The notes beneath the pieces were generated by a model. The model searched no databases. It saw nothing but the letters and a program-made list of their open reading frames with translations, and had not been told where the DNA came from. The translations under genes and the position numbers were made by a program. Positions 1 to 64,000 of a stretch of 64,000 nt of DNA are shown here, one piece after another (the stretch's first letter is position 1; each line of letters opens with the position of its first letter). Source of the stretch: Jannaschia marina (lineage in GTDB: Bacteria > Pseudomonadota > Alphaproteobacteria > Rhodobacterales > Rhodobacteraceae); contig NZ_JABVAX010000001.1 in assembly GCF_013404595.1 (NCBI RefSeq), forward strand, positions 372,001-436,000. The letters are read 5' to 3'.

Positions 1-674
1 TCGATGAGGGCGATGGTCGTGCCGAACTCGTCGTTCACGTCGAGGATGAAGCGGCTCATGTCCTCCTTCTCCTCGACGTTCATGCCGGCCATCGGCTCGT
101 CGAGCAGCAGGAGCGACGGTTCGGCCGCGAGCGCACGGGCCAGCTCCACGCGCTTCTTGAGGCCGTAGGGCAGGCGGCCCACCGGCGTCTTGCGGATCGC
201 CTGGATCTCGAGGAAGTCGATGATCCGCTCGACGGCGGCGCGGTTCTCGACCTCCTCGGCCTGGGCCTTGCCCCACCAAAGGGCCTGCGCGAAGAGCCCT
301 GTCTTCATGTGCCCGAGCCGCCCGCACATCACGTTGTCGAGCACCGACATGCCCTCGAAGAGCGCGATGTTCTGGAACGTGCGCGCGACACCCTGCTGCG
401 CGACCGCATAGGGCTTCATCGGCGGACGCTTCTCGCCCCGGAACCAGACCTCGCCCTCCTGCGGCACGTAGAAGCCCGAGATGACGTTGAGCATCGAGGA
501 CTTGCCCGCCCCGTTCGGCCCGATGATCGCCCGGATCTCCCCTTCGCGGATGTCGAAGGAGATATCCTTGATCGCCTCCACGCCCCCGAACCGCAGCGTG
601 ATGTTCCGCAGGTCGAGGACCGTGCCGCCGATCGTGCGGCCGTCGGGGGTGGTGAAGTTGTCAGTGTCGAGCAT
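1..674 (-). CDS. LivG-type branched-chain amino acid/amide ABC transporter ATPase (3' end cut by window)
   Basis: Cytoplasmic ATPase subunit of a HAAT-family importer; its C-terminus lies beyond the left edge. The Walker A motif GPNGAGKSS, the Q-loop region RTFQNIALFEGMSV, a LivG-style signature (LPYGLKKRVELARALA) and Walker B (LLLLDEPMAGMN) are all readable on the minus strand. I chose ATG 674 because GGAGG lies five bases upstream; an in-frame ATG at 686 is possible. The start lies inside the 3' end of a small membrane-protein gene, so the two are probably translationally coupled. An acyl-CoA ligase beside a liv-type transporter is a common alphaproteobacterial arrangement, but the substrate (amino acid, amide or short organic acid) cannot be read from the sequence. 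Permease and binding-protein genes are expected just outside the window. Confidence 0.93.
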   Translation of the reverse strand, partial: MLDTDNFTTPDGRTIGGTVLDLRNITLRFGGVEAIKDISFDIREGEIRAIIGPNGAGKSSMLNVISGFYVPQEGEVWFRGEKRPPMKPYAVAQQGVARTFQNIALFEGMSVLDNVMCGRLGHMKTGLFAQALWWGKAQAEEVENRAAVERIIDFLEIQAIRKTPVGRLPYGLKKRVELARALAAEPSLLLLDEPMAGMNVEEKEDMSRFILDVNDEFGTTIALI

Positions 675-837
675 CGCGACCTCCATCAAACTTTCGGCGA
701 AGACCGCCACCGATCCCGATCAAAACGACTCCTAGGGCGATTGCGATGATCCCCATGGAACCCGTGCCGGACGTGAATAGCCCCCATCCGGCGGACAGAC
801 CTCCTAACGCGATGACTAAATACGGGAGGTATCTCAC
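661..837 (-). CDS. Small two-helix membrane protein between acyl-CoA ligase and LivG-type ATPase
   Basis: A 58-residue frame starting at GTG 837, overlapping the stop of the ligase gene as GTGA and ending 13 bases inside the ATPase gene. It encodes two hydrophobic stretches (about residues 4-22, YLPYLVIALGGLSAGWGLF, and 29-47, MGIIAIALGVVLIGIGGGL) followed by a basic tail (LRRKFDGGRDARH). The overlaps at both ends and the clear membrane pattern argue that it is a real coupled cistron. I do not recognise a family; it could be an accessory subunit of the neighbouring importer. It is short enough for automated annotation to miss. Confidence 0.6.
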   Translation of the reverse strand: MRYLPYLVIALGGLSAGWGLFTSGTGSMGIIAIALGVVLIGIGGGLRRKFDGGRDARH

Positions 838-2780
838 TCCGCCGCCTCCAGCGTCTTCGTCTCCACCGCCACCACCTCGGCGTCGCACATCTTCACCGTC
901 GCGCGGATCTTGCCCTTGCGGCCGTCTTCGTAGGTCACGTCGGTTTCGGTGTAGACCTCCTCGGCATCGCCGTAGAGCCCGTCGATCAGGTCGGCGTATT
1001 TCTCCTCGATGATGCGGCGGCGCACCTTCTGGGTGCGGGTCATCTCGTCGTCGTCGGCGTCGAGCTGCTTGTGCAGCACGAGGAAGCGGTGGATCTGGCA
1101 GCCCGAGAGCATCTCGTCCTCGGCGACGGACCGGTTCACCGTGTTGACGTGATCGGTGATCGTCTCGATCACGCGGGGGTGCTGGGCCAGTTCCTGATAC
1201 GACGCATAGGCGATGTTGTTGCGCTCGGCCCAGTTGCCCACGGCGGTCAGGTCGATGTTGACGAAGGCCACGCACCGGTCGCGGGTGTTGCCGAAGACCA
1301 CGGCCTCGTAGATGTCGGGGAAGAACTTGAGCTTGTTCTCCACGAACTTCGGGGCGAACAGGGCACCGCTCGCCATTTTGCCCACATCCTTGGCCCGGTC
1401 GATGATGCGCAGGTGGCCGGTTGCGTCTTCGATGAAGCCCGCGTCGCCGGTCGCGACCCAGCCCTCCGGGTCCTTGGTGGAAGCGGTCGATTCGGGGTTG
1501 TTGTAGTATTCGACGAAGGTGCCCGGCGAGCGGTAGAAGACCTCCCCGCTCTCGTCGATCCGCAGCTCCACCCCGGGCGTCGGGGTGCCCACCGTGTCGG
1601 AGCGGACCTCGTTGTCCTTCTGCTGGGTGATGAAGACCGAGGCTTCGGTCTGGCCGTAGAGTTGTTTCAGGTTGATGCCGATGGAGCGGTAGAAATCGAA
1701 GAGCTCCGGCCCGATCGCCTCGCCCGCGGTATAGCCCACGCGCACGCGGCTGAGGCCGAGCGTATTCTTGAGCGGGCCGAAGACCAGAAGCTCGCCCAGC
1801 CGGTACTTGAGCCGGTCCATCGCGCCCACCGGCTCCCCGTCGAGGAGCTTCGGGCCGATGGTCTTCGCATGGGCCATGAAGTGGTCGAACATCCGCTTCT
1901 TCAGGCGGCTCGCGTCCTCCATGCGGATCATCACGTTGGTCAGCTGCCCCTCGAAGACGCGGGGCGGGGCGAAGTAATAGGTCGGCCCGATCTCGCGCAG
2001 GTCGTGCATGATCGTGTCCGCGCTCTCGGGGCAATTGACGGTGAAGCCCGTGACCATGGCCTGCCCGATCGAGAAGATGAAATCCCCGACCCAGGCCATC
2101 GGCAGATAGGCCAGCACCTCGTCCGTCTGTCGCAGCCCGTCGAAGTTGGAGGACGCGATGGAGGTGGCGACGATGTTGTCGTGGCTCAGCACCACGCCCT
2201 TCGGCTTGCCGGTGGTGCCCGAGGTATAGAGCATCACGCAGGTCGTCGCCCCGGTCTGCTGCGCGCGGCGGCGGTCCATCTCGGCGCGGTCGCTCTCGGC
2301 CTCCGTCGTGCGCAGGTCGGCCATGGAGGACATTTCCGAATGGTCGTATTTCCGCAGGCCCCGCCCGTCGAGGTAGACGACATGGCGCAGACCCTCGATC
2401 CGGTCGCGGACCTCGATCACCTTGTCGACCTGCTCCTGGTCGCCCGCGATCACGAATTTCGCGGCGCAATTGCCGAGGACATAGGCGATCTCCTCGCCGA
2501 CCGCGTCCTGGTAGAGCGGCACCGGGATGCCACCGGCGCATTGGACGGCGACCATCGACATATAGAGTTGCGGGCGGTTGCGGCCGATGATGGCCACGTG
2601 CTCCCCGATTTCGAGCCCCAGCAGGATGAGGCCGCGCGCCATCTCCTCGATCTCGGCCTTCGCCTCGGCCCAGGTCCACTGCTGCCAGATGCCGAATTCC
2701 TTCTCGCGGTAAGCGGCAGACGCACCGAACTCGGCCGCGTTGCGGTCCAGGAAAGCCGGAATCGTGGCAAGCTCGGTCAT
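834..2780 (-). CDS. AMP-dependent long-chain acyl-CoA synthetase (AMP-forming ligase)
   Basis: A 648-aa adenylate-forming enzyme that activates a carboxylic acid with ATP and transfers it to CoA. The P-loop-like motif YTSGTTGKPKGV lies near residue 190, the adenine-binding region appears as LYGQTEAS, and GYTAGEAIGPELFDF and the C-terminal hinge region follow; length and order fit the long-chain FAA1/FadD15-like subgroup. ATG 2780 is preferred because GGGGAGG lies eight bases upstream; a longer in-frame extension to 2849 lacks a ribosome site. Its stop overlaps the GTG of the small membrane gene. Being in one transcription unit with a LivG-type ATPase suggests it activates the imported acid, but the substrate is inferred only. 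Confidence 0.93.
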   Translation of the reverse strand: MTELATIPAFLDRNAAEFGASAAYREKEFGIWQQWTWAEAKAEIEEMARGLILLGLEIGEHVAIIGRNRPQLYMSMVAVQCAGGIPVPLYQDAVGEEIAYVLGNCAAKFVIAGDQEQVDKVIEVRDRIEGLRHVVYLDGRGLRKYDHSEMSSMADLRTTEAESDRAEMDRRRAQQTGATTCVMLYTSGTTGKPKGVVLSHDNIVATSIASSNFDGLRQTDEVLAYLPMAWVGDFIFSIGQAMVTGFTVNCPESADTIMHDLREIGPTYYFAPPRVFEGQLTNVMIRMEDASRLKKRMFDHFMAHAKTIGPKLLDGEPVGAMDRLKYRLGELLVFGPLKNTLGLSRVRVGYTAGEAIGPELFDFYRSIGINLKQLYGQTEASVFITQQKDNEVRSDTVGTPTPGVELRIDESGEVFYRSPGTFVEYYNNPESTASTKDPEGWVATGDAGFIEDATGHLRIIDRAKDVGKMASGALFAPKFVENKLKFFPDIYEAVVFGNTRDRCVAFVNIDLTAVGNWAERNNIAYASYQELAQHPRVIETITDHVNTVNRSVAEDEMLSGCQIHRFLVLHKQLDADDDEMTRTQKVRRRIIEEKYADLIDGLYGDAEEVYTETDVTYEDGRKGKIRATVKMCDAEVVAVETKTLEAAE

Positions 2781-2860
2781 GGCATGGTCCTCCCCCGCGC
2801 TCCTCCCCGAGCGCGGCCCTGCCGGCAGACTGCGCGCCGATTCCTTCACGGCTATTGCCG

Positions 2861-2880
2861 AATTCTAACGAATTGTAACG
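2861..2880 (+). promoter_or_regulatory. Tandem 10-bp direct repeat in divergent promoter region, possible response-regulator box
   Basis: AATTCTAACG is followed directly by AATTGTAACG, nine of ten bases identical, in an unusually AT-rich spot between the acyl-CoA ligase (minus) and the histidine kinase (plus), 39 bp before the kinase start. OmpR/PhoB-type regulators bind direct repeats spaced by about one helical turn, and such a regulator is the second gene of this pair, so autoregulation is plausible. Binding is inference. Confidence 0.4.
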
Positions 2881-2918
2881 GCTTGCCGCGGCCCGCCGCC
2901 GTGGTAGCCTTCGCCCCC

Positions 2919-4823
2919 GTGACCAGTACGCGCTCCACCACCGCCCGCCTGACGCAGGCCGGGCTCAACCTGATCGGTCAGGCGCTCTCGATCTATGACG
3001 CGGACCTGCGCCTCGCCGTCTGCAACCGGCCCTTCGCCACGATGTTCGACCTGCCCGACCGGCTAACCCGGCCGGGCACCTCCTTTGCCGAAACGATCCG
3101 CTACCTGCTGGAGCGCGGGGAATACGGCGAGGTGGAGGACATCGACGCGATGCTCGACGAGCGCGTCGCGCAGGCCCGCGCCTTCGAGCCGCACTACCTC
3201 GAACGCACCCGTCCCTCGGGGCAGATCATCGCGGTCGAGGGGTCGCCCCTGCCGCAGGGCGGGTGGGTCACCGTCTATACCGACATCACGGCAAGCCGGG
3301 CGCAGGAGCGTCTCTTGCGCGCGCGCTCGGAGGTGCTCTCCGAGCAGCTTCTCGAACGGCACGAGGCGCTGGAGCTCGCCAACCGCAAGCTCGCGGCCAG
3401 CAACGCGGCGCTGCGCGAGGCGCAGGCCGAGGCGACCGAGATGGCCGCGCGCATCCAGCTGACGACCGAGATGCTGCCCGCGCATATCGCCCGGCTCGAC
3501 CGCGACCGGCGCTACACCTTCTCGAACCGCCGCCTCGGCGCGGTGATGCCCGGCGCGCAGTCCGACATTCTGGGCCTCACGATGGAGGAGGCGCTCGGGC
3601 CGCGCACCTATGTCGATATCAAGCCCCGCCTGACCGCCGCCCTCGAGGGCGCGCCCTCCGTGTTCGAGATCACGCACGAACCCTCGGCGCGGCGCATCCG
3701 CATCAGCTTCACGCCCGACACCTCCGAGGGGGAGGTCACCGGCGTCTACGCGCTCTCGGTCGACATCACCGAGGAGGCGCAGGCCCGCGCGGCGGTCGCC
3801 CAATCGGCGGGGCGGCAGGTGGCCGCGCAACTGACGAGCGGCATGGCCCACGACTTCGCCAACCTGCTGACGGTGATCCTGGGCCTCAAGGACAGGCTCG
3901 CCGGGCTCGACCTGCCGTCCGACGCGGTGCCAGCGGTGGAAGCGATCGGGGTGGCCGCGACCCGGGGCGGGGCCCTCATCGACCGGATCGCGCGTCTGTC
4001 CGGCCCGCGCGATCTGGTGCCCCGTGCGACGGATCTGGCCGCGTTCCTGGCCGAAGCCGTCCTGCTCGCCGAGGCGTCGCTGCCCGGGGGGATCACGCTT
4101 TCGACGCGGGTGGAGGGCCTCGATACACCCGTCCTCCTCGACCCGGAGGCGCTGCGGGACGCGGTGCTGAACCTCGTCCTGAACGCGCGCGACGCCATCG
4201 GGCCGGAGGCGGGCCGGATCGAGATCGCCGCCGTCAACATCCGCGATACCTGGGTCGAACTCTCCGTCACCGACAGCGGCCCTGGCTTCAGCGCGCAGGC
4301 ATTGGAAAAAGGGGTGGAGCCGTTCTTCACCGAGAAGGGGGAGGATGGCACGGGCCTCGGCCTCTCGATGGTCTACGACCTCGTGAAACTTGCCGGCGGC
4401 CGCACGCGCCTGTCGAATGCAGACGGCGGCGGTGCCCGCGTGAGCCTGCGCCTGCCGCTGCGCCAGCCGCCACCCGGCCCTGCCCCCACGCTCGTCCTGC
4501 TGGTCGAGGATGCGGCGCACATCCGCGAGGCGGTGCGCGACCGGCTCGTCGCGGCCGGTCATTCCGTCGTCGAGGCGGCAAGTGTGGCCGAGGCCAAGGA
4601 CGTCATGGCGATCGACGGCATCGGCATGGTCCTCTCCGACATCATGCTGAAATCCTCCGAGACGGGTCTCGATCTCGCCCGCCTCGCCGCCGAACGCGAC
4701 CTGCCGGTGGCACTGATGACGTCGCTGCCGCTCGACGCGCCGCTCTACCGGGAGGCCGCGACCGACTGGCCCGTGATCCGCAAGCCCTTCACGCTCGAGA
4801 AACTGGCGGCGGCGCTGGCATGA
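2919..4823 (+). CDS. Hybrid sensor histidine kinase with PAS-like domains and C-terminal receiver
   Basis: Predicted 634 aa and apparently cytoplasmic: no signal peptide or membrane segment is visible. A PAS_7-like domain (about 10-125) begins QALSIYDADLRLAVCNRPF, a coiled linker (130-175) and a second PAS-like domain follow, then the phospho-acceptor box GMAHDFANLLTVI (His about 311), N-box LNLVLNARDAIG, G1 TDSGPGFS and G2 GEDGTGLGLSM. A receiver (about 523-634) carries the acceptor Asp near 574 (VLSDIML) and IRKPF. GTG 2919 gives the family-like N-terminus VTSTRSTTARLTQAG; GTG 2901 is an in-frame alternative. The regulator gene starts eight bases after the stop, so the two form a pair. The signal is unknown. 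Confidence 0.92.
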   Translation: MTSTRSTTARLTQAGLNLIGQALSIYDADLRLAVCNRPFATMFDLPDRLTRPGTSFAETIRYLLERGEYGEVEDIDAMLDERVAQARAFEPHYLERTRPSGQIIAVEGSPLPQGGWVTVYTDITASRAQERLLRARSEVLSEQLLERHEALELANRKLAASNAALREAQAEATEMAARIQLTTEMLPAHIARLDRDRRYTFSNRRLGAVMPGAQSDILGLTMEEALGPRTYVDIKPRLTAALEGAPSVFEITHEPSARRIRISFTPDTSEGEVTGVYALSVDITEEAQARAAVAQSAGRQVAAQLTSGMAHDFANLLTVILGLKDRLAGLDLPSDAVPAVEAIGVAATRGGALIDRIARLSGPRDLVPRATDLAAFLAEAVLLAEASLPGGITLSTRVEGLDTPVLLDPEALRDAVLNLVLNARDAIGPEAGRIEIAAVNIRDTWVELSVTDSGPGFSAQALEKGVEPFFTEKGEDGTGLGLSMVYDLVKLAGGRTRLSNADGGGARVSLRLPLRQPPPGPAPTLVLLVEDAAHIREAVRDRLVAAGHSVVEAASVAEAKDVMAIDGIGMVLSDIMLKSSETGLDLARLAAERDLPVALMTSLPLDAPLYREAATDWPVIRKPFTLEKLAAALA

Positions 4824-4830
4824 GGCCCCG

Positions 4831-5544
4831 ATGACACCGCGTGTTGCCCTCCTCGACGACGACCCGGAGATCCGGGATCTGCTGGGCACGGCGCTCGAAG
4901 CAGCGGGGATGCAGGTCGCCACCTATGCCCGGGCCGAGGCCTTCGAGGCCGCGCTGCGGCAGGCCATGCCCGACGTCTGCCTCGTCGATCTCGGGTTGCC
5001 CGATCGCGACGGGCTCGCCGTCGTCTCCCGGCTTGCGCTCGAAGGCGGCGCGGCGATCATCATCATCTCCGGGCGCGGCCAGTTGCAGGACAGGATCACC
5101 GGCCTCGAACTCGGGGCCGACGACTACGTGGTCAAGCCTTTCGAGCCGGCCGAGATCGTCGCGCGCGTGCGGGCGCGCCTGCGGAAGGAACGGGCCGCCC
5201 CCGCCCGCAACATTGCCCGCTTCGGGCCTTTCGTCGCCGACTTCGATCGCTTCGTCCTGACCGGGCCCGCCGAGCAGGTGAAGGGCGGCGAAGTGACCTT
5301 CAGCCAGGCCGAGGCCGCGATCCTGCGGCTCTTCCTCGAACGGCCGCGGCGGCTTCTGTCGCGGGCGGAGATGCAGGAGGCGCTCGGCGGCGCGGCGGGC
5401 GAGAGCTTCGACCGCGCGATGGACGTCCGCATCTCGCGCCTGCGCGCGAAACTCGGCGAAGACCCGAAGGCTCCGGCGCTCATCAAGACGATCTACGGCG
5501 CGGGCTACATCTTCCTCGGCGACGTGATCTGGTCGGGCGTCTAG
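4831..5544 (+). CDS. OmpR/PhoB-family response regulator
   Basis: A 237-aa cytoplasmic DNA-binding regulator. The receiver domain (1-115) has the acidic pocket LLDDDPE, acceptor Asp53 in LVDLGLPDRDG and the conserved Lys in VKPFEPAEI. The C-terminal winged helix (about 130-232) has the recognition-helix region FDRAMDVRISRLRAKLG and the wing IKTIYGAGYIF. It lies directly downstream of a hybrid kinase, so phosphate probably passes from kinase His to kinase receiver or to this Asp. The tandem repeat at 2861-2880 is a candidate target. Downstream is a palindromic repeat that may end the transcript. Target genes are unknown. Confidence 0.95.
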   Translation: MTPRVALLDDDPEIRDLLGTALEAAGMQVATYARAEAFEAALRQAMPDVCLVDLGLPDRDGLAVVSRLALEGGAAIIIISGRGQLQDRITGLELGADDYVVKPFEPAEIVARVRARLRKERAAPARNIARFGPFVADFDRFVLTGPAEQVKGGEVTFSQAEAAILRLFLERPRRLLSRAEMQEALGGAAGESFDRAMDVRISRLRAKLGEDPKAPALIKTIYGAGYIFLGDVIWSGV

Positions 5545-5555
5545 CCACGCCCGTC

Positions 5556-5578
5556 ATGGTCGGGCTCGACCCGACCAT
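5556..5578. repeat. Palindromic repeat between convergent genes, likely bidirectional terminator
   Basis: Nine-base perfect arms ATGGTCGGG and CCCGACCAT flank the loop CTCGA. The core GGGCTCGACCCGA occurs again at 23333-23345. Repeats of the form GTCGGG-N5-CCCGAC are common between genes in alphaproteobacteria. Its position between two convergent genes fits transcription termination in both directions, though no T-run follows. Confidence 0.7.
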
Positions 5579-5594
5579 CCCGCGCCACTTCGGG

Positions 5595-6395
5595 TTACGC
5601 CGCCACCTCTGATCCGAGCATCCGCGTCCGGTCGAGCCGGCCCCGATGGATGCCGCCTGCACCCAGGATCACGAGGCCGTCTTCCTCAACCGCCTCCCAG
5701 TTCCCCGCGACACCGTCGAGCGGCTCCGAGACGAGCGCATGTCCACCGCTGACGAGCGGCGCTTTCGAGAGGTAGAGCGACGGGGCGCGCCGGTCGCCCG
5801 AGTGGCGGAAGCCGATGATCCGTGCGCCATCGGACAGAAGGCAGGTCAGCCGGTTTGGCGCGCCGGCCGGCTGCAGCGCGGCAAGTGCGGCGACGGTTCG
5901 CTCGATCGCCGCAACCGGATCGGCGTCGAGCCCGTTCGCCAGAAGCGTCAGGAACAGGATCTCGCTGTCCGTCGATCCCTGCCGCCGCGCATAGAAGGCA
6001 TTGGGAAGCGCGGCCTCGAGCCGGCGTCGAAGCCCCTCGAACCCGGCGACCTGCCCGTTGTGGGCGAAGGCCCAGCGGCCAACGGCGAACGGGTGGCAGT
6101 TTGTCCGGCTCGTCCCGCCCGTCGTGCCGGCACGCACATGGGCGAGGAACAGCGGCGCGCGGATCACGCGGCAGAGGCTCGTCAGGTTGCCGTCGGACCA
6201 GGCCGGCATCACGTCGCGGTAGAGGCCCGGCTCCGCGTCATGGCCGGTGTACCAGACCATTCCGAAGCCATCACCGTTAACGGCGAGCTTGGCCTCGTTC
6301 GCGTGCTGCGCCTGTTCGAGGAGCGAGTGGCGGGGCCGCGTGATGATCCGCTCTAGCGGGATCGCGGGGCCGGCATAGCCCAGAAGACGGCACAT
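5595..6395 (-). CDS. Class II glutamine amidotransferase, YafJ-like
   Basis: A 266-aa protein with an N-terminal nucleophile fold. The start MCRLLGYAG exposes Cys2, the catalytic residue after Met removal. NGDGFGMVWY, AHVRAGT and AFAHNGQVAGF match the glutamine-binding site of class II amidotransferases, and the length fits the stand-alone YafJ/DUG3-like group rather than GlmS or PurF. ATG 6395 follows the stop of the DUF6356 gene by two bases, so the pair is one operon. What accepts the ammonia, or whether it acts as a gamma-glutamyl peptidase, is not shown. Confidence 0.9.
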   Translation of the reverse strand: MCRLLGYAGPAIPLERIITRPRHSLLEQAQHANEAKLAVNGDGFGMVWYTGHDAEPGLYRDVMPAWSDGNLTSLCRVIRAPLFLAHVRAGTTGGTSRTNCHPFAVGRWAFAHNGQVAGFEGLRRRLEAALPNAFYARRQGSTDSEILFLTLLANGLDADPVAAIERTVAALAALQPAGAPNRLTCLLSDGARIIGFRHSGDRRAPSLYLSKAPLVSGGHALVSEPLDGVAGNWEAVEEDGLVILGAGGIHRGRLDRTRMLGSEVAA

Positions 6396-6397
6396 CT

Positions 6398-6616
6398 TCA
6401 GTGGCGGTCGGCGATCTTGGCGTGCAGCGCCTTGATGCGCGCGCTGGCCGTCGTCTCGAAGAGTGGCGGAATCAGCGCATGGATGAGCGCCGCGCCGCCG
6501 GCCAGAAAGAGCGCACCGGCAAAGCCGAGTGCGAACCGCATATGGCCGAAATAGCTTTCGTTCACCGAGGCGGGATGATCGTGAAAGCCACGGATGAATT
6601 GGGCGATCTGGGTCAT
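6398..6616 (-). CDS. DUF6356 family small membrane protein
   Basis: A 72-aa protein with the pattern FHDHPASVNESYFGHMRFAL followed by one hydrophobic segment (about 28-50, FAGALFLAGGAALIHALIPPLF) and a short charged tail. The HPxSVxESYxxH motif and the HALxPxLF end of the helix are typical of DUF6356. ATG 6616 has CAGGAGA upstream. It forms an operon with the amidotransferase (two-base gap) and is divergent from the Lrp-type gene, with which it shares a 100-bp regulatory region. Biochemical role unknown. Confidence 0.8.
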   Translation of the reverse strand: MTQIAQFIRGFHDHPASVNESYFGHMRFALGFAGALFLAGGAALIHALIPPLFETTASARIKALHAKIADRH

Positions 6617-6695
6617 GGGTTCTCCTGTTGTCTTTCCTGTAAATATGGCGAGGAGCTGCGCGAAATCGTCCCAAACATATTGATGATAGATTATA

Positions 6696-6716
6696 GATTG
6701 GGATATCGTCCCAATC
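6696..6716. promoter_or_regulatory. Perfect inverted repeat at the lrp-type gene start, candidate autoregulatory operator
   Basis: Eight-base arms GATTGGGA and TCCCAATC are separated by TATCG and end directly before the ATG at 6717. A second half-like copy, ATCGTCCCAA, lies at 6665-6674, also matching bases 6705-6714. The surrounding 50 bp are strikingly AT-rich. Lrp/AsnC proteins usually bind several phased imperfect palindromes in their own promoter, so this probably controls the regulator and perhaps the divergent DUF6356 operon. Confidence 0.55.
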
Positions 6717-7178
6717 ATGGATCTAGTCGTGGACGAAATGGACTTGCGGATCCTGCGCGTGCTGCAGGCCGATGCGACGCAGAGCCTCGATACGCTCTCC
6801 GAGCAGGTCGCCCTGTCGCGCAATGCCTGCTGGCGGCGGATCCGTCGGATGGAGGAGGGCGGGATCATCCGCGAACGCGTGGCCCACCTCGATGCCGCGC
6901 GACTTGGCCTCGGCCTCTCGGTCCTCGTGATGATCCGCGTCGGCACGCATGATCCGGCGTGGCTGACCCGGTTTCAATCGGTGGTCGCCGCCATGCCCGA
7001 GATCCAGGGCGCGCACCGGATGACGGGCGATCTCGACTATGTGCTCCGCGTGCGGGTCGCGGACGTGGCCGACTACGACCGGTTCTACAAGGCGCTGATC
7101 GGGCGCGTGGACATGGCCGACATCTCGGCGAGCTTCGTGATGGAGGACATCAAGGACACGACCGCGCTGCCGATCTGA
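6717..7178 (+). CDS. Lrp/AsnC family transcriptional regulator
   Basis: A 153-aa regulator: an N-terminal helix-turn-helix (about 5-60, DLRILRVLQADATQSLDTL, then LSRNACWRRIRRMEEGGII) and a C-terminal RAM/AsnC ligand-binding domain (about 65-148) with GDLDYVLRV and YDRFYKALIG. With ATG 6717 there is no ribosome-binding sequence and the message could be leaderless; ATG 6738 gives MDLRILRVL and is a realistic alternative start. It is divergent from the DUF6356-amidotransferase operon, so an amino acid or related ligand may control those genes. The target is inferred from position only. Confidence 0.92.
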   Translation: MDLVVDEMDLRILRVLQADATQSLDTLSEQVALSRNACWRRIRRMEEGGIIRERVAHLDAARLGLGLSVLVMIRVGTHDPAWLTRFQSVVAAMPEIQGAHRMTGDLDYVLRVRVADVADYDRFYKALIGRVDMADISASFVMEDIKDTTALPI

Positions 7179-7201
7179 CGGCACTCTCCGAGGCGGGCGG
7201 C

Positions 7202-8383
7202 CTAGGCAAGGCGCGCGGCGGCCCCGGCGAGGATACGCAGGCAGGTCACGAGGTCGGCCTCGGCCGTATCCTCCTCGAAGGCGTGGCTGATCCCGCCGAT
7301 CGAAGGGGCGAAGAGCATGCCCACCGGCATCAGCCGGCTCACGTTCGTCGCGTCGTGCAGCGCTCCCGAGGGCATCCTGCGCCAGGCCCCCGGGGCCTCG
7401 ACCTCGGCTGCTGCTGCTGCAAGTGCGTCCTGAAGGTCCGGGTCCATCGCGACGGGCGGCAGGCCGCTCGTCTCGGACACCTCGAGCGCGAGCCTGGCCG
7501 ACGCGGCGACGGCGTCGAGCGCATCCCGGATCGCGGCTTCCATCCGGTCGAGCCGCCCGGCCTCCGCGTCGCGCCACTGCACGGTGAACCGCACGCGGCC
7601 CGGCACCGCGGAGGGTGCATTCGGATGTAGTTGCACGTGCCCGATCGTCCAAACGGACTGCGGCGTGGCGATGTTGCGCAGGGCGTCGCGGATGGCGTGA
7701 TCGGCGTCCGAAAGCCCGCGCAGCGCATCGACGCGCAGGTGCATCGGCGTGGTGCCCGCGTGGTTCTGCCGTCCCGTCAGCGTCACGTCGATCTGCCGCA
7801 GGCCGACGATGGCCGTCACCACGCCCGCGCGCTCCCCCGCGGTGTCGAGCACCGGTCCCTGCTCGATATGCGCCTCGAGGTAGGCCGCGAAGCGGGCCGG
7901 GTCGGGGAAGTCGCCCGTGGCGGGCAGGGCACGGCGGGCGGTGCCGAAACTGACACCATCGAGATCCGTGAGCGCGTCGGCCTCTGCAAGCGGCAGCGCG
8001 CCCGACCAGATTTCGGAGCCGGTCGTCGCGCCGAAGCGGCCCTCCTCGTCCTGGAAGCTGACGACGGAGACGCCGGGATTGGCCCGTGCGACCGCCAGCC
8101 CCGCGATCACGCCGAGCGCGCCGTCGAGCCAGCCGCCTTCGGGCTGCGTGTCGGTGTGGCTTCCGATCAGGAGCGGCCCGCCGAGGCCCCAGACGTTGCC
8201 CGCCGGGTCGATCACCGGTTCGAGGCCGGCCTCGGCAAATTGTTCCGCGAGCCAGAGCCGCGCCGCCACGTCCTCGGGTGAGAAGGCGCGGCGGACGACG
8301 CCCTTGTGCGCGTCGCTCACGCCGCCGATGGCGCGCAGGGCGTGCAGCTCGGCTAGGAAGCGGTCGGGGTCGAGATCAGCCAT
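7202..8383 (-). CDS. M20 family Zn-dependent hydrolase, N-carbamoyl-L-amino-acid hydrolase/allantoate amidohydrolase type
   Basis: A 393-aa dinuclear-metal amidohydrolase. Metal-ligand motifs of this subgroup are visible: [18 protein letters not shown] (His and Asp ligands), QDEEGRFG (Glu pair), EAHIEQGP (His) and HDATNVS near the C-terminus. The lid domain carries [11 protein letters not shown]. It probably hydrolyses an N-carbamoyl or ureido compound to the free amino acid, CO2 and ammonia; the exact substrate is not readable. ATG 8383 has AAGGACT upstream and overlaps the end of the HNH gene by eight bases, so it is the last gene of a dnaE-HNH-hydrolase unit. An evident functional link to replication is missing. 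Confidence 0.9.
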
Positions 8384-9245
8384 AGTCCTTCTCCCTGTGC
8401 CAGCGCAGATAGTCCGGATGCGGCCAGTGCCGGCGGTCGACCTCGTCGAGGAGGAGGCGGTGCTCCGGGTTCACCAACCGCTCGACCGTCGGCAGGTCCA
8501 CCTTGTTGTGCGAGATCAGAAGGGAGTGATCGTCGGCCACGCGGATGAGCCCGCGGTCGAACATCCAGTGCAGCGTGCCCGAAAGGGCGATGCCATTGCG
8601 CACGACATCGGGTCCGCCATCCTTGACCGACCGGATATGACAGGCCTGCACCTCGGCCCGGCCTCCGCCGTTCCGGAGCCGCAGCGCCGAGATCGCGCAG
8701 CGCCCGCCGTAGGCGCGGCGCACCATCCGGGCAAAGGCTGCGTCTCGGGCGGGACGGGAGGTGAGGACGTGGCGGCGATCGTGTTCGAAGGTCGCGGCGT
8801 CTTCGGCCACCTGCCAGAGCGGCCCGTCGCGCGGGTGCGCGTCGATGTCCGGCACCTCCTGCAGCCCGGCATTAATGATGGCGGCGAAGTCGGCCGGCGA
8901 GACGCGGCGCACGGCGAGGGTGTTATTGCCACCCTTGAGCGCGAGACGGCTCTCGAAACGGGTACCGTCGAGTCGTGTCCGCGGCACCACCTTCTCGAAA
9001 TCAAGGGCCGATTTCGGATCGAGATCGGCGTAGAAGTGATCGCGGTCCATAGGATCGGGCCGGATCGCTAGGACCTTCTGAACATGTGTGTATCCATAGG
9101 CACCCTTCCGACTTTCGTAGAAGACCACCCAGTCGCCGACACACTCTTCAAGGATGCCGAGATACATTCTGGGAAAGTGATAGTGCAGCCCATGGGCGTC
9201 GTCGTAGATGGAGGCGGGGTTCTGGATCAGGACGGCGTGACTCAC
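8376..9245 (-). CDS. HNH endonuclease domain protein
   Basis: A 289-aa protein with a C-terminal HNH nuclease fold: [24 protein letters not shown], then [20 protein letters not shown], supplies the His, Asn and His of the metal site. The first 150 residues ([23 protein letters not shown]) resemble the N-terminal domain of putative restriction endonucleases of this type. The start is GTG 9245, overlapping the dnaE stop as GTGA, with GGAGGAG just upstream, so it is coupled to replicative polymerase translation. No methyltransferase gene is nearby to make it an ordinary restriction pair. Base composition looks somewhat less GC-rich than its neighbours. Target unknown. Confidence 0.88.
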
Positions 9246-12200
9246 ACCTCCTCCACCATGGCGACGCCGGGGAGGGAGCGGAGCGCGCCCTTCACCTTCG
9301 GGTTCACCGGGTAGAGATCGGGCAGGCGCAGCTCCACCTCGCCCGGAAGGTCGTCGCCCAGCAGGCAGAGGTGCATCGGTCCCCGCCCGCGCGCGCCGCT
9401 TTCCTTCGACAGCCGGTCGAGCAGTCCCTGGAGCGGGCCAACGGCCTCCGGCTCGTCGACGAAGACGCGCAGGCCGACCTGCGGTGCCTGATCCACGGCG
9501 TCGTCCATCGGGGTGACGGCACGGGCGAGGAGCTTGAGTTGATCGGCCTCCTGCGTGGCCTCGACCTGAAGGATCACGCGGCAGCCGGCCTCCAGATGCT
9601 CCCGGTGGGCGTCGAGCGTGTCGGAGAAGACCATGGCCTCGTAGGCCCCGGTCGGGTCGCTCGCCTGCAGGAAGGCGAACCTATTGCCGCGGGCCGACTT
9701 ACGCTCTTGCCGGGCCGAGACGATGCCGGCGATCTTGGCCACCATCGGACCGTTCCGGCTCTGCGTCTGCACGTCGGCGAGCGTCATCACCTTCTGCCGC
9801 TTGAGCGCGATCATGTAATCGTCGAGCGGATGGCCCGAGAGATAGAAGCCGATCGCCTTGAATTCCTCGCCCAGACGCTCGGCCGGGAGCCAGTCATCGC
9901 GGAAGGGCAGGCGGGGTTCGGGCAAGTCGTCGCCCGCTTCGCCGAAGAGCGAGACCTGATTGGAGGCGCGCTGCTCGAAGATCGCGCCGGAATAGGCCAC
10001 GAGCCCATCGAGCGCTTCCAGGACGCGGGCCCGGTTGTCGTCGATCTGGTCGAAGGCTCCGGCGCGGGCCAGCATCTCCAGCGGACGCTTGCCCACGCGC
10101 TTGAGGTCGACCCGGCGGGCGAAATCGTAGAGCGTGGAGAAGGGCGTCTCGCCGCGCCCTTCGATCACCAGTCCCATGGCCTCCACGCCCACGTTCTTGA
10201 GCGCGCCCAGCCCGTAGACCAGCTTGCCGTCCGCCACCGTGAACCGCGCCCGCGAACGGTTGACGCAGGGCGGCACGATCTCGAGCCCGAGGCCCCCGCG
10301 GTCCTCGGCCTTGCGCACCTCCTCGGCATAGACGGCGAGCTTGTCGGTCAGGTGGATGTCGCTGTTCATGATCCCGGCCATGAACTCGACCGGGTGGTTC
10401 GCCTTGAGCCAGGCCGTCTGATAGCTGACGACGGCATAGGCGGCGGCGTGGGACTTGTTGAAGCCATAGTTGGCGAACTTGTCGAGGAGCTTCCAGACCT
10501 CGTCGGCCTTCTTCGCGTCGACCCCGTTCTTCGCCGCGCCCTCGAGGAAGATCGGTTTCTGCGCGTCCATCTCGGCCTGAATCTTCTTGCCCATGGCGCG
10601 GCGCAGCAGGTCGGCACCGCCAAGCGAATAGCCCGCCATCTCCTGCGCGATCTGCATCACCTGTTCCTGGTAGACGATGATGCCCTGCGTCTCGTCGAGG
10701 ATGTGGTCGATGGAGGGGTGCAGCTTGTCGCGGGCCGACAGCCCGTTCTTGACCTCGCAATACTTCGGAATGTTCTCCATCGGACCGGGCCGATAGAGCG
10801 CGACAAGGGCCACGATGTCCTCGATACAGGTGGGTTTCATGCGCCGCAGCGCGTCCATCATGCCCGTCGATTCCACCTGGAACACGGCGACAGTGCGCGC
10901 GGCCGAGTAGAGGTCATAGCTCGCCTTGTCGTCGAGCGGGATGGCGTTGATGTCGTTTTCGGTCCCCGGTGCCGGCTCGTAGAGGTGCCGCCCATCAGCG
11001 GCGACGTGGATGTCGCGTCCCTGTGCACGAATCAGCTCTACGGCGTTCTGCACCTGTGTCAGCGTCTTGAGGCCCAGGAAGTCGAACTTCACGAGGCCGG
11101 CCTTCTCCACCCATTTCATGTTGAACTGGGTCGCCGGCATGTCCGAGCGCGGGTCCTTGTAGAGCGGCACCAGTCGGTCGAGCGGGCGGTCCCCGATCAC
11201 CACACCCGCGGCGTGGGTCGAGGCGTTGCGGAGAAGGCCCTCCAGCTTCTCGGCGTAGTCGAGGAGCCGCTTGACGGGATTCGTGCGCCCCTCCCGCCGG
11301 TCCTGCTCGCTCTCGCGGGCGGCTTCGCGCAGGCGCGGCTCCTCGGCCAGGGCCTTGGTGATGGAGACCGGCTTCACCCCCTCGACCGGGATCATCTTCG
11401 ACAGCTGGTCGCACTGGAAGTACGACATGCCCAGCACCCGCCCCACGTCGCGCACCGCGGCCTTCGACAGGAGCGCGCCGAAGGTGATGATCTGGCCCAC
11501 CTTGTCGCGGCCATACTTGTCTTGGACGTACTGGATGACCTCCTCGCGGCGGTCCATGCAGAAGTCGATGTCGAAGTCTGGCATCGAGACCCGCTCGGGG
11601 TTCAGGAACCGCTCGAAGAGAAGCGCATAGCGCAGCGGGTCGAGGTCGGTGATCGTGAGCGCATAGGCCACCAGCGACCCCGCGCCCGAGCCGCGTCCCG
11701 GTCCGACCGGAATGTCGTGCTCTTTGGCCCATTTGATGAAGTCGGCGACGATCAGGAAGTAGCCGGGGAAGCCCATCCCCTCGATGATGCCGAGCTCGTA
11801 GTCGAGCCGCTTCTCGTATTCCTCCACGGGCGCGGCATGGGGGATGACGGCCAGACGCGCGCGCAGGCCCTCCTCCGACTGGCGACGCAGCTCCTGCACC
11901 TCGTCATCGGCGAACTTCGGCAGGATGGGGTCGCGCCCGTAGGCCTTGAAGGCGCAGCGCCGCGCGATCTCGACGGTGTTCTCCACCGCCTCGGGCAAGT
12001 CGGCGAAAAGCGCCGCCATCTCCGAGGCGCTGGCGAAGTGGTGGCGCGGCGTGACCTGCCGGCGCGGGGCCTGCTGATCGACATAGGCTCCTTCGCCGAT
12101 ACAGAGGAAGGCGTCGTGGGCCTCGTGCATCCTGGCCTCGGGAAAATACACGTCGTTCGTCGCCACGAGCGGGAGGCCACGGGCATAGGCCTGCTCGACG

Positions 12201-12760
12201 TGGAAGCGCTCGGTCGGTTCCGGGGCGCGCTGGCGTTGCAGCTCTACATAGAGGCGGTCGCCGAAGATGCCGTGGAGCCGGCCGAGCAGATTCTCCGCCT
12301 TCGCCTCCTGCCCCTCAGATACGAGCCGCCCGATCGCCCCGTCCGGCCCGCCGGTCAGGCAGATGACGCCCGCGGAGAACTCCTCCAGCTCCTCCACTGT
12401 CACCTGCGGCACCATCTCGGGCCGGTTGAGATAGAGGCAGGAATTGAGCCGCATCAGGCATTCGTATCCCGTTTCGTTCTGCGCCAGCAGGACGACGGGC
12501 GCGGGCTTGCGCGGCTTCTCCCCCGGCGCGGCCGGGTCGTGCATCAGGTCGATCTGGCACCCCATGATCGGCTGGATGCCCTTGCCGGCGAGTCCTGTCG
12601 CCGCCTCGAGCCCCGCGAACATGTTGTTGGTATCCGTCACCGCGACCGCGGGCATCCCGTTGCGCGCGACGAGGTCGGGCAGCGCCTTGAGCCGCAGCGC
12701 CCCCTCGAGCAGCGAATACTCGGTATGGACGCGCAGGTGTATGAATCGAGGATCGGACAT
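9242..12760 (-). CDS. dnaE: DNA polymerase III subunit alpha
   Basis: The 1172-aa replicative polymerase of the cytoplasmic holoenzyme. An N-terminal PHP domain (about 5-270) starts RFIHLRVHTEYSLLEGALR. The C-family palm holds GPGRGSGAGSLVAYAL and the catalytic pair Asp397/Asp399 in PDFDIDFCMDRR. Fingers, a tandem helix-hairpin-helix region and the OB fold (about 1000-1085, KIAGIVSARQERKSARGNRF) follow, as in DnaE1, and the length is normal. ATG 12760 is supported by homologous N-termini (SxPRFIHLRVH). It is the first gene of a unit continuing through the overlapping HNH gene and the M20 hydrolase. Confidence 0.98.
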   Translation of the reverse strand: MSDPRFIHLRVHTEYSLLEGALRLKALPDLVARNGMPAVAVTDTNNMFAGLEAATGLAGKGIQPIMGCQIDLMHDPAAPGEKPRKPAPVVLLAQNETGYECLMRLNSCLYLNRPEMVPQVTVEELEEFSAGVICLTGGPDGAIGRLVSEGQEAKAENLLGRLHGIFGDRLYVELQRQRAPEPTERFHVEQAYARGLPLVATNDVYFPEARMHEAHDAFLCIGEGAYVDQQAPRRQVTPRHHFASASEMAALFADLPEAVENTVEIARRCAFKAYGRDPILPKFADDEVQELRRQSEEGLRARLAVIPHAAPVEEYEKRLDYELGIIEGMGFPGYFLIVADFIKWAKEHDIPVGPGRGSGAGSLVAYALTITDLDPLRYALLFERFLNPERVSMPDFDIDFCMDRREEVIQYVQDKYGRDKVGQIITFGALLSKAAVRDVGRVLGMSYFQCDQLSKMIPVEGVKPVSITKALAEEPRLREAARESEQDRREGRTNPVKRLLDYAEKLEGLLRNASTHAAGVVIGDRPLDRLVPLYKDPRSDMPATQFNMKWVEKAGLVKFDFLGLKTLTQVQNAVELIRAQGRDIHVAADGRHLYEPAPGTENDINAIPLDDKASYDLYSAARTVAVFQVESTGMMDALRRMKPTCIEDIVALVALYRPGPMENIPKYCEVKNGLSARDKLHPSIDHILDETQGIIVYQEQVMQIAQEMAGYSLGGADLLRRAMGKKIQAEMDAQKPIFLEGAAKNGVDAKKADEVWKLLDKFANYGFNKSHAAAYAVVSYQTAWLKANHPVEFMAGIMNSDIHLTDKLAVYAEEVRKAEDRGGLGLEIVPPCVNRSRARFTVADGKLVYGLGALKNVGVEAMGLVIEGRGETPFSTLYDFARRVDLKRVGKRPLEMLARAGAFDQIDDNRARVLEALDGLVAYSGAIFEQRASNQVSLFGEAGDDLPEPRLPFRDDWLPAERLGEEFKAIGFYLSGHPLDDYMIALKRQKVMTLADVQTQSRNGPMVAKIAGIVSARQERKSARGNRFAFLQASDPTGAYEAMVFSDTLDAHREHLEAGCRVILQVEATQEADQLKLLARAVTPMDDAVDQAPQVGLRVFVDEPEAVGPLQGLLDRLSKESGARGRGPMHLCLLGDDLPGEVELRLPDLYPVNPKVKGALRSLPGVAMVEEV

Positions 12761-12843
12761 GCCCTATATCTAGCGATCCGGATGTCCTGTCGAAAGCCCG
12801 TTCTATGGTTGACGCCGGGCCGCGCGCGGCGAAGTCTGCACCG

Positions 12844-13161
12844 ATGATCCCCTGGCTTCTCCTCCTTGTCGCGGGCCTTCTGGAAGTGGTCTGGGCGGCC
12901 GCGCTCAAGGCTAGCGATGGCTTCGCCCACCCCGGGTATGCCGCCCTCACGGCCGTGTCCGCCGCCGCGAGCTTCTGGCTCCTCGGTCTCGCCATGCGGG
13001 ATCTGCCGCTCGGCACCGCCTATTCCGTCTGGGTCGGCATCGGGGCGGCGGGCGCGGTGATCTTCGGGATCGTCTGGTTCGGCGACCCGGCCACGCCCCT
13101 GCGGCTCCTGGCGCTCGGCATGATCCTCGGGGGCGTCGCGCTCCTCAAGGTGGCGGGCTAG
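12844..13161 (+). CDS. SMR family transporter, SugE/Gdx-like
   Basis: A 105-aa inner-membrane protein with four predicted helices. Glu14 in [19 protein letters not shown] is the essential proton- and substrate-binding acid of small multidrug resistance proteins. [20 protein letters not shown] in helix 3 is typical of the SugE/Gdx branch, which exports guanidinium or quaternary ammonium ions as a dimer. I chose ATG 12844 rather than upstream starts because it gives the normal SugE N-terminus [11 protein letters not shown]. No second SMR gene is adjacent, so a homodimer is likely. Substrate is assigned by family only. Confidence 0.9.
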
Positions 13162-13378
13162 CCCACGAGCGCGATGTGCACCGCGTTTGCCGCAGGCCGA
13201 CCGCCGTCGAAGCGACCACCTGGACGAAGGCCGTGCCCACGAACGCGATCAAAGGGCCGACACCGCGGATCGCAAGGGCGACGAGTTTCCGTTCGCCCCG
13301 TCCGCCGGGGCGTCGCGCGACACCGGCCCCGATCGAGGCCCCGCCCTTGCAAATCGGCCCCCGGGCGGGTTTCATCAT
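13145..13378 (-). CDS. Possible small membrane protein opposite the sugE-xdhA gap
   Basis: A 77-aa minus-strand frame whose double ATG (13378, 13375) is preceded by the strong ribosome site AGAAGGAG with a five-base spacer. One hydrophobic stretch is visible ([19 protein letters not shown]). It ends 17 bases inside the convergent SMR gene. Its last quarter reads [15 protein letters not shown], unlike a normal protein end, and a one-base shift would instead give [10 protein letters not shown] and a stop at 13158, so the frame may be damaged or not a gene. I recognise no family. It is the only content I see in the 283-bp gap before xdhA. Confidence 0.3.
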
Positions 13379-13444
13379 CTGCGCTCCTTCTACGCCGCAT
13401 CGAAGGAGCGGTTCCCGGCATCTGGTATCGCGGCGAAAGACGAC

Positions 13445-14806
13445 ATGGACATTCCCTTCCGTCTCAACGGCGAGGACACCCGAGCCACGACCGATGACCC
13501 GACGACGACGCTCCTCGACTGGCTGCGTGAGAGCCGGGGCCTGACGGGCACGAAGGAGGGCTGCAACGAGGGCGACTGCGGGGCCTGTTCCGTCATCGTG
13601 ACCGGGCCGGACGGGGTGCCGAAGGCGCTCAACGCCTGCATCCTCTTCCTGCCCCAGCTTGCCGGCAAGGCGGTGCGCACGGTCGAGGGGCTCGCCGGGC
13701 CGGACGGCACGCTCCATCCGGTGCAGCAGGCCATGGTCGACGAACATGGCTCCCAATGCGGCTTCTGCACGCCCGGCTTCGTCACCACGATGGCCGCCGC
13801 CCACGCGCGCGGCGCGACCGATCACGCCGACCAGATCGCCGGCAACCTCTGCCGCTGCACGGGCTATGCGCCGATCCTGCGCGCCGCCGAGGAGGCGGCC
13901 AGGGCCCCGGTGCCGGATCAGATGAGCGAGGCCCCCGTCTGCGCTTCACACATCCTCGGGTCCGATCACCGTCACCCGCAAACCGCCGACGATCTGGCGG
14001 ATTGGTATATCGACAACCCCGACGCCACGCTCGTTGCGGGGGCGACCGACGTGGGCCTCTGGGTGACGAAGCAGTTCCGCCCGTTGGGCAAGCTCGCCTT
14101 CCTCGCCGGCTGCGACGACCTGAAGGGGATCGAGATCACGGAGGACGAGATTTCCATCGGCGCGATGTGCGACATGGAGACCCTGCGCCACGCCATCGCG
14201 CCCCATTTCGCCAGCTTCGCGGAGCTTCTTCGGCGCTATGGCTCGGTCCAGGTGCGCAACGCGGCCACCCTCGGGGGCAACATCGCCAACGGCTCGCCCA
14301 TCGGTGACAGCCCGCCGCCGCTCATCGCACTCGGGGCGACGCTGCACCTGCGACGGGGGGACGACCGGCGGTCGATGCCGCTCGAAGACTACTTCCTCGA
14401 CTACGGCAAGCAGGACCGGCAGCCGGGCGAGTTCGTCGAGCGCGTGACGATCCCGCGGCAATCCGACGCGCTCGTCTGCCACAAGCTGTCGAAGCGGTTC
14501 GATCAGGACATCTCCGCCGTCTGCGGGGCGTTCAATCTAACGGTCGAGGACAAGACGGTCACGGCCGCCCGCGTGGCCTTCGGCGGCATGGCCGGTACGC
14601 CGAAACGGGCACCCGCGACCGAGGCCGCGCTCGTCGATCAGCCCTTCACCCTGGAAACGCTGGAGCGGGCGGCAAAATCCTTGGCGAAGGATTTTACCCC
14701 GCTGAGCGACATGCGGGCCTCCGCCGACTACCGTCTGCGCGCCGCGGAGGGGATGCTGCGCCGTCTTGCGAGCAACGCGCCGTCGGTGCTGGAGGTGCGC
14801 CCGTGA
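13445..14806 (+). CDS. xdhA: Xanthine dehydrogenase small subunit (2Fe-2S and FAD domains)
   Basis: A 453-aa cytoplasmic subunit carrying electrons from the molybdenum site to NAD+. The plant-type 2Fe-2S domain has [12 protein letters not shown], the second cluster domain has QCGFCTPGF and GNLCRCTGY, and the FAD domain (from about 175) shows [12 protein letters not shown] and [21 protein letters not shown]. Domain order matches bacterial XdhA. ATG 13445 gives the usual start [10 protein letters not shown]. The stop overlaps the xdhB GTG (GTGA). Together with XdhB it oxidises hypoxanthine and xanthine to urate. Confidence 0.96.
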
Positions 14807-17091
14807 CCGTCGCGAAGCCCTTGCCGCACGAAAGCGCCCGCCTGCACGTCACCGGCACCGCGCGCTATACCGACGACGTTCCCGCGCCCACGGGCTGCCT
14901 GCATCTCGCCTTCGGGGTTGCCGAGGTGGCGCGCGGCAGGCTCGACGCGCTCGACGTTTCGGCCGTTCGGGCCGCATCCGGTGTCGTGGCGGTCTTCACG
15001 GCCGATGACCTCGACCCGATGCCCGATTGCTCTCCCTCGCTCCACGACGAGCCGCTCCTCTGCACCGGGGAAATCCACTACGCGGGCCAGCCGCTCTACC
15101 TTGTGGTGGCGGAGAGCCACCTCGACGCGCGCAGGGCGGCCCGGCTGCACCGGGCGGAGGTGACCGAAGGAGCGCCGCTCCTGACGATCGAGGATGCGCT
15201 TGCCGCCGAGAGCTGGTTCGACGGCGGGCCGCGCGTCTGGACGGACGGCGATGTCGAGGCCGCGCTCGCCGCCGCGCCCCATGTCGTGACCGGGCAGATC
15301 GAGATGGGCGGGCAGGAGCATTTCTACCTCGAGGGGCAGGCGGCGCTCGCGCTACCCTCGGAGGCGGGCGAGATGCACGTGCTGACCTCCACGCAGCACC
15401 CGACGGAGATCCAGCACAAGGTCGCGGACGCATTGGGCGTGCCGATGCACGCGGTCCGCTCCGAAGTGCGGCGCATGGGCGGCGGCTTCGGCGGCAAGGA
15501 GAGCCAGGGCAACGCGCTCGCCGTGGCCTGCGCCGTCGCGGCGCGGGCGACGGGGCGTGCCTGCCGGATGCGCTACGACCGCGACGACGATTTCGTCGTC
15601 ACCGGCAAGCGCCACGACTTCCGCATCGCCTACGAGGTGGGTCACGACGACGCGGGCCGGGTGCTGGGCGTGAAGTTCCGCCACTGGACGCGCTGCGGCT
15701 GGGCGCAGGATCTGTCGCTTCCCGTCGCCGACCGCGCGATGCTGCACGCCGACAACGCCTACGACATCCCCGCGATGTCGATCGAGAGCTGGCGGCTGCG
15801 CACCAACACCCAGTCGGCCACGGCCTTCCGCGGCTTCGGCGGGCCGCAGGGGATGCTCGGGATCGAGCGGGTGATGGATCACGTGGCCTACGTCGTCGGG
15901 CGCGATCCGCTGGAGGTACGGCGGCTCAACTTCTACGCCGATGCAGAGGATGACCGCACGGGAAACGGCCGCACGCATTATGGCCAGGATGTCTCCGACT
16001 TCTGTCTGAACGCGCTCGTCGACCGACTGGCCGACACGAGCGACTACGCCGCCCGACGCGCCCGGGTGGCCGAATGGAATGCCGACAACCCGGTTCTCAA
16101 GCGCGGGATCGCGCTGACGCCGGTGAAGTTCGGCATCTCCTTCACCCTGACGCACCTCAATCAGGCCGGCGCGCTGGTCCACGTCTATGCCGACGGCTCG
16201 GTCCACCTGAACCACGGCGGCACGGAGATGGGTCAGGGGCTGCACTCCAAGGTGGCGCAGGTCGCCGCCGGCCGCTTCGGCTGCGACCCGGCCCGGATCA
16301 AGGTGACGGCCACCGACACGGGCAAGGTGCCCAACACTTCGGCCACCGCGGCCTCCTCGGGGGCGGATCTGAACGGGATGGCCGTCAAGGCCGCCTGCGA
16401 CACGATCCGCGACCGCATCGCCACCTTCCTGGCCGAGACGCATCAGGCCGATCCTGCGTCCGTCGTTTTCGCGGGGGACGCGGTGCGCGTCGGCGGGGAG
16501 AGCTACCCCTTCGAGAAAGCGGCGACGATGGCCTATGCCGGTCGCGTCCCGCTCTCCTCGACGGGGTTCTACGCGACGCCCGAGATCAGCTGGGACAGGG
16601 AGGCAGGCCGGGGCCGGCCGTTCTACTACTTCGCCTACGGCGCGGCCTGTTCGGAGGTGGTGATCGACACGCTGACGGGCGAGAACCGCATCCTGCGCGC
16701 CGACATCCTGCATGACGCGGGGGCGTCCCTGAACCCCGCGCTCGACCTGGGGCAGGTGGAGGGCGGCTTCGTACAGGGCGCGGGCTGGCTCACGACGGAG
16801 GAGTTGGTTTGGGACGAGAGGGGCCGTCTGCGCACCCATGCGCCCTCGACCTACAAGATCCCCTGTGCCTCGGACGTGCCCGAGGTCTTCAATGTCGACC
16901 TCTGGGCGGGCGCGAACCGGGAGGAGACGATCTATCGCTCCAAGGCCGTGGGCGAGCCGCCCTTCATGCACGGGATCAGCGTGCTGATGGCCCTGTCCGA
17001 CGCCATCGCCGCCTGCGGCGACGGCTACCCCGCACTTGACGCGCCGGCCACGGCGGAGCGGGTGCTCGGCGCGGTGCGGGCGATTTCGTGA
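14803..17091 (+). CDS. xdhB: Xanthine dehydrogenase molybdopterin-binding subunit
   Basis: The 762-aa catalytic subunit that binds molybdopterin cofactor. [35 protein letters not shown] and the glycine-rich [15 protein letters not shown] are cofactor-contacting segments; the active-site Glu lies in [12 protein letters not shown] near the C-terminus. [19 protein letters not shown] is the usual N-terminal start of the family. The start is GTG 14803, coupled to xdhA; the stop overlaps the GTG of xdhC. Length is normal. Confidence 0.96.
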
Positions 17092-17990
17092 CGCTCGACG
17101 TCGAACGGCTGGCGGCGCTTCTGGCGGCGCATGGCCCGCTTGCCCGCGTCGTGGTGGCCGAGGCGCGGGGGTCCGTGCCCCGCGGAGCGGGCACGGCGAT
17201 GCATGTGTGGGAGAGCGGCTTCGACGGCACGATCGGCGGCGGGGCGCTGGAATGGCAGGCGCTCGCCGCCGCGCGTGAGGTATTGCTGCGGGGCGGGTCT
17301 CGGGTGCTGCGCCTGCCGCTCGGACCCGCGCTCGGGCAGTGCTGCGGCGGGGCGGTGACGCTGGTGATCGAGCGGCTGGACGCGGTGCCCGAAACCCCGT
17401 GGCTGCGCCGGGTCGAGGGCACGGCGGCGGCCCCGTCGCTCGACGGGTTCGCCTTTGCCGACGGCTGGCTGCGAGAGGAAGCGCGCGCGCCCGCGCGGCC
17501 CGTCTGGATCTGGGGTGCGGGCCACGTCGGCGCGGCGCTCGCCGCCGTCCTCGCCCCGTTGCCCGATGTCGCCCTCACCTGGATCGACGAGAGCGCGGCC
17601 CGCTTCGACGCCCTCGGCCTCGGGCCGCAGGAGCCACCGGGCGTGACGCGCCTCGTCGCCACCGACCTGCCGCGCGCGATGGCCCATGCCCCCGAGACGG
17701 CGGCGCATCTCATCGTCACCTACAGCCACGACCACGATCTCGCGCTCTGCCATGCCGCGCTGACGCGGGGGTTCGGCTTTTGCGGGGTCATCGGATCGGC
17801 CACCAAATGGGCGCGCTTCCGGTCACGTCTCGCCGCGCTCGGGCACGCAGAGGGGACGATCGCGCGCATCACCTGCCCGATCGGCGACCCGGCTCTCGGG
17901 AAACATCCGCAGGCCATTGCCGTCGGCGTCGCGGCCAGTCTACTGTCGCAATGGCTGCCGGTGGCGGCCACAGGGGAGACGACCGTTTGA
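17088..17990 (+). CDS. xdhC: Xanthine dehydrogenase accessory protein XdhC
   Basis: A 300-aa chaperone that binds molybdenum cofactor, promotes its sulfuration and inserts it into XdhB. The N-terminal XdhC/CoxI domain contains ARVVVAEARGSVPRGAGTAM and GTIGGGALEWQAL; the C-terminal Rossmann domain begins VWIWGAGHVGAALAAVL and contains TYSHDHDLALCHAAL and FCGVIGSATKWARFRSRL. The start is GTG 17088 (GTGA overlap with xdhB), and its TGA overlaps the TTG start of the ABC ATPase, so enzyme, chaperone and transporter are translated as one coupled unit. Confidence 0.95.
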   Translation: MTLDVERLAALLAAHGPLARVVVAEARGSVPRGAGTAMHVWESGFDGTIGGGALEWQALAAAREVLLRGGSRVLRLPLGPALGQCCGGAVTLVIERLDAVPETPWLRRVEGTAAAPSLDGFAFADGWLREEARAPARPVWIWGAGHVGAALAAVLAPLPDVALTWIDESAARFDALGLGPQEPPGVTRLVATDLPRAMAHAPETAAHLIVTYSHDHDLALCHAALTRGFGFCGVIGSATKWARFRSRLAALGHAEGTIARITCPIGDPALGKHPQAIAVGVAASLLSQWLPVAATGETTV

Positions 17991-19501
17991 CCACGCTTCT
18001 GCAGCTCGACGGGCTGACCAAGGCCTACCCCGGTGTAGTCGCGAACGACGACGTGTCCTTCGCGATCCGCGCCGGCGGGGTCCATGCGCTGCTGGGTGAG
18101 AACGGGGCGGGCAAGTCGACCCTGGTGAAGACGATCTACGGTCTCGTGAAGCCCGACAGCGGCAGCATGACCCTGAAGGGCGCGCCCTTCGCCCCCGCCG
18201 AGCCGCGGGCCGCGCGGGCGGCGGGCGTGGCTATGGTCTTCCAGCATTTCAGCCTGTTCGAGGCGCTCTCGGTGGCCGAGAACGTCGCGCTCGGCATGGA
18301 GAATCCGCCGCGCCTGCGCGATCTGGCGGCGCGTATCCGCGAGGTGTCCGAGACCTACGGCCTGCCGCTCGACCCGGGCCGGCGCGTGGGCGACCTCTCG
18401 GCCGGGGAGCGGCAGCGGGTGGAGATCATCCGGTGTCTGCTCCAGGACCCGAGCCTTCTCATCATGGACGAGCCGACCAGCGTCCTGACCCCGCAGGAGG
18501 TGGAGATCCTTTTCGCCACGTTGCGCAAGCTCTCGGCGGAGGGGACGTCGATCCTCTACATCTCGCACAAGCTCGAGGAGATCCGCGCGCTCTGCGATGC
18601 CGCGACGATCCTGCGCGGCGGGCGCGTGGTGGGCGAGGTCGATCCACGAACGACGTCGGCAGCCGAGCTCGCCGAGCGCATGGTCGGCACGAAGCTGACC
18701 GCGCCGAAGGCCGTCGCCGGCGACGCGGGCGAGGTCGTGCTCGCCGTCGCGGAGCTTTCGCTGCCCCCGGTGTCGCAGTTCGGCACCCCCTTGCAGGAGG
18801 TCGGCTTCACCGTGCGCGCGGGCGAGGTTCTGGGCATCGGCGGGGTGGCGGGCAACGGGCAGGACGAGCTCCTCGCCGCGCTCTCGGGCGAACGGCTGAG
18901 CAAGGTCGGAAGCATCACGCTCGACGGCACCGACCTGTCGCGCAGGGGGCCGACGATGCGGCGCGCCGCGGGCCTGCTGACCGGGCCGGAGGAACGGCTG
19001 GGACATGCCGCCGTGCCCGAGATGACGCTGGCCGAGAACGCCGCGCTGACCGGAGCCACACGCAAGGAGATGCTCGCGAACGGCTTTCTGGTCTGGGGCC
19101 GTGCGCGCAGCTTCGCCGACGAGATCATCGCCGCTTTCGATGTGCGCACGCCCGGCAACCACGTCGCGGCGCAAGCCCTCTCGGGCGGCAACCTGCAGAA
19201 ATTCGTCATCGGTCGCGAAGTGCTTCAGGCCCCGCGCGTCCTCATCGTCAACCAGCCGACCTGGGGCGTCGACGCCCTTGCCGCGGCGGCAATCCGTCAG
19301 GCGCTCCTCGATCTCGCGGGGCAGGGCGCGGCGATCGTCGTCATCAGTCAGGATCTCGACGAACTCCTCGAGATTTCCGATCGCTTCGTGGCGCTGAACG
19401 GCGGACGGCTCTCGGGCGACGTGCCGACGGCGACGCTGACGATGGAGAAGATCGGCCTGATGCTCGGCGGGGCCCACGACATGGAGGTGGCGCATGTCTG
19501 A
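17987..19501 (+). CDS. BMP-family ABC importer ATPase (two nucleotide-binding domains), probable purine/nucleoside uptake
   Basis: A 504-aa cytoplasmic ATPase with two fused domains like RbsA and NupA. The first has Walker A GENGAGKSTL, LSAGERQRVEIIR and LLIMDEPTSVLTPQE; the second has the degenerate P-loop GVAGNGQDELLAALSGE and LSGGNLQKFVIGREV, the usual asymmetry of this class. The likely start is TTG 17987, overlapping the xdhC stop as TTGA with GGGGAG upstream; it gives the expected LLQLDGLTKAYPGV. Linkage to xdhABC suggests import of xanthine, other purines or nucleosides. The substrate is inferred from context. Confidence 0.93.
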   Translation: MTTLLQLDGLTKAYPGVVANDDVSFAIRAGGVHALLGENGAGKSTLVKTIYGLVKPDSGSMTLKGAPFAPAEPRAARAAGVAMVFQHFSLFEALSVAENVALGMENPPRLRDLAARIREVSETYGLPLDPGRRVGDLSAGERQRVEIIRCLLQDPSLLIMDEPTSVLTPQEVEILFATLRKLSAEGTSILYISHKLEEIRALCDAATILRGGRVVGEVDPRTTSAAELAERMVGTKLTAPKAVAGDAGEVVLAVAELSLPPVSQFGTPLQEVGFTVRAGEVLGIGGVAGNGQDELLAALSGERLSKVGSITLDGTDLSRRGPTMRRAAGLLTGPEERLGHAAVPEMTLAENAALTGATRKEMLANGFLVWGRARSFADEIIAAFDVRTPGNHVAAQALSGGNLQKFVIGREVLQAPRVLIVNQPTWGVDALAAAAIRQALLDLAGQGAAIVVISQDLDELLEISDRFVALNGGRLSGDVPTATLTMEKIGLMLGGAHDMEVAHV

Positions 19502-19526
19502 CATCCGCCGGAACCGGTCCGCATGA
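19494..19526 (+). other. Bridging mini-ORF between ATPase and permease genes
   Basis: ATG 19494 begins inside the last codons of the ATPase gene (ATGTCTGA) and reads MSDIRRNRSA to a TGA that overlaps the permease ATG at 19523 (ATGA). A ribosome ending on the ATPase could restart here and be delivered to the permease start, whose own ribosome site is weak. The peptide itself is probably irrelevant. Similar bridges occur at 53779, 55763 and 62015. Confidence 0.35.
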
Positions 19527-20605
19527 TCCACCTCGAGCGCCGCCCGACCCCCTCGCGCGCCTGGGGCGCGGCCTCCCCGCTGCTGGCGGTCGCGCTGACG
19601 ATGGTGGCGGGCGGGCTGATGTTCGCGGCGCTCGGCAAGGACCCACTGGAGGCACTGCGCACGATCTTCTGGGATCCGGTGCTGGGCGAATTCGCGTGGT
19701 ATTTCCGCGGCCAGATCCTCGTGAAGGCCGGACCGCTCATCCTGATCGCCGTGGGCCTCGCGCTCGGCTTCCGCGCGGGCGTCTGGAACATCGGGGCCGA
19801 GGGGCAGTACATCGTCGGTGCCATCTGCGGCGCGGCGGCGGGGCTGGTCTTCTATCCGACCGACAGCGTGCGGATCTTTCCGTTCATGGTCGTCTTCGGT
19901 GCCTTCGGCGGCATCGCCTGGGCGATGATCCCGGCGCTTCTGAAGGTGCGGCTCGGCACCAACGAGATCCTGGTGTCGCTCATGCTCGTCTACGTGGCCG
20001 AGAACCTGCTCGCCTCGGCCGCCGTGAACTGGCTGCGCAACCCCGACGCTGTGGGCTTCCCCGGCTCGCGCAACCTTGCCCGGTGGGACGCCTCGGCGAA
20101 CCTCGAACTTATCGAGGGCACCGGCATCCACTGGGGGGTCGTCGCGGCCCTGATCGCGGTGATCTTCGCCCATGTCATGCTGACGCGGCACCTGATGGGC
20201 TTTCAGGTGCGGCTGGCCGGAGCCTCGCCGCGGGCGGCCCGCTTCGGCGGGGTCAACACCGGCCGCCTTATCGTGCTCTGCCTCGGCTTTTCCGGGATGC
20301 TGGCCGGGATGGCGGGCCTCTTCGAGGTGACGGGTCCGGCGGGCCAGATCTCCATCGACTTCGCATCCGGATACGGCTTCACCGCGATCATCGTGGCTTT
20401 CCTCGGGCGGCTCAACCCGCTCGGCATCGTCGCGGCGGGGCTCCTGATGGCGCTGACCTACGTCGGCGGCGAGGCGGCCTCCGCGAACCTCGGCCTTCCG
20501 TCGGCGGCGATCTCGGCCTTCCAGGGGATGCTGCTGTTTTTCCTGCTGGCGGTGGACGTCCTGACGAACTTCCGGGTCAGGGTCGGCAAGGGGGTGGCGG
20601 CGTGA
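19523..20605 (+). CDS. BMP-family ABC importer permease, first subunit
   Basis: A 360-aa inner-membrane permease with eight to ten predicted helices. The segments FRAGVWNIGAEGQYIVGAICG and IPALLKVRLGTNEILVSLM are the conserved core of the YufP/NupP type, and FGGVNTGRLIVLCLGFSGMLAGMAG follows the coupling-helix region. It pairs with the second permease at 21202 to form the channel driven by the double ATPase. A small membrane gene overlaps its end (GTGA), and a hairpin-rich gap separates it from the second permease. Confidence 0.93.
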   Translation: MIHLERRPTPSRAWGAASPLLAVALTMVAGGLMFAALGKDPLEALRTIFWDPVLGEFAWYFRGQILVKAGPLILIAVGLALGFRAGVWNIGAEGQYIVGAICGAAAGLVFYPTDSVRIFPFMVVFGAFGGIAWAMIPALLKVRLGTNEILVSLMLVYVAENLLASAAVNWLRNPDAVGFPGSRNLARWDASANLELIEGTGIHWGVVAALIAVIFAHVMLTRHLMGFQVRLAGASPRAARFGGVNTGRLIVLCLGFSGMLAGMAGLFEVTGPAGQISIDFASGYGFTAIIVAFLGRLNPLGIVAAGLLMALTYVGGEAASANLGLPSAAISAFQGMLLFFLLAVDVLTNFRVRVGKGVAA

Positions 20606-20880
20606 GCGGCGCGACGGAGGAACGCGGAGTGGTCCGCCTTGTCCCCGTCTTCGCGGTCTGCGTCCTACTTGGTGCGACGATTCTTGCCCTGCCGCTGGTC
20701 CTGGCGGTGGGAACGTTCGGGGTCGCCCCGGTCGTGACGCTCGTGGCGCTGTCCTGTGCGGCGGGGCTCGCCTTGGCGCGCGGTCCCGGCGCGGCCCGCC
20801 TGCGGGCAGTCCTCGGAGGCGCGGCCTGCGGCGCGGGCGCGTCGCTTGTCGCGGTCATCCTGATGTTGGGTGGGAGCTGA
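20602..20880 (+). CDS. Small membrane protein between the two permease genes
   Basis: A 92-aa frame from GTG 20602, overlapping the permease stop as GTGA. It is almost entirely hydrophobic, with about three membrane segments: VPVFAVCVLLGATILALPLVL, GVAPVVTLVALSCAAGLALA and LGGAACGAGASLVAVILML, linked by a short Arg-rich loop. I recognise no family. Position inside a transporter operon, tight coupling and composition support a real gene, perhaps an accessory or stabilising subunit of the importer. BMP-type importers usually have no such component. Confidence 0.65.
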   Translation: MSGATEERGVVRLVPVFAVCVLLGATILALPLVLAVGTFGVAPVVTLVALSCAAGLALARGPGAARLRAVLGGAACGAGASLVAVILMLGGS

Positions 20881-20993
20881 CATGGACGTGCATGGCCTGT
20901 CTCATCCTCCAGTAGCGGAGGCAGATTTTCGGATTTGGATGCTCGCAACCCAGTCGGAACGGAGGTCCGCGACTGCCCGGGTGGGCGCGGACG

Positions 20994-21140
20994 TGCCCGC
21001 CATGGGGCGGGCAGGCGCGTGCCGATCCGCGCGGCGGATCGGCGAAGCAGTGGCGGCGGACGCCGCGACAAGTCCACGCCCGATGGGTACCATCGGGCAG
21101 CCCCCGACCGCCCCCATGGGCGGGGGCAAAGCCCCCCCCC
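20994..21140 (+). repeat. Array of perfect hairpins and a C9 tract in the intra-operon gap
   Basis: The 321-bp gap between the small membrane gene and the second permease holds consecutive perfect stem-loops: 20994-21013 (TGCCCGCC, loop ATGG), 21021-21043 (GCCGATCCGC, loop GCG), 21078-21098 (GCCCGATGG, loop GTA), and two competing stems at 21108-21123 (CCGCCC, loop CCAT) and 21122-21136 (GGGGGC, loop AAA). A run of nine C follows at 21132-21140. Such structures inside an operon can block 3' exonucleases or cause partial termination, giving different amounts of upstream and downstream products. The C9 run is prone to slippage. Confidence 0.7.
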
Positions 21141-21201
21141 GCGGCCGGGGACTGCCCTTACCGCGTCATGCCGACATTCGATGCCAGTCGAGGAGACAGA
21201 G

Positions 21202-22131
21202 ATGGACCTGAGCAGCATCTCCCCCGCCCTCCTCATCGCCTCCCTGATGGTGGCCGCCACGCCGATCCTGCTCGCCGCGCTCGGGGAGATGGTGGTCGAG
21301 AAGGCCGGCGTGCTGAACCTCGGGGTCGAGGGCATGATGATCATGGGGGCCGTCTGCGGCTTCATCGCCGGAGTGGAGAGCGGATCGCCCTGGCTGGGCT
21401 TCCTGTCGGCCGCCGTAGGAGGCGCGGCGATGGCGCTCCTCTTCGGCGTGCTCACGCAGGTGCTGCTGTCGAACCAGGTGGCGACGGGGCTTGCGCTGAC
21501 GCTCTTCGGCCTCGGGCTGTCGAGCCTCCTCGGCCAAGGCTACGTTGGCATCAAGACGAACACGCTGGGCCGGATCGACCTCGGGCCGCTGACGGACATC
21601 CCCTTCTTCGGCCGCGTCCTCTTCGGGCATGACCCGATCGTCTATCTCTCGATCCTCCTCGTCCTCGGCGTCTGGGCCTTCCTCAAGTACACCCGCGCGG
21701 GCCTCGTCCTGCGCGCGGTGGGCGAGAGCCACGACGCCGCCCATGCGCTCGGCTACGGCGTGCGGCGCGTGCGGCTGATGGCGATCGCCTTCGGCGGGGC
21801 CTGCGCGGGCCTCGGCGGGGCCTATCTCAGCCTCGTGCGGGTGCCGCAGTGGACCGAGGGCATGACCGCCGGCGCGGGCTGGATCGCGCTCGCCATCGTC
21901 GTCTTCGCCAGCTGGCGGGCGGGCCGCGTTCTGGCGGGTGCCTATCTTTTCGGCGGGATCACCGTCCTGCAGCTCAACCTCCAGACGGCGGGGGCACGGG
22001 TGCCGGTCGAGCTTCTGTCGGCCGCCCCCTATCTTGTCACCATCCTCGTGCTCGTGCTTATTTCGCTGCGCGCCGGGCGAGGCGGGGATGCGCCCGCCTG
22101 TCTCGGCAAACCATTCCACGCCTCGAGTTGA
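21202..22131 (+). CDS. BMP-family ABC importer permease, second subunit
   Basis: A 309-aa inner-membrane permease of the YufQ/NupQ type with about eight to nine helices. TPILLAALGEMVVEKAGVLN, LGVEGMMIMGAVCGFI and LRAVGESHDAAHALGYGV (cytoplasmic coupling loop) are conserved in the family, and GAGWIALAIVVFASWRAGR follows. ATG 21202 has GGAGACAGAG upstream. It lies after the hairpin-rich gap, 29 bp before the binding-protein gene, and completes the channel with the permease at 19523. Confidence 0.93.
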   Translation: MDLSSISPALLIASLMVAATPILLAALGEMVVEKAGVLNLGVEGMMIMGAVCGFIAGVESGSPWLGFLSAAVGGAAMALLFGVLTQVLLSNQVATGLALTLFGLGLSSLLGQGYVGIKTNTLGRIDLGPLTDIPFFGRVLFGHDPIVYLSILLVLGVWAFLKYTRAGLVLRAVGESHDAAHALGYGVRRVRLMAIAFGGACAGLGGAYLSLVRVPQWTEGMTAGAGWIALAIVVFASWRAGRVLAGAYLFGGITVLQLNLQTAGARVPVELLSAAPYLVTILVLVLISLRAGRGGDAPACLGKPFHASS

Positions 22132-22160
22132 ACGGGGCGGGTTCCAACGGGAGATCACGC

Positions 22161-23249
22161 ATGACACTCAAGACCCTTCTGGCCGGCGCGATGGCGCTCG
22201 GCCTCGCCACGCCGGCGCTGGCCCAGGACGATCCGGTGAAGGTCGGCTTCATCTACGTCGGGCCGATCGGCGACGGCGGCTGGACCTACCAGCACGATCA
22301 GGGCCGCCTCGCGGTCGAGGAGCATTTCGGCGACGCGGTCGAGACCGTCTATCAGGAGAGCGTGCCGGAAGGCGCGGACGCCGAGCGCGCGATCACCCAG
22401 ATGGCGCTGCAGGGGGCGGACCTCATCTTCACCACGTCGTTCGGTTACATGGATGCGACCAACGCCGTCGCCGCCAAGTTCCCCGACGTGAAGTTCGAGC
22501 ACGCCACCGGCTTCAAGCGCGAGCATCCGAACGTCTCGACCTACGATGCGCGCTTCTACGAGGGCCGTGCCGTGACGGGCACGATCGCCGGGCATCTGAC
22601 CGAGACGAACAAGATCGGCTATATCGCCTCCTTCCCGATCCCCGAGGTCATCCAGGGAATCAACTCGTCGTTCCTACACGCGCAGAAGGTGAACCCCGAC
22701 ATCGAGATGGTCGTGACTTGGGCCTACACCTGGTTCGACCCCGCGAAGGAGGCCGATGCCGCCCGCGCCATGATCGACCAGGGCGTCGACGTGATCCTGC
22801 AGCACACCGACTCGACGGCCCCGCAGGCCGCCGCGCAGGAAGCCAACGAGAACGGCGGCCGCGTCTTCACCTTCGGTCAGGCCTCCGACATGGCGGAGTT
22901 CAAGCCGACGCCGCGCGTCGCATCCATCATCGACGACTGGTCGCCCTATTACATCGAGCGCGTCCAGGCCGTGATCGACGGCACCTGGGAGCAGCAAGCG
23001 AGCTGGGGCGGGATGCCCGAGGGCGAGGTCGTCATCGGTGAGATCACCGATGCGGTCCCGGCCGAGGTGAAGGCCGAGGCCGAAGCGATGATCGCCGCGA
23101 TCACCGCGGGCGAGTACCACCCGTTCACCGGCCCGATCAATCGCCAGGACGGCTCGGCCTGGCTCGCCGAGGGCGAGGTCGCCGAAGACGGCGCGCTCCT
23201 CGGGATGGACTTCTACATCGAGGGGCTGACGGGCGACATTCCGAACTGA
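22161..23249 (+). CDS. BMP/PnrA-type substrate-binding lipoprotein-family protein of the ABC importer (periplasmic)
   Basis: A 362-aa periplasmic binding protein. The first 22 residues are a signal peptide (TLKTLLAGAMALGLATPALAQ, no lipobox Cys), then KVGFIYVGPIGDGGWTYQHDQG, the BMP-domain start whose aromatic residues contact the ligand. FTTSFGYMDATNAVAAKFPDV and the ILQHTDSTAPQAAAQEANE hinge region follow. PnrA-like members bind purine nucleosides, and the xdhABC link fits a purine ligand. ATG 22161 has GGGAGA upstream. It is the last gene of the operon; a terminator-like hairpin lies 21 bp after the stop. Confidence 0.94.
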   Translation: MTLKTLLAGAMALGLATPALAQDDPVKVGFIYVGPIGDGGWTYQHDQGRLAVEEHFGDAVETVYQESVPEGADAERAITQMALQGADLIFTTSFGYMDATNAVAAKFPDVKFEHATGFKREHPNVSTYDARFYEGRAVTGTIAGHLTETNKIGYIASFPIPEVIQGINSSFLHAQKVNPDIEMVVTWAYTWFDPAKEADAARAMIDQGVDVILQHTDSTAPQAAAQEANENGGRVFTFGQASDMAEFKPTPRVASIIDDWSPYYIERVQAVIDGTWEQQASWGGMPEGEVVIGEITDAVPAEVKAEAEAMIAAITAGEYHPFTGPINRQDGSAWLAEGEVAEDGALLGMDFYIEGLTGDIPN

Positions 23250-23270
23250 GCTTCGCCGTTTGATCCGGAC

Positions 23271-23305
23271 GTGCCCGGCGGAGCGATCCGGCGGGCACTT
23301 TTCTT
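23271..23305 (+). terminator. Rho-independent-type terminator of the xdh-ABC operon
   Basis: Arms GTGCCCGGCGGA and TCCGGCGGGCAC (12 bases, one mismatch) around GCGA are followed by TTTTCTT. It starts 21 bp downstream of the binding-protein stop. Its sequence is closely related to the hairpin at 23432-23459. Confidence 0.75.
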
Positions 23306-23327
23306 GCGGGCAAGGGCTGCGCTGCCC

Positions 23328-23383
23328 TCCTCGGGCTCGACCCGAGGATCTCCCCATCCCGCGAGATGGCCGGGTCAAGCCCG
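23328..23383. repeat. Copy of the GGGCTCGACCCGA palindromic repeat and a degenerate neighbour
   Basis: TCCTCGGG and CCCGAGGA flank CTCGA at 23328-23348, the same core as the element at 5556-5578. A second unit follows at 23371-23383 (CGGG, TCAAG, CCCG), the inverted form of the same repeat. Both lie between convergent genes. Confidence 0.6.
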
Positions 23384-23431
23384 ACCCTGACGCGGACCGG
23401 GGCGCACCCGCCGTGTCCCGATCGCACGACA

Positions 23432-23459
23432 ACACCCGGCGGATCGCTCCGCCGGGTGT
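23432..23459. repeat. Perfect 12-bp stem-loop related to the terminator at 23271
   Basis: ACACCCGGCGGA and TCCGCCGGGTGT flank TCGC. The stem shares CCCGGCGGA and the loop region with the hairpin at 23271-23298, so the two look like relatives bracketing the palindromic repeats. It lies 47 bp past the end of the minus-strand EF-hand gene and may end that transcript; no T-run is seen on either strand. Confidence 0.55.
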
Positions 23460-23506
23460 CCTCGCTTCACCGTGGCTATGCTGGGGAGGAAACCACGGCT
23501 GTCCGA

Positions 23507-23737
23507 TCAGGACGGAAGCAGCCCCGCATCCACCGCATCCTGCAGTTCGGTTGCGCTCAGCACGCCGTCGGCGTCGGTATCCATCGCCGCGAAGCTCTCG
23601 GCGGTCATGTCGGGGAAGGCCGTCTGCAGCTCTTCCAGGGACACGTTCCCGTCGCCGTCCGCGTCGAGAGCCCCCTGCGCCATGAGCGGCGTCGCGAGGG
23701 CCACGGTGATCGCGGCCGTCGTGATGAAGGATTTCAT
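23507..23737 (-). CDS. Exported EF-hand calcium-binding protein
   Basis: A 76-aa protein with a signal peptide (MKSFITTAAITVALATPLMAQ) and two EF-hand loops, DADGDGNVSLEE and DTDADGVLSATE, each with the Asp-x-Asp-x-Asp-Gly pattern and a Glu at position 12. It probably binds calcium in the periplasm. ATG 23737 is chosen because TCAGGAG lies upstream and it gives a complete signal peptide; the frame is open further upstream without such support. It is apparently a single-gene transcript. Function beyond calcium binding is unknown. Confidence 0.87.
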   Translation of the reverse strand: MKSFITTAAITVALATPLMAQGALDADGDGNVSLEELQTAFPDMTAESFAAMDTDADGVLSATELQDAVDAGLLPS

Positions 23738-24039
23738 ACTTGCACTCCTGATAGGCTCGGGCGCTTGGGTTCGCCCGCCCCCTGTTGACCACCTTCGTCG
23801 GCCGGTCGCCCCTTCGGCGGGCCATCGCCCCGGTTTCACGCGCCTCGCCGCCGGTTCGCCGCTTCGCGCTGCGCATGTTTTCGCGCTTCCAAGTCGCCTC
23901 TGGCGCGACCGGCGGAAAGACTCCCTGCCATGGGTCCGATCCGGCCCTTTTCTGCCGAACGGTCCGTTTCAGGATCGGATCGACCTTGAAGGGCGCGGCC
24001 TCGGTTCCGTGATGTCCCGCCCCGTTCCGACTCGTGCGG
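23738..24039. other. Non-coding gap upstream of the EF-hand gene
   Basis: About 300 bp between two minus-strand genes. I see only the ribosome site of the EF-hand gene near its right flank (TCAGGAG at about 23745-23751). No convincing small gene, hairpin or promoter pair stands out. It should contain the EF-hand promoter and the end of the ene-reductase transcript. Confidence 0.5.
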
Positions 24040-25164
24040 TCATGTCGGCGGTTCGGTCCGGTGCAGCGTCGGATAATCGACGTAGCCTTCCGCTCCGCCG
24101 CCGTAGAACGTGTCGCCGTCGGCTTCGGTGTAGGGGCCGCCCGCCGCGATGCGCACCGGCAGGTCCGGGTTGGCGAGGAAGAGGCGCCCGTAGCAGATCG
24201 CATCGGCCCGCCCGTCGGTGAGCCATGCCGCGCCCTCCTCCGCATCGAAGCCCCCGTTGACGACGAAGGGCCCGTCGAAGGCCGCGCGCATCGCGGGCAC
24301 GACCGCTTCCGCCGCCTCCGCGTCACCGCCGCCATGGCTGTTCGGGCGGACGACGTGGAGATAGGCCAGCCCGCGCCCGGCACAGAGCTTCGCCGCCGCC
24401 GCGTAGGTGCCCGTCGGGTCGTCGTCGTGGCTTCCGCCCGCGCCGCCGGTCGGCGAAAGGCGGATGCCGATGCGGTCGGGCTCCATCTCCTCGGCCAGCG
24501 CGTCGAGGATCTCGCCGACGATGCGGATGCGGTTCTCGACCGGCCCGCCGTAGCGGTCGTCGCGCCTGTTGACGGAAGAGCGGATGAACTGGTCGAGCAG
24601 GTAGCCGTTCGCCGCGTGCAACTCCACGCCGTCGAAGCCCGCGGCCAGGGCACATCGCGCCGCGTGACGGTAATCCTCGATCAGCCGCGGGATCTCGTCT
24701 GTCCGCAGCGCGCGCGCCTCGGGGTGGGGCACGGTCGGGCCGTCGGGGTGATAGTCGCCGACGAAGGCCTGCCCCTCGGGCGTCCAGGTGGAGGAGGACA
24801 CCGGCGGTTCGCCGTCGTGGAAGCACGAATGGCTGATCGCGCCGACGTGCCAGAGCTGGCAGAAGATGCGCCCGCCCGCGTTATGGACGGCGTCGGTCAC
24901 GAGCGCCCAGCCCGCGACCTGATCGTCGGTGTGGATCCCGGGCGTCCAGGCATAGCCCTGCCCCTCGGTGCTGATCTGTGTGGCCTCCGACACTATCAGC
25001 CCGGCCGAGGCGCGCTGCGCGTAGTAGAGCGCATGGAGCGGCGTCTGCACGTGCCCGGGCACCTTCGAGCGGGAGCGCGTGAGCGGGGCCATGACCATGC
25101 GGTTCGCGAGAGTGATCGGGCCCATCGGCAGCGGCTCGAACAGGGGGGCGACGGCGTCTTTCAT
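24040..25164 (-). CDS. Old yellow enzyme family alkene reductase / NADH:flavin oxidoreductase
   Basis: A 374-aa FMN enzyme with a TIM-barrel fold that reduces activated C=C bonds, nitro groups or nitrate esters with NAD(P)H. FEPLPMGPITLANRMVMAPLTRSRS is the OYE start; QLWHVGAISH gives FMN contacts, GFDGVELHAANGYLLDQFI carries the substrate-binding His-x-x-Asn pair, RYGGPVENRIR follows, and the C-terminal phosphate site reads AICYGRLFLANPDLP. Length fits the NemA/XenB branch. ATG 25164 follows a GGAGAC ribosome site. Physiological substrate unknown. Confidence 0.93.
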   Translation of the reverse strand: MKDAVAPLFEPLPMGPITLANRMVMAPLTRSRSKVPGHVQTPLHALYYAQRASAGLIVSEATQISTEGQGYAWTPGIHTDDQVAGWALVTDAVHNAGGRIFCQLWHVGAISHSCFHDGEPPVSSSTWTPEGQAFVGDYHPDGPTVPHPEARALRTDEIPRLIEDYRHAARCALAAGFDGVELHAANGYLLDQFIRSSVNRRDDRYGGPVENRIRIVGEILDALAEEMEPDRIGIRLSPTGGAGGSHDDDPTGTYAAAAKLCAGRGLAYLHVVRPNSHGGGDAEAAEAVVPAMRAAFDGPFVVNGGFDAEEGAAWLTDGRADAICYGRLFLANPDLPVRIAAGGPYTEADGDTFYGGGAEGYVDYPTLHRTEPPT

Positions 25165-25230
25165 CTCGGTCTCCTTCGGAATTGTCCTGTCAGAACCCGC
25201 AGGCCGGAGATCGGTTTCCCGCCCCTCGCG

Positions 25231-26469
25231 TCACTCGTTGAACTCGGCGCGGTCGGGGATACGACCGAAGGCGATCTTCGCCCCGGTATAGGGCACCTTG
25301 TGGGGCGGCAGCTCGCCGAAACGCACCGTGTCCTGCCCGAAGCGCGCGTTGAGCGCATCGATCGCCGTGCAGAGCCCCTCGCGCGCCGTCGCCTCGCCGG
25401 CGGCCCGCGTCTCGAAGAGGTCGGCGACATGATCGGCCTCGTCCTGCAACGCGCCCAGCATCACCGAGACCGAAATCGGATGCCGGCACGGCAGGCGCGC
25501 CCAGTAGCGGTCGAAGGCCCGCGACAGGTCGAAGGTGTCGCGCGTCGGCGTGATCTCCCCGCTCGCTGATTGCGCCCCGTGGTCGGCGCATTTGAGCCCG
25601 ACGTGCAGCGACCGCGCGAAGCCGCCCTCCCGTCGCAGCCGCGCGGCGGCCTTCACGAGAAGGCGGCGGGCCACGGCACGCGCGGCCTCGGGGGTTCGGT
25701 TCTGCGGCGTCAGGCGTTGCCCGTGTCCGAGCGAATGGCGCTGCGTCTCGGGGGCCGCGACGGTCTCGCCGTGGAGCTGTCGCAGGAACCGCTCGCCCTC
25801 CACGTTGCCCCAGAGGTGCCGCGCGGCCTTGGGTGTCAGTGCATGGAGATCGGCGACGGTCCGGATGCCGGCCCGCGCAAGCCGCGGCCCGAGGCCCCCG
25901 GCGATCCCCGGCAGGTCGGTCGGGCTCAGGTGGGCAATCTTGTCCGGCAGCACCTCGGGCGCGAGCCAGTCGAGCCCCTCGGGCTTGCGCAGTTCCGCGG
26001 CGATCTTGGCGAGGAGCTTGTTCGGGGCCACCCCGACCGAGCAGGTGAGCGCCGGATGCACCTCCGCCCGGATCACCCGTTGCACCTCCGCCCCGAGGGC
26101 GAGCGCGGCGTCGAGCGCCTGTTGTCGACCCATCAGGCGGCAGGAGAATTCGTCGACCGAATGGGCGATATCGATGGGCAGGACCGTCTCGACGGCGGCG
26201 CGGATCCGGTGGTGGTAATCGACGAAGAGGTCGTGCCGCGCCGCCCGCACCGCGATCCCGGGGCAGAGCCGCCGCGCCTCCTCGAGCCGCGTGCCCATGC
26301 CCACGCCCCGCGCCTTCGCCTCCCGGCTGGCGGCGATGAGCGCGGCCCCCGGCGCATCGGTCGTCACCACGCCGACCGCGCGGGCCATCAACGCCGGCTC
26401 CTCCGCCTGGCAGACCGAGGCGAAGAATGAATTCATGTCGAAGAACAGGATGCGGACGCGGGAAACCAT
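25231..26469 (-). CDS. dinB: Y-family DNA polymerase (Pol IV-like)
   Basis: A 412-aa translesion polymerase. The catalytic acids are the Asp in ILFFDMNSFFASV and the Asp-Glu pair in SVDEFS; the Phe after MNS is at the sugar-gate position. TCSVGVAPNKLLAKIAAEL belongs to the palm/fingers, the thumb helix-hairpin-helix follows (DLPGIAGGLGPRLARAGI), and the little-finger domain forms the C-terminus. A canonical LexA box lies 36 bp upstream. MN rather than MD after the catalytic Asp sets it apart from E. coli DinB, so it may be a paralogous type. No imuA or dnaE2 is adjacent. Confidence 0.92.
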   Translation of the reverse strand: MVSRVRILFFDMNSFFASVCQAEEPALMARAVGVVTTDAPGAALIAASREAKARGVGMGTRLEEARRLCPGIAVRAARHDLFVDYHHRIRAAVETVLPIDIAHSVDEFSCRLMGRQQALDAALALGAEVQRVIRAEVHPALTCSVGVAPNKLLAKIAAELRKPEGLDWLAPEVLPDKIAHLSPTDLPGIAGGLGPRLARAGIRTVADLHALTPKAARHLWGNVEGERFLRQLHGETVAAPETQRHSLGHGQRLTPQNRTPEAARAVARRLLVKAAARLRREGGFARSLHVGLKCADHGAQSASGEITPTRDTFDLSRAFDRYWARLPCRHPISVSVMLGALQDEADHVADLFETRAAGEATAREGLCTAIDALNARFGQDTVRFGELPPHKVPYTGAKIAFGRIPDRAEFNE

Positions 26470-26504
26470 GGAGCACGGGAGAATCGGACTGGGCGAGCAG
26501 AATA

Positions 26505-26519
26505 GAACAAATTAAGAAC
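26505..26519 (-). promoter_or_regulatory. LexA (SOS) box of the alphaproteobacterial type
   Basis: On the minus strand this reads GTTC-TTAATTT-GTTC, an exact GTTC-N7-GTTC match to the known alphaproteobacterial LexA operator. It lies 36 bp before the polymerase ATG and abuts a TATTCT hexamer suitable as a -10 element, so LexA would block the promoter until DNA damage. The divergent aldo/keto reductase starts 57 bp away on the other side and may share the site. Confidence 0.85.
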
Positions 26520-26575
26520 ACCAGGAAGCGCGAGGCGCGCTTGCCTCACGGGGCGGGGCCTGCGAGGCTGATGCC

Positions 26576-27517
26576 ATGGCCACCATCACCAGCCCCGACG
26601 GCACCGCCCTCTCGCCGCTTTGCTTCGGCACCATGCAATTCGGCGGTCGCGCCGACGAAGGCGAAAGCCGCGCGATGTTCGACGCCTGCCGCGCGCGGGG
26701 CCTCAACTTCTTCGACACCGCCCATGTCTACACCGACGGCGAATCGGAGCGGCTTCTGGGCCGCTTCGCCGGTGCCGAGCGCGCGCGTCTCGTGATCGCC
26801 ACCAAGGCGGCCTACGGCGGCGGCGCGGGGCGACGGAACATCCTGTCGTCCCTCGACGACAGCCGGCGGCGGCTCGACATGGAGGTGATCGACATCCTCT
26901 ATCTCCACCGCTGGGACGGCGACACGCCGCTGGAGGAGAGCTTCGAGACGCTGGCCGAACTCCGGCAGGCCGGCACGATCCGCCACATCGCCGTCAGCAA
27001 TTTCGCCGCCTGGCAGGTGATGAAGGCGCAGGCCGTCGCCGCGCGCTTCGACGTGCGCATCGACATGATCCAGCCGATGTATTCGCTCGTGAAGCGACAG
27101 GCGGAGGTGGAGATCCTGCCGATGGCCGCGGACGCCGGTATCGCCGTTGCGCCCTATTCGCCGCTCGGCGGGGGGCTTCTGTCGGGGAAATACGCCGCCG
27201 GCGGCACCGGACGGCTGACCGAGGATGACCGCTATGCCGCGCGCTACGGCGAGAGCTGGATGCACGACACGGCCCGCGCGCTTTCGGCCCTGGCCGACGA
27301 CGTCGGCCACCATCCGGCGACGCTGGCCGTGGCCTGGTGCGCCGCCCACCCGGCGGTGACCGCACCCATCGTCAGCGCCCGCTCCGCCGCGCAGCTTGCC
27401 CCCTCGCTCGACGCGCTGGACCTGACGCTCGATGCGGACCTGATGGCACGGCTCTCCGCGCTCTCGCCACGACCCGCGCCAGCGACCGACCGCCTCGAGG
27501 AAGTGACCCCGAGGTAA
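26576..27517 (+). CDS. Aldo/keto reductase
   Basis: A 313-aa NADPH-dependent TIM-barrel oxidoreductase that reduces aldehydes or ketones. The catalytic Asp and Tyr lie in NFFDTAHVYTDGESE, the Lys in VIATKAAYG and the His in ILYLHRWD. QPMYSLVKRQAEVEILPMAAD and YSPLGGGLLSGKY are typical of the AKR11/YhdN-like branch. ATG 26576 has GAGG nine bases upstream. It is divergent from the SOS polymerase. No substrate-specific hint is available. Confidence 0.92.
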   Translation: MATITSPDGTALSPLCFGTMQFGGRADEGESRAMFDACRARGLNFFDTAHVYTDGESERLLGRFAGAERARLVIATKAAYGGGAGRRNILSSLDDSRRRLDMEVIDILYLHRWDGDTPLEESFETLAELRQAGTIRHIAVSNFAAWQVMKAQAVAARFDVRIDMIQPMYSLVKRQAEVEILPMAADAGIAVAPYSPLGGGLLSGKYAAGGTGRLTEDDRYAARYGESWMHDTARALSALADDVGHHPATLAVAWCAAHPAVTAPIVSARSAAQLAPSLDALDLTLDADLMARLSALSPRPAPATDRLEEVTPR

Positions 27518-27589
27518 CGCCCCGCCGGCAATTGTGTGTTTCCGCTACGTCGCTTGTGAGCCTGCGACAGAGTGTGACACTGTGCGCCG

Positions 27590-28645
27590 GTGGAGTGGGA
27601 CTTTCTCATCATCGGAGGAGGGATCGCGGGGGCATCGGCCGCCGCGGCACTGTCCTCGCTCGGCTCCGTCGTCCTCTGGGAGGCGGAAACGGCCTTCGGC
27701 ACCCATGCGTCCGGCCGCTCCGCTGCACTCTTCGAAGAGAGCTACGGATTGCCGCCCGTCGTCGCGCTCAACCGCGCCTCGCGGCAAGCCCATGCCGAGG
27801 CCAGCTGGCTCACACCGCGGGGCCTGATGCTCGTCGGGCTCGCCGGACAGGAGGCGGCGTTCGACGCCGACCTCGCAGGGATGCAGATGGAGCCGCTCGC
27901 GCTGGACGCGGCCAAGGCGCGCGTCCCGATCCTCTCCGATGCCGTGACACGCGTTGCCTGGCACGCCGACGCCTTCGATCTCGACACCGACGCCATGATC
28001 CAGAGCGGCCTGCGCGCTGCCAACCTGGCCGAGACCGACCGCCGCGTCGAGGCGCTCACGCCCGTCGAGGGCGGTTGGCTCGCGGTGGCGGGCGGCGCGC
28101 AGGTTACTGCGCGGCACGTCATCAACGCCGCCGGTCCCTGGGCCGATGAAATCGCCGGCCTCGCCGGGGTGCAGCCCCTGGGGCTCAGACCCTACCGCCG
28201 GTCCATGGCCCGGATCGCCGCGCCGGGCGGTGCCGACGTGCGCGACTGGCCGATGATGCTGGGGGTCGGCGAAAGCTGGTACGCCAAACCCGACGCCGGC
28301 GCGCTCATCGTCTCGCCCGCCGAGGAAGACGCGCATCCGCCCGCCGACGTCTGGGCCGACGACATGGTGCTGGCCGAGGGGCTCGCCCGCTATCAGGAAG
28401 CGGTGACCGAGCCGGTGACGCGCCCGCTCGCCACCTGGGCCGGGCTGCGCAGTTTCACGCCCGACCGCTGCCTCGCCATCGGCGCGTCCGAGCGCGACGG
28501 CTTCTGGTGGTGTGCGGGGCAGGGGGGCTACGGCTTCCAGACGGCCCCCGCCGCGGCTGCGCATCTGGCCGATTGCATCGCCGGGCGCGCCTCGCCGCTC
28601 GACAGGGGCGTCGTCGCCGCGCTCGATCCGGGGCGTTTCCGTTGA
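27590..28645 (+). CDS. FAD-dependent oxidoreductase, DadA/glycine oxidase family
   Basis: A 351-aa flavoprotein. The Rossmann motif FLIIGGGIAGASAAAALS at the N-terminus is followed by an acidic residue (VVLWEAE), then THASGRSAALFEESYG; ARHVINAAGPWADEIAGLAG and the C-terminal GFWWCAGQGGYGFQTAPA bind FAD in the DAO fold. It likely oxidises an amino acid or amine to an imino compound. The start is GTG 27590 without a clear ribosome site. Its stop overlaps the TTG start of the methyltransferase gene, so the two are coupled. Substrate unknown. Confidence 0.9.
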   Translation: MEWDFLIIGGGIAGASAAAALSSLGSVVLWEAETAFGTHASGRSAALFEESYGLPPVVALNRASRQAHAEASWLTPRGLMLVGLAGQEAAFDADLAGMQMEPLALDAAKARVPILSDAVTRVAWHADAFDLDTDAMIQSGLRAANLAETDRRVEALTPVEGGWLAVAGGAQVTARHVINAAGPWADEIAGLAGVQPLGLRPYRRSMARIAAPGGADVRDWPMMLGVGESWYAKPDAGALIVSPAEEDAHPPADVWADDMVLAEGLARYQEAVTEPVTRPLATWAGLRSFTPDRCLAIGASERDGFWWCAGQGGYGFQTAPAAAAHLADCIAGRASPLDRGVVAALDPGRFR

Positions 28646-29295
28646 TCCGGCGACTGCGCACCACGCCGACCGAGCCCGTCGCCGACGCCGAAGGCCGGCT
28701 CTCGGCCCCGGCCGCGCTGCGCAACCGCGACGCGATCCTCGACGTTTTGCTGCCGCGGATGCCGCGCCGGGGCGACGTGCTGGAGCTCGCATCGGGCACC
28801 GGCGAGCACATCGCCGCGCTCGCCGCCCACCGCCCCGACCTCGATTTCCACCCGAGCGACCCGGACCCGAGCCGCCGCACCTCCATCGACGCCCACTGCA
28901 GGGGCCTCCCGAACGTGGCGCCCGCGGGCGACATCGACGTCGGCGAGCCCGGCTGGGCGATCGAGAAGGCAGCCGACATGGTCCTCGTCGTGAACCTGCT
29001 GCACCTGATCTCCGACGCGGAGCTTTCCGTCCTCCTCGACGAGGCGAGCCGTGCGCTCGCTCCCGGCGGGCTCCTGGCGATCTACGGGCCGTTCCTGCGC
29101 GGCGGCCTCCTCACCAGCGAGGGCGACCGCAGCTTCGACGCGAGCCTGCGCGCGCAGGATCCGGCGGTCGGCTACAAGGACGTCGACATGCTGCGCACCG
29201 TGCTGCAGGTGCTGGAGCTCGCCGTCGAGGTAGTCGAGATGCCGGCGAACAACCTGATGGTGCTCGGGCGGGCCAAGGCGGTCGCCGGGCTCTGA
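28642..29295 (+). CDS. DUF938 family SAM-dependent methyltransferase
   Basis: A 217-aa class I methyltransferase-like protein. SAPAALRNRDAILDVLLPRM and DVLELASGTGEHIAALA form the DUF938 start and SAM-binding motif I; FHPSDPDPSRRTSIDAH supplies the acidic motif II and VLVVNLLHLIS motif IV. GLLAIYGPFLRGG and a terminal NNLMVLGRA follow. The likely start is TTG 28642, overlapping the FAD gene stop as TTGA. The family is widespread but its substrate is uncharacterised. Confidence 0.88.
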   Translation: MIRRLRTTPTEPVADAEGRLSAPAALRNRDAILDVLLPRMPRRGDVLELASGTGEHIAALAAHRPDLDFHPSDPDPSRRTSIDAHCRGLPNVAPAGDIDVGEPGWAIEKAADMVLVVNLLHLISDAELSVLLDEASRALAPGGLLAIYGPFLRGGLLTSEGDRSFDASLRAQDPAVGYKDVDMLRTVLQVLELAVEVVEMPANNLMVLGRAKAVAGL

Positions 29296-29337
29296 GCCCT
29301 CGGGCCGGTTCGTCGAAGCAGGGCGACCGGGCCGCCC

Positions 29338-30030
29338 TCAGCCGCCCCGCCCGAGCCGCGCCCGCAGATCGTTGAGCGTCGCCTGCTGCGCGCTGTCCAT
29401 CGCCGCCGTGCGCGAACGGAAGAGCGTCGCCTGGCTGTCGTGGATCAACCCGTCGGCCAGCACCTTCAGGTGGTTCGCCCGCAGCGTCTCGCCGGTCGAG
29501 GTGATGTCGGCGATCATCTCGGCGGTGTGGTTCAGCACCGTGCCCTCGGTCGCGCCCTGGCTGTCGACCAACTGGTAGTCCGCGACGCCGTTCTGCTGCA
29601 GGAACTCCCGCACGAGGCGGTGATACTTCGTCGCGATCCGCATCCGGTGGCCGTGGGTCGCGCGGAATTGCGCGGCGGCGGCATCCAGGTCGTCGAGGGT
29701 GTCCACATCGATCCAGACCTTCGGCACGGCCAGGATCAGGTCCGCGTGTCCGAACCCCATCGGCGCGACCGCTTCGACCTTGTCCTCCCAGCGGGTCAGC
29801 TTTTCGCGCACGAGATCGCTGCCCGTCACCCCGAGGTGGATGCGCCCGGCGGCCAGTTCGCGGGGGATCTCCCCGGCCGAGAGCAGTACGAGCGCAACCT
29901 CCGCCCCCTCCACGGCACCGGCATATTCCCGGTCGGAGCCGGTGCGACTCAGCGTCAGGCCCCGCGCGCCGAACCAGTCGAAGGTCTTCTCCATCAGCCG
30001 TCCCTTCGACGGCACGCCGAGCCGGATCAT
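29338..30030 (-). CDS. hisG: ATP phosphoribosyltransferase catalytic subunit (short form)
   Basis: A 230-aa enzyme of the first step of histidine synthesis, joining ATP and PRPP. RLGVPSKGRLMEKTF at the start, the phosphate-binding loop region DITSTGETLRANHLK and ADLILAVPKVWIDVDTLDDL fit the short HisGS form, which lacks the regulatory domain and needs HisZ. The adjacent hisZ gene overlaps its start (ATGA), consistent with the hetero-octameric HisZG enzyme. It is the last gene of the hisS-hisZ-hisG unit. Confidence 0.96.
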   Translation of the reverse strand: MIRLGVPSKGRLMEKTFDWFGARGLTLSRTGSDREYAGAVEGAEVALVLLSAGEIPRELAAGRIHLGVTGSDLVREKLTRWEDKVEAVAPMGFGHADLILAVPKVWIDVDTLDDLDAAAAQFRATHGHRMRIATKYHRLVREFLQQNGVADYQLVDSQGATEGTVLNHTAEMIADITSTGETLRANHLKVLADGLIHDSQATLFRSRTAAMDSAQQATLNDLRARLGRGG

Positions 30031-31118
30031 GCGAGACCCTCCAGCAAGCCGGGACGGATCACGCCGCCAACCGCCGGGATCGACCGCCCATCGCCAAGTA
30101 CCGCCGTCAGAGCGTCGTAGCGGCCGCCCGTCGCCAGCGGCGGCAGGTCGGGCCGCAGGGGCGCGGCGAAGGTGAAGGTGAAGCCGTCGTAGTATTCCAT
30201 GGCCGAGCGCCCGCGCGCCGGCGCGAACGACAGCCGCGCCGGATCGTGCCCGCGCCGGGCGAGCGCCTCGGCCCGTGCCTCCAGACGGTCGACCGCCGGG
30301 CTCAGGCCGGGCAGGTCCACCGCCATGTCCCGCAGGGGCGAGAGCGCCGCGTCCATCGGCCCGTCCATCGCGAGGATCATGGCGATCACCTCGGCCTCGG
30401 TGCGGGCGATCGGCGGCGTCCCGGCGTCTTCGGCGAGGGCTTGCGTCCGCGCCGCGATCTCGCCCGCCCCACGCAGGCCAACGGCGGTGCCCGCCGCCTG
30501 GATGAGCGTCTCGGGGGCCGTGTGCGTCAACTGTTCGAGCAGGAGGCCGCGCGTGTGCGTGGGGGGGATCGCGCCGGTGTAGCGCTCCATCAGCCGCCGG
30601 AACCGCGCCGGCCGCCAGAGATGCCGCTTGAGCGCCGCGCGCCGCCGCGCGGAGGTGGTGAGCCCCGCGATGGCCGCGATCAGGATGCCGAGGTCGCCCG
30701 TCGCCGGCACCGCCTCCCAGGGGGCGAGCGCGCGGGCGATCAGGTCGAAGACCTCGGCATCCGCCGCCGCCGGGTCGCTGCCGTCGAAGACCTCGAAGCC
30801 GACCTGCAGGTATTCGCGCGGCCGCCCTTCGTCGACCTCCTGCCGCCGAAAGACCTCGCCCGTGTAGCAGTAGCGCGCGGGATCCGCGCCCTCTGCCATG
30901 TGCCGCTGGACGACCGGAACCGTGAAGTCGGGGCGCAGCATCGTCTCGCCCGCGATCGGGTCGTGAGTGACGAAAGCGCGCCCGCGAATATCCTCACCGT
31001 AGAGGTCGAGCAGCGTGCCCGCAGGCTGCAGGATGTCGGTCTCGACGGGCGTCGCGCCGGCCGCGACGAAGCCCTGCATCAGGTCCGCGGCCCGGGCGCG
31101 GTCGGCGGCGGAGATCAT
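30027..31118 (-). CDS. hisZ: ATP phosphoribosyltransferase regulatory subunit
   Basis: A 363-aa paralogue of histidyl-tRNA synthetase that activates short-form HisG and mediates histidine feedback. The class II synthetase-like core is visible ([43 protein letters not shown]), and the C-terminal anticodon-binding domain of true HisS is absent, as expected. It overlaps hisS upstream (ATGA) and hisG downstream (ATGA). Confidence 0.95.
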
Positions 31119-32596
31119 TGGAGCAGGGACTTCAGGAAGGGCACGAGATCACCCCGCTTGACCTCGGTCTGCGAGGGGTTCTCCTTCCACTCCTCAAGGC
31201 TTGCCTCTTCGGCCAGCTTCGCGCCCAGCACGAGGTCCTTCACCTGCAGGACGCCGCGCGCAGCCTCGTCCTCGCCCATGATGATCGCCGCCGGAGACCC
31301 CCGGTCGTCGGCGTATTTCAACTGGTTGCCGAACTTCTTCGGGTTGCCGAGGTAGACTTCCGCCCGGATGCCCGCCGCCCGCAGCTCGCCCACGATGGCC
31401 TGATAGTCGGCCATGCGGTCGCGATCCATGACGGTGACGACGACGGGCCCCCGTGCGGCTTGGGTCGTCTGCCCCTTCATCCGCAGCGCAGCCAGAAGCC
31501 GGTCCACCCCGATGGAGACGCCCGTAGCCGGAACCGCCTGCCCGGTGAACCGCGTCACGAGGTCGTCGTAACGCCCCCCGCCCGCAACCGACCCGAACTG
31601 CCGCGGCCGCCCCTTCTCGTCCTTGATCTCGAAGGTCAGCTCCGCCTCGTAGACCGGGCCGGTGTAATAGCCGAGGCCGCGCACGACGGAGGGGTCGATG
31701 ACGATGCGGTCTGGGCCGTAGCCCTGGGCTTGGAGCAGGTCGGAGATTTGCTCCAGTTCGGCGACGCCTTCCTGACCGAGTTCGCTGCCCGTGACGATGT
31801 CGTTCAGCCGCTGGCACGTCTCGGCACCATTGTCCCGCCGCGCGTCCATGAAGGCCATGACGGTGTCGGCCTGCGCCTCGCCCAGGCCCGCACCCTCGGT
31901 AAAGTCCCCGCTCTCGTCCTTCCGGCCCTCACCCAGCAGCGCCCGCACGCCCTCGACACCCAGACGATCCAGCTTGTCGATGGCTCTGAGCACGATCCCG
32001 CGCTCTGCTTCCTTGTCCTCCCCGGCCAGTCCCGCGACCTCCAGCACCCCGTTGAGCACCTTCCGGTTGTTCACCCGCACCACGTAATCGCCGCGCGCGA
32101 TCCCGACGGCCTCCAGCGTGTCCGCCAGCATCGCGCAGATCTCCGCGTCCGCCGCCACGCTCGCCGTGCCCACGGTATCCGCGTCGCATTGGTAGAACTG
32201 CCGGAAGCGCCCCGGCCCCGGCTTCTCGTTGCGCCAGACCGGGCCCATCGCATAGCGGCGGTAGGGCGTGGGCAGGTCGTTGCGGTGCTGTGCATAGACC
32301 CGCGCCAAGGGCGCCGTCATGTCGTAGCGCAGCGCCAGCCAGTCGCCGTCCTCCTCGCCCGCTTCCTGCCAGGCAAAGACGCCCGCATTCGGCCGGTCCA
32401 CGTCCGGGAGGAAGGAGCCGAGCGCCTCCACCGTCTCCACCGCCGAGGTCTCCAGCGCGTCGAAGCCGTAGCGGTGATAGACTTCCGCGATGCGGTCGAG
32501 CATGGCTTTGCGCTCGGTCACATCGGCCCCGAAATAGTCGCGGAACCCCTTGGGAGTCTCGGCCCGGGGGCGACGGATCTTCTGTTTCTTGGCCAT
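31115..32596 (-). CDS. hisS: Histidyl-tRNA synthetase
   Basis: A 493-aa class II aminoacyl-tRNA synthetase charging tRNA-His. Motif 1 lies near [18 protein letters not shown], motif 2 is [27 protein letters not shown], the histidine loop is [13 protein letters not shown], and motif 3 is [15 protein letters not shown]. The C-terminal anticodon-binding domain (about 395-493) is present ([17 protein letters not shown]). Length is typical of the alphaproteobacterial form. First gene of the unit with hisZ and hisG; divergent from slyX. Confidence 0.97.
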
Positions 32597-32680
32597 GCTG
32601 GCCCCCGATCTCGAAGCGGTCTAGAACTCGCCCGGTCCATACGGCCCGCGCCCCGGGCGCGCAACCTTGGGAGCCCCTCC

Positions 32681-32875
32681 ATGCAGGACCTCGAAGAACG
32701 CATCGCGCATCTGACCCGGCTGGCCGAGGATCTCTCGGACGTCGTCGCCCGGCAGGACCGCCAGATCGCCGCGCTGGAATCCCGCGTGACCCGCCTGATG
32801 CAGCGCGCCGCCGAGCAGGAGGCCGAGGCCGGCGGGTCGGTCACCATCGCGAACGAACGCCCGCCCCACTGGTGA
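32681..32875 (+). CDS. slyX: SlyX family protein
   Basis: A 64-aa coiled-coil protein: DLEERIAHLTRLAEDLSDVVARQDRQIAALE carries heptads through most of its length, and the end PPHW is the characteristic SlyX C-terminus (PPHY/W). ATG 32681 has GGGAG upstream. The exact function of SlyX is not known. It is divergent from hisS and 36 bp before the P450 gene, possibly co-transcribed with it. Confidence 0.88.
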   Translation: MQDLEERIAHLTRLAEDLSDVVARQDRQIAALESRVTRLMQRAAEQEAEAGGSVTIANERPPHW

Positions 32876-32911
32876 GTTGACCGGGCCCCGGCCCGCCCGC
32901 ATCGTCCGGGC

Positions 32912-34057
32912 ATGATCCTGACCGACCTGCCCGCCGGCTTCCACGACGATCCGTTCCCGCACTACGCGGTCCTGCGCGAGGCCGGCGCGGTGCGGCAGTC
33001 CGACGGCTCGGTCCTCCTCGGGCGGCACGCCGACCTGACGGCGATCTACAAGGACACGGAGACTTTCCGCAGCGACAAGACCGAGGTGTTCCGCCCGAAA
33101 TACGGCGAGAGCCCGCTCTACGAGCATCACACGACGTCGCTCGTCTTCAACGACCCGCCGCTCCACACCCGGGTCCGCCGCGTGCTGACCGGCGCGCTGA
33201 CGCCCCGCGCACTGGAGCGGCTCCGGCCCTCCCTCGCCGCGCTCGTCGACCGGCTCATGGACGACCTCGGGCCGACCCCCGACCTGATCGAGCAGTTCGC
33301 CGCCGCCATCCCCGTGGAGGTGATCGGCGACCTCCTCGCCGTGCCGCGGGCCGAGCGGGGGCCGCTACGCGATTGGTCGCTCGCCATCCTCGGCGCGCTC
33401 GAACCCGCGCTCGCGCCCGAGGCCCGGGCGCGGGGCAACGCCGCCGTGACCGACTTCCTCGCCTACCTGCGCGACCTCGTGACCCGCCGCCGCGTCGCGC
33501 CGGGCGATCCGGAGACCGATGTGCTGACCCGGCTCCTGCAGGACGGCGATCTGTCTGAGGCCGAGCTTCTGCACAATTGCATCTTCATCCTGAACGCCGG
33601 CCACGAGACGACGACCAACCTCATCGGCAACGCGCTCTGGCTCCTCGACCGCTCACCGGTGCATCGGCGCGGCGACGTCGCGCAGATCGTGGAGGAGACG
33701 CTGCGCCTCGAATCCCCCAACCAGTTCGGCAACCGCCAGACGACGCGGGCCGTCACGCTCCACGGTCTCGACATCCCCGCCGGCACCGACCTGCATCTCT
33801 GCATCGGCGCGGCCAACCGTGACCTGGAGGTCTTCGCGACCCCCGACGAGATGCGCCTCGACCGGGGCGCGCCGCGCCACCTCGCCTTCGCGGCCGGGCC
33901 CCATGTCTGCATCGGGCTCACGCTCGCGCGGATGGAGGGCCAGGTCGCGCTCGATGCCTTCCTGCGGCGCTTCCCCGACTACCGGATCACCGGCGGGCAG
34001 CGCGGCAACCGCGTGCGGTTCCGGGGGTTCGAGCGGCTCGACGCCACACTGGCCTGA
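32912..34057 (+). CDS. Cytochrome P450
   Basis: A soluble bacterial P450 of 381 aa. The I-helix oxygen-activation motif is NAGHETTTN (about 228-236), ExxR is EETLR (Glu262, Arg265), and the haem-binding loop FAAGPHVCIGLTLARME carries the thiolate Cys333. The loop has Ala where most P450s have Gly after Phe. VFNDPPLHTRVRRVL is the C-helix. No ferredoxin or reductase gene is adjacent, so redox partners must be encoded elsewhere. It hydroxylates an unknown small molecule. Confidence 0.94.
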   Translation: MILTDLPAGFHDDPFPHYAVLREAGAVRQSDGSVLLGRHADLTAIYKDTETFRSDKTEVFRPKYGESPLYEHHTTSLVFNDPPLHTRVRRVLTGALTPRALERLRPSLAALVDRLMDDLGPTPDLIEQFAAAIPVEVIGDLLAVPRAERGPLRDWSLAILGALEPALAPEARARGNAAVTDFLAYLRDLVTRRRVAPGDPETDVLTRLLQDGDLSEAELLHNCIFILNAGHETTTNLIGNALWLLDRSPVHRRGDVAQIVEETLRLESPNQFGNRQTTRAVTLHGLDIPAGTDLHLCIGAANRDLEVFATPDEMRLDRGAPRHLAFAAGPHVCIGLTLARMEGQVALDAFLRRFPDYRITGGQRGNRVRFRGFERLDATLA

Positions 34058-34058
34058 C

Positions 34059-34093
34059 GCGCTCCGAGGCGTATCTCGAAAGCGGAGAGCGGC
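34059..34093 (+). repeat. Possible degenerate copy of the GC-rich dispersed repeat
   Basis: GCGCTCCGAGGCGTATCTCG followed by an AAAGCGGAGAG purine stretch, just after the P450 stop, resembles the right half of the element at 61321-61378 (GCGCTCCCCGGGCGTATTTCG then AGAGGAAGGAG). The GGGGGC-GCCCCC hairpin half is absent here, so it would be a partial copy. Confidence 0.35.
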
Positions 34094-34139
34094 CCTCGAT
34101 CTCTCTGCCGTCAATACGCCCGCCGGAGGCTCCGACGCC

Positions 34140-35132
34140 TCAATCGGCACCGTCCTCGGCCACCGGGATGCGCCCGCCGAGCTCGTCCTCGATATGCGCG
34201 CGGATGATCGCGTCCATGTCGGGCTCCGCCTCGAAGCCGAGCGCACGGGCGCGCACCGGGTCGAAGGCCTGCGGCCAGCCGGCGACGATGCCGGCGACCG
34301 TCTCGTCGCCCTCCCGCCGGATGAGCCGCGTCGCGGCCGGTCCGGCGGCACGTTCGAGCGCCGCGATCTCCTCGCCCACCGTGGCATCGACCCCCGGCAG
34401 CGACAGCGCGCGGTCCGGCCCGAGCTGCGACAGGTCCATCTCGGCCGCGTGCAGCAGGAAGCCCACGGCGGCGCGCGGGCTCGCGAACCAGTGGCGCGTC
34501 GTCTCCGGCACGGGCAGCACGGCTTCCTGCCCCGTGAGGGGCTCGCGCAGGATCGAGGAATAGAAGCCCGAGGCCGCCGCGTTGGGCTTGCCCGGCCGGA
34601 TGCAGATCGTCGGCAGGCGCAGCGCGATCCCGTCGAGGACGCCGCGCCGCGACAGGTCCGAGATCAGAAGCTCGCCCATCGCCTTCTGCGTGCCGTAGCT
34701 CGTGAGCGGGCGCGTCGGTTGATCGTCGGGGATGACGTCGGGCAGGGGCGCGCCGAAGACCGCGATCGAAGAGGTGAAGACGAAGCGGGGGCAATAGCCC
34801 TCCTGTGCCGCGATCGCCTCGCAGAGCCCGATCGTGCCGTGCAGGTTGACGGCGTAGCCCTTGGGGAGATCCGCTTCCGCCTCGCCCGAGACGATGGCGG
34901 CCAGGTGGAAGATGACATCCGGCCGGCTCTCGATCAGGGCGGGTGCGGCCGCGGGATCGGCCAGATCGGCCGAGAGGGCCGCGCCGGGGATGCCGTCCGG
35001 CAGTACGGGCGGCACTACGTCGACGAGCGTGAGTGCGGTAATCGCCTGCCCCCGCACCGTCCCGCGCGCGACCAGCGCCTCGGTCAGCTTGCGGCCGATC
35101 ATGCCGGCCGCGCCGGTGATGAGAATGTGCAT
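34140..35132 (-). CDS. denD: D-erythronate dehydrogenase (NAD-dependent epimerase/dehydratase family)
   Basis: A 330-aa extended SDR enzyme. The NAD-binding motif ILITGAAGMIGRKL lies at the N-terminus; the active-site Ser is in FVFTSSIAVFG and the Tyr-x3-Lys in TSYGTQKAMGE. The stretch LPTICIRPGKPNAAASGFYSSI, with REPLTGQEAVLPVP, is characteristic of the DenD group, which oxidises D-erythronate to 2-dehydro-erythronate in four-carbon acid sugar catabolism. The usual partners (denominated kinase and isomerases) are not nearby, so specificity is assigned on sequence alone. Confidence 0.85.
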   Translation of the reverse strand: MHILITGAAGMIGRKLTEALVARGTVRGQAITALTLVDVVPPVLPDGIPGAALSADLADPAAAPALIESRPDVIFHLAAIVSGEAEADLPKGYAVNLHGTIGLCEAIAAQEGYCPRFVFTSSIAVFGAPLPDVIPDDQPTRPLTSYGTQKAMGELLISDLSRRGVLDGIALRLPTICIRPGKPNAAASGFYSSILREPLTGQEAVLPVPETTRHWFASPRAAVGFLLHAAEMDLSQLGPDRALSLPGVDATVGEEIAALERAAGPAATRLIRREGDETVAGIVAGWPQAFDPVRARALGFEAEPDMDAIIRAHIEDELGGRIPVAEDGAD

Positions 35133-35316
35133 GACGCCCCTCCGCGCTTCAGGGGATTAAACGGTGGCCGCGGTCGATTGGCAATCCTTGTCGGACGACC
35201 GGCTCCACGGGCTCCGCTTCGGGCAGACGTCATCGCGTAGCGCGTCTCCGTGATTGCCTGTCGCCCCGCGTGCGCCGCAGTCTGCGACCATTCCCTTCGG
35301 GTACGGAGATCTCCTG

Positions 35317-35850
35317 ATGAAAACCCTTTATTTCGTGTCTTTGGTTGCCCTCGCCGGCCTGGTTGGCTGCGCGGAAATCGCCACGCTTCATTGCGGAAAC
35401 GTCAACGAATACGCCTTCGGTGAACGTGCCGGACAGGCCGGGCGGTCCAAGGCCGCTCTGCAATCGGAGATCGCGACCTGCGCCGCCACGGAACATCCTC
35501 TCGACGAACGGCGGGTGATGGCCGGCTACGAGGCCGGACGGCTCGCCTATTGCTCGCCCGAGGGGGCCTTTCGGACCGGACAGGCCGGCCTGTCGATCCG
35601 GCCGGTCTGCACGGCCGGTGAGCGTGCCGGGATGGGCCGCGCCCATCGTCTGGGTCAGCAGGACCGGGAGTTGCAGGTCCGGGTCCGCAGCCTGACCGGG
35701 GAGCGGCGGGAGCTGCGGGAGGCGCGGGCCGCGCTCGGCCCGGACGACGATGCGGAGGCACGCCGTCTCGGGGACGAGATTTCACGTCTCACCCGCCGCA
35801 TCGAGCGGCTGGAGGATCGCCGGCTTCTTCTATCGCTCTTCGACGGGTGA
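35317..35850 (+). CDS. DUF2799 family lipoprotein
   Basis: A 177-aa predicted lipoprotein: the signal sequence MKTLYFVSLVALAGLVGC ends in a lipobox with Cys18. The DUF2799 pattern follows, with NVNEYAFGERAGQAG, MAGYEAGRLAYCSPEGAF and AGMGRAHRLG as Gly-Arg-rich helical repeats. The C-terminal third is a charged coiled coil (QDRELQVRVRSLTGERRELRE). GGAGAT lies upstream of ATG 35317. Function unknown. It converges on adenosine kinase with only three bases between the two stops. Confidence 0.85.
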   Translation: MKTLYFVSLVALAGLVGCAEIATLHCGNVNEYAFGERAGQAGRSKAALQSEIATCAATEHPLDERRVMAGYEAGRLAYCSPEGAFRTGQAGLSIRPVCTAGERAGMGRAHRLGQQDRELQVRVRSLTGERRELREARAALGPDDDAEARRLGDEISRLTRRIERLEDRRLLLSLFDG

Positions 35851-35853
35851 CGG

Positions 35854-36840
35854 TCAGACCAGACCCTCGTCCCGGAACAGCGCCATGATGTCCTCGGCCG
35901 GGCGCGGGCCGATGTGGCCGATCACCTCGCGGGCGCAGGCCACGCCCATGCGCGCCGCCGTCTCGAGGTCGCGCTCGGATGCGATGCCATAGAGGAACCC
36001 GGCCGCGAACTGGTCGCCCGCCCCCGTCGCATCGACGACGCGGGCGGCCTCGACCGGGGCCGTGACGCGGGTGCCGCCCGAGAGAACCCAGACGTCCTCG
36101 CCCGAGCGGGTGCAGGCGACGACCTCGCAGACCTCCGCCGCGCGGGCGAGGGCGGCGTCGAGGTCGTCGGTCTCGTAGAGCGTCGTCCATTCGGCGGCGT
36201 TGCCGATGGCGATATCCATGTCCTCGGCGATCAGGCGCTGGAAGTCGGCGCGGTGACGTTCGGCGCAGAACGGATCGGAAATGGTGATCGCCGACTTGCC
36301 GCCCGCGGCCTTCATCTTGGAGGCGGCCTCGGCAAAGGCGGTCTTCCCCTCGTCCTTGTCGAAGAGATAGCCCTCGAGGAAGAGGAGCCCGCCGCCCGCG
36401 AAGACGTCGGGCACATCCGCCGAGGAGATGTCGGCGCCCGCGCCGAGGTAGGTGTTCATCGACCGCTCGCCGTCGGGCGACACGAAGATCATCGACCGCG
36501 ACGTCGGCAGGTCGACGGCCTGCGGCGGGTTCGGAAAGGCGGTGCCCGAGGCTTCCATCGTCTGCGCGTAGAACCGGCCGAGCGCGTCGGTCTTGACCTT
36601 GCCGATGAAGGCGGTGGAGAGCCCGAGCGCCCCGATCCCGGCCAGCGTGTTGGCGACCGAGCCGCCGGGGGCCTCCACCCGTTCGGACATGGCCGCATAG
36701 AGCAGCTCCGCCCGCTCGCGCTCCACGAGCTGCATGATGCCCTTCTCGATTCCCATCTGGTCGAGGAAGGTGTCGCTCGAAGGCGAGATCACGTCGACGA
36801 TGGCGTTGCCGATGCCGATCACGTCAAAGGTCTGGGTCAT
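35854..36840 (-). CDS. Adenosine kinase (PfkB family)
   Basis: A 328-aa ribokinase-fold sugar/nucleoside kinase phosphorylating adenosine to AMP, by family. FDVIGIGNAIVDVISP starts the Rossmann-like core; APGGSVANTLAGIGALG is the nucleoside site, and VVDATGAGDQFAAGFLYG holds the anion hole and catalytic Asp. GNAAEWTTLYE follows the usual pattern. ATG 36840 lies 49 bp after the nth stop, so the two minus-strand genes are probably co-transcribed. A related sugar kinase activity cannot be excluded. Confidence 0.88.
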   Translation of the reverse strand: MTQTFDVIGIGNAIVDVISPSSDTFLDQMGIEKGIMQLVERERAELLYAAMSERVEAPGGSVANTLAGIGALGLSTAFIGKVKTDALGRFYAQTMEASGTAFPNPPQAVDLPTSRSMIFVSPDGERSMNTYLGAGADISSADVPDVFAGGGLLFLEGYLFDKDEGKTAFAEAASKMKAAGGKSAITISDPFCAERHRADFQRLIAEDMDIAIGNAAEWTTLYETDDLDAALARAAEVCEVVACTRSGEDVWVLSGGTRVTAPVEAARVVDATGAGDQFAAGFLYGIASERDLETAARMGVACAREVIGHIGPRPAEDIMALFRDEGLV

Positions 36841-36889
36841 GGAATGTCCTTGGGTTGGCGATGCGGGTGGCGGTCGACGCGTCGTGCCG

Positions 36890-37540
36890 TCAGGCCGGTT
36901 CGGTCTTGCCCTCGAACGGGCATAGGTCGCGGATGAGGCAGGCCCCGCACTTCGGCTTGCGCGCGACGCAGATGTAGCGGCCGTGCAGGATGAGCCAGTG
37001 ATGGGCGTGCTGCTGGTATTCGGCGGGCACGTTGTCCTCGATGGCGCGCTCGACGGCGTCCACGTCCTTGCCGGGCGCGAGGCCGGTGCGGTTGCCGACG
37101 CGGAAGATATGGGTGTCGACGGCCTGCGCGGGATGCTTGAACCACATGTTCAGCACGACATTGGCCGTCTTGCGGCCCACGCCCGGCAGGCGGACGAGTG
37201 CCGCGCGCGAGGATGGCACCTCCCCGTCGTAGTCGTCGACGATCATCTGGCTCAGCTTGATGACGTTCTTGGCCTTCTGGCGGAACAGCCCGATCGTCTT
37301 GATGTGCTCGGTCACGCCTTCGAGCCCGAGGTCGAGCATCTTCTGCGGCGTGTCGGCCACCGCGAAGAGCCCGCGCGTCGCCTTGTTGACACCCGCGTCC
37401 GTCGCCTGCGCCGAAAGCGCGACGGCGACCACGAGCGTATAGGCATTCACGTGTTCGAGCTCGCCCTTCGGCTCGGCCTCGGCGGCCTCGAAACGCGCGA
37501 AGATCTCGCGCACGACGGGATAGGGCAGTTGCTTGGCCAT
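36890..37540 (-). CDS. nth: Endonuclease III
   Basis: A 216-aa DNA glycosylase/AP-lyase for oxidised pyrimidines. The helix-hairpin-helix LPGVGRKTANVVL carries the catalytic Lys, VDTHIFRVGNR the catalytic Asp, and the 4Fe-4S loop is C-x6-C-x2-C-x5-C (CVARKPKCGACLIRDLC). ATG 37540 gives the usual MAKQLPYPVVREIFARF. Length is normal. It is divergent from an Ada-like alkyltransferase, placing two DNA repair genes back to back. Confidence 0.96.
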   Translation of the reverse strand: MAKQLPYPVVREIFARFEAAEAEPKGELEHVNAYTLVVAVALSAQATDAGVNKATRGLFAVADTPQKMLDLGLEGVTEHIKTIGLFRQKAKNVIKLSQMIVDDYDGEVPSSRAALVRLPGVGRKTANVVLNMWFKHPAQAVDTHIFRVGNRTGLAPGKDVDAVERAIEDNVPAEYQQHAHHWLILHGRYICVARKPKCGACLIRDLCPFEGKTEPA

Positions 37541-37639
37541 GGCGGCCGATATGGCCCGGCGGAGGCGCGACGGCAAGCTTTCCGCAGGTTCCGGGTCGCG
37601 GTGCGGGGTGCGGCTGGGGCATAGAGACGGCAGGAGAGC

Positions 37640-38512
37640 ATGACCATGACCGACCAGAGCCCCGCCCCCGACGGCTACCACTACGCGCTGATGCGGCGCG
37701 CGATCGACCATCTCGACGCCCGCGCCGACGCGCCGCCCTCCCTGCCGGAGCTGGCCGCGGAGATGAACCTCAGCCCCGCGCATTTCCAGCGCATCTTCAG
37801 TGCCTGGGCCGGGGTCAGCCCAAAGCGGTTCCAGCAGTATCTCACCCTCGGCCACGCCAAGGCGCTCCTGTCCGAGCGGTTCACCCTCCTCGATACGGCC
37901 CACGGCACCGGCCTCTCGGGGACAGGGCGGCTCCACGATCTCTTCCTGCGGTGGGAGGCCATGTCGCCCGGCGACTACGCCCGCGGCGGGGCCGGCCTTC
38001 GCATTGCCTACGACTGGCGCGACGGGCCCTTCGGCGAGATGCTGGTGATGGTCACCGACCGCGGCATCTGCGGGCTGGCCTTCGCGTCCGAGGCCGGGCG
38101 GGAGGCGACCTTCGCCGACATGGCCGCCCGCTGGCCCGCCGCCACCTTCCGCGCGGATGCTGCCGCCGTCGCCGCGCAGGCCGGCGCGCTCGATACGCTC
38201 TCGGGCGAGGCGCGGCTGCACATCCTCGGAGGGCCTTTCCAGATCAAGGTCTGGGAGGCGCTTATGCGCATCCCCTCGGGCCATGTCACCACCTACGGCG
38301 AGATCGCGAGCGCCATCGGCAACCCCCGCGCCGTCCGCGCCGTCGGCACCGCCGTCGGGCGCAACCCCGTCAGCTGGCTCATCCCCTGCCACCGGGCGCT
38401 ACGCAAGTCGGGCGGGCTCGGCGGCTATCACTGGGGTCTGCCGGTCAAGCGCGCGATGCTCGCCTGGGAGGGCGCGCGGGCCGATGCGGACGCGCCCCGG
38501 CGATCGGCGTGA
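37640..38512 (+). CDS. Ada-like protein: AraC-type helix-turn-helix fused to O6-methylguanine-DNA methyltransferase
   Basis: A 290-aa fusion. The N-terminal AraC-type DNA-binding domain (about 15-115, PSLPELAAEMNLSPAHFQRIF) is followed by a methyltransferase domain with the acceptor Cys250 in WLIPCHR and the helix-turn-helix VTTYGEIASAIGNPRAVRAVG. The N-terminal zinc/methyl-phosphotriester domain of E. coli Ada is missing, so it repairs O6-alkylguanine but may sense damage differently. ATG 37640 or 37646 could be the start. It is divergent from nth. Confidence 0.93.
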   Translation: MTMTDQSPAPDGYHYALMRRAIDHLDARADAPPSLPELAAEMNLSPAHFQRIFSAWAGVSPKRFQQYLTLGHAKALLSERFTLLDTAHGTGLSGTGRLHDLFLRWEAMSPGDYARGGAGLRIAYDWRDGPFGEMLVMVTDRGICGLAFASEAGREATFADMAARWPAATFRADAAAVAAQAGALDTLSGEARLHILGGPFQIKVWEALMRIPSGHVTTYGEIASAIGNPRAVRAVGTAVGRNPVSWLIPCHRALRKSGGLGGYHWGLPVKRAMLAWEGARADADAPRRSA

Positions 38513-38671
38513 GAGGGCGTTTCCTTTCGATGTTATTGCCTAACGTGATCGCAGGCGACATCTGACCGGCGGAGCGTCGCGCACCCGGTCCGCGAATCGT
38601 GGAACCGGTGGAACGGGGCCCGCAATCGTGCGTTTTGCCTGCGCACAACCGACAACAAGCGGAATGAACAC

Positions 38672-39319
38672 ATGACCTTCTTCAAAGCCCCCCTCGCCCT
38701 GGCCCTCGGCGGTACGCTGATCGTGGCCGGCTGCGTCGACGCCACCACCGGCGAGCCCAACCGCACGCGCAACGGCGCGCTCATCGGGGCCGGGATCGGG
38801 GCTGCGGCCGGCGCGATCGCCGGCGACGGCAGCCGCGCGGACGAGATCGCAGCCGGGGCCGTGGCCGGCGGCCTGATCGGCGGGGCCATCGGCTCGCGCC
38901 TCGACCGCCAGGCGGCCGACCTGCGCAACCAGCTGGGCGACGACCGCATCCTGATCCGCAACACGGGCGAGCAGCTCATCGTCACCCTGCCGCAGGACAT
39001 CCTCTTCGACACCGACAGCGCGTCGCTGCGCGCCGACCTGCAGTCCGACATCCGCGCCCTCGGCCGGAACCTGCAGCAGTATCCCGACACCGCCGTCCAG
39101 GTGATCGGCCACACCGACAGCGAAGGCTCCGCCGCCTACAACCAGGATCTGTCGGAGCGCCGCGCGCGGGCCGTCGCCGGCGTCCTCCTGGAGCAGGGCG
39201 TCTCGGGCAGCCGCGTGGTGCCGATCGGCCGGGGCGAGGCGCAGCCCGTCGCCTCGAACAACACCTCCGAAGGCCGCCGTCAGAACCGCCGGGTCGAGAT
39301 CATCATCACTCCGACCTGA
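38672..39319 (+). CDS. OmpA family lipoprotein with glycine-zipper domain
   Basis: A 215-aa predicted outer-membrane lipoprotein. The signal peptide has the lipobox VAGC (Cys21). A glycine-zipper segment (about 34-74, GALIGAGIGAAAGAIAG and AVAGGLIGGAIGSRLD) precedes a peptidoglycan-binding OmpA domain (from about 100) with VIGHTDSEGSAAYNQDLSERR and the end GRRQNRRVEIII. It anchors the envelope to the cell wall and resembles YiaD/Pal-like proteins. A strong terminator follows the stop. Confidence 0.93.
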   Translation: MTFFKAPLALALGGTLIVAGCVDATTGEPNRTRNGALIGAGIGAAAGAIAGDGSRADEIAAGAVAGGLIGGAIGSRLDRQAADLRNQLGDDRILIRNTGEQLIVTLPQDILFDTDSASLRADLQSDIRALGRNLQQYPDTAVQVIGHTDSEGSAAYNQDLSERRARAVAGVLLEQGVSGSRVVPIGRGEAQPVASNNTSEGRRQNRRVEIIITPT

Positions 39320-39340
39320 CCGTCGCACACCGAACGAGTG

Positions 39341-39370
39341 GCCCCCGGTTTCGCGACCGGGGGCTTTTTT
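39341..39370 (+). terminator. Rho-independent terminator after the OmpA-lipoprotein gene
   Basis: Perfect nine-base arms GCCCCCGGT and ACCGGGGGC around TTCGCG, followed by six T. It lies 22 bp after the stop codon and is the clearest classical terminator in the window. Confidence 0.93.
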
Positions 39371-39423
39371 CCGTTGCATCCCCGGGCGGCGGTCATATCT
39401 TCTGACCAATTCAGGGGAAGGCC

Positions 39424-40191
39424 ATGCCGTTTCAGAAGATCACCTCCGAAAAGCTCGCCACGGCCGTCGTCCGTCAGATCGAGCATCTGATCCTGCGCGG
39501 CATCCTCCGCCCCGGCGACCGCCTGCCGGCCGAGCGGGAACTGTCGGAGCGTCTGGGCGTCTCGCGGCCGAGCCTGCGCGAAGCGGTGGGCGCGTTGCAG
39601 GACCGGGGCCTCCTGACCGCGAAGGCGGGCGCGGGGGTCTACGTGGCCGACGTGCTCGGCAACGCCTTCTCGCCCGCGCTCACCAACCTCTTCGCGAGCC
39701 ACGAGGACGCGCTCTTCGACTACATCGCCTTCCGCCGCGACATGGAGGGCATCGCCGCCGCCCGCGCCGCGACCCACGGCTCGGACACCGACCTCGCCCT
39801 TGTCGATACCATCTTCCGCAAGATGGAGGCCGCCCACGACAAGCGCGATCCCTCCGACGAGGCCGCGCTCGACGCCGATTTCCACATGGCCATCGTCGAG
39901 GCGTCGCACAACGTCATCATGCTGCACATGATGCGCTCGATGATGGACCTCCTGCGCGAGGGCGTATTCTACAACCGCTCCGTCATGTTCCGGCAGCGGA
40001 CGACGCGCGACACGCTCCTCGACCAGCACCGCGCCATCAACGACGGGCTGCAGGCCCGCGACCCGGTCGCCGCCCGCGCCGCCGTGGAGGCGCATCTGAA
40101 CTACGTGCGCGAAAGCCTCGGGGATCAGCGGGAGGCCGACCGCCACGAAGCCGTCGCGCGCCTCCGGCTGGAGCAGGAGGTGGGGCGCTGA
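39424..40191 (+). CDS. FadR/GntR family transcriptional regulator with FCD domain
   Basis: A 255-aa regulator. The winged helix at residues 8-75 (RQIEHLILRGILRPGDRLPAERELSERLGVSR) is followed by an FCD effector domain (about 90-235), whose metal-site pattern appears as DADFHMAIVEASHN and DQHRAINDGLQARD. The type resembles PdhR/LldR, which respond to organic acids. It stands alone after the OmpA terminator and is convergent with ptsP. Targets are not evident from neighbours. Confidence 0.92.
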   Translation: MPFQKITSEKLATAVVRQIEHLILRGILRPGDRLPAERELSERLGVSRPSLREAVGALQDRGLLTAKAGAGVYVADVLGNAFSPALTNLFASHEDALFDYIAFRRDMEGIAAARAATHGSDTDLALVDTIFRKMEAAHDKRDPSDEAALDADFHMAIVEASHNVIMLHMMRSMMDLLREGVFYNRSVMFRQRTTRDTLLDQHRAINDGLQARDPVAARAAVEAHLNYVRESLGDQREADRHEAVARLRLEQEVGR

Positions 40192-40201
40192 GCAGACCGG
40201 T

Positions 40202-40222
40202 CCGGCGCTCCTCTAGCGCCGG
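40202..40222. terminator. Hairpin spanning the ptsP stop codon between convergent genes
   Basis: Perfect eight-base arms CCGGCGCT and AGCGCCGG around CCTCT; the ptsP stop codon lies within it. No T-run follows, so termination efficiency is uncertain, but its place between the convergent GntR-type gene and ptsP suggests a shared transcript end. Confidence 0.5.
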
Positions 40223-42444
40223 CGCAGGTACTCCATCACCGCCGGCCGCACCGATTGCTCGCCCGCGTCCCGCGCAGCCTCGATGACACGGCGCACCGCG
40301 CCGAGGTCGGCCTTCAGCAGGATGTTCTTCACCGGCCCGATCGACGCTGGGCGCATCGACAGACACCGCAGGCCCATCGCCGCGAAGCAGAGCGCCTCGA
40401 CCGGGCGGCCCGCGTCCTCGCCGCAGAAGCTGACGGGTGTCTCCGTCTCGGCGCAGCGCCCCACGATCCGCTCGATCAGGGTCAGGAAGCTGACGTTCAG
40501 CGTGTCATAGCGCCGGCGCACCCGCTCGTTCTCGCGGTCGGCGGCGAAGAAGAACTGCTTGAGGTCGTTGCCCCCGATCGAGATGAAGTCCGCCTCCTCG
40601 AAGAACCGTCGCGGTGCGAAGGCCATCGAGGGCGTCTCGAGCATCGCGCCGACCTTGAGCGTCTCGGGCAGGGCGTGACCGAGCGAGGCTTCGCGGTGCA
40701 GCTCCCGCGTGAGATGACCGCGCGCCTCGAGGAACTCCTCCATCTGGGCGATGAAGGGGAACATGACGTTCATCGGCCGCCCCTCGTGCGCCCGGATCAG
40801 CGCCTGCAGCTGCATCCGCATCACGCCGGGCTTGTCGAGCCCGACCCGGATCGCCCGCCATCCGAGCGCGGGGTTCGGCTCGTCCTGCGACTTCATGTAG
40901 GGCAGCACCTTGTCCGACCCGATGTCGAGCGTGCGGAACGTCACCGGCAGGCCCTGCGCCGCCTCGATCACCCGCGCATAGAGGCTCGCCAGCTCGCCCC
41001 GGCGCGGCACCTTGTTGCGCGTCAGGAACTGCAGCTCCGTGCGGAAGAGCCCCACGCCCTCGGCCCCCGAGGTCGGCAGCGACGGCAGGTCCGCCATCAG
41101 CCCCGCGTTCATCATCAGCTCCACGCGCGCGCCGTCCTCGGTCACGCAGCGGGTGTCGCGAATGCTGGCGTAGCGCTGCTGCGCCTGCTGGGCCATGGCG
41201 AGCTTCTCGCCGAAGGCCGTGCGCACCATGTCGTCGGGGCGCAGATGCGCGATACCCTGATCCCCGTCGACGAGGATCGCGTCGCCCGAGAGCGCCTCCG
41301 TCGTGATGCCCCGCGCCTGCAGCACGAGCGGAATGGCCCAGGCCCGTGCCACGATCGCCGCGTGGCTGCCGACCGAACCCTCCTCCAGCACCACGCCGCG
41401 CAGCTTGCGCCCGTAGTCCAGAAGCTCGCCCGGCCCGATATTGCGCGCCACCAGCACGGCGTTGTCCGGCAGCGCGCCGCGATCCCCGCCCTGGCCCGTC
41501 AGCATCCGCAGGAGCCGGTTCGACAGGTCGTCGAGGTCCGCGAGCCGTTCGCGCAGGTAGGGGTCGGCGTTGCGCATCTTGGCGCGGGTCGCCGTCTGCT
41601 CCTTCTCGACGGCGGCCTCGGCGGTCAGGCCCGCGTTGATGTCGTCCTCCATCCGGCGCAGCCAGCTGCGGGAATAGGCGAACATGCGGAAGGCCTCGAT
41701 CACCTCCTCCTGCTCGCGGTCGCCATGGGCCTGGCTCAGCATCCGGTCGACCGATAGGCGCAACTCGTCCACGGCGGTGCGCAGACGTTCGCATTCCTTC
41801 TCGGGGTCTTCCGACACGGGGTTCGTGATGACGACACGCGGGTCGTGCAGGTAGACGGTGCCCTCGGTCGCGCCTTCCTGCCCCATGACGCCCTTGAAGA
41901 GAACCTGCTGCGCGTGCCGGGGCTTGAGCGCCTCGCCCTCGCCGACGAAGGCCCCGAGCTCCGCCATCTCGGCCAGCACCATCGCCACGACCTCGAGGGC
42001 ATAGACCTCGTCCTCGGTAAACTCCCGCGCTTCCTTCGATTGCACCACCAGCACGCCGAGCCGCTCGCCAAGCCGCTGCACGGGCACGCCAAGGAAGCTC
42101 GAAAAGACCTCCTCCCCGGTTTCGGGCATGTAGCGGAAGCCCTTGGTGCCCGGCGCGTCGGCGGTGTTGAGCGGCCCCCGGCGGCGGGCGACGCGGCCCA
42201 CGAGGCCCTCGCCCACGCGCATCCGCGTCACATGCACCGATTCGGGGTTCAGGCCCTTCGTCGCGCACAGCTCCAGCGTCTGTTCGTCCCTGTGCAGGTA
42301 GATCGAGCAGACCTCGGTTTCCATCGAGTTCGCTACCAGATCCACGATCCGGTCGAGCCGTTCCTGACCCGCGCCGGCCTCGGCCATGACGGCCTGAAGC
42401 CGCCGCAGAAGTTTGCGACTGTCGCTGTCCCTTGGCGCTGACAT
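40213..42444 (-). CDS. ptsP: Phosphoenolpyruvate-protein phosphotransferase of the nitrogen PTS (EI-Ntr)
   Basis: A 743-aa enzyme. The N-terminal GAF domain (about 15-165, VCSIYLHRDEQTLELCATKGLN) senses small nitrogen metabolites in this family; the EI phosphohistidine domain has the active His361 in GSVGSHAAIVARAWAIP; the C-terminal PEP-binding barrel contains GLFRTELQFL, FRTLDIGSDKVLPY and SIGGNDLKQFFFAADR. It passes phosphate from PEP to NPr. Adjacency to lysC is conserved in alphaproteobacteria. A 36-aa membrane gene and a 97-bp tandem repeat lie between the two. Confidence 0.96.
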   Translation of the reverse strand: MSAPRDSDSRKLLRRLQAVMAEAGAGQERLDRIVDLVANSMETEVCSIYLHRDEQTLELCATKGLNPESVHVTRMRVGEGLVGRVARRRGPLNTADAPGTKGFRYMPETGEEVFSSFLGVPVQRLGERLGVLVVQSKEAREFTEDEVYALEVVAMVLAEMAELGAFVGEGEALKPRHAQQVLFKGVMGQEGATEGTVYLHDPRVVITNPVSEDPEKECERLRTAVDELRLSVDRMLSQAHGDREQEEVIEAFRMFAYSRSWLRRMEDDINAGLTAEAAVEKEQTATRAKMRNADPYLRERLADLDDLSNRLLRMLTGQGGDRGALPDNAVLVARNIGPGELLDYGRKLRGVVLEEGSVGSHAAIVARAWAIPLVLQARGITTEALSGDAILVDGDQGIAHLRPDDMVRTAFGEKLAMAQQAQQRYASIRDTRCVTEDGARVELMMNAGLMADLPSLPTSGAEGVGLFRTELQFLTRNKVPRRGELASLYARVIEAAQGLPVTFRTLDIGSDKVLPYMKSQDEPNPALGWRAIRVGLDKPGVMRMQLQALIRAHEGRPMNVMFPFIAQMEEFLEARGHLTRELHREASLGHALPETLKVGAMLETPSMAFAPRRFFEEADFISIGGNDLKQFFFAADRENERVRRRYDTLNVSFLTLIERIVGRCAETETPVSFCGEDAGRPVEALCFAAMGLRCLSMRPASIGPVKNILLKADLGAVRRVIEAARDAGEQSVRPAVMEYLRRR

Positions 42445-42614
42445 GTCCTGCCCCGGCTCCCTCGTCGGGAGGGACCATAGCGGAGTGGTTCACGGAAGGG
42501 GAGGGGGCGCGGACGGTGCAGGTCGAAGCGGCGGGCCGCGCCCGCAAATCGGTCCGGCTACCGGTTCCGGAGCGCGAAAACGCGCCGGTCCACGTACGGG
42601 CCGACAGCGTCCGG

Positions 42615-42725
42615 TCAGTTGGGCGCGATCATCGGGGTCGGGTCCACGCTCAGCGCGGGCAGGAGAAGGGCAAGGCCGACGCAGGCGACCATCCAGAAGG
42701 CGGGGGTGTAGAAGAAACGTGTCAT
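42615..42725 (-). CDS. Tiny single-helix membrane protein between lysC and ptsP
   Basis: A 36-aa frame (111 bases with stop) from ATG 42725, preceded by AGAGGGGG as ribosome site. It reads TRFFYTPAFWMVACVGLALL then LPALSVDPTPMIAPN: one strongly hydrophobic segment with aromatic residues at its start. It is on the same strand as lysC and ptsP and would sit in the same transcript. It is too short for most gene finders. No family is recognised; I rate it a probable real small protein because of the ribosome site and clean membrane pattern. Confidence 0.5.
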   Translation of the reverse strand: MTRFFYTPAFWMVACVGLALLLPALSVDPTPMIAPN

Positions 42726-42823
42726 GCCCCCTCTTCGCCGATCATCCCTTAAAAGAGCGATAACGGGCCGTCGTTATCCGATGACGGCCCCGCAAATGGC
42801 GTGCGGCCCGTTCCAAGCCCGCG

Positions 42824-43017
42824 CGGTCTCGGAGTGCCGCCGCAGGCGGTGCGCGTCGCCTACGCCTTCTTCAGCTCGAAGACGTCGTGCAGCGCCTGGA
42901 CGGCCAATTCCATGTACTTGCGGTCTCGGAGTGCCGCCGCAGGCGGTGCGCGTCGCCTACGCCTTCTCAAGCTCGAAGACGTCGTGCAGCGCCTGGACGG
43001 CCAATTCCATGTACTTG
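42824..43017. repeat. 97-bp tandem duplication of the lysC 3' end
   Basis: Units 42824-42920 and 42921-43017 match at 95 of 97 bases. The right unit holds the real end of lysC and 37 bp beyond; the left unit is a detached copy that would encode ELAVQALHDVFELKKA and a stop, against ELEKA in lysC. The only changes are adjacent bases (42871-42872 against 42968-42969). The left copy has no start region of its own and is a fragment, not a gene. Confidence 0.93.
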
Positions 43018-44195
43018 CGGTCAATCAGGACGCTGATCTTGATCTCGGACGTCGTGATGACCTTGATGTTGATCCCCTCCGCCGAGAGCGCCTTGAACAT
43101 CCGGGCGGCGACGCCCGTGTGGCTGCGCATCCCGATGCCGACCACCGACACCTTCGAGACGTCGGTGTCGACGATCAGGTCGTGGAAGTTGATCTCCTCG
43201 CGCGCCATGGCGTCGCGCACGGCCTTCTCGGCCCGCGCCACCTGATCCACCGGCAGCGAGAAGGTCATGTCCGTGCGCCCGTCCTCGGCGATGTTCTGCA
43301 CGATCATGTCGACGTTCACGCCCGCCTCGGCCAGCGGCCCGAAGATCGCCGCCGATACGCCCGGCCGGTCGGCCACCGACACCAGCGTCATCTTGGCCTC
43401 GTCCCGGCTGAAGGCGACGCCCGCGACCACATTGCTTTCCATGATGTCCTCCTCGTCGCAGACGAGCGTGCCCGCGTTGTCCGATTGTTCCTCGAAGCTC
43501 GACAGAACGCGCAGGCGCACCTTGTAGCGCATGGCAAGCTCCACCGAGCGCGTCTGCAGCACCTTCGCCCCGAGGCTGGCGAGCTCCAGCATCTCCTCGA
43601 AGGCGATCTTCTCCATCTTGCGCGCCTTGGAGCTGACGCGCGGGTCGGTCGTATAGACGCCGTCCACGTCCGTATAGATGTCGCAGCGCTCCGCGTCGAA
43701 GGCCGCGGCGAAGGCCACCGCCGTCGTGTCGCTGCCGCCCCGGCCGAGCGTCGTGATCCGGCCCTCGGGGCTGATCCCCTGGAAGCCGGCGACCACGGCC
43801 ACCTTCATGCCCTCGGCGAACTTCGCGTCGAAATTCGCGTTCGGGATCTCCTCGATCCGGGCGCTCGAATGGGCCGAGGTCGTTACCACCGGCACCTGCC
43901 ACCCCTGCCAGGAGCGCGCGTCGATCCCATTCGACTGCAGCACCATCGCCAGCAGACCGGCCGTCACGTTCTCGCCCGAGGAGACCACCGCGTCGTACTC
44001 GCGCGCATCGTAGAGCGGGCCGCCCGCCTCGTTCACCCAGCCGACGAGCTCGTTCGTCTTGCCCGACATGGCCGAGACGACCACGACCACCTCGTAGCCC
44101 TTCGCCACCTCGACGCCCACGCGTTTGGCCACGCGCCGGATGCGGTCGAGGTTGGCGACGGAGGTTCCGCCGAATTTCATGACGAGACGCGGCAT
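42957..44195 (-). CDS. lysC: Aspartate kinase
   Basis: A 412-aa enzyme of the first step to lysine, threonine and methionine. The catalytic domain has LVMKFGGTSVANLDRIRRVA, VVSSGENVTAGLLA and TTLGRGGSDTTAVAFAAAF; two C-terminal ACT domains (about 265-410) contain VSVADRPGVSAAIFGPLA and VVGIGMRSHTGVAARMF and bind feedback effectors. ATG 44195 with AAGGAG upstream is preferred over a longer frame beginning at 44252. An internal start for a small beta subunit, as in Bacillus, was not assessed. Its last 97 bases are tandemly duplicated downstream. Confidence 0.96.
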   Translation of the reverse strand: MPRLVMKFGGTSVANLDRIRRVAKRVGVEVAKGYEVVVVVSAMSGKTNELVGWVNEAGGPLYDAREYDAVVSSGENVTAGLLAMVLQSNGIDARSWQGWQVPVVTTSAHSSARIEEIPNANFDAKFAEGMKVAVVAGFQGISPEGRITTLGRGGSDTTAVAFAAAFDAERCDIYTDVDGVYTTDPRVSSKARKMEKIAFEEMLELASLGAKVLQTRSVELAMRYKVRLRVLSSFEEQSDNAGTLVCDEEDIMESNVVAGVAFSRDEAKMTLVSVADRPGVSAAIFGPLAEAGVNVDMIVQNIAEDGRTDMTFSLPVDQVARAEKAVRDAMAREEINFHDLIVDTDVSKVSVVGIGMRSHTGVAARMFKALSAEGINIKVITTSEIKISVLIDRKYMELAVQALHDVFELEKA

Positions 44196-44334
44196 GGGCG
44201 ACTCCTTCTTTCGGGTCCGGGGCCTGTTAGGGCAGGGGGGGCACGGGGGCAAGGTCGCCGCGCCATGATGCAGATCAACGACGGGCGATCTTTCGCGCCG
44301 CTATCCTGATCCGACCCGACGCCCGGAGCCCGCC

Positions 44335-45087
44335 ATGACGCAAGCCGACCTGCCGCCGATCCGCGATCTCTCCACGGCCGACCTGCGCGCGGCCCTCGCC
44401 GCCGGCTGGGCCGACTTCCGCGCGGTGCCGCGCTTCGGGCTCTTCTTCGCGGCGGTCTACGTGGTCGCGGGGCTTCTGCTGACGCAACTCGGCGCGGGGC
44501 TCTTCACCTGGACGCTCACGCTCACGCTCGGGTTTCCGCTCCTCGCGCCCTTCCTCGCCGTCGGCCTCTACGACGTCAGCCGCCGGCGCGCGCGCGGGGC
44601 CTCCCTCGATTTCGGCTCCGTCCTCTCGGTCGTCTGGGCCGAGCGCACGCGGCAGATCCCCTGGGCCGGGGCCGTCCTCCTGATCTACTTCCTGTTCTGG
44701 AGCTTCGCCGCCCACCTGCTCTTCGCACTCATCATGGGGCCCGCGGCGCTCCTCGGGCCGCCCGACACGCTGACGAGCTACCTGACGCCCGCCGGGGCTA
44801 CCCTCATCGCGGCCGAACTCGTCTTCGGCGCGGCCTGCGCCTTCCTGCTCTTCGCGCTCACCGCCGTCGGCCTGCCGCTCCTCCTCGATCGGGAGGTCGA
44901 TTTCGTGACCGCCATGCTCTTCAGCCTCGCCGTCACCCGCGCGAACCTGCCGGTGATGACGCTCTGGGCCGCCTGCATCGCGGTGCTCACGCTCCTCGCC
45001 ATGGTGCCGTGGTTCCTCGGTCTCTTCGTCGTGCTGCCGGTGCTGGGCCACGCCAGCTGGCATCTCTACGCCCGGATCGCCGGCTGA
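44335..45087 (+). CDS. DUF2189 family integral membrane protein
   Basis: A 250-aa protein with about six membrane helices. DLSTADLRAALAAGWADFRAVPRFGLFF at the N-terminus and LGFPLLAPFLAVGLYDVSRR are characteristic of DUF2189; further helices cover LLIYFLFWSFAAHLLFALIM and the C-terminus (MVPWFLGLFVVLPVLGHASWHLY). It is divergent from lysC. Its TGA directly abuts the stop of the convergent AlkD-like gene. Function unknown. Confidence 0.88.
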   Translation: MTQADLPPIRDLSTADLRAALAAGWADFRAVPRFGLFFAAVYVVAGLLLTQLGAGLFTWTLTLTLGFPLLAPFLAVGLYDVSRRRARGASLDFGSVLSVVWAERTRQIPWAGAVLLIYFLFWSFAAHLLFALIMGPAALLGPPDTLTSYLTPAGATLIAAELVFGAACAFLLFALTAVGLPLLLDREVDFVTAMLFSLAVTRANLPVMTLWAACIAVLTLLAMVPWFLGLFVVLPVLGHASWHLYARIAG

Positions 45088-45094
45088 TCAGCCG
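45081..45094. repeat. Perfect palindrome over two abutting stop codons
   Basis: CGGCTGATCAGCCG places the TGA of the DUF2189 gene directly against the TGA of the minus-strand AlkD-like gene with no base between. It may form a minimal hairpin at both transcript ends. Confidence 0.6.
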
Positions 45095-45761
45095 CTCTCG
45101 AAGGCGGCCAGCCGGGCCGGGTCATGCCGCCCGAGGTCGCGCAGCCAGCCGTCGATCGCCTGCCGGATGACTGGCCGCGTCTCGCCCCGCATCCGCTCGG
45201 CCTGCACCAGCACGGCCTCGCGCGCCGCGTGATCCGCGTCGCCCGGATGGCGCGCCTTGGCGAAGCCCGCGGTCGCCGCGAAGACCGTGCGCCGCGCCCA
45301 GACGTTCGCCGCCCCGGCCCAGTCGTCCAGCACGGCAAGCCGCTCCGGCTCCGCCGCTAGCCGCCGTTGCAGCGCCGCGGCCCCCGCGTCCGCGATCACC
45401 CGGCAGTCGAAGTGATAGACCCAGGACGACAGCAGGTCCCACGCCCCGCCGTCGGGCCGCATCCGCGCCTGCGTGAGCAGCTTGCACGCCAGCACCCGCC
45501 CGTCCGCGACACCGTCCCGCCAGAGCGCATCGGCGATCAGAACCCGATCCTCCACGCCCATCTCCGCGCGCAGCTCGACCCCCATGTCGGTCAGCGTCGC
45601 GCCATGCACGCCCCAGGTCTCGCGTTCGGTCCGGTTCGCCGCCCGGTCCTTCGCCGCCCGCTCCGCATCGCCCGCCGCCCGAAGCGCCGCGACGATGTCC
45701 CGCTTCTTCGTTTCCAAAGTATCCCGGGGGTTTGGGGGCTGGCCCCCAATCTCGTTACCGC

Positions 45762-45765
<4 letters not shown>
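45088..45765 (-). CDS. AlkD-like DNA alkylation repair protein (HEAT-like repeats)
   Basis: A 225-aa all-helical protein. [60 protein letters not shown] and [15 protein letters not shown] fit the HEAT-like repeat DNA glycosylase/AlkD superfamily, which removes bulky or cationic alkyl bases. ATG 45765 overlaps the glmS stop (ATGA). Residues 5-22 are encoded by a dispersed GC-rich hairpin repeat, so the native start may once have lain further in. The catalytic Asp was not identified with certainty. Confidence 0.8.
45702..45750 (-). repeat. Dispersed GC-rich hairpin repeat, copy inside the AlkD-like coding region
   Basis: On the minus strand it reads GGGGGCCAGCCCCC, a short C-rich spacer ending CCCCCGGGA, then TACTTTGG and a purine-rich GAAACGAAGAAG tail. 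It matches the layout of the copy at 61321-61378 (identical 14-base hairpin core). The copy is translated in frame as [16 protein letters not shown]. Confidence 0.7.
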
Positions 45766-47566
<1,801 letters not shown>

Positions 47567-47567
<1 letters not shown>

Positions 47568-48919
47568 CAGTTCGTCTTCCTTGCTTTGGCGGCGCGCAGC
47601 TTGGCCATGAGCCGTGTCGCGAAGCCGTCCTTGTTGACCTGTTTCGACCGCCCGAGCGCCAGCGCGCCGTCGGGCACGTCCTGCGTGACGACGCTACCCG
47701 AGCCGGTCATGGCGCCCGCGCCCACGCGCACCGGGGCGACGAGGGCCGAGTTCGACCCGATGAAGGCATCCGCCCCGATGTCCGTTCGGTGCTTGAAGAC
47801 GCCGTCGTAGTTGCAGGTGATCGTGCCCGCGCCGATGTTCGCCCGCGCACCCACCCGGGCGTCGCCGATGTAGCTCAGGTGATTGAGCTTCGCGCCCTCG
47901 GCCACCTGCGCGGCCTTCACCTCCACGAAGTTGCCCACGCGCACGCCCCGGTCCAGCTCCGCGCCGGGGCGCAGGCGGGCATAGGGCCCGATGGTGCAGC
48001 CCTCCGAGACGTGGCAGCCTTCGAGGTGCGAGAACGCCCGCAGCGTCGCGCCACTCTCCACCGTCACGCCCGGCCCGAAGACGACATGGGGCTCCACCAC
48101 CACGTCGCGCCCCAGCATCGTGTCATGGGCGAAGAACACCGTCTCGGGCGCGGTCAGCGTGGCCCCGTTCGCCATCGCCTCGGCGCGTTTGCCCGCCTGG
48201 AACGCGGCCTCGGCGGCGGCCAGGTCCATGCGGGTGTTCACCCCCATCGTCTCCGCCTCGGCGCAGACGACGACCCGCGCCGACATCCGCCCCGCCCGCG
48301 CCAGCGCGACGATGTCGGTCAGGTAGTACTCCCCCGCCGCATTGTCGTTGCCCACCTGTTCGATCAGGTCGAAGAGCGTCTCTGCGTCCGCCGCCACGAC
48401 CCCGGAGTTGCAGAGCGTGATCGCCAGTTCCGCGGGCGTCGCGTCCTTCGCCTCCACGATCCGCTCCAGCCGGTCGCCCTCGGCCACCAGCCGACCGTAG
48501 CGCCCAGGTTCCGCCGCCTCGAAGCCCAGCACGACGACATCGGCTCCGTCTTCCCGCGCGGCGCGCATCTTCTCGAGCGTCTCGGGCGCGATGAAGGGCG
48601 TATCGCCATAGAGGACGAAGGCGTCCCCCGCGAAGCCGTCGAGCGCCGCCCGCGCCTGCGCGACGGCATGGGCGGTGCCGAGCTGCTCGGTCTGGCGCAC
48701 CACCGCGACGCCGGGGTCATGCGCCCGCGCCGCCGACTCCACCGCGTCGCCCCCGTGGCCGGCGACGATGACCGTGCGTGCCGGGGCGAGGCGCTCGCCC
48801 GACCGCCAGGCGTGGATCAAGAGCGGCGCATGGGCCACCGCGTGCAGCACCTTCGGCAGGTCGGATTTCATGCGGCTGCCCTGTCCGGCGGCCAGGACGA
48901 TCAGCGCGGTCTGTCTCAT
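47567..48919 (-). CDS. glmU: Bifunctional UDP-GlcNAc pyrophosphorylase / glucosamine-1-phosphate acetyltransferase
   Basis: A 450-aa enzyme catalysing the last two steps to UDP-GlcNAc. The N-terminal uridyltransferase has LAAGQGSRMKSDLPKVLH and LYGDTPFI; the C-terminal left-handed beta-helix acetyltransferase (from about 255) shows hexapeptide repeats and NFVEVKAAQVAEGAKLNHLSY, ANIGAGTITCNYDG and FIGSNSALVAPV. First gene of the glmU-glmS-alkD-like unit, divergent from gph. Confidence 0.97.
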
Positions 48920-49007
48920 GGGTCTTTCCCTTGGTTGCCTGTCGTTCTACCTGAGCCCGGACACGCCGCAACCCGGCCGTCACGACCTCCGGCAAAAGGG
49001 TGCCTCT

Positions 49008-49679
49008 ATGAAACGTTGCGTGATCTTCGACCTCGACGGAACGCTGGCCGACACCTCGGGCGACCTGCTCGCCGCCGCCAACGCCGCCTTCACGCTCCTC
49101 GGCCTCGACACCTCGCTCGACCCGTCGAACGCGGACCACCGTGCCACGGCCCTCCGGGGCGGGCGGGCGATGCTGCGCGCGGGGCTCGCCCGCGTGGGGG
49201 TGGAGGACGAGGGGCTCGTCGACGCGGGCTACCAGCCCCTCCTCGACGCCTACGGGGCCGACATCGCGACGCATACGCATTTCTATCCCGGTGCGCTCGA
49301 CGCCGTCCGCCGCCTGCGCGCGCGCGGCGATGCGGTGGGCATCTGCACCAACAAGCCCGAGGGCCTCGCCCGGCAACTGCTCGACAGCCTCGGCGCGACC
49401 GACCTCTTCGACGCGCTCCTCGGGGCCGACACCCTCCCGGTGCGCAAGCCCGACCCCGAACACCTGCTGGAGACGATCCGCCGCGCCGGCGGCGACGCGG
49501 GCCGCGCCGTCCTGATCGGCGACACCGAGACCGACCGCAAGGCCGCCGCCGCAGCCCAGGTGCCTTGTGTCCTCGTCACCTTCGCGCCGGCGGGGCAGTC
49601 CGTGGCCGACCTCGCCCCCGAGGCGCTGCTCTACCATTTCGACCACCTCGAAGCGGTCGTGGACCCGCTCCTGGGCTAG
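49008..49679 (+). CDS. gph: Phosphoglycolate phosphatase (HAD family)
   Basis: A 223-aa HAD phosphatase removing 2-phosphoglycolate, a by-product of DNA repair and photorespiration-like reactions. Motif I is VIFDLDGTLADT with nucleophile and acid Asp, motif II ICTNKPEG, the Lys is in PVRKPDPEHLLE, and motif III is VLIGDTETDRKAA. ATG 49008 with AAAAGGG upstream gives the compact family N-terminus. Divergent from glmU, as is frequent in Rhodobacterales. Confidence 0.92.
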   Translation: MKRCVIFDLDGTLADTSGDLLAAANAAFTLLGLDTSLDPSNADHRATALRGGRAMLRAGLARVGVEDEGLVDAGYQPLLDAYGADIATHTHFYPGALDAVRRLRARGDAVGICTNKPEGLARQLLDSLGATDLFDALLGADTLPVRKPDPEHLLETIRRAGGDAGRAVLIGDTETDRKAAAAAQVPCVLVTFAPAGQSVADLAPEALLYHFDHLEAVVDPLLG

Positions 49680-49742
49680 GGCCGCACGGGGCGGCAGCCG
49701 AAACCGATTGACGCGCCCCGCCCGCATCCCCCAACTCGGCCC

Positions 49743-50912
49743 ATGAAGACCTTCACCAAGTCCTTCACCCGGCAGGAGCCGATCCCCGAGCCCGCGATCG
49801 AGGCCGCCGTCCGCGTGATGCGGTCGGGCGCGCTCCACCGCTACGGGGCCGACCCGTCGGAGGTCGCCGCACTCGAAACCGAGTTCGCCGCGCAGACCGG
49901 GGCCGCCCACGCGCTCGCCGTCGCCTCGGGCGGCTACGCCATGGGCTGCGCGCTCCGGGCGCTGGGCGTCAAACCGGGCGACCCGGTGCTGACCAACGGC
50001 TGGACACTCGCCCCCGTGCCCGGCGCCATCGCCGCCGTCGGCGCGCGCCCGGTCCTCGTGGAGGTGGGCGAAGACCTCTGCATCGACCTCGACGACCTCG
50101 CCGCCAAGGCCGGCCGGGCACGCGTCCTCATGCTCAGCCACATGCGCGGCCACATCGCCGACATGGAGCGCCTCATGGCCATCTGCGACGCAGCCGGCGT
50201 CACCGTGATCGAGGATTGCGCCCACACCATGGGAGCCGCGTGGAACGGCACGCCCTCGGGCCGGTGGGGCGCGGTCGGCTGCTACTCCTGCCAGACCTAC
50301 AAGCACGTCAATGCGGGCGAGGGCGGCCTCATCGTCACCGACGACGCCGACCTTGCCGCCCGGATGGTGCTCCTCTCGGGCAGCTACATGCTCTACGCTC
50401 GCAACGGCACCGCGCCCGACGAGGCGGTTTTCGCCCGCCACAAGGGCGCGATGCCCAACGTCTCGGGGCGCATGGACGAGTTGCGCGCCGCCATCCTGCG
50501 CCCGCAACTCGCCGACCTGCCCGCGCAGGCGCGGCGCTGGAACGACCGCTACGCCGCGCTGGAGCAGGGCCTGCGCAACCTGCCCGGCCTGCGCGTCATC
50601 GACCGCCCCGCGCCCGAAGCCTACGTCGGCTCCTCGATCCAGCTGCTTACCGACGACCCGGCGAAGGTGCCCGCCTTCCTCGCCGCCTGCGCCAAGCGCG
50701 GGGTCGAGTGGAAGTGGTTCGGCCACGCCACCGCGCAGGGCTTCACCTCCGCTCACCACCACTGGGCCTACGTCGAGGCGCAGAGCCTGCCGCGCACCGA
50801 CGCGATCCTCGCGCGGCTCCTCGACATGCGCGTGCCGCTGACCTTCGACCTCGACGATTGCGCCCTCATCACCCGCATCGTGGCCGAGGAGGCGGGGCGG
50901 CATCTGCGCTGA
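49743..50912 (+). CDS. DegT/DnrJ/EryC1/StrS family aminotransferase
   Basis: A 389-aa PLP enzyme of the sugar aminotransferase fold. IPEPAIEAAVRVMRSGALHRYG opens the family domain; ALAVASGGYAMGCALRALGV and VIEDCAHTMGAAWNG (Asp pairing with the PLP ring) precede the Schiff-base Lys in SCQTYKHVNAGEGG. No nucleotide-sugar genes are nearby, so it may act on another keto compound; some members are not sugar enzymes. It is convergent with the YiiX-like gene. Confidence 0.9.
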   Translation: MKTFTKSFTRQEPIPEPAIEAAVRVMRSGALHRYGADPSEVAALETEFAAQTGAAHALAVASGGYAMGCALRALGVKPGDPVLTNGWTLAPVPGAIAAVGARPVLVEVGEDLCIDLDDLAAKAGRARVLMLSHMRGHIADMERLMAICDAAGVTVIEDCAHTMGAAWNGTPSGRWGAVGCYSCQTYKHVNAGEGGLIVTDDADLAARMVLLSGSYMLYARNGTAPDEAVFARHKGAMPNVSGRMDELRAAILRPQLADLPAQARRWNDRYAALEQGLRNLPGLRVIDRPAPEAYVGSSIQLLTDDPAKVPAFLAACAKRGVEWKWFGHATAQGFTSAHHHWAYVEAQSLPRTDAILARLLDMRVPLTFDLDDCALITRIVAEEAGRHLR

Positions 50913-50924
50913 TCCGGCGTGGCC

Positions 50925-51470
50925 TCAGCCGGGGGCGGGCCCCAGCGTCTCGTCGTCGTCTTCCAGGATCTCGGGCACCGGGTTCGGAGCGACGAGCCCG
51001 CGCTGCACAGCGATCGCATAATCCCAGGTCGCCACATTGTCGCGGATCGCGCGCAGCAGGTCGCCGGGCGACTTCGCATGCGGCATCGACAGGTTGAGCG
51101 CATAGGCGATCAGTTCGGAGCAATACCATTGCTCCCGCGAATGGCGGCGGAAGTTGAAGAGCTGGCTGATGACCATGGGCCAGAGTTCGTAGGGCTTGCC
51201 CAGATGCCGCGCCGCCCGGTCCCAGGTCGAGGGATGGGCCCAGGGCACCTCGTAGATGTCCCACTTGCCGTCCTTCAACTCGATGTCCTTGATCCGCACG
51301 CCCCCGTCGCGCGCCGAGGAGGACAGGCAGGTGACGGTATCGCCGCGCTTCGGGCGCTCCTCCTGCCGGATGAGTTCCACATGGCTGAAGGGCGACCGGG
51401 TGGCGAAGCGCACCACCTTGTCCATCATTCGCCCGCGCCCGCGATAGAAGGCCACCCAGTACCGTGCCAT
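50925..51470 (-). CDS. YiiX-like permuted papain-fold (NlpC/P60 superfamily) hypothetical protein
   Basis: A 181-aa protein without signal peptide. The candidate catalytic His30 lies in RSPFSHVELIRQ and the Cys117 in REQWYCSELIAYAL. The order His-before-Cys and the words FSHVELI and CSELI match circularly permuted NlpC/P60 proteins (YiiX/YebB/LRAT type), which hydrolyse amide or ester bonds in lipids, peptides or wall fragments. ATG 51470 has GGGAG upstream; a 19-residue extension is open but lacks a ribosome site. Family assignment rests on motif reading. Substrate unknown. Confidence 0.55.
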   Translation of the reverse strand: MARYWVAFYRGRGRMMDKVVRFATRSPFSHVELIRQEERPKRGDTVTCLSSSARDGGVRIKDIELKDGKWDIYEVPWAHPSTWDRAARHLGKPYELWPMVISQLFNFRRHSREQWYCSELIAYALNLSMPHAKSPGDLLRAIRDNVATWDYAIAVQRGLVAPNPVPEILEDDDETLGPAPG

Positions 51471-51608
51471 GCCAAATCTCCCATCTGAAATCGCTGCGAT
51501 GCTGCGCGTTGCCCATCGATCCGTCAAGCAAGGGAAACCTGACCCTGTGGACGGATCGCCCCCGATCCGCTAGAAACTGAACAAGCGTTCAATTCCGGGG
51601 AGGATTCG

Positions 51609-52772
51609 ATGTTCAACGCCACGATGCAGTTCGACCTGGGCGAAGACGTCAACGCTCTGCGCGAGATGGTGCACCGCTGGGCGCAGGACCGGGTCGCCCC
51701 CATGGCCGCCGACATCGACAGCGGCAACCACTTCCCCGCCGAGCTCTGGACCGAGATGGGGGAGCTGGGCCTCCTCGGCATCACCGTCCCCGAGGCCGAC
51801 GGCGGGGCGGGCATGGGCTACCTCGCCCATGTCATCGCGGTCGAGGAGATCGCCCGCGCCTCCGCCTCGGTCTCGCTCTCCTACGGCGCGCACTCGAACC
51901 TTTGCGTCAACCAGATCGCGCTCAACGCCAACGCCGAGCAGAAGGCGAAGTACCTGCCCGGTCTCATCTCGGGCGAGCATGTCGGTGCCCTCGCCATGTC
52001 CGAGGCCGGCAGCGGCTCCGACGTCGTCTCGATGAAACTCCGTGCCGAGAAGCGCAATGACCACTTCCGCCTGAACGGCACCAAGTATTGGATCACCAAC
52101 GGCCCCGACGCCTCCACGCTCGTGGTCTACGCCAAGACGGACCCCGAGGCGGGCTCCAAGGGCATCACCGCCTTCCTGATCGAGAAGGCCATGACCGGCT
52201 TCTCCACCTCCAGCCATTTCGACAAGCTCGGGATGCGCGGCTCCAACACTGCCGAACTGGTGTTCGAGGATGTCGAGGTCCCCTTCGAGAACATCCTGGG
52301 CGAGGAGGGGCGCGGCGTGCAGGTGCTGATGTCCGGCCTCGACTACGAGCGCGTCGTCCTCGCCGGCATCGGCACCGGCATCATGGCCGCCTGCATGGAC
52401 GCGATCATGCCCTACATGGCCGAGCGCCGTCAGTTCGGCAAACCCATCGGGAGCTTCCAGCTGATGCAGGGCAAGATCGCGGACATGTACACCGCGATGA
52501 ACTCGGCGCGGGCCTACATCTACGAGGTCGCCAAGTCGTGCGACCGCGGCACCGTCACCCGCCAGGACGCGGCGGCCTGCTGCCTCTATGCCTCCGAGGA
52601 GGCGATGAAACAGGCCCATCAGGCGGTGCAGGCCATGGGCGGCGCGGGCTTCATGTCCGACAGCCCCGTCGCCCGCCTCTTCCGCGACGCCAAGCTGATG
52701 GAGATCGGCGCCGGCACGAGCGAGATCCGCCGCATGCTGGTCGGCCGGGAGCTGATGGGGGCGATGGGGTGA
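51609..52772 (+). CDS. ivd: Isovaleryl-CoA dehydrogenase
   Basis: A 387-aa FAD acyl-CoA dehydrogenase oxidising isovaleryl-CoA in leucine breakdown. ALAMSEAGSGSDVVSMKL and YWITNGPDASTLVVYAKT are family signatures. The catalytic base appears to be Glu247 in SGLDYERVVLAG, the helix-G position used by isovaleryl-CoA dehydrogenases, and the C-terminal GAGTSEIRRMLVGREL lacks the Glu used by medium-chain enzymes. GGGGAGGA precedes ATG 51609. It starts the liu-type operon; mccB is 3 kb away because six unrelated genes intervene. Confidence 0.94.
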   Translation: MFNATMQFDLGEDVNALREMVHRWAQDRVAPMAADIDSGNHFPAELWTEMGELGLLGITVPEADGGAGMGYLAHVIAVEEIARASASVSLSYGAHSNLCVNQIALNANAEQKAKYLPGLISGEHVGALAMSEAGSGSDVVSMKLRAEKRNDHFRLNGTKYWITNGPDASTLVVYAKTDPEAGSKGITAFLIEKAMTGFSTSSHFDKLGMRGSNTAELVFEDVEVPFENILGEEGRGVQVLMSGLDYERVVLAGIGTGIMAACMDAIMPYMAERRQFGKPIGSFQLMQGKIADMYTAMNSARAYIYEVAKSCDRGTVTRQDAAACCLYASEEAMKQAHQAVQAMGGAGFMSDSPVARLFRDAKLMEIGAGTSEIRRMLVGRELMGAMG

Positions 52773-53326
52773 GACTGGTCCTCGTCTTCATCGCATTAGT
52801 CACGACGCAGGCCCAGGCCGATCCTGCCTTCCTGCGCTGCCTCGGCCCGGAGATGGCGCAGCGGACGGCCGCGGTTCGGGACGCGGCACCCTGTGCGACT
52901 GACCCCGATTGCGAGCCGATGCCCCTTTCGCTCTATGTCGCCGCCGTCGAACCCACATGTCTGGGCGAAGCTGTCGATCGCTGTACCTTGACCGCAGTTC
53001 CAAGCTCCTGCTTGCGACATCTGGTAGGCCATATCGACGATCTAACGGACGATCTGCGTCCGCGCTTGAACGAGACGCGCATTGCAGCCGCCAAGCGACA
53101 TCTGAACGCCTTCCACCGCCGGTCGATCGACATGGCGATGCGGCGTCATCTCGAAGGATCCGAAAATCCCTGTAAGGATCCAGACTTCCTCGAAAGGCTT
53201 CGGTCCATGACACGAGACGAAGATATTGTGGATGCAGCTTGCGCCGCCGCGGGGTCTTTTCAAGCCTATCAGCAAGCCAGCGCCCTCGAACGGCGCCTCA
53301 CCTCGGCCGAGGCGGAAACGCGTTAG
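52769..53326 (+). CDS. Exported Cys-containing protein of unknown family
   Basis: A 185-aa protein starting at GTG 52769, overlapping the ivd stop as GTGA. The signal peptide VRLVLVFIALVTTQAQA is followed by a mature domain with paired Cys (FLRCLG, APCATDPDCEPM, EPTCLGEAVDRCTL, SSCLRHLVG, ENPCKDPD), suggesting disulfides in the periplasm. The second half is helical and Arg-rich. Codons such as CTA, AGT-like and AAA/GAA-rich stretches and visibly lower GC set it apart from its neighbours, suggesting recent acquisition or rapid change. I do not recognise a family. Confidence 0.75.
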   Translation: MRLVLVFIALVTTQAQADPAFLRCLGPEMAQRTAAVRDAAPCATDPDCEPMPLSLYVAAVEPTCLGEAVDRCTLTAVPSSCLRHLVGHIDDLTDDLRPRLNETRIAAAKRHLNAFHRRSIDMAMRRHLEGSENPCKDPDFLERLRSMTRDEDIVDAACAAAGSFQAYQQASALERRLTSAEAETR

Positions 53327-53782
53327 ATGGAGCACGAAGTTGCCCCTGACGGAATGGCCGGCGAGGTCGAGCAGATGGACACCCCCACCTCTTTCTTCTC
53401 CTACGTCCGCGAGGCCAGCATCCTCCACGACCAGCTCGACTGGCTCGTGCACGGGATGGAGTATTTCGTCGCCGCCGTGGACATCCTCGGCTGCGTCATC
53501 CTCCTGATCGGGGCGACGCGGTTCCTGATCGGGTTCGTCCGCGCCGAACTGAGCGGCGATGCCCGCAAGCGCGTCGAGGGCGTCAACATGGAACGCGTCG
53601 AGCTCGGGCGCTACATCCTCGCCGGTCTCGAGCTCCTCATCGTCTCCGACATCGTCCATACCGCCCTCAGCCTCGCCATGGCCGATCTCGTCTTCCTCGG
53701 TCTCCTCGTCGTGATACGCTCGCTCATCTCCTTCTTCCTCGAACGGGAGCTGGAGCGCGTGAAGAAGGAGCTTGCCACATGA
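53327..53782 (+). CDS. DUF1622 family membrane protein
   Basis: A 151-aa inner-membrane protein with three to four helices. MEYFVAAVDILGCVILLIGATRFL and ELGRYILAGLELLIVSDIVHTAL with VIRSLISFFLERELE match DUF1622. The first ATG (53327) directly follows the upstream TAG; ATG 53372 (MDTPTSFFSYVREASI) would give a length closer to the family norm and may be the true start. Function unknown. It is the only membrane protein in the exported-protein cassette. Confidence 0.85.
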   Translation: MEHEVAPDGMAGEVEQMDTPTSFFSYVREASILHDQLDWLVHGMEYFVAAVDILGCVILLIGATRFLIGFVRAELSGDARKRVEGVNMERVELGRYILAGLELLIVSDIVHTALSLAMADLVFLGLLVVIRSLISFFLERELERVKKELAT

Positions 53783-53823
53783 CGCCGCACCCGACTGCCG
53801 CAGCCCCCCGGGGTCGCCGATGA
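53779..53823 (+). other. Bridging mini-ORF between DUF1622 and LprI-like genes
   Basis: ATG 53779 overlaps the DUF1622 stop (ATGA) and reads MTPHPTAAAPRGRR to a TGA that overlaps the ATG of the LprI-like gene at 53820 (ATGA). Both ends are therefore coupled, without a ribosome site for the downstream gene. Probably a reinitiation bridge rather than a functional peptide. Confidence 0.35.
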
Positions 53824-54299
53824 CCCGCTGGCTCGCCCTCGTCCTCCTCGCCACGCCCGCGCTGGCCGACGACCTGCCCTTCGATCCCGCGATCGTCGAG
53901 GCCTGCTTCGGCAGCGCCCCGTCGGCTGACTGTATCGGCCGCGCCGCCGCGGCCTGCACGGCCGAGACTGGCAGCAACGTCGGCTACGCGCGCTGCAACA
54001 CCGCCGAGTGGGAGGTCTGGGACGCGGAGCTCAACCGCAGCTACCGCGCCCTGATCGACCTGACCCGCGCCGAGGATGCCGAGTTGAAGGACCTCGGTTC
54101 CGCCCTGCCGCCGACCGAGCCGACCCTGCGCGCGGCCCAACGTGCCTGGGTCGCCTGGCGCGATGCCCAATGCGCCTACACGCGTTCCACCTTCGGCGGC
54201 GGCACGGGGGGCGGCCCGGCCGAGGCGGAGTGCCGGATGCGCCTCACCGCCGAGCAGGCCCTGCGCCTCGATGCCGAGCTCGCGGGGCAGGGCGGATGA
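53820..54299 (+). CDS. LprI-domain (lysozyme-inhibitor-like) exported protein, first copy
   Basis: A 159-aa periplasmic protein with signal peptide MTRWLALVLLATPALA. The LprI/DUF1311 pattern is visible: VEACFGSAPSADCIGRAAAAC, then EVWDAELNRSYRALIDLTRAE and LRAAQRAWVAWRDAQCAYTRS, i.e. WDxxLNxxYxxL and AQRAWxxWRDAxC, with the Cys spaced for disulfides. LprI of Mycobacterium inhibits lysozyme; that role is only suggested here. The start ATG 53820 overlaps the bridging mini-ORF; the stop overlaps the next LprI gene (ATGA). Confidence 0.85.
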   Translation: MTRWLALVLLATPALADDLPFDPAIVEACFGSAPSADCIGRAAAACTAETGSNVGYARCNTAEWEVWDAELNRSYRALIDLTRAEDAELKDLGSALPPTEPTLRAAQRAWVAWRDAQCAYTRSTFGGGTGGGPAEAECRMRLTAEQALRLDAELAGQGG

Positions 54300-54790
54300 C
54301 CCGCGTCCTCGCCCTCCTCCTCGCGCTCGCCGCGCCCGCCGCCGCGCAGCCGGCTGACCCCGCCCCCTACCGCGCCGCCTTCGACGCCTGCGCCGCCGGG
54401 GAGGCCCCGCGCGACTGCATCGGCGACACCGCGCAGGTCTGCATGGAGGCCGAGGAGGGCGGCTACACCACGCTCGGCATGACCGGCTGCACGATGATGG
54501 AGCAGGGCCTCTGGGACGAGGTGCTCAACGCCGAATGGCCCGGCCACCGCGCCGCCGCGCAGGCCCAGGACGAGGCCGAACGCCCTTATTTCGACGGGCA
54601 ATTCAGCAAGGCCGACGAACGCCTCCTCGCCGCCCAGCGCGCCTGGATCGCCTTCCGAGACGCCGATTGCAGCGCCGCCGGGGCCAGCTGGGGCTCCGGC
54701 TCCATGCGCCACATCGAATACGCCGGTTGCAGCCTCCACCACACCGCCGAGCGCGTCCTCGATCTGCGCGCGCTCTGGGCCCGAAACTGA
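54296..54790 (+). CDS. LprI-domain exported protein, second copy
   Basis: A 164-aa paralogue-like protein with signal peptide MTRVLALLLALAAPAAAQ. It repeats the layout of the preceding gene: FDACAAGEAPRDCIGDTAQVC, QGLWDEVLNAEWPGHRAAAQA and LLAAQRAWIAFRDADCSAAG, then a C-terminal CSLHHTAERVLDLRAL helix. The identical opening MTR and parallel Cys pattern suggest tandem duplication followed by strong divergence. It starts with ATGA overlap and ends with a one-base TGATG overlap. Confidence 0.83.
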   Translation: MTRVLALLLALAAPAAAQPADPAPYRAAFDACAAGEAPRDCIGDTAQVCMEAEEGGYTTLGMTGCTMMEQGLWDEVLNAEWPGHRAAAQAQDEAERPYFDGQFSKADERLLAAQRAWIAFRDADCSAAGASWGSGSMRHIEYAGCSLHHTAERVLDLRALWARN

Positions 54791-55272
54791 TGCGCGCCGC
54801 CGCGCTCCTCGCCTGCCTCGCGCTGCCCGCCGCCGCGCAGGAGGAGGATGCCGTCAACGCCCAGAGCCGCGCGCTCCTGACCTGCGTCATCGACGCCGCC
54901 GTCGCCGGCGTCCCCGAAGAGACGCTGCGGACCGAGACGCATTTCCTCTGCGCGCTCGCCCATGCGCCCGTCACCGTCTCCTGCCCGCGGGAGCAATACA
55001 TGCTGGAGCCGGCCCGCGCCCTCTGCGAGCGGCGCGACCTCGAACTCTGGGGCACCGCGCTCACCCGCGCCTATGCCGTCGCCGGCCGCGCGGACGAGCT
55101 CGACGCCCGCATCGCCGAGATCGCCGCCGGTTGCGAGGGCGTGGCCCCCGCCCCGGCCGATCCGGTCGGCTGCGTCACGAACACCGTCTGGCGCGACTGG
55201 GCGCGGGTCGCGACCGAGGGCTTCCTCGACCGGGTCGCCGCCGACGCCGCCGAACGGGAGGGCGACGAATGA
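54790..55272 (+). CDS. Exported Cys-containing protein, third in the cassette
   Basis: A 160-aa protein with signal peptide MRAAALLACLALPAAAQ. Mature Cys are at ALLTCVIDA, HFLCALA, TVSCPREQ, ARALCERRD, AAGCEGV and PVGCVTN. The stretch ERRDLELWGTALTRAYAVAGRADEL echoes the WDxxLNxxY helix of LprI domains, so it may be a diverged relative, but the AQRAW motif is not conserved. It overlaps both neighbours (TGATG; ATGA). Function unknown. Confidence 0.75.
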   Translation: MRAAALLACLALPAAAQEEDAVNAQSRALLTCVIDAAVAGVPEETLRTETHFLCALAHAPVTVSCPREQYMLEPARALCERRDLELWGTALTRAYAVAGRADELDARIAEIAAGCEGVAPAPADPVGCVTNTVWRDWARVATEGFLDRVAADAAEREGDE

Positions 55273-55766
55273 TCCGCCGCGCGCTCCTCTGCCTCGCGCT
55301 CGCGGCCCCCGCGCTGGCCGACCCGCAGTCCGACGTCGACTGGACGCTCCCGCCGCTCGACCCCGAAGCCGCCACGATCTGCTTCGGTACTCTCCTCTTC
55401 CGCGAGCCCGCGCCCGAGGTCCGCGCCGCCTGCGAGGCCGCGCTCTGGCCCTGCGAGGCGCAGTTCGACCTCCCGCAGGAGGCCCCGCCCGAGATCGCGG
55501 CGCCCGAGGCCCACGACCTGCAGCATTGCTACGCCGCCAACGCCCGGCGCTTCACCGACGGCTTCCACGCCATGACCGCCGCCTGGCTCCCGACCGCGCC
55601 GGAAGCGGAGGTGCTCGACTTCATCGAGGACGTCGCCCGCCGCGCCGCCCGGGAGGTGGAGACCTGCGGCCGCCGCCACGGCGACGACGACCTCGCCTAT
55701 TGGCGCTGCCGCCAGCGCACGCCGATGCTGCCGCTCATGCCCCCGGGATGGGAGCCGCCGCGATGA
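55269..55766 (+). CDS. Exported Cys-containing protein, fourth in the cassette
   Basis: A 165-aa protein with signal peptide [17 protein letters not shown] and a Pro-rich, acidic mature part containing [44 protein letters not shown] and YWRCRQRT. No LprI motif or other family is recognised. The ATG overlaps the previous stop (ATGA); its own stop begins the bridging mini-ORF leading to mccB. The mature protein ends [10 protein letters not shown]. Confidence 0.72.
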
Positions 55767-55807
55767 CACCCCGCCCACCTGCCCCAGAGGAGCCCGCCAT
55801 CCGATGA
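55763..55807 (+). other. Bridging mini-ORF leading to mccB
   Basis: ATG 55763 overlaps the preceding stop (ATGA), reads [14 protein letters not shown] and ends in a TGA that overlaps the mccB ATG at 55804 (ATGA). Like the bridge at 53779 it has 14 codons and starts MTP. It contains AGAGGAG at 55785-55791, a ribosome site for mccB with a 12-base spacer, so reinitiation and direct initiation are both possible. Confidence 0.35.
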
Positions 55808-57402
55808 AACTCACCTCCTCGCTCCTCGCAACCTCCGACCAGGCCCGCGCCAACCGCGCCGCCCACCTTGCCGCGCTCGACGAGGTGCGCGCCGCCGCCG
55901 AGACCGCCGCCGCCGGGGGCGGGGAGGCATCCCGCGCGCGCCATCTCGGCCGGGGCAAGATGCTGCCGCGCGACCGTGTCGCCGGCCTCCTCGACCCCGG
56001 CTCGCCCTTCCTCGAAGTGGGGGCCTTCGCCGGACACGGCATGTACGACGGCGCGGCCCCGGGCGGCGGGGCCATCGCGGGCGTGGGCCGGGTGCACGGG
56101 CGCGACGTCATGGTCGTCTGCAACGACGCCACGGTGAAGGGCGGCACCTACTACCCGATCACGGTCAAGAAGCACCTGCGCGCCCAGGAGATCGCCGAGG
56201 AGAACCGCCTGCCCTGCGTCTACCTCGTCGACAGCGGCGGCGCGAACCTGCCGAACCAGGACGAGGTCTTCCCCGACCGCGACCACTTCGGTCGTATCTT
56301 CTACAACCAAGCACGCATGTCCGCGAAGGGCATCGCCCAGATCGCCGTCGTCATGGGAAGTTGCACCGCCGGCGGCGCCTATGTGCCCGCCATGTCCGAC
56401 GTCTCGATCATCGTGCGCGAGCAGGGGACGATCTTCCTCGCCGGCCCGCCCCTCGTGAAGGCCGCGACAGGGGAGGTCGTCTCGGCCGAGGACCTGGGCG
56501 GCGGCGACGTGCACACCCGGCTCTCGGGTGTCGCCGACTACCTCGCCGAGGACGACGCCCATGCGCTGGCCCTCGCGCGGGAGGCTTTACGATCTGTTAA
56601 CCTATTGACTGCAGTCAACTTTCCCCGCGGGGAAAGGCCCGCCTACGACCCCGAGGAGATCCTCGACGTCGTGCCCGCCGACCTGCGCACGCCCTATGAC
56701 ATCCGCGAGGTCATCATGCGCCTCGTCGACGGCTCGCGCTTCGACGAGTTCAAGGCCCGCTTCGGGGAGACCCTCGTGACCGGCTTCGCCGAGGTCGAGG
56801 GGATGCCCGTCGGCCTCGTCGCCAACAACGGCGTCCTCTTCTCCGAGGCAGCCTCCAAGGGCGCGCATTTCGTCGAGCTCTGCTCGCAGCGCGGCATCCC
56901 GCTCGTGTTCCTCCAGAACATCACCGGCTTCATGGTCGGCCGGAAGTACGAGAACGAGGGCATCGCGCGTCACGGGGCCAAGATGGTGACCGCCGTGGCG
57001 ACGACCTCCGTCCCCAAGATCACCATGCTCGTCGGCGGCTCCTTCGGGGCGGGCAACTACGGCATGGCCGGCCGCGCCTATCAGCCGCGCTTCCTCTGGA
57101 CCTGGCCCAACAGCCGCATCTCCGTCATGGGCGGGGCGCAGGCGGCGGGGGTGCTGGCCACGGTGAAGCGCGACGCGATGGAGCGCGCGGGCGAAGACTG
57201 GTCGGCCGAGGCCGAGGCCGCGTTCAAGCGCCCCACCGAGGAGATGTTCGAGCGGCAGTCGCATCCCCTCTACGCCTCCGCCCGCCTCTGGGATGACGGC
57301 ATCATCGACCCGCGCAAGTCGCGCGACATCCTCGCCCTGTCGCTCCGCGCGAGCCTGAACGCGCCCATCGGGGAGACACGCTTCGGCGTGTTCCGGATGT
57401 GA
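55804..57402 (+). CDS. mccB: Methylcrotonoyl-CoA carboxylase carboxyltransferase (beta) subunit
   Basis: A 532-aa subunit that moves CO2 from biotin to 3-methylcrotonyl-CoA. The two crotonase-fold halves carry [40 protein letters not shown] and [23 protein letters not shown] (N half), and [35 protein letters not shown] and [15 protein letters not shown] (C half). Partner MccA is encoded at 59370. A run of rare codons with two palindromes interrupts the domain linker at 56584-56636 without breaking the frame. Confidence 0.95.
56584..56636 (+). repeat. In-frame rare-codon patch with two adjacent perfect palindromes inside mccB
   Basis: Codons GCT TTA CGA TCT GTT AAC CTA TTG ACT GCA are nearly absent elsewhere in this GC-rich gene. 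TTGACTGCAGTCAA (56605-56618) is directly followed by CTTTCCCCGCGGGGAAAG (56619-56636), both perfect palindromes. The patch encodes [19 protein letters not shown] at the linker between the two halves of the protein. It looks like a small inserted element or a regulatory site kept within the reading frame. Confidence 0.7.
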
Positions 57403-57488
57403 TGGGTGTGGAAATGCAGATACGTTGCGAACACAGACGACACCTCTTCCCCGCGCGGGTGCGGCGCACGATGGTTGAGCGCTAGGCT

Positions 57489-57905
57489 ATGGCGACGCTG
57501 GAGGAGATACTCGGCCGCCATCCAGGCGCGCAGTCCTTTCGCTTCGGCGATAGTCCTGAACTTTGCGACCTGCTGCTGCGCCTCGTGGTCGCGGGCCGGA
57601 AGACGGCGACCTGCGGCGCGTTGCGGGACTATCCGCCCGACGATCCGTCGCGGCCCGTCGTCGGGCGCCGCGACGTCGCGACCGATTGGGAAGGGCGTCC
57701 CGTCGTGGTGATCGAGACGACCGAGGTGACGGAGCGCCGCTTCGACGCCGTGGACGAGGCCTTCATGCTGGCCGAGGGCGAGAACGACACGCTCGACGGC
57801 TGGCGCCGCGATCATCGCGCCTATTTCGAGCGCAACGGCGGCTGGTCCGCGGACATGATGCTGCTCTGCGAACGGTTCCGGGTGGTGGAGGATTGTGCCC
57901 CATGA
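57489..57905 (+). CDS. ASCH domain protein
   Basis: A 138-aa single-domain protein. FRFGDSPELCDLLLRLVVAGRKTATCGAL carries the GRKTAT motif at the ligand pocket of ASCH domains (PUA-like fold), and VVVIETTEVTERRFDAVDEAF, ENDTLDGWRRDHRAYFERNG follow the YqfB/ASCH RNase or amidohydrolase-like group. Likely RNA or modified-nucleoside binding; activity not shown. Its end overlaps the next gene (ATGA). It lies between mccB and mccA, apparently as a passenger. Confidence 0.85.
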   Translation: MATLEEILGRHPGAQSFRFGDSPELCDLLLRLVVAGRKTATCGALRDYPPDDPSRPVVGRRDVATDWEGRPVVVIETTEVTERRFDAVDEAFMLAEGENDTLDGWRRDHRAYFERNGGWSADMMLLCERFRVVEDCAP

Positions 57906-58573
57906 TCCGCCGCATCCTCCACGGCGCGACCGAATGGATCCCGCAACTTACGCTGCCGGAATTGCGGCAGAAGGTCGAGATACCCGTGTATGTCGTCCAC
58001 AACTCTGCGGATCCGGACGACTATTTCTTCATCTTCGACTTCGAGCAATTCGTAGAACGCGCGCGCTCGGGTCTTTTTGTGCGGCCCGTCCTCAAGGTCT
58101 GGTCGGGGCGTGCGGATCTGGAGCGCCGCCTCTTCGCGCGTCGCTTCCGCCAATCCTTCGCGCGGGAGTTCGAGGCCGCACGTCTGCAACTGGCGCAGGA
58201 GAAGGGGCGCGAGGCGGGCTGGTTCGGCTGGCTGCCCGCACCAACCGACCTGATCGGCCTTGCTTCGACTCTCACGGCGAATGTCCTGCTTCTGCTGGCG
58301 ACGCAGGCGGGCAAGGCGCTTTGGGGGCGGCGACCCCTGCCGGGGATGTTGCGACGCAAGAGCGACGAGGAGCAGCTCGAGGCCGCCATCACCGAAACGC
58401 AGACCCGCGTCGACGCGGCCCTCCGGGACCTGGAGATCGTCCTGCACATCGACCTGTTCCGCCATGCCTGGCGCGGGCGGACGGGCGGGCGGCTGACGGG
58501 GATGGACTACGACGCGTGGCCGTTGCCGGACTTCGTCACCTGCCACCTCGATTTGGGGGAGGGCGCGCGATGA
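57902..58573 (+). CDS. Hypothetical protein with one membrane helix, passenger in the mcc region
   Basis: A 223-aa protein I do not recognise. ELRQKVEIPVYVVHNSADPDDYFFIFDFEQFVERARS forms an acidic-aromatic N-terminal part, an Arg/Glu-rich helical stretch (RRLFARRFRQSFAREFEAARL) follows, then one hydrophobic segment (LIGLASTLTANVLLLLATQAG), a long amphipathic helix (EEQLEAAITETQTRVDAALRD) and the C-terminal HIDLFRHAW. The ATG overlaps the ASCH gene stop (ATGA). It converges with the methyltransferase gene eight bases after its stop. Confidence 0.72.
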   Translation: MIRRILHGATEWIPQLTLPELRQKVEIPVYVVHNSADPDDYFFIFDFEQFVERARSGLFVRPVLKVWSGRADLERRLFARRFRQSFAREFEAARLQLAQEKGREAGWFGWLPAPTDLIGLASTLTANVLLLLATQAGKALWGRRPLPGMLRRKSDEEQLEAAITETQTRVDAALRDLEIVLHIDLFRHAWRGRTGGRLTGMDYDAWPLPDFVTCHLDLGEGAR

Positions 58574-58581
58574 AGTCGGCC

Positions 58582-59301
58582 CTAACCCGGCGCGCGGCCC
58601 GAGAGCAGAAGCGCGCATCCGCCGATGAGGCGCGTCACCTTCGGCGCGAGCCCCTCGGCGTGCAGCGCATCGATGACCGTCTCGCCGGTGCCGAAGTTGC
58701 GCGTATAGGTGCCGATCATCGAGAAATCCTGCGCGCCCCGGAGCGCGATCCGCTCGACGAGCGGCAGCACCCCGTCGAGATGCAGCCGGTAGAGCGGGCG
58801 CAGCGACCAGCCGACCGGGTCCGTCGCCTCGATCAGCGCATAGGGCGCGTCGGGCTCCAGCACGCGGGCGAGTTGGCGCGCGAAGGTGCGATGCTGACCG
58901 GCATCGAAGGTCTTGAGCCCGAAGGTCGAGACGGCGAATCCGGCCGAGGCATCGGGCAGATCGCTCTCGAGCCAGTTGGCGCAGTGATGGGCGATGCGGT
59001 CCGTGCGATCCCGGTGCAGGCGCTCCATCGCCTCCGCGTGCATCCGGGGCGAGATGTCGATCGCCGTGACCGAGACGCCCGGAAACCGGCGCAGCAGATG
59101 CGGCCAGATCTCGCCCGTGCCGGCCATGAGGTCGACGCCCCGCGCCGTGCTGTCCCGCGGCAGGTCGAGCGCGGCCACGCATTGCGCGCGCCAGCGGTGG
59201 ATCACCCCGAAGGAGGCGGCCATGCTCCAGCGGCGATAGGCCGGCGAGCAGCGGTCGAAGACATCGGCCACGAAGGCCGGATCGTAGATGTTTCCGGTCA
59301 T
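58582..59301 (-). CDS. UbiE/COQ5-like SAM-dependent methyltransferase
   Basis: A 239-aa class I methyltransferase, the only minus-strand gene in the leucine cluster. GVDLMAGTGEIWPHLLRRFP is SAM motif I, VTAIDISPRMHAEA the acidic loop, and VSTFGLKTFDAGQHRTFARQLARVLEPDAPYALIE motifs III-IV as in UbiE. Substrate unknown; it is not the true UbiE by context. It is divergent from mccA with 68 bp between starts and interrupts the otherwise co-directional operon, so mccA probably has its own promoter here. Confidence 0.88.
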   Translation of the reverse strand: MTGNIYDPAFVADVFDRCSPAYRRWSMAASFGVIHRWRAQCVAALDLPRDSTARGVDLMAGTGEIWPHLLRRFPGVSVTAIDISPRMHAEAMERLHRDRTDRIAHHCANWLESDLPDASAGFAVSTFGLKTFDAGQHRTFARQLARVLEPDAPYALIEATDPVGWSLRPLYRLHLDGVLPLVERIALRGAQDFSMIGTYTRNFGTGETVIDALHAEGLAPKVTRLIGGCALLLSGRAPG

Positions 59302-59369
59302 GCGGCGCAGCCTGCCGCAGGACGGGAGAAAGGGAAAGCGGGCCCCGAGCGGCCCGGGAGGGCAAGCCG

Positions 59370-61301
59370 ATGTTTCAGAAGATCCTGATCGCCAACCGGG
59401 GCGAGATCGCCTGCCGGGTGATCGACACCTGCCGCCGGCTGGGCGTTCGCACCGTGGCCGTCCATTCGGACGTGGACGCCCGCGCCCGGCACGTGGAGAT
59501 GGCGGACGAGGCCGTGAGCCTCGGCGGCGCGGCCCCGGCCGAGAGCTACCTTCGGGGCGACGCGATCATCGCGGCGGCGCAGGCCACGGGCGCGCAGGCG
59601 ATCCATCCGGGCTACGGCTTCCTGAGCGAGAACCCGGACTTCGTGGAGGCGGTCGAGGCCGCGGGGCTCGTCTTCATCGGGCCGTCGGCCAAGGCGATCC
59701 GGGCGATGGGCCTCAAGGACGCGGCCAAGGCGCTGATGGAGGAGGCGGGCGTCCCCGTCGTGCCGGGCTACCAGGGCGAGGGGCAGGAGCCCGAGGCTCT
59801 GGCGCGGGAGGCGGAGGCCATCGGCTATCCGGTCCTCATCAAGGCGGTCGCGGGCGGTGGCGGCAAGGGGATGCGCAAGGTGGAGGCGCCGAAGGACTTT
59901 GCCGACGCGCTGGACGCCGCCCAGTCGGAGGCGCAGAAGGCCTTCGGCAACGCCCATGTCCTGATCGAGAAATGGGTGACGACGCCGCGCCACATCGAGG
60001 TGCAGGTCTTCGGTGACGGCACCTCCGCCGTCCACCTCTTCGAGCGGGATTGCTCGCTACAGCGACGGCACCAGAAGGTCATCGAGGAGGCCCCGGCCCC
60101 CGGCATGACGCCGGAGATGCGCGAGGCGATGGGTAATGCGGCCGTGCGCGCGGCCGAGGCCATCGGCTATGCGGGCGCGGGCACGGTGGAGTTCATCGTC
60201 GATGCCTCCGAGGGGCTGCGCGCGGACCGGTTCTACTTCATGGAGATGAACACCCGCCTGCAGGTCGAGCACCCGGTGACCGAGGCGATCACGGGGGTGG
60301 ACCTCGTGGAGTGGCAGCTGCGCGTGGCCTCCGGCGAGGGGCTACCCGCGCGCCAAGACGATCTCGGCATCACCGGCCACAGCTTCGAGGCGCGGCTCTA
60401 CGCCGAGGACGCGGCGGCGGGGTTCCTGCCGCAGACGGGCACGCTCACGCATCTACGCTTCCCCGAGGGCGCGCGGGCCGAGACGGGGGTGCGCGCGGGC
60501 GATGCGATCTCGCCCTGGTACGACCCCATGATCGCCAAGCTCGTCACCCACGGGCCGACGCGGGCGACGGCGCTCCTTGCGCTCGAACAGGCCCTCTCGC
60601 AGACGCAGGTGGCGGGGACGGTGACGAACCTCGCCTTCCTGCGTCGCCTCGCGCAGCACGCGGGCTTCCGCGCGGGCGAGGTCGACACTGGGCTCATCGA
60701 CCGCGACGTCGAGGCGCTGGCCGCGCGGCCGGTGCCGTGTTCGCGCACGCGGGCGATCGCCGCGTTGGCGGCGCTGGGGCTCGACCAGGGGCAGGGGGGC
60801 GAGGCGCTGCATCTCTGGGTGCCGCTGACCTGGCAGGCGCAACTGCTCTGGGGCGACGAGGAGATCGCGGCACGTGTCACGGGCCTCGGCGGCGGGCGCT
60901 ACCGGGTGGCGATCGCCGAGACCGAACACGAGGTCACCCGCGACGGCGGCTGGCACGTCGACGGCGCGCGCGTCGGGGCGGAGATCGGGCGGGCCGAGGG
61001 CGTCGTCCATGTCTTCTGGGGCAACGTCTATTCCTTCGCCGTGCCCGACCCGCTTGCCGTGGCCGCGGCCGCCGGGGCCGGCTCGGGCGTCGTCGAGGCG
61101 CCGATGCCGGGGCTCGTCAAGGCGGTCTACGTCACGGCGGGGGCGGAGGTCGCGGCGGGCGACCGGCTCGCGGTGCTGGAGGCGATGAAGATGGAGCACA
61201 CGCTCACGGCCGCGCGCGACGGGACGGTGGCCGAGGTGCTAGCCGCGGCGGGCGATCAGGTCGAGGCGGGCGCGCCGCTCGTGCGGCTCGAAGAGGAGTA
61301 G
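59370..61301 (+). CDS. mccA: Methylcrotonoyl-CoA carboxylase biotin-carrying (alpha) subunit
   Basis: A 643-aa biotin carboxylase plus carrier. ILIANRGEIACRVIDTCRRLG starts the carboxylase; the ATP-grasp loop is KAVAGGGGKGMRKVEA, and YFMEMNTRLQVEHPVTEAITGVDLVEWQL holds catalytic residues. The C-terminal biotinyl domain carries the biotin Lys near 607 in LEAMKMEHTL. It loads CO2 onto biotin for MccB. Propionyl-CoA carboxylase is a close relative, but ivd and HMG-CoA lyase nearby favour methylcrotonyl-CoA. Confidence 0.94.
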   Translation: MFQKILIANRGEIACRVIDTCRRLGVRTVAVHSDVDARARHVEMADEAVSLGGAAPAESYLRGDAIIAAAQATGAQAIHPGYGFLSENPDFVEAVEAAGLVFIGPSAKAIRAMGLKDAAKALMEEAGVPVVPGYQGEGQEPEALAREAEAIGYPVLIKAVAGGGGKGMRKVEAPKDFADALDAAQSEAQKAFGNAHVLIEKWVTTPRHIEVQVFGDGTSAVHLFERDCSLQRRHQKVIEEAPAPGMTPEMREAMGNAAVRAAEAIGYAGAGTVEFIVDASEGLRADRFYFMEMNTRLQVEHPVTEAITGVDLVEWQLRVASGEGLPARQDDLGITGHSFEARLYAEDAAAGFLPQTGTLTHLRFPEGARAETGVRAGDAISPWYDPMIAKLVTHGPTRATALLALEQALSQTQVAGTVTNLAFLRRLAQHAGFRAGEVDTGLIDRDVEALAARPVPCSRTRAIAALAALGLDQGQGGEALHLWVPLTWQAQLLWGDEEIAARVTGLGGGRYRVAIAETEHEVTRDGGWHVDGARVGAEIGRAEGVVHVFWGNVYSFAVPDPLAVAAAAGAGSGVVEAPMPGLVKAVYVTAGAEVAAGDRLAVLEAMKMEHTLTAARDGTVAEVLAAAGDQVEAGAPLVRLEEE

Positions 61302-61320
61302 CGCCGGGAGAGCCCCGTGC

Positions 61321-61378
61321 GAGGGGGCCAGCCCCCTCGCGCTCCCCGGGCGTATTTCGGGCCAGAGGAAGGAGAGGA
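61321..61378 (+). repeat. Dispersed GC-rich hairpin repeat supplying a ribosome site
   Basis: GAGGGGGCCAGCCCCCTC is a perfect nine... arm-type hairpin core (GAGGGGGC, CA, GCCCCCTC), followed by GCGCTCCCCGGGCGTATTTCG and a purine-rich tail AGAGGAAGGAGAGGACC. The 14-base core is identical to the copy at 45702-45750. It lies 19 bp after the mccA stop and its tail forms the ribosome site of the GST gene (GTG 61381). Confidence 0.75.
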
Positions 61379-61380
61379 CC

Positions 61381-62022
61381 GTGGCGGAGATCGTATTGCA
61401 TCACGTGCCCGAAAGCCGGTCGCAACGGGTGTTGTGGCTTCTGCACGAGCTGGGCGTCGATTTCGAGGTGAAGGCCTGGCCCTTCGACAAGACGCTGCGT
61501 TCGGAGGCCTTCCTCGCGCTCAACCCGGCGGGCCGCGTGCCGGCGCTGGAGATGGACGGGCGGTCCTACTGGGAGACGGGGGCGATCATCGAGCTGCTCT
61601 GCGAGCGCTTCGGGCGGCTCGGCCGTGCGCCGGGCGAGGCGGAGCGGGCGGATTGGCTGATCTGGGTGCATTTCTCCGAGACGATCTCCCAGCATGCGGC
61701 GGCGCTGACGCAATCCCACGTGATGCTGCGCGAGGACTGGATGCGCTCGCCCACGGTGATGAAGCTGGAGGCGGCGCGCGTGGGTAAGTGCTTCGACGCG
61801 GTCGAGGCGGGGCTTCGGGGTGACTGGCTCCTGTCGGAGTTCTCGGCGGCCGACGTGGCGGTGGGTCAGGCCGTGCTGATGGGGCGGCGGTTCCACCGGA
61901 TCGGGGACCGGCCGAAGATGGCGGCCTGGATGGCACGGCTGGAGGCCCGCGACGCCTTCAAGGCGGCGGATGACGGGGCGGGCCTCTACGGACAGGATTT
62001 CTACGAGGTGCCGGATGTCTGA
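61381..62022 (+). CDS. Glutathione S-transferase family protein
   Basis: A 213-aa cytosolic GST-fold protein starting at GTG 61381. The thioredoxin-like N-terminal domain has LHHVPESRSQRVLWLLHELGVDFEV (Ser candidates for the thiol contact) and NPAGRVPALEMDG with the cis-Pro; YWETGAIIELLCERFG binds the gamma-glutamyl end. The all-helical C-terminal domain contains LLSEFSAADVAVGQAVLMG. It sits between mccA and the HMG-CoA lyase gene, and its substrate is unknown. The repeat at 61321 supplies AAGGAG upstream of the start. Confidence 0.9.
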   Translation: MAEIVLHHVPESRSQRVLWLLHELGVDFEVKAWPFDKTLRSEAFLALNPAGRVPALEMDGRSYWETGAIIELLCERFGRLGRAPGEAERADWLIWVHFSETISQHAAALTQSHVMLREDWMRSPTVMKLEAARVGKCFDAVEAGLRGDWLLSEFSAADVAVGQAVLMGRRFHRIGDRPKMAAWMARLEARDAFKAADDGAGLYGQDFYEVPDV

Positions 62023-62122
62023 TACGGTCGAGATCTTCGAGGCGCGCCGTGACCGTGGCCCCTGCGGGGCCGCGAAAGCGCGGGGCGCGTGGCGTGCGGG
62101 TGACGGTGGAGGTGCCCGATGA
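62015..62122 (+). pseudogene. 35-codon bridging frame with a duplicated HMG-CoA lyase N-terminus
   Basis: ATG 62015 overlaps the GST stop (ATGTCTGA) and opens MSDTVEIFEARRDRG, closely matching RETVEIFEVGPRDG of the HMG-CoA lyase 108 bases downstream; 18 of 19 bases agree around ACGGTCGAGATCTT. The frame continues through two hairpins (GGCCCC-TGC-GGGGCC at 62057-62071; CCGCG-AAAG-CGCGG at 62070-62083) and ends in a TGA overlapping the lyase ATG. It looks like a broken duplicate of the gene start that still couples translation. Confidence 0.5.
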
Positions 62123-62979
62123 CGGGACGCGAGACGGTCGAGATCTTTGAAGTCGGCCCCCGCGACGGGCTGCAGAACGAAAAGCGGAGGATCCCGGCGG
62201 CGGAGAAGGTCGCTCTCATCGACCTGCTGTCGCGTGCTGGCTTCCGGCGGATCGAGGTGGCGAGTTTCGTCAGCCCCAAATGGGTGCCGCAGATGGCCGA
62301 CGGGGCCGAGGTGATGGCGGGGATGGCGCGCGTGCCGGGCGTGTCCTACGCGGCGCTGACGCCCAACATGAAGGGCTACGCGGGGGCGCGGGCGGCGGGC
62401 GCGGACGAGGTGGCGGTCTTCGCGTCCGCCTCCGAGGGGTTCTCGAAGGCGAACCTGAACGCGACCATTGCCGAGAGCCTTGCGCGCTTCGCCCCTTTGG
62501 CCGAGGCGGCCCGTGCCGATGGCGTGCCCCTGCGCGGCTACGTCTCCTGCGTGACGGATTGCCCCTTCGACGGGACCACCCCGCCCGGCGAGGTGGCGCG
62601 TGTGGCGGCGGCGCTGCGCGATCTGGGCTGCTCCGAGGTGAGCCTCGGCGACACGATCGGGCGCGGCACGCCCGACGCGGTGGACAATATGCTGGACGCC
62701 GTGCTGGGCGAGATGCCGGCGGCGCGGCTCGCCGGGCATTTCCACGACACGTCGGGCCGGGCGCTCGACAACGTGGAAGTGGCACTAGCCCGGGGCCTGC
62801 GGGTGTTCGACGCGGCGGTCGGGGGCCTTGGCGGCTGCCCCTATGCGCCGGGGGCCGCGGGCAACGTGGCGACCGAGGCCCTGCTGGCCCATCTGACGGC
62901 GGCGGGCCATGCGACCGGGCTCGATGCGGGCGTCGTGGCCGAGGCGGCGGAGATGGCGCGGGGGATGCGCGGTGGCTGA
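62119..62979 (+). CDS. Hydroxymethylglutaryl-CoA lyase
   Basis: A 286-aa DRE-TIM metallolyase cleaving HMG-CoA to acetyl-CoA and acetoacetate, the last step of leucine breakdown. FEVGPRDGLQNEKR holds the catalytic Arg and metal Asp; FVSPKWVPQMAD, SASEGFSKANLN, LGDTIGRGTP and the metal His pair in LAGHFHDTSG are all present. GLGGCPYAPGAAGNVATE carries the active-site Cys loop. ATG 62119 overlaps the bridging frame upstream; the stop overlaps the DUF6653 gene by eight bases. Equivalent to mvaB/liuE. Confidence 0.95.
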   Translation: MTGRETVEIFEVGPRDGLQNEKRRIPAAEKVALIDLLSRAGFRRIEVASFVSPKWVPQMADGAEVMAGMARVPGVSYAALTPNMKGYAGARAAGADEVAVFASASEGFSKANLNATIAESLARFAPLAEAARADGVPLRGYVSCVTDCPFDGTTPPGEVARVAAALRDLGCSEVSLGDTIGRGTPDAVDNMLDAVLGEMPAARLAGHFHDTSGRALDNVEVALARGLRVFDAAVGGLGGCPYAPGAAGNVATEALLAHLTAAGHATGLDAGVVAEAAEMARGMRGG

Positions 62980-63478
62980 CGTCTTTCGCCTGGCGGAGCG
63001 GTTCATGGCGATGGACGCGGCCGCCTGGGCGCGCCACGGCAACCCCTGGTCGGTGGCGACGCGCTTCACCGTGCTGCCGCTGATCGTGCTGGCGATCTGG
63101 AGCCGGGTCTGGCTGGGCTGGGGCGCGCTCCTGCCGCTGGCGCTGGCGCTCGGGTGGATGTGGTTGAACCCGCGGGTCTTCTCGCGCGACTACGACGGCG
63201 ACAACTGGGGCTCGAAGGGCGTGATGGGCGAGCGCATCTTCATCGACCACCGGGGCGAGGTGGCGTCGCATCACGTGCGGATGGCGAAACTGCTGTCCTG
63301 GGCCAGTGTGCCGGGGCTCGTGGTGCTGGCCGTCGGGCTGTGGCAGCTCTGGCCGGACTGGACGGTCTTCGGGCTGATCCTGACGGTCCTGCCGAAGGTC
63401 TGGTTCTGCGACCGCATGGTCTGGATCTACGAGGACCGCCGCAGGGCGGGAAAACGGATGCCGGGAGAGACGGAATGA
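62972..63478 (+). CDS. DUF6653 family membrane protein
   Basis: A 168-aa protein starting at GTG 62972 inside the lyase 3' end. AAWARHGNPWSVATRFTVLPLIVLAIWSRVW and ALALGWMWLNPRVFSRDYDGDNWGSKGV are the signature of this family; three to four hydrophobic segments are seen, the last at WTVFGLILTVLPKVWFCDRM. Function unknown. It overlaps the lyase upstream and the hydratase downstream (ATGA), so it is embedded in the catabolic operon. Confidence 0.8.
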   Translation: MADVFRLAERFMAMDAAAWARHGNPWSVATRFTVLPLIVLAIWSRVWLGWGALLPLALALGWMWLNPRVFSRDYDGDNWGSKGVMGERIFIDHRGEVASHHVRMAKLLSWASVPGLVVLAVGLWQLWPDWTVFGLILTVLPKVWFCDRMVWIYEDRRRAGKRMPGETE

Positions 63479-64000
63479 CCCACGAGACCCTTGACGTGAG
63501 CCGCGACGACCGGGGTGTCGTCACGATCCGGTTGAACCTGCCGGAGACGCACAACGCGCTGACGGCGCGGATGATGGACGAGCTGACGGCGCTCGCCGCC
63601 GAGCTTGGCACGGACGACAGCCGCGTCGTCGTGCTGACCGGGGCGGGGGCGTCCTTCTGCGCGGGGGGCGATTTGCGCTGGATGCGGGCGCAGTTCGACG
63701 CGGCCCCGGCCGCACGCGCCACCGAGGCGCGGCGGCTCGCGGGGATGCTGCAGGCGCTCAACACGCTGCCGAAACCCCTGATCGCACGGGTGAACGGCGC
63801 GGCCTTCGGGGGCGGCGTGGGCCTCTGCTGCGTGTCGGACGTGGCGGTCGGGGCGGCGACGGCCAAGCTGGGCCTCACCGAGACGCGGCTCGGCCTCATC
63901 CCGGCGACGATCGGGCCCTATGTGATCGCGCGGATGGGCGAGGGGCGGGCGCGGCGGGTCTTCATGTCGTCGCGCCGGTTCGACGCGGCGGAGGCGGTGG
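63475..64000 (+). CDS. Enoyl-CoA hydratase/isomerase family, probable methylglutaconyl-CoA hydratase (cut by window end)
   Basis: The first 175 residues of a crotonase-fold enzyme; the rest lies beyond the right edge. VVTIRLNLPETHNALTARMM, GAGASFCAGGDLRWMRAQ (first oxyanion-hole loop) and ARVNGAAFGGGVGLCCVSDVAV (second) are clear; TKLG-like AKLGLTETRLGLIPATIGPYV follows with the catalytic Glu region. In this operon it should hydrate 3-methylglutaconyl-CoA to HMG-CoA (liuC role), the step between MccAB and the lyase. ATG 63475 overlaps the DUF6653 stop. Confidence 0.9.
   Translation, partial: MTHETLDVSRDDRGVVTIRLNLPETHNALTARMMDELTALAAELGTDDSRVVVLTGAGASFCAGGDLRWMRAQFDAAPAARATEARRLAGMLQALNTLPKPLIARVNGAAFGGGVGLCCVSDVAVGAATAKLGLTETRLGLIPATIGPYVIARMGEGRARRVFMSSRRFDAAEAV

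Follow-up and report, generated by a model that had tools for sequence, protein, structure and literature searches.

The window, the whole stretch of 64,000 nucleotides of Jannaschia marina DNA that was analysed, contains a purine-importer operon with a long gap ahead of its second permease gene. Pfam searches of the neighbours other than the XdhA-like gene identified two BPD_transp_2 permeases and a BMP binding protein, along with an ABC ATPase, XdhC and a molybdopterin subunit of xanthine-dehydrogenase type. These neighbours fit the setting of XdhABC, ATPase, permeases and binding protein described in the first-pass annotation, and the flanking genes scanned were intact members of their families. 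The genes next to the gap are as follows.

19523..20605, + strand: permease 1 (BPD_transp_2; Pfam PF02653, E 4.4e-38)
20602..20880, + strand: hydrophobic ORF of 92 aa after permease 1, weakly supported, with neither a Pfam nor an NCBIfam match
21202..22131, + strand: permease 2 (BPD_transp_2; Pfam PF02653, E 2.9e-38)
22152..23249, + strand: BMP-type substrate-binding protein (Pfam PF02608, E 2.7e-52)

The gap begins at 20881 because the 92-aa ORF ends at 20880, and extends to the ATG of permease 2 at 21202 (20881-21201, 321 bp), with a Shine-Dalgarno-like GAGGAGA read from the sequence at 21190-21196. ORFs of 85-94 aa with the same start point as the 92-aa ORF were present in five relatives and absent from others; in four (G002, G004, G007 and G013) the ORF ends within a few nucleotides of the start of permease 2. 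Across 20 same-genus loci the distance between the permeases ranged from -1 to 739 nt, as estimated by a motif method that gives 575 for the window, against a true distance of 596 to ATG 21202. Neither a T-tailed terminator-like site nor a sigma-70-like site was found in 20400-21700, and a terminator or promoter of these types was rejected.

Hairpins were found at 20994-21013 (TGCCCGCC/GGCGGGCA), 21021-21043 (GCCGATCCGC/GCGGATCGGC), 21078-21098 (GCCCGATGG/CCATCGGGC) and 21122-21136 (GGGGGC/GCCCCC), in addition to an outer pair of 17-nt segments, 21095-21111 and 21141-21157, that are 88% complementary. In the predicted folds the same arms join different stems, yielding mutually exclusive pairings. 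The strong hairpins and alternative pairings reported previously are thus present in the sequence and in its folds. The 251 nt at 20960-21210 gave a folding energy of -149 kcal/mol, where dinucleotide shuffles gave -126.3 ± 5.1 (z -4.42), and none of 200 shuffles folded as well, in agreement with the earlier statement that the structure goes far beyond that of an ordinary gap. The hairpin array was real but had been drawn too narrowly; the structured feature spans 20955-21163.

Brought into the same orientation and aligned, the two parts of this feature follow one plan, indicating that they are two members of one family facing in opposite directions. Their coordinates are given below, together with scores for a search with model R1 (86 positions, three helices), both window copies being among the 28 rows that built it.

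20955..21044, + (RNA-like strand): copy II of the dispersed repeat (R1 hit 20958-21044, 38.2 bits, E 3.2e-5 in the window)
20980..21001, +: copy II inner hairpin P2 (20980-20988 with 20993-21001), from the sequence and comparison with the consensus
21021..21043, +: copy II side hairpin P3, 10 bp, perfect
21045..21076, no strand: linker of 32 nt between the inverted copies, defined by position; the P3 sides face each other
21077..21163, - (RNA-like strand): copy I of the dispersed repeat (R1 80.6 bits, E 2.3e-13 in the window)
21078..21098, -: copy I side hairpin P3 (GCCCGATGG-GTA-CCATCGGGC), from the sequence and pair counts
21095..21157, -: copy I long stem P1 (21095-21111 with 21141-21157) enclosing P2, from complementarity, fold and pair counts
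21118..21140, -: copy I inner hairpin P2 (21118-21127 with 21131-21140), AAA loop on the + strand, one arm being the C9 tract

The unit of 87-90 nt comprises a long stem (P1), an inner hairpin (P2), a six-base bulge and a side hairpin (P3), and is GC-rich (about 80%). On the RNA-like strand the order is the P1 5' arm GGGCAGCCCCCGGCCGC, P2 (GGGTGGGGGC-loop-GCCCCCGCCC), the bulge ATGGGG, the P1 3' arm and P3. A GCCC arm is common to P3 and P1; since this P3 arm overlaps that of P1, a full-length P3 cannot form together with the outermost P1 pairs. Folded singly, copies I and II gave z values of -3.0 to -3.8 on either strand, and copy II alone preferred the alternative hairpin at 20994-21013 over P2.

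Comparison of 1 kb around the gap with 60 relatives revealed that both pieces match many other places at roughly 80-90% identity. Copy I matched in seven of 20 same-genus genomes, its own included, and its ten best DNA matches outside the window (86-89% identity) were in G018, G012 and G015. G012 yielded 30 matches at about 23 distinct places, the repeat being palindromic so that some places match on both strands. Copy II matched in six of the 20, again including its own, convincingly only in G015 (88-89% to two other places) and G018 (76% to one); the matches in G002, G007 and G008 were short and chance-like (E 3e-4 to 6e-4). Searched with R1 at E <= 0.1, the genome that contains the window yielded three copies, namely copy I (1.4e-11), a further one located on contig C33 (1.1e-8) and, as a weak match at whole-genome scale, copy II (0.002).

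Among 100 relatives, R1 matches at E <= 0.001 were obtained in 27, all of them within the 60 of the same family and none within the 40 of other alphaproteobacterial families, with 1-18 matches per positive genome; weak copies were missed in this search because its filters were stricter and a limited number of candidates was scored. A pattern scan of 84,980 species, which catches one subtype only, returned 78 stretches, all but one in Rhodobacteraceae-type or unplaced alphaproteobacterial records as judged from record names that were not checked individually. The lone exception (L152) is labelled Nocardioides marinus, for which contamination or mislabelling is suspected. One pattern locus, L113, had no R1 match at E <= 0.001. 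Some R1 matches carry long inserts (L155:6922-7075, L106:5147-5305 and others of 131-141 nt), perhaps representing a larger variant. A blastn search of plasmids and phages with one copy returned nothing, and window queries matched 15 and 17 plasmid records; the low-complexity filter is suspected. Rfam gave no family match over the gap, and over nine copy-bearing loci its sole match was a weak one to CRISPR-DR20 (E 0.14; 26.2 bits, the gathering score being 42). With nothing over threshold in either scan, a known RNA family was rejected. No description of the repeat was found among the open-licence papers searched, including the available portions of PMC2267715, PMC12306157, PMC3733652, PMC8266576 and PMC10969869.

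Base pairing was assessed on alignment A1, whose 28 rows are not independent, two being the window copies and 14 coming from the single genome G012. The pairs counted follow the structure of the window copy. A1 omits three of 31 copies, namely L037 (inner part deleted) as well as L043 and L057 (truncated or misfit); the short matches L039 and L046 had been left out before alignment. P1, P2 and the inner part of P3 gave 88.5% paired cells compared with 79.4% in shuffles. Changes on both sides of a pair were observed at 18 of 32 pairs and in 61 cells, where shuffles gave 10.7 and 19.2, and none of 500 shuffles was as high on any of five measures. Controls with slid partners reached at most 11 pairs and 25 cells. 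A version with the full P3 in place of the outermost P1 pairs performed nearly equally (17 pairs, 53 cells), although double changes in the shared arm involve P1 more often than P3. In L002 and L042 three arms change together (GGAC/GTCC/GGAC and AGGC/GCCT/AGGC), so that either pairing is kept there.

The genomic position of the copies was determined from the pattern loci, using genes called by a crude codon model trained on ten window genes. Of 86 R1 matches, 82 in 75 loci were used after four that were long, weak or cut had been dropped (L106 5147, L107 6523, L119 and L155 6922). Among the 63 copies not close to a locus end, six overlap a called gene. A further 21 of the 82 matches, near a locus end or without a flanking gene, were skipped for orientation counts. 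The remaining 61 copies comprised 50 in co-directional, nine in convergent and two in divergent spacers, compared with 140, 30 and 62 among the 232 spacers of these loci that measure 100 nt or more (Fisher, co-directional excess p 0.0015, divergent avoidance p 2e-5). Exclusion of cimA sites and of Jannaschia 2-223 left 35, six and two of 43, with divergent avoidance at p 7e-4. Relative orientation among the 50 co-directional copies was split 29 to 21, and no strong conserved flank or target motif was found around the copies.

Comparison of orthologous sites provides evidence of turnover. The third copy in the window's own genome (L070:1465-2256, G000:C33) lies just past the bchL stop codon, in frame in the 5' end of bchM. 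The distance from bchL to the landmark YFD(R/G)TA is 170 nt here and 38, 38, 38, 38, 40, 40, 40, 51 and 89 nt in nine readable same-genus loci, from all of which the repeat is absent; three more loci lacked the second landmark, one lacked both, and six of the 20 genomes had no bch match. Relative to the four shortest same-genus loci the bchL-bchM interval is 132 nt longer, in frame, and BchM 44 codons longer; the match to the BchM model starts at residue 53. No target-site duplication was obvious by eye against the empty sites, the flanks being not identical enough to be sure.

Closely related strains also differ. At the rfbB-rfbD spacer of Leisingera plasmids (L187-L203), M602 carries an intact copy and M597, of the same species, has lost the inner palindrome. 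The copy of S122 has both arms of another type, that of L. thetidis is truncated, M658 possesses a different palindrome, and in M561 and S132 the copy adjoins an extra hydrolase gene; in S185 an acyltransferase gene and a 40-nt spacer stand in place of the copy. Variation was also seen on these plasmids at the spacer before a cystathionine gamma-lyase gene.

Several families of dispersed bacterial repeats invite comparison, among them Rickettsia palindromic elements, of which PMC3733652 and PMC10969869 make mention. In the available text of PMC3733652 and PMC8266576, REP and BIME elements of the GTAG and CGTC super-families are short, palindromic and dispersed, often as inverted dimers, and are found chiefly near 3' ends, where the neighbouring genes run in the same direction or converge; CGTC repeats common in alphaproteobacteria are likewise described there as having no linked transposase (PMC3733652). 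The repeat resembles REP/BIME elements as so described in being dispersed, extragenic and palindromic, in occupying co-directional and convergent spacers, in forming an inverted pair and, as with the CGTC repeats, in having no linked transposase. It differs from REPs, units of about 20-50 nt with a single stem of 5-13 bp, in its 87-90-nt unit of three helices, in its lack of a conserved GTAG or CGTC end tag and in its count of 1-18 R1 matches per positive genome. No invariant tag of either kind was found in the A1 consensus or flanks. The strings GTAG, CTAC, CGTC and GACG (CGTC on the other strand) occurred, position within the copy disregarded, in 0, 1, 4 and 14 of 28 A1 copies; GTAG, CGTC and GACG were present in 6, 6 and 17 of 86 A2 copies and in 0, 5 and 5 of 15 A3 copies. 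The Y1 transposase PF01797 is absent from the window's own genome and exceeded the cut-off in two of 23 element-positive family genomes compared with three of 28 element-negative ones. A RAYT-driven REP is not supported by these counts, which show no link between the repeat and Y1 transposases in the family. Together with the missing terminal tag, they make the usual REP mobiliser unlikely.

As MITEs and ERIC-like repeats are characterised in the accessible parts of PMC10969869, the repeat shares with them a non-coding, folding, intergenic unit under 500 bp in variable copy number. It is unlike MITEs in its GC content of about 80%; no target duplication was seen, and no parental insertion sequence was identified. 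Its P1 arms are inverted repeats that lie some nine columns inside one end, with P3 following the other. Paired copies 0.8-3.6 kb apart occur and were considered as candidate insertion-sequence ends, the genes lying between them being listed. Rickettsia palindromic elements (RPE) include in-frame copies inside genes, and one copy of the present repeat does likewise in lengthening BchM; unlike RPE, most of its copies are intergenic. The CcrM-associated repeats of Caulobacter are tied to GANTC methylation sites. Those repeats are also dispersed, intergenic and alphaproteobacterial, as cited in the available text of PMC10969869. GANTC occurred in none of 129 aligned rows of the dispersed repeat, and a repeat of that type was rejected.

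Taken together, these data indicate that the gap probably contains two inverted copies of a dispersed 87-90-nt Rhodobacteraceae repeat, REP- or MITE-like in behaviour, which spreads between intergenic sites and whose hairpins may act as operon punctuation. As neither a target-site duplication nor a mobilising enzyme was identified, mobility is read from the patterns at sites alone.

The first-pass annotation had instead suggested that the structure could set different expression for XdhABC, the ATPase and permease 1 and for permease 2 and the binding protein, which would make it an array specific to this operon, an attenuator or processing site. Such a device would accord with the position inside the operon, the strong folding with alternative pairings and the intact scanned flanking genes. 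However, the same repeat occupies many unrelated spacers in the family, and among 20 same-genus and ten other family loci R1 at E <= 0.001 matched the permease gap in the window genome and G001 only, that is in two of 20 and none of ten; the match in G001 is one copy without its inner part, and the gap of G015 holds a stretch palindromic by eye but without an R1 match. A repeat so common elsewhere and so rare in this gap does not support a device belonging to this operon. The variable gap length (-1 to 739 nt), the absence of a T tract and the presence of both orientations side by side further weaken the proposal, which we consider improbable.

The tract of nine C residues at 21132-21140, 61 bp before the ATG at 21202, was located exactly as first described; its length had been suggested to vary between cells. 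As the sole C run of seven or more in the window it might attract attention as a phase-variable switch, expression being altered by slippage. Its length alone is unremarkable because a first-order Markov model expects about 0.9 C runs of at least nine per 64 kb. The P2 arm of most other copies has a single base between C5 and C3, mostly A on the window's + strand; on the RNA-like strand this base is T in 22, C in three and G in three of the 28 A1 rows by a simple expression match, counted in A1 only because the scan pattern behind A2 demands T at this position. The longest G run on that strand reaches nine in the window copy, as against 4-6 in the remaining 27 A1 copies, and the substitution joining C5 to C3 leaves an unpaired position in the folded P2 of the window copy. 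Read from these aligned sequences, C9 arose by chance through a single substitution in the conserved P2 arm, one that breaks a pair. Given that one substitution accounts for the tract, that no supported coding frame covers it, that 61 bp separate it from the start codon, and that no length variants were seen in the single genome that has it, a slippage switch is very improbable indeed.

The recurrence of the repeat ahead of cimA bears on a further alternative, that of a conserved structured RNA with a dedicated function in punctuation or processing, selected at sites such as cysS-cimA and secondarily dispersed. In the pattern scan, 16 of the 75 loci examined have a copy immediately ahead of cimA (L101, L103, L109, L110, L111, L121, L125, L130, L144, L145, L146, L160, L163, L168, L173 and L175), and a called cysS was on the other side in 11 of 13 such sites inspected. 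A survey of cimA across 30 genera, which took the best 30 of 39 matches, revealed a copy (E <= 3e-4) in 11, each time inside the spacer between cysS and cimA, five of the 30 loci having no readable spacer. These counts and the strong compensatory change agree with selection for an RNA, as do the other, unrelated hairpins seen by eye in several copy-free cysS-cimA spacers (e.g. L208, L217, L220, L227 and L229). Against it, the copies before cimA face both ways (10 sense, six antisense), the preceding gene overlaps cimA in four of the 30 loci and leaves no spacer (two with a recognisable CysS end), and strains elsewhere lose or truncate copies while the genes are kept. The 100-nt spacer before cimA in the window's own genome had no R1 match. 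Recurrence before cimA in many genera could reflect a conserved function there rather than free spread. On balance a dedicated RNA that dispersed secondarily appears unlikely.

Under the preferred reading of a spreading intergenic repeat, the spacer would be transcribed on the way from permease 1 to permease 2, and each copy would fold in the mRNA on whichever strand is transcribed. The copies lie at places where transcription would cross them, whichever way they face, and they avoid divergent spacers, where promoters would lie. Hairpins within operons, between co-directional genes, affect mRNA in other bacteria, and the REPs of E. coli affect mRNA decay and translation near stop codons. By analogy, the hairpins in the permease gap may slow 3'-5' decay of the upstream message and may separate translation of permease 2 from that of the upstream gene. 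The simplest function would accordingly be that of passive mRNA hairpins, as for REPs, protecting the upstream message and separating the halves of the operon. Since the upstream ORF abuts permease 2 in four relatives, insertion would also remove close coupling; a Shine-Dalgarno-like sequence of its own is retained by permease 2.

On a broader and more tentative view, which we regard as possible rather than probable, the repeat may be a family-wide mobile structured element that has spread without a Y1 transposase, in which one arm has two alternative partners and which has been repeatedly recruited as operon punctuation (at cysS-cimA, rfbB-rfbD and the purine importer) and as coding sequence (in BchM). 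What had appeared to be an oddity of one operon is a structured repeat family, carried by nearly half (27 of 60) of the genomes sampled from a marine group that is abundant. Filled sites can be set beside empty ones, related strains show turnover and one gene has an in-frame insertion, so that spread without a RAYT enzyme and the tuning of operons by such repeats become directly testable questions.
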